Source: Anaerolineaceae bacterium
GTDB taxonomy: Bacteria; Chloroflexota; Anaerolineae; JAAYZQ01
Reading direction: 5' to 3'
NCBI GenBank assembly: GCA_012514775.1
Contig: JAAYZQ010000403.1
Location: forward strand, 1 to 8,787
Length of the DNA: 8,787 bases
Notes under the pieces: model-generated
Seen by the model: the letters and a program-made list of their open reading frames with translations, nothing else
The model's database searches: none
Told to the model about the DNA's origin: nothing
Program-made: the position numbers and the translations under genes
In this document: piece after piece, positions 1 to 8,787 of the stretch
Position numbering within the stretch: the first letter of the stretch is position 1
Layout of the letters: every line of letters starts with the position of its first letter

Positions 1-2135
1 CCTCCTATCACAACTACCTGGCCCAACTGGGGAGAGACGGACCTGTTGAAACCCTGCAGTGGGAGACGTCATGGGAACCCCACGATGGAGAGCCCTTTCA
101 CGCGCATCTCAGCGTGGCAGTGGGACGTGACCCGGATGGGAAACGGGAGAGCCTGCGCTGGCTGATCCGCGACGTCACAGAACACAAGCAAGCCCACGAC
201 GCCCTCCGCGAGAGTGAGGCCAAGCTGCAGGCCCTGTTTGCCATCCTGCCGGTTGGGATTTCTATCCTGGACGCCGAGCGCCGCATCCGTTACACGAACC
301 CGGGCCTGTCCCGCATCCTGGACCTGCCCGCCGAAGAGCTGGCGCGGGGCCGCCATCAGCAGCGGACCTATCTGAAGGCCGACGGGAGCCCCATGGCTCC
401 GGACGAGTTCCCCAGCGTTCGCGCCTTCAGAGAGCAGCGGACCGTGCGCGACGTCGAGGTTGGCATAGTCAAGGAAGATGGCGCGGTAATCTGGACCAAC
501 GTCAGTGCTGTGCCCCTGCCCTTTGCCGACTGGAGCGTCATCACGGTTACGGCCGACGTGACCGAGAAGGTACAGGCCCGGCGGCAGGTCGAAGAGCACG
601 CAGCTCTCCTGGACACCATGCTCACCTCCCTGGCCGAGAGCGTGATCCTGTACGGTCCCGATACCCGCATTGTGCGCGCCAACCCGGCGGCAAGGAACCT
701 GTTCCCCTTCCCGGCCGGCGAGGACCGCAGTACCCTGGCCGAGCACATGGCCTGGAGCACGCCGATCCATGAGAACGGGGAGGCGATCGCCCTGGACGAG
801 GCGCCGGCCATGCGAGCGCTGCGCGGCGAGATGGTAAACGGCGTGGTCATGGGCCTGCAGATCGGCCCCGGACCACGCGTCTGGCTCTCGGCCAGCGCGG
901 CACCCGTGTGCGGTCCGGATGGCGCGTTGATGGGCGCCCTGGTCAGCCTGGTCGATATCACCGAGCTGCGCCGGGCCAGGGAGGAGCTGGAGCAGCGAGT
1001 CCAGGAGCGAACGGCCGAGCTATGGACCAGCAACCAGGCGCTCCAGTCCGAGATCCTCGTGCGGCGGCAGGCAGAGGCCGACCTGCGCGAAAGCGAGCTG
1101 CGCTTCCGCCAACTGGCCGAGAACGTGGACGAGGTGTTCTGCCTGTGGGAGGCGAAAACGAGGCGAGCCCTGTACGTGAGCCCCTCCTACGAGGTCCTGT
1201 GGGGCCGGCCCGTCGCGGAGGTGTACCGCAGCGTCGAGGCGGCGCTGGAGGGCGTGCATTCAGAGGACCGCGAACGTGTGCGTGCCATCTGGGAGGACAG
1301 CAGCCAAAACCACGACGCCGAGTTTCGCGTCCTGCGGCCTGATGGCAGCGTGCGCTGGGTGCGGGGCCGCACCTTTGCCGTGGAAGACGAGGACGGAATG
1401 GCCCCACGCATCGCCGCCATCGCGAGCGACATCACCGGGCAAAAAGAGGCGCAGGCAACGGTGATGCGGGCCGATAGGCTGAAAACGTCGGTACAATTGG
1501 CCGCCTCCCTGGCGCACGAGATCAACAATCCTCTGCAGTCGGCCATCGGCTGCCTCGACCTGGCGATCGAGTCCATGGACAACGGCAGGGACCCGAGGCG
1601 ATATTTCGACATCGTCAGCCAGGCGTTGGAGCAGGCGGCCGCGGTGGTGGGCCAGTTGCGCAGCCTGCACGGGCAGTTGGGCGTCGAGGAGCGCTATCCG
1701 GTGGACCTCGGCAACATGCTGGAACGGGTGGTAGCCCTGACCCAACAGAAGTGGCAGAGCCAGGATGTTTCCGTCATCCTGAACCTGGACCCGGACTTGC
1801 CTTCCATCGCCCTGCAAGCCGACGCCATGCACCAGGTATTTCTGAACATGGTGCAAAACGCCCTGGACGCCATGCCGGACGGCGGAGAGCTGCGCATCGA
1901 CGCCGAGCGGAGCTACGAGCCGGGGGGCGTGTGGATTCGCATTGCGGATACCGGGACCGGGCTGTCGGCCGAGGTCCGCGAACACCTGTTTGAGCCGTTG
2001 CACAGCACCAAATCAGAGGGCCTGGGCCTCGGCCTGTTTATCAGCCAGAACATCGTGCACCAGCACTCGGGCCGCATCGAGTACGAGTCGCAGGAAGGAC
2101 AGGGGACGGTTTTCAGTATCTGGCTGCCCTCATAA
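1..2135 (+). CDS. Multi-PAS sensor histidine kinase, 5'-truncated by the window edge
   Basis: Autophosphorylating histidine kinase, probably cytosolic; no membrane segment is visible in the part present. The frame is open from position 3, giving 710 codons before TAA; the GTG at 114 is internal and not a likely start. Counting from position 3: end of a first PAS with PAC motif (to about 66, RDVTEHKQA), PAS 2 (about 73-187), PAS 3 (about 198-321), a coiled-coil linker (about 322-367, RTAEL), PAS 4 (about 367-479), dimerisation/phosphoacceptor helix with LAHEINNPLQ (His505), and an HATPase domain with N-box NMVQNALDAM (Asn619), G1 ADTGTGL (Asp649), F-box LFEPLHSTK and G2 GLGLGLF. The H-box resembles NtrB-like HisKA kinases. 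No receiver domain follows. PAS 2 and PAS 3 share a DG/NG...DE.P..RA.R pattern, suggesting internal duplication. The ligand is unknown and the N-terminus, promoter and partner regulator are outside the window. It faces away from the exporter regulation, so a functional link to the operon is not indicated. Confidence 0.95.
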   Translation, partial: SYHNYLAQLGRDGPVETLQWETSWEPHDGEPFHAHLSVAVGRDPDGKRESLRWLIRDVTEHKQAHDALRESEAKLQALFAILPVGISILDAERRIRYTNPGLSRILDLPAEELARGRHQQRTYLKADGSPMAPDEFPSVRAFREQRTVRDVEVGIVKEDGAVIWTNVSAVPLPFADWSVITVTADVTEKVQARRQVEEHAALLDTMLTSLAESVILYGPDTRIVRANPAARNLFPFPAGEDRSTLAEHMAWSTPIHENGEAIALDEAPAMRALRGEMVNGVVMGLQIGPGPRVWLSASAAPVCGPDGALMGALVSLVDITELRRAREELEQRVQERTAELWTSNQALQSEILVRRQAEADLRESELRFRQLAENVDEVFCLWEAKTRRALYVSPSYEVLWGRPVAEVYRSVEAALEGVHSEDRERVRAIWEDSSQNHDAEFRVLRPDGSVRWVRGRTFAVEDEDGMAPRIAAIASDITGQKEAQATVMRADRLKTSVQLAASLAHEINNPLQSAIGCLDLAIESMDNGRDPRRYFDIVSQALEQAAAVVGQLRSLHGQLGVEERYPVDLGNMLERVVALTQQKWQSQDVSVILNLDPDLPSIALQADAMHQVFLNMVQNALDAMPDGGELRIDAERSYEPGGVWIRIADTGTGLSAEVREHLFEPLHSTKSEGLGLGLFISQNIVHQHSGRIEYESQEGQGTVFSIWLPS

Positions 2136-2180
2136 CCCGCCTCGACGCCACCGGATGAAGCCGGTCGACAAATGTAGCGC

Positions 2181-3497
2181 CTACGGCAAGGTCACCACGG
2201 CTGTCATGCGCCATTTCAGCCTCGGATCCTCCTCCTCGGGGACGACGACGACGGTATAGGTCACGTCCCCGAGCTTTTCCTCGCCCAGGGGCTTGACGCG
2301 AAGCACGCGGCCCGGCAGCTCCAGGCCGGGGATAGCATCGAAGGTGAGGGACACGCGGTCGCCCTCCTCCACGCCGACGATGTCCAACTCGGTCAGGTCG
2401 TCCGTCTCGATCTCCCAGGAGCGCAGGTCGGCCAGGGCGGCCACGGGCACCCCGGCCGTCGCCAGCTCGCCCTCCCTGACGTAGAGCAGCGCCAGGGTGC
2501 CGGCAAAGGGAGCGCGCAGCTCGGTGTCGGCCAGGCCGGCATCGGCCCGTTCCAGGGTGGCCCGCGCTTGCTCGACGGCCGCGGCGCCGGCATCCAGGTC
2601 CTCGCTTCGGGCTCCGGCTTTCAGCAGCTCGAGCTCGGCCTCCACCTGGCGGACCATGGCCTCGGCTTCGGCAATCTCGCTGGCCGTCGCCGGCTCGTGC
2701 AGGCGGTCGAGGGTAGCCTGGGACTCCTTGATCTGGGCCCGCGCGCCGGCCACGGCATCGGCCTCGGGCTCGTCAAAGAGGGCGTCGTATCGGGCCCTGG
2801 CCGCCTCGTAGGCATTGGTGGCCTGCTGCAGTTGCAGGCTCTCGGGCAACATGGCAATGTCGCCGCGGGCAGCAACGCGGTCGTAGGCGGTCTGGGCCTG
2901 CCGCAGGGTGGCCTCGGCATTGGCCAGCTCTGCCTCGGCGGCAATGCGGAGCGCCTCTTCCGGGCCCTCGTATAGGCGATCCAGCGTGGCCTGGGCGGCC
3001 TGCAGCGCCGCCTGAGCGGCGGCAAGGTCCCCGGCTCGGGCCCCTTCCTGGAGGCGTGCCAGGCGCGCCCGGGCGGCCGCCAGGCCAGCCTCGGCCGCGG
3101 CAATCTCCTGGCGTCGGGCGCCCGCCTGAAGGTTCGCGTACTGCGCCTCGGTACTGGCCAGGGCCGCCTTGGCTTCGGCCACGGCGGCCCGCTGATGGGC
3201 ATCCTGCAAGCGGAGGATGAGCTCTCCCTCCTCGACGCTAGCCCCCTCTTCCACCAGGATCTCGGCCACGATGCCGCCGGCCGCCATGCTCAGGGTGGCG
3301 TGGCGCCGGGGCACGACCACGCCCTCGGCCACCACCGCCCGGAGCTCCGGCGCCGGCGTGGGAGCCTGCGTCGCTGCTTCGGAGGCATTGGCCACCTCTC
3401 CCTTCTCGGCAAAGAGGGGCACGCTGCCCGTCACAAACATCACTACAACCGTCAAGATGAGCGCCAGCCCGAGGGCCAGCAAAAGCAGTTTTTTCAA
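2181..3497 (-). CDS. HlyD/MacA-type membrane fusion (adaptor) protein of ABC exporter
   Basis: Adaptor subunit of a tripartite ABC exporter, 438 aa. Residues 4-24 form a hydrophobic signal anchor ([20 protein letters not shown]) with no lipobox cysteine, so it is likely a single-pass protein facing outward. A Pro/Ala-rich stretch (36-50) leads to a first half-lipoyl segment (about 66-98, [18 protein letters not shown]). Residues 99-318 are Ala/Glu/Leu-rich coiled-coil hairpin, built largely of 26-residue repeats (separate entry). The second half-lipoyl (about 325-358, [18 protein letters not shown]) and a beta-barrel/proximal part (about 360-438) follow. The start is TTG, overlapping the TGA of the upstream ATPase gene as TTGA; an in-frame TAA lies just upstream and AAGGAGAG sits about 8 nt before the TTG, so this start is well supported. 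It is the last gene of the operon. The cargo cannot be read from the sequence. No outer-membrane TolC-like partner is in the window. Confidence 0.92.
2547..3131 (-). repeat. Six 26-residue protein repeats (3 + 3) in the adaptor coiled coil
   Basis: Within the adaptor, residues 123-148, 149-174 and 175-200 are three consecutive 26-residue units, and 240-265, 266-291 and 292-317 are three more. Units begin with Leu, usually followed by a Gly or Pro at unit position 4 or 5 ([36 protein letters not shown]), and mostly end in an A.L.R-like helix (ATLDR, ATLER). The 39 residues between the sets (201-239) carry the family's usual hairpin-tip look (AYDRV...GDIAMLPES...[10 protein letters not shown]). 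The repeats are degenerate at DNA level and were found by reading the protein. Gly/Pro at each unit start suggests a regular kink or turn in each arm. Confidence 0.75.
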
Positions 3498-4309
3498 CGA
3501 GTTCTCTCCTTAGAATGCCTGGATGCGGAAGCATTGACCTCGTCGACGAACCGGCCGTCGGCGAGGGTCAGGACGCGCGGCACACGTCGTGCCAGCTCGC
3601 GGTCGTGGGTCACCATCAGGATTGTCTTGCCCTCGGCCACAAGCGCTTCAAACAGGGCAAAGATCGTCTCGGCCGTCCTGGAGTCCAGGTTGCCCGTGGG
3701 CTCGTCGGCGACGAGGATGGGCGGATCGTTGGCCAGGGCGCGGGCAATGGCCGCCCGCTGCTGGTGCCCGCCCGAGACGGCGGCCGGAAACTTGTCGGCC
3801 TCTTCGGCGACGCCCACCTGGGCCAGGCGATGCATGGCCCGCTCGCGGCGCTCGGCGGGGTCGTACACGCCACACAGGTCCATGGGCAGGATGACGTTCT
3901 CGACCAGGGTCAGGGCCGGCAAGAGCTGGAAGAACTGGAAGACAATGCCCAGGTTGCGACCCCGCCACTCGGCCATCTGGCTCTCGTCCAGAGCCCGGAT
4001 TTGGGTGCGGGCTACGATGGCCTCGCCCTCGGTGGGGTGGTCAATGCCGGTGAACATGTTGATCAGAGTCGACTTGCCGCTGCCCGATTTGCCCACCACT
4101 GCCACGAACTCGCCCGGGCAGATCTGGAGGTCGATGTCGGTGAGGGCCGTGAATGCCCCGGCATCCGTTTCGTATACCTTGGAGATGCCCCGCAGGTCGA
4201 TCATGGCCTCCATACCCCCCGAGCCCGCATCATGGACGGGATCGGACGGAGGTGGAGCGCTGGCAATCCGGCCCCGGACGCGGCTGCCCCGGCTGAAGAG
4301 GTCAAACAT
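3494..4309 (-). CDS. ABC transporter ATP-binding protein 2 (LolD/MacB-type)
   Basis: Nucleotide-binding subunit that powers the exporter from the cytosolic side. From the ATG at 4309 (271 aa): Walker [10 protein letters not shown] (73-81), Q-loop [10 protein letters not shown] (Gln125), signature [15 protein letters not shown] (Ser179, with His182 replacing the usual Gln of LSGGQ), Walker [13 protein letters not shown] (catalytic Glu203) and switch His235 in MVTHDRE. The core begins only at about residue 36 ([11 protein letters not shown]), leaving an N-terminal Ser/Pro/Gly/Arg-rich extension absent from the neighbouring paralogue. ATG 4309 is chosen because it gives an 8-nt overlap with the upstream stop and a GGGAG 9 nt upstream, the same geometry as ATPase 1. 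Alternatives are ATG at 4318 (17-nt overlap), or 4213 and 4204, which would remove the extension. It is clearly paralogous to ATPase 1 and probably pairs with it as a heterodimer under the fused permease. Confidence 0.93.
3504..3511 (-). promoter_or_regulatory. Ribosome binding site deciding the TTG start of the adaptor
   Basis: Minus strand reads AAGGAGAG, with the AGGAG core 8 nt before TTG 3497. It lies inside the 3' end of the ATPase 2 gene. Together with the in-frame TAA upstream, it fixes TTG as the adaptor start. Confidence 0.75.
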
Positions 4310-5027
4310 TGGTCCCATCTCCCGCGCCGCCCTGCCGGTCGCTCACGATCTCGCCGTCGGCAAGGTGCACCACCCGGCTGACGCGGGAAGCCACGTCCCG
4401 GTCGTGGGTGACCATCAGGATGGTGCGACCCTGTTCCACCAGCCCCTCAAAGACGCGCAACACGTCGTCCGCGGTCTTGCTGTCGAGGTTGCCCGTGGGC
4501 TCGTCGGCTGCCAGGAAATCGGGATCGTTGGCCAGGGCCCGGGCGATGGCCACCCGCTGGCGCTGCCCGCCCGACACGGCCGAGGGAAGCTTGTCGGCCT
4601 GCTCGACAATGCCCACCTGGTCGAGGAGGTAGAGGGCCCGCTCGCGCTGTTCCTTCGACGAGCCGTACAGCCCGGCAAAGTCCATGGGCAACATGACGTT
4701 CTGCGCGCAGGTGAGCATGGGCAGCAACTGGAAGAACTGGAAGATGACGCCCACCGTGCGCCCGCGCCAGCCCGCGATCTGGTCTTCGTTCATCTTGTGC
4801 ACGTCTCGCTCTCCGACGCGCACCTGGCCGGTCGTCGGCCGATCGATGCCCGTCACCATGTTCACCAGCGTGGACTTGCCCGCACCCGACTTGCCCACGA
4901 TGGCCACGAACTCGCCGGGCCAGATGTGCAGGTCGATGTCCTTCAGGGCATAGAATGCACCTGCAGGAGTGCGGTAAGCCTTGGTCAGGCCGGCCACCTG
5001 GATCAGGGGCTGCTGCGACTCATTCAT
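4302..5027 (-). CDS. ABC transporter ATP-binding protein 1 (LolD/MacB-type)
   Basis: ATPase subunit of the exporter, 241 aa, cytosolic. Motifs in order: A-loop region [13 protein letters not shown] with Tyr18, Walker [10 protein letters not shown] (45-53), Q-loop [10 protein letters not shown] (Gln97), signature [15 protein letters not shown] (Ser152), Walker [13 protein letters not shown] (catalytic Glu176) and switch His208 in MVTHDRD. All catalytic elements are present, and the length and the [13 protein letters not shown] wording match the MacB/LolD class that serves FtsX-type permeases. The ATG overlaps the permease stop by 8 nt (ATGAATGA), and GAGAGG lies 9 nt upstream inside the permease gene, so translation is probably coupled. 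Its signature is canonical at SGGQ, unlike ATPase 2, so the two composite ATP sites would not be identical. Substrate specificity cannot be inferred from this subunit. Confidence 0.95.
4319..4323 (-). promoter_or_regulatory. Ribosome binding site favouring ATG 4309 of ATPase 2
   Basis: Minus strand GGGAG, 9 nt before ATG 4309, the same spacing as for ATPase 1. It is directly adjacent to the alternative ATG 4318, which argues against that longer start. Confidence 0.5.
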
Positions 5028-7410
5028 ACGCCAAAACCTCTCGAATTGTCATCTGCACCGCGCTGCGAGCCGGCCCCAGGCTGGCGACGACGGCCACACC
5101 CAGGAGGACAAAGAACCAGGCAATGGCAGCGATCAGCGAGTAGCGGTGGGTTAGCGGTACCTGGATGAGGACCAGGCCCAGTTGCTCGCTCATGACAGCA
5201 CTCACGGGCACCGAAAGGGCGGCGCCCACAATCCAGCTCAGGACGCCCAGCGCCAGGCCCTCGACCAGGACGATCTTGCGCACCGACAGGTTTGAAGCGC
5301 CGATGGCGCGCAAGACACCGATCTCGCGCACCCGCTCCAGGACGTTGATGCTCATGGTGGTGGTCAGGCCCAGCCCGCCCACGGCCGCCAACAGCAGGGC
5401 CATGAGGACCAGGAAGGCGACGATGATGGTGAACAGGAGCTTGTTCTCGGCGCGCATCACCTGCGTGGTCTCGGTGGCGCTGACGCCCAGGCCCTGTGCC
5501 TCGAAATGTTCCAGGAGGCGCAGGGCCATCTCTTCCTGGCTCGCGGCGTCGTGCTGCCGGGTCACCACCTGCACGCGGTCCACCTGGTCGGGCCTGCGCG
5601 CCGCGTACCCATAGTCGTCGAGGGCAACATAGATGGCCGGCCCCGCCGCCTCGGTGGGCACGCTGCCCACCACGCGCCACGAGGACTCCCGGCCAGCGAT
5701 GTCGAGAAGGATGTCGTCACCCACCCCCAGGCCGGGCTCCCGATCCAGCACGTCGCTGTTGACCACCACGGAATTGGGCACAGAAGCCGGTAGCCATTGG
5801 CCGTCCAGGATCTCGGGCCTGATGAGGAGCGAGCCGCGGGGCGCGGCATACAGGCGCATGCTCTCACTCTCGGTGCCATCGGGCCGCTGCCAGGTAGCAC
5901 TGTCCGCCGCCCAGCCCTCGACCGCCACGACGCCCGGCACCTGGAGGGCAGCCTGCTCCACCCGCGCCATCCGCTGCGGCCGGTCGAGGCGCACCGACAC
6001 ATCGTAGCCGTGAAAGCGCATGAAATTCTCGACCGTGGCGTCCACCGAGGCCCAGGCGCTGATCACCGAGATGAACAGCGCGGTGCCGACGATGAGCACG
6101 ACGAGAGTTTGGAGCAATCGTCCCTTGTGGCGCAGCGTGTTGCGTACCGCCAAGAGTGCAGGGCGCTGCAACGAGAGGGCCTTTTGCACCCAGCGCACCA
6201 GGCGCTCCAGGACTCCACGCCGATAGCCGCCCCTCTCGATGCCCACGTCGTTAAGGGCCCTCTGGGTCGTCACCCCTGTTCCGCGGATGACGGGCACCAG
6301 CCCTGCCAGGACCGGCAGCACCAGGCCGACCGCCGCCTGGATGACCACGAGGTGGACCGGCACAGACAGGTCGTCGATGAGGACGTTGAGCATGCCATCC
6401 ACCATGCTGATCATGAGGGCCTGGGACGTCAACAGAGCAAGGGGAATGCCGACGACAATGGCGATGGCGCCATAGACCAGGACGGTGACGATGTACAGGC
6501 TCATGATCTGCCAGCGGCGGGCGCCGATGAGCTTCATGACGCCGATCTGCGGGATCTGCTGGGTGATGAGCGCCGTGATGGCATTGACCACCAGGAACCC
6601 GGAGAGCAACAGGATGAGGATGCCAAACGTGGACAGGATGAGCACGATGGCCTCGATAAAGGGGTCGGCAAAGGCTTCGGTGATCACCCGCCGGCCCAGG
6701 ACCTGCCTGCCGGTTCGCTCCAGGTGGGCCTCGACTTCGTCGATCATGGCCAGGATGTGCGCCTCGTCCCGGGGTCTCTCTTCAAGGGTCAGGTGCAGCT
6801 CGGTGTACGACTCGTCCAGGCCAAGAGCACCCACGGTTTCCAGCGTGATATAACCGGTGGGCCGGTTGGTGATGCTGGGGCCCAGCTCCTGGGGATCGTG
6901 GGCCGTGCCGACCACGGTTAGCGTCTTGGTCGCGCCATCCTCCAGCTCCACGACCAGGTCCTGTCCGATCTCCGTGGCCAGGTATTCAGGCGCCAGGCGC
7001 TCCAGGAGCACCTCGCGCTTCCCGGGCGGCCAGCTTCCCTGCACGTGGGTGAGGGCATCCACCTGCGCCCCTTCAAAGCTGGGCAGTGCCACCAGGATCA
7101 CGTCACCCCGGGAGCCATCCGGATAGGTAAAGTGGGTCGTCACCACCCGCCGGCCTTCGGCCGCCAACACGCCCGGAATCTCGGCGATCCTCTCGGCCAG
7201 GTCCTCCTGGAAGGGCTGGGTGTAGAGGATGGCCGAGGCGAGCCGCGCCCCCTCCTGGTCGCTGCCGTACTCGCGCACGACCATCTCGCGCGTGTTCAGG
7301 ACGACGCCCACAGCATAGACACCTACGGCGATGGCCAGAGCCACCACGAGGGTGCGACCGCGGTGCCGCCACAGATCTAGGAGTACTTTTAGCCATCTGG
7401 GCTGTAACAT
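5020..7410 (-). CDS. Tandem FtsX/MacB-type ABC transporter permease
   Basis: Membrane subunit of the exporter, with two FtsX-like permease modules in one chain of 796 aa counted from the ATG at 7410. Module 1 has TM1 (about 20-38), an extracytoplasmic domain (about 39-250) and TM2-4 (about 252-277, 305-327, 352-375), with the coupling motif [16 protein letters not shown]. Module 2 has TM5 (about 433-454), a second external domain (about 455-656) and TM6-8 (about 658-682, 714-736, 756-778), with [15 protein letters not shown]. This 4+4 layout matches type VII (MacB/LolCDE-like) mechanotransmitters, which couple ATP use to movement of outside domains rather than to a membrane channel. The frame is open back to a start at 7518, but that would place the N-terminus over the promoter and operators. 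ATG 7434 (MFRESRDE) is a nearer alternative, with no ribosome site. 7410 is preferred because the amphipathic/TM1 segment follows directly ([20 protein letters not shown]); its ribosome site is weak (GAGACGAG directly before). First gene of the operon. Confidence 0.92.
5037..5042 (-). promoter_or_regulatory. Ribosome binding site of ATPase 1
   Basis: Minus strand GAGAGG, 9 nt before ATG 5027, located inside the last codons of the permease gene. Confidence 0.6.
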
Positions 7411-7442
7411 CTCGTCTCGACTTTCTCTGAACATCAAAGGTA

Positions 7443-7469
7443 CGGCGCAGGACTTGTGCCTGTGCGCCG
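7443..7469 (-). other. Stem-loop in the exporter mRNA leader
   Basis: CGGCGCA (7443-7449) pairs perfectly with TGCGCCG (7463-7469). Inside it, GG (7450-7451) can pair with CC (7459-7460) across a 2-nt bulge, leaving a 7-nt loop. It lies in the predicted leader, starting a few nucleotides after the transcription start and ending about 30 nt before ATG 7410. No T-run follows on either strand, so it is not an intrinsic terminator. It may stabilise the mRNA or be a binding or attenuation element. Confidence 0.5.
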
Positions 7470-7481
7470 CACCCGAGCCAT

Positions 7482-7487
7482 AGTATA
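7482..7487 (-). promoter_or_regulatory. -10 box of the exporter operon promoter
   Basis: On the minus strand 7487 to 7482 reads TATACT, a one-mismatch -10 hexamer. The -35 region 17 bp upstream (7505-7510, GGCGAG on that strand) is poor. The predicted start is about 7475, leaving a leader of about 65 nt before ATG 7410. A palindromic operator lies immediately upstream, which suits an activated promoter. Confidence 0.55.
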
Positions 7488-7498
7488 CGCTGTCGGGC

Positions 7499-7516
7499 GT
7501 CACTCTCGCCAGTGAC
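7499..7516. promoter_or_regulatory. Overlapping inverted repeat GTCACT-N6-AGTGAC
   Basis: Perfect 6-bp arms at 7499-7504 and 7511-7516. It adds a fifth GTCAC half-site on the exporter side and spans the poor -35 of the exporter promoter. Its centre, 7507.5, is 11 bp, about one helical turn, from palindrome A. It could be an auxiliary or repressing site, or a chance partner of palindrome A. Confidence 0.5.
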
Positions 7517-7525
7517 ACCTGTCAC
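7512..7525. promoter_or_regulatory. Operator palindrome A, GTGACA-CC-TGTCAC
   Basis: Six-bp arms with a 2-nt centre; centre at 7518.5, about 36 bp upstream of the last base of the exporter -10 box and about -43 from its predicted start. It also fits the GTGA-N6-TCAC core known for CRP-family sites. It shares its left half-site with an overlapping inverted repeat, GTCACT-N6-AGTGAC (7499-7516). Confidence 0.7.
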
Positions 7526-7531
7526 CAAAAG

Positions 7532-7543
7532 TGTCACGTGACA
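7532..7543. promoter_or_regulatory. Operator palindrome B, TGTCACGTGACA
   Basis: A perfect 12-bp palindrome made of the same half-sites as palindrome A in inverted order, separated from it by CAAAAG. Its centre, 7537.5, is about 35 bp upstream of the last base of the kinase -10 box, i.e. about -42 from the predicted kinase start: a classic activator position abutting the -35 region. Confidence 0.7.
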
Positions 7544-7564
7544 TAGGCTCCTTGTCCCAGAATG

Positions 7565-7573
7565 TGGTATAAT
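7565..7573 (+). promoter_or_regulatory. Extended -10 promoter of the kinase gene (leaderless)
   Basis: TGGTATAAT is a perfect -10 hexamer (7568-7573) preceded by the TGn of an extended -10. The expected -35 position (about 7545-7550, AGGCTC) does not resemble TTGACA. The predicted start, 6-7 nt after the hexamer, is the A of ATG 7580, which would make the mRNA leaderless. No Shine-Dalgarno sequence precedes that ATG, which agrees. The poor -35 plus a palindrome just upstream suggests activator-dependent firing. Confidence 0.7.
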
Positions 7574-7579
7574 GGTGCC

Positions 7580-8787
7580 ATGAACGAGAGGGAGTTGGAG
7601 CCTGGCTTCTTGCAGGCTTTTCGATTTTTCGTCGCCATCCGCATCGTCTTCTGGATCATCATCGGGCCCATCCTCGTGGTGGTCAACATGGCCCAGGGCG
7701 CGAGCATGCCCCTCTCCGAGATTGCCAACCTGACGCTCATCGAGCGGCTGACACTGCCCAACATCGCTCCCATCCTGGTCATGGAGGTGGCGCTCCTGCT
7801 GCTGTTGACACTGCCCCAGGTGGCCCGCAGCCTGCGCAGCCGGTTCGTGCCCATCATGCTGGTCCTGGCCCTCATCCCCCTCCTGGTGGGCCAGTATTGG
7901 TGGCCGGCGGAAAACCCGCTGCAGACGCCCTTTGTCATCTTCTTTTTTGTGATGCTGGTCTTTATCGCGTGGCAATACAGCTTTCGCTACGTCCTGACCT
8001 ACGTCCTGGCCCTGACCCTCTACCAGGCACGCTTTACCCGGATCCTGGAGAGCTGGCCGCTGAGCTTTAACGTGGGCTGGTTGATCCTGCAAGCGGCCAT
8101 GATGCTCATCGTCGGCTATATCATCGTCCAGCTCGTGTCCATCCATCGCGAGCAGCGGGCAGCCCTGGCCGAGGCCTACGAGCGCCAGGCCGCTGCCCAC
8201 CGCCGGCTGCAACAGTACGCCGCCACGGTAGAGCAACTGACCATCAGCCGCGAGCGAAACCGCCTGGCCCGCGAGCTGCACGACACGCTGGCTCACTCCC
8301 TCAGCGCCGCCACCGTCCAGTTGGAGGCCGTCCGCTCGGTGTGGCACGTGGACAGGGCCCGAGCCCGGATCTTGCTGGATCAGACCGACGAGACAGTCCG
8401 CCGCGGCCTGGTGGAGGCGCGGCGAGCCATGCAGCGACTGCGGGCCTCGCCCCTGGAAGATAAGGGGCTTACGGGAGCGCTGCGCGAGCTTGCCGAGACG
8501 GCCGCCGAGCGGTCGGGCGCCGCCCTGCAACTGGCCATGGAGCCCAACCTCGACGGCCACGTGGCACCGGCCGCGGAGCAGGGGCTCTATCGCATTGCCC
8601 AGGAAGCGCTGGAGAACGTGGTGCGCCACGCCGAGGCGCGCAACATCGGTGTGCGGCTGGAGGCCCAGGACGGGCGCCTGGTCCTGACCGTCGAAGACGA
8701 CGGCCAGGGGATCACTGCCGGCGATGAGCAGAACGGGCAATCCCCCAACCGCAACGGGCTCGGTATCCTGGGCATGAAGGAACGTGC
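7580..8787 (+). CDS. NarL/DesK-type membrane sensor histidine kinase, 3'-truncated by the window edge
   Basis: Sensor kinase of the HisKA_3 class, which phosphorylates LuxR/NarL-type response regulators. The 402 codons present read: short cytosolic N-terminus, about six membrane segments (roughly 17-37, 62-78, 88-105, 117-131, 134-149, 164-187) with short loops, a helical linker (188-222), the phosphoacceptor motif SRERNRLARELHDTLAHSLS (His234), N-box QEALENVVRHAEA (Asn346), G1 VEDDGQGI (371-378) and the start of G2, GLGILGMKER (393 on). No large external sensor domain is seen, so it may sense within or at the membrane. The only in-frame starts after the TAG at 7544 are ATG 7562 and ATG 7580. 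7580 is preferred because a TATAAT box covers 7568-7573, so transcription would begin at about 7580. Divergent to the exporter operon; the cognate regulator gene is expected just beyond the window. Confidence 0.93.
   Translation, partial: MNERELEPGFLQAFRFFVAIRIVFWIIIGPILVVVNMAQGASMPLSEIANLTLIERLTLPNIAPILVMEVALLLLLTLPQVARSLRSRFVPIMLVLALIPLLVGQYWWPAENPLQTPFVIFFFVMLVFIAWQYSFRYVLTYVLALTLYQARFTRILESWPLSFNVGWLILQAAMMLIVGYIIVQLVSIHREQRAALAEAYERQAAAHRRLQQYAATVEQLTISRERNRLARELHDTLAHSLSAATVQLEAVRSVWHVDRARARILLDQTDETVRRGLVEARRAMQRLRASPLEDKGLTGALRELAETAAERSGAALQLAMEPNLDGHVAPAAEQGLYRIAQEALENVVRHAEARNIGVRLEAQDGRLVLTVEDDGQGITAGDEQNGQSPNRNGLGILGMKER

Follow-up and report, generated by a model that had tools for sequence, protein, structure and literature searches.

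A putative DesR-type operator between a DesK-like sensor kinase gene and a MacB-like exporter operon in Anaerolineae

We identified a candidate operator in the spacer between a sensor kinase gene and a divergent exporter operon in an 8,787-nucleotide stretch of DNA from an Anaerolineaceae bacterium, probably a metagenome contig and hereafter called the window. Judging from sequence, the array of half-sites in this spacer is probably where the kinase's own regulator binds to activate the exporter promoter, as an operator of the DesR type. The predicted working unit is an inverted repeat (7512-7525) together with a separate half-site (7498-7504), which corrects the grouping of half-sites first proposed. 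We infer the binder, the need for phosphorylation, activation and the signal. The finding would add Chloroflexota to the Firmicutes in which the DesR operator grammar is known, and it provides an operator whose half-sites, spacings and promoter register are testable.

The exporter operon and the kinase gene are transcribed divergently from the spacer, which spans 7411-7579. On the minus strand, the presumed target operon begins with an FtsX/MacB-type exporter permease (5020-7410; Pfam FtsX), whose start at 7410 was set by an alignment of 22 relatives. It continues with two LolD/MacB-like ABC ATPases (4302-5027 and 3494-4318), both of which match Pfam ABC_tran and have best NCBIfam matches below the cut-off, the start codon of the second being uncertain. 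The last gene encodes an HlyD-type membrane fusion protein (2181-3497; Pfam HlyD_3, with NCBIfam RND_mfp just under the cut-off), again with an uncertain start codon. On the plus strand lies a DesK-like HisKA_3 sensor kinase gene (7580-8787; Pfam HisKA_3 and HATPase_c), which runs off the end of the window; the regulator gene is outside it. By eye, the N-terminal part of the kinase has five or six membrane helices and lacks a large outside domain, and its best PDB matches are DesK/YocF entries (best E 1.2e-12). The nearest named relatives of the window's proteins are in Anaerolineae, and database relatives of 58-99% identity exist. A separate PAS-repeat HisKA sensor kinase gene (3-2135), cut at the window start, is convergent with the HlyD-type gene. 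No RNA element was found in the window with Rfam at gathering scores.

Five half-sites are present in the spacer: GTCAC at 7499-7503, GTGAC at 7512-7516, and GTCAC at 7521-7525 and 7533-7537, followed by GTGAC at 7538-7542. They make up five of the window's 20, and the densest 45-bp stretch outside the spacer holds two. Among 5000 dinucleotide shuffles of the spacer (mean 0.82), a single one reaches five. The first-pass annotation had reported these half-sites and two palindromes built from them, and a symmetry count confirms both: 7512-7525 reads GTGACA-CC-TGTCAC, with 12 of 14 bases symmetric and both arms perfect, and 7532-7543 is a perfect 12-bp palindrome. The overlapping inverted repeat that it also listed is another combination of the same five half-sites. 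The inverted repeat GTGACA-N2-TGTCAC (boxes 2 and 3; 7512-7525, assigned to neither strand) is the proposed core operator. It is an instance of a class-wide motif, RTGACRNNYGTCAY, found near the starts of kinase/NarL-regulator operons, and may be compared with the DesR motif ATGACA-N2-TGTCAT. On the minus strand it is followed by a 7-nt linker (7505-7511) and then by a direct half-site, AGTGACG (box 1; 7498-7504), located 10 nt upstream of the predicted exporter -10. The second palindrome, TGTCACGTGACA (boxes 4 and 5; 7532-7543, likewise without strand), has an everted arrangement, varies between lineages and is a possible kinase-side site.

All -10 boxes and start sites discussed here are predictions. 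The exporter -10, TATACT (7482-7487, minus strand), has neither a TG extension nor a -35. The kinase -10, TATAAT (7568-7573, plus strand), has the extended form TGG-TATAAT; this element, TGGTATAAT (7565-7573), ends 6 nt before the ATG at 7580, which predicts a leaderless transcript. A consensus scan of the spacer found no sigma-70-type promoter with a -35. This agrees with the original view that both promoters lack a good -35, but the extended nature of the kinase -10 had been missed. The distances given there also hold: measured from the final base of whichever -10 is closer, the centre of the first palindrome is 36.5 bp away and that of the second 35.5 bp (37 and 36 by the integer count used below).

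Comparison with orthologous spacers indicates which parts of this arrangement are kept. A scan of genome contigs yielded four permease relatives, and a divergent kinase gene lies beside two of them, L001 and L002 (L061 and L062 in the numbering of kinase loci). A kinase search of 22 genomes added a third locus, L063, where the contig edge leaves only the first 32 residues of the divergent permease. The kinases of L001, L002 and L063 are 57%, 54% and 50% identical to that of the window. A 46-bp array aligns without gaps in the window, L001 and L002, with pairwise identities of 30, 32 and 34 of 46 (shuffled maximum 28). The spacing of boxes 1-3 is the same in all three orthologous spacers; L063 has lost the fifth box, and its fourth has moved closer by one base. 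The inverted repeat matches RTGACR-N2-YGTCAY at 12 of 12 positions in the window and L063 and at 11 of 12 in L001 and L002, where one arm base is off. Read on the exporter strand, all four loci have the order inverted repeat, N7, half-site, N10 and TATNNT: GTGACAGGTGTCAC-N7-AGTGACG-N10-TATACT in the window, GTGACAGGTGACAC-N7-CATGACA-N10-TATCAT in L001, ATGACAGGTGACAC-N7-CGTGACG-N10-TATAGT in L002, and ATGACACGCGTCAC-N7-CATGACA-N10-TATGCT in L063. Thus the direct half-site, the linker of exactly 7 nt and the exporter hexamer are in place in four of four spacers, as is the leaderless extended -10 of the kinase. An exact search for the three-half-site pattern gave one occurrence each in genomes G001, G002 and G196, at this operator, and a search of G001 and G002 with a longer pattern, in which three mismatches were allowed, likewise gave this place only.

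The distances to the two promoters behave differently. From the centre of the inverted repeat to the end of the exporter -10 there are 37 bp in every one of the four spacers. The corresponding distances to the end of the kinase -10 are 55, 174, 50 and 95 bp (window, L001, L002 and L063), and those from palindrome 2 or its remnant are 36, 155, 31 and 77 bp. Palindrome 2 itself is intact in the window and L002, degenerate in L001, and reduced in L063 to a lone half-site shifted by 1 bp. The near-symmetric two-promoter geometry that had been proposed is therefore not upheld, since only the exporter side keeps a fixed distance; the comparison with related genomes, put forward with that proposal as its check, upholds boxes 1-3 and their spacing but not palindrome 2 or the kinase-side geometry. 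As read from these spacers, the conserved register in this clade is at the exporter promoter only, and the striking symmetry seen in a single genome is the less conserved part. A symmetric two-palindrome model as a conserved design was rejected on comparing the same four spacers. We also discarded a reading of boxes 2 and 3 as a direct repeat (TGTCACCTGTCAC in L001 and L002), which arose early, TGWCA being nearly its own complement; the class-wide data favour an inverted repeat.

Those data come from a motif, RTGACRNNYGTCAY, derived from the window and loci L063-L066 and tested on other kinase loci. Within 150 bp, 26 held-out loci gave 12 full matches and 17 matches of at least 11/12, where shuffles gave means of 0.03 and 0.25. 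When the spacer was varied for these loci at the threshold of at least 11/12, N0, N1 and N3-N6 gave none and N8 gave one, so that among inverted repeats with N0-N6 or N8 the N2 form alone is enriched. The everted N0 form, which is that of palindrome 2, has a full match in four of the 26. Fetching 40 more loci brought the held-out set to 66 (17 of 90 kinase places were left out, and L078 was dropped as having no upstream DNA). Near the kinase start there were 24 full matches in this set and 34 of at least 11/12; over 60 rounds of shuffling, full matches averaged 0.02 (maximum 1) and those of at least 11/12 averaged 0.75 (maximum 6). These loci are related by descent; after similar regulators were collapsed, 29 of 61 groups, each represented by its first member, retained an inverted repeat of at least 11/12. 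The occurrence of such a repeat follows the recognition helix of the regulator, with 26 of 41 loci for TVRN and one of 10 for TVKN (Fisher p 0.0036; both the 11/12 threshold and this split were chosen after seeing the data), and seven of 15 where no helix was read. The other 32 of the 66 loci lack an inverted repeat of at least 11/12, including 15 of the 41 with TVRN regulators.

Two additional arrangements were seen at these loci. A direct RTGACR half-site lies exactly 18 nt kinase-ward of the inverted repeat in nine of 34 loci (L075, L098, L100, L101, L108, L110 and three others). In L067, L086, L087 and L089 an extra half-site abuts the inverted repeat in an everted arrangement, the same form as palindrome 2 of the window.

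Promoters across the class are placed at preferred distances from the inverted repeat. In 31 of 72 loci (L061-L133, the window not counted) the element TGNTANNNT precedes the chosen kinase start by 4-10 nt, where shuffles give 0.52. We then considered, ignoring start codons, the 37 loci with an inverted repeat of at least 11/12, a set that excludes the window clade and includes L064-L066, from which the motif was partly derived. In 30 of these the centre of the inverted repeat lies 37, 57-58, 68-69 or 79 bp from the end of the kinase-side extended -10; the remaining seven comprise one at 67, one at 52 and five without an extended -10. For the 32 elements the Rayleigh R is 0.90 at a period of 10.5 bp (0.87 and 0.86 at periods of 10 and 11). 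The far side of the inverted repeat carries 16 extended -10 elements, at 58, 68, 69, 80 (eight times, four of them in the close relatives L086-L089), 89 and 90 (two each) and 92 bp, and among the first 33 loci examined 11 have genes on that side like the exporter genes of the window. Phased elements often stand on both sides of a single inverted repeat, for example in L064 (58/80), L072 (57/68) and L098 (68 and 80/90). The exporter distance of 37 bp in the window clade is on this family register. The kinase promoters of the clade keep no register, except that the window's own palindrome 2, at 36 bp, differs from that of the family by no more than one base. Dependence on one face of the helix is the expected trace of an activator touching RNA polymerase, and fits activation by the kinase's own regulator. 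On sequence grounds, the helical register also suggests which promoter each regulator drives. One site driving two promoters does look common elsewhere in the class, apparently by way of a single inverted repeat between two phased extended -10 elements.

A NarL/GerE-type response regulator gene directly follows the kinase gene in all three orthologues (Pfam was run on the L001 regulator only). The recognition region of these regulators reads SGTVRNYVS or AGTVRNYVS, compared with SGTVRNYIS in DesR and KTVKTHVS in VraR; their GTVRNY motif is thus that of DesR and unlike the KTVKTH of VraR. The whole-protein scores are 167 bits for VraR, 147 for DevR and 129 for DesR. Because VraR and DevR outscore DesR overall, we speak of a DesR-type operator and not of a DesR orthologue. 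The original suggestion that the kinase's own NarL-type regulator is the likely binder gains support from the conserved array, the neighbouring gene, the DesR-like recognition motif, the similarity of the operator to the DesR and RR11 motifs, and the helical phasing. With this regulator as the presumed binder, conservation, motif match and family phasing likewise argue for an operator array with a dimeric site and activator geometry.

A mechanism consistent with these features can be proposed. The kinase would sense a signal, probably membrane-borne, and the NarL/GerE regulator with its DesR-like recognition helix would become phosphorylated. The phosphorylated regulator would bind as a dimer to the inverted repeat at 7512-7525, with a further subunit on the direct half-site at 7498-7504. 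In this position it could substitute for the missing -35 and bring RNA polymerase to the exporter -10 (7487-7482), so that the permease, both ATPases and the fusion protein would be expressed. Even in the absence of activator, a basal level of kinase and regulator should come from their own leaderless extended -10 promoter. Palindrome 2, which is not conserved, may add positive autoregulation in the window.

Similar sites also occur away from such kinases. An exact search of 366 genomes of the class found the three-half-site pattern in 66, where a reversed control pattern was found in three among the matches listed. At 91 loci with such sites, a search at E 1e-6 within the fetched stretch detected a relative of the L002-type regulator at three and the kinase at none, and the motif alone therefore does not identify the binder. 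Uniqueness of the motif was accordingly abandoned as proof of the binder. Most of the similar sites elsewhere lie away from such kinases, and other regulators probably recognise sites of this kind. At eight of the first 30 of these loci there is some ABC ATPase match, and one of the eight, L144, is alone among the 30 in having a relative of the L002-type regulator; the scanned neighbours also include ArsR, PocR, glucose/sorbosone dehydrogenase, acyltransferase and cytochrome genes. In L144 (1480-1675) a NarL-type regulator gene and an ABC transporter gene are divergent, with ATGACAACTGTCAT-N7-TATGACA between them. L135, L141, L146 and others carry two inverted repeats 22 bp apart, of the type GTGACA-N2-TGTCAC-N8-GTGACA-N2-TGTCAC, with no recognisable kinase of the DesK-like family nearby. 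A TANNNT hexamer exactly 10 nt after the half-site is found in six of 108 distinct sites (the window, L001, L002, L063, L067 and L053), and at 8 nt in 10. The L067 site is aimed at a related kinase. The site in L053 (1486-1530, genome G053) is nearly the operator of the window, with which it shares CGTCACTCTCGCCAGTG; it continues with N10-TATGCT and faces an NAD-dependent epimerase gene. Neither a kinase nor an exporter gene adjoins it, and searches of G053 for the permease (E 1e-150) and for the kinase (E 1e-38) found nothing. Such a regulator, or else another protein, may have L053 as an additional target.

Several other explanations for the array deserve consideration. A chance or compositional repeat without function is barely credible: the shortness of the spacer and the origin of all three relatives in a single small order (10 genomes) speak for it, but the rarity of five half-sites in shuffles (1/5000) and their conservation in four divergent loci speak against it. 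A protein of the CRP/FNR family could bind instead, as GTGACACCTGTCAC contains the CRP core, GTGA-N6-TCAC. The inverted repeat of the window is an exact fit to this core, and GTGACATTTGTCAC-like sequences are frequent among the sites away from kinases. However, L001, L002 and L063 do not preserve the core on the exporter strand, although their half-sites and spacing persist, and the initial G and final C that it requires are found together in only four of 34 held-out kinase inverted repeats. The motif moreover tracks the recognition motif of the regulator. A scan of four L001 proteins revealed no CRP-like one, and binding by such a protein is altogether very unlikely. It is also unlikely that the array is a repressor site, whether for the regulator or for another protein. 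One half-site does fall between the would-be -35 and the exporter -10, where a bound protein could block the polymerase. Yet no -35 promoter was found in the spacer, and the distance to the exporter -10 does not vary. In the wider family, moreover, the inverted repeat keeps to one helix face at 37-79 bp upstream of the -10, a geometry typical of activators. Both DesR and RR11 have been described as activating.

A bidirectional switch, as the first-pass annotation envisaged, is possible but less likely than not. Here the regulator would act from the inverted repeat on the exporter and from palindrome 2 on the kinase, and both operons would rise together. The 36 bp between palindrome 2 and the end of the kinase -10 in the window is within 1 bp of the family's register of 37, a single inverted repeat elsewhere in the class often has a phased extended -10 on both sides, and TCS11, a pneumococcal DesK/R-like system, is reported to be positively autoregulated (PMC11034029). 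Against this, palindrome 2 is everted relative to the family inverted repeat and intact in only two of four loci, and its distance to the kinase -10 is not constant (36, 155, 31 and 77 bp). One dimeric activator for sensor and exporter together is supported at the exporter, where the geometry is that of an activator, and not at the kinase, whose geometry is not conserved. Beyond the DesR-type operator aimed at the exporter, we consider it rather probable that the class has a DesK/DesR-like promoter grammar, consisting of one inverted repeat with leaderless extended -10 elements on one helix face, commonly on both sides. One dimer could then auto-activate the sensor and drive a divergent gene, and the window clade would have re-aimed the site at the exporter, at 37 bp with a third half-site replacing the -35, and added a second palindrome.

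Operators of this kind are known from the DesK/DesR family of Bacillus and its relatives; what is new to us is their occurrence in Chloroflexota and the class-wide phased leaderless design, and we found no description of either in the open-access literature searched. The closest resemblance is to the des promoter of B. subtilis, where ATGACA-N2-TGTCAT is likewise accompanied by an additional direct repeat; the HisKA_3 kinase, with DesK as its best PDB match, and the GTVRNY motif are also shared. In contrast to DesK/DesR, the host here is a member of the Chloroflexota, the presumed target is a MacB-like exporter divergent from the kinase, the regulator is overall nearer VraR/DevR, and there are an extra everted palindrome and a leaderless extended -10 kinase promoter. 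A second resemblance is to TCS11, with its regulator RR11, and to YvfTU-type clusters of Firmicutes, which combine sensor, regulator and ABC transporter in one cluster. In PMC11034029, the candidate motif of RR11 is [ATGACATTTGTCAT]-N7-[AGTGACA], highly similar to B. subtilis DesR [ATGACA]-N2-[TGTCAT], and the only specific target found for RR11 is the operon of TCS11 with two ABC transporters; its authors note that the candidate motifs still need biochemical proof. Boxes 1-3 of the window fit this DesR/RR11 grammar including the N7 linker, and box 1, AGTGACG, matches the AGTGACA half-site. The transporter genes of TCS11/YvfTU-type systems are described as upstream of the two-component genes in one four-gene cluster, whereas here there are two divergent operons and an exporter that includes a fusion protein and two ATPases. 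Finally, the spacing recalls class I and class II promoters of CRP in E. coli, which was studied at -41.5, -61.5, -71.5 and -82.5 (PMC6301791); the inverted repeats described here move in similar steps of about 10.5 bp, with a near position at 37 and far ones at 58, 68 and 79. Unlike those of CRP, these sites do not conserve the core, and the presumed binder is a response regulator.
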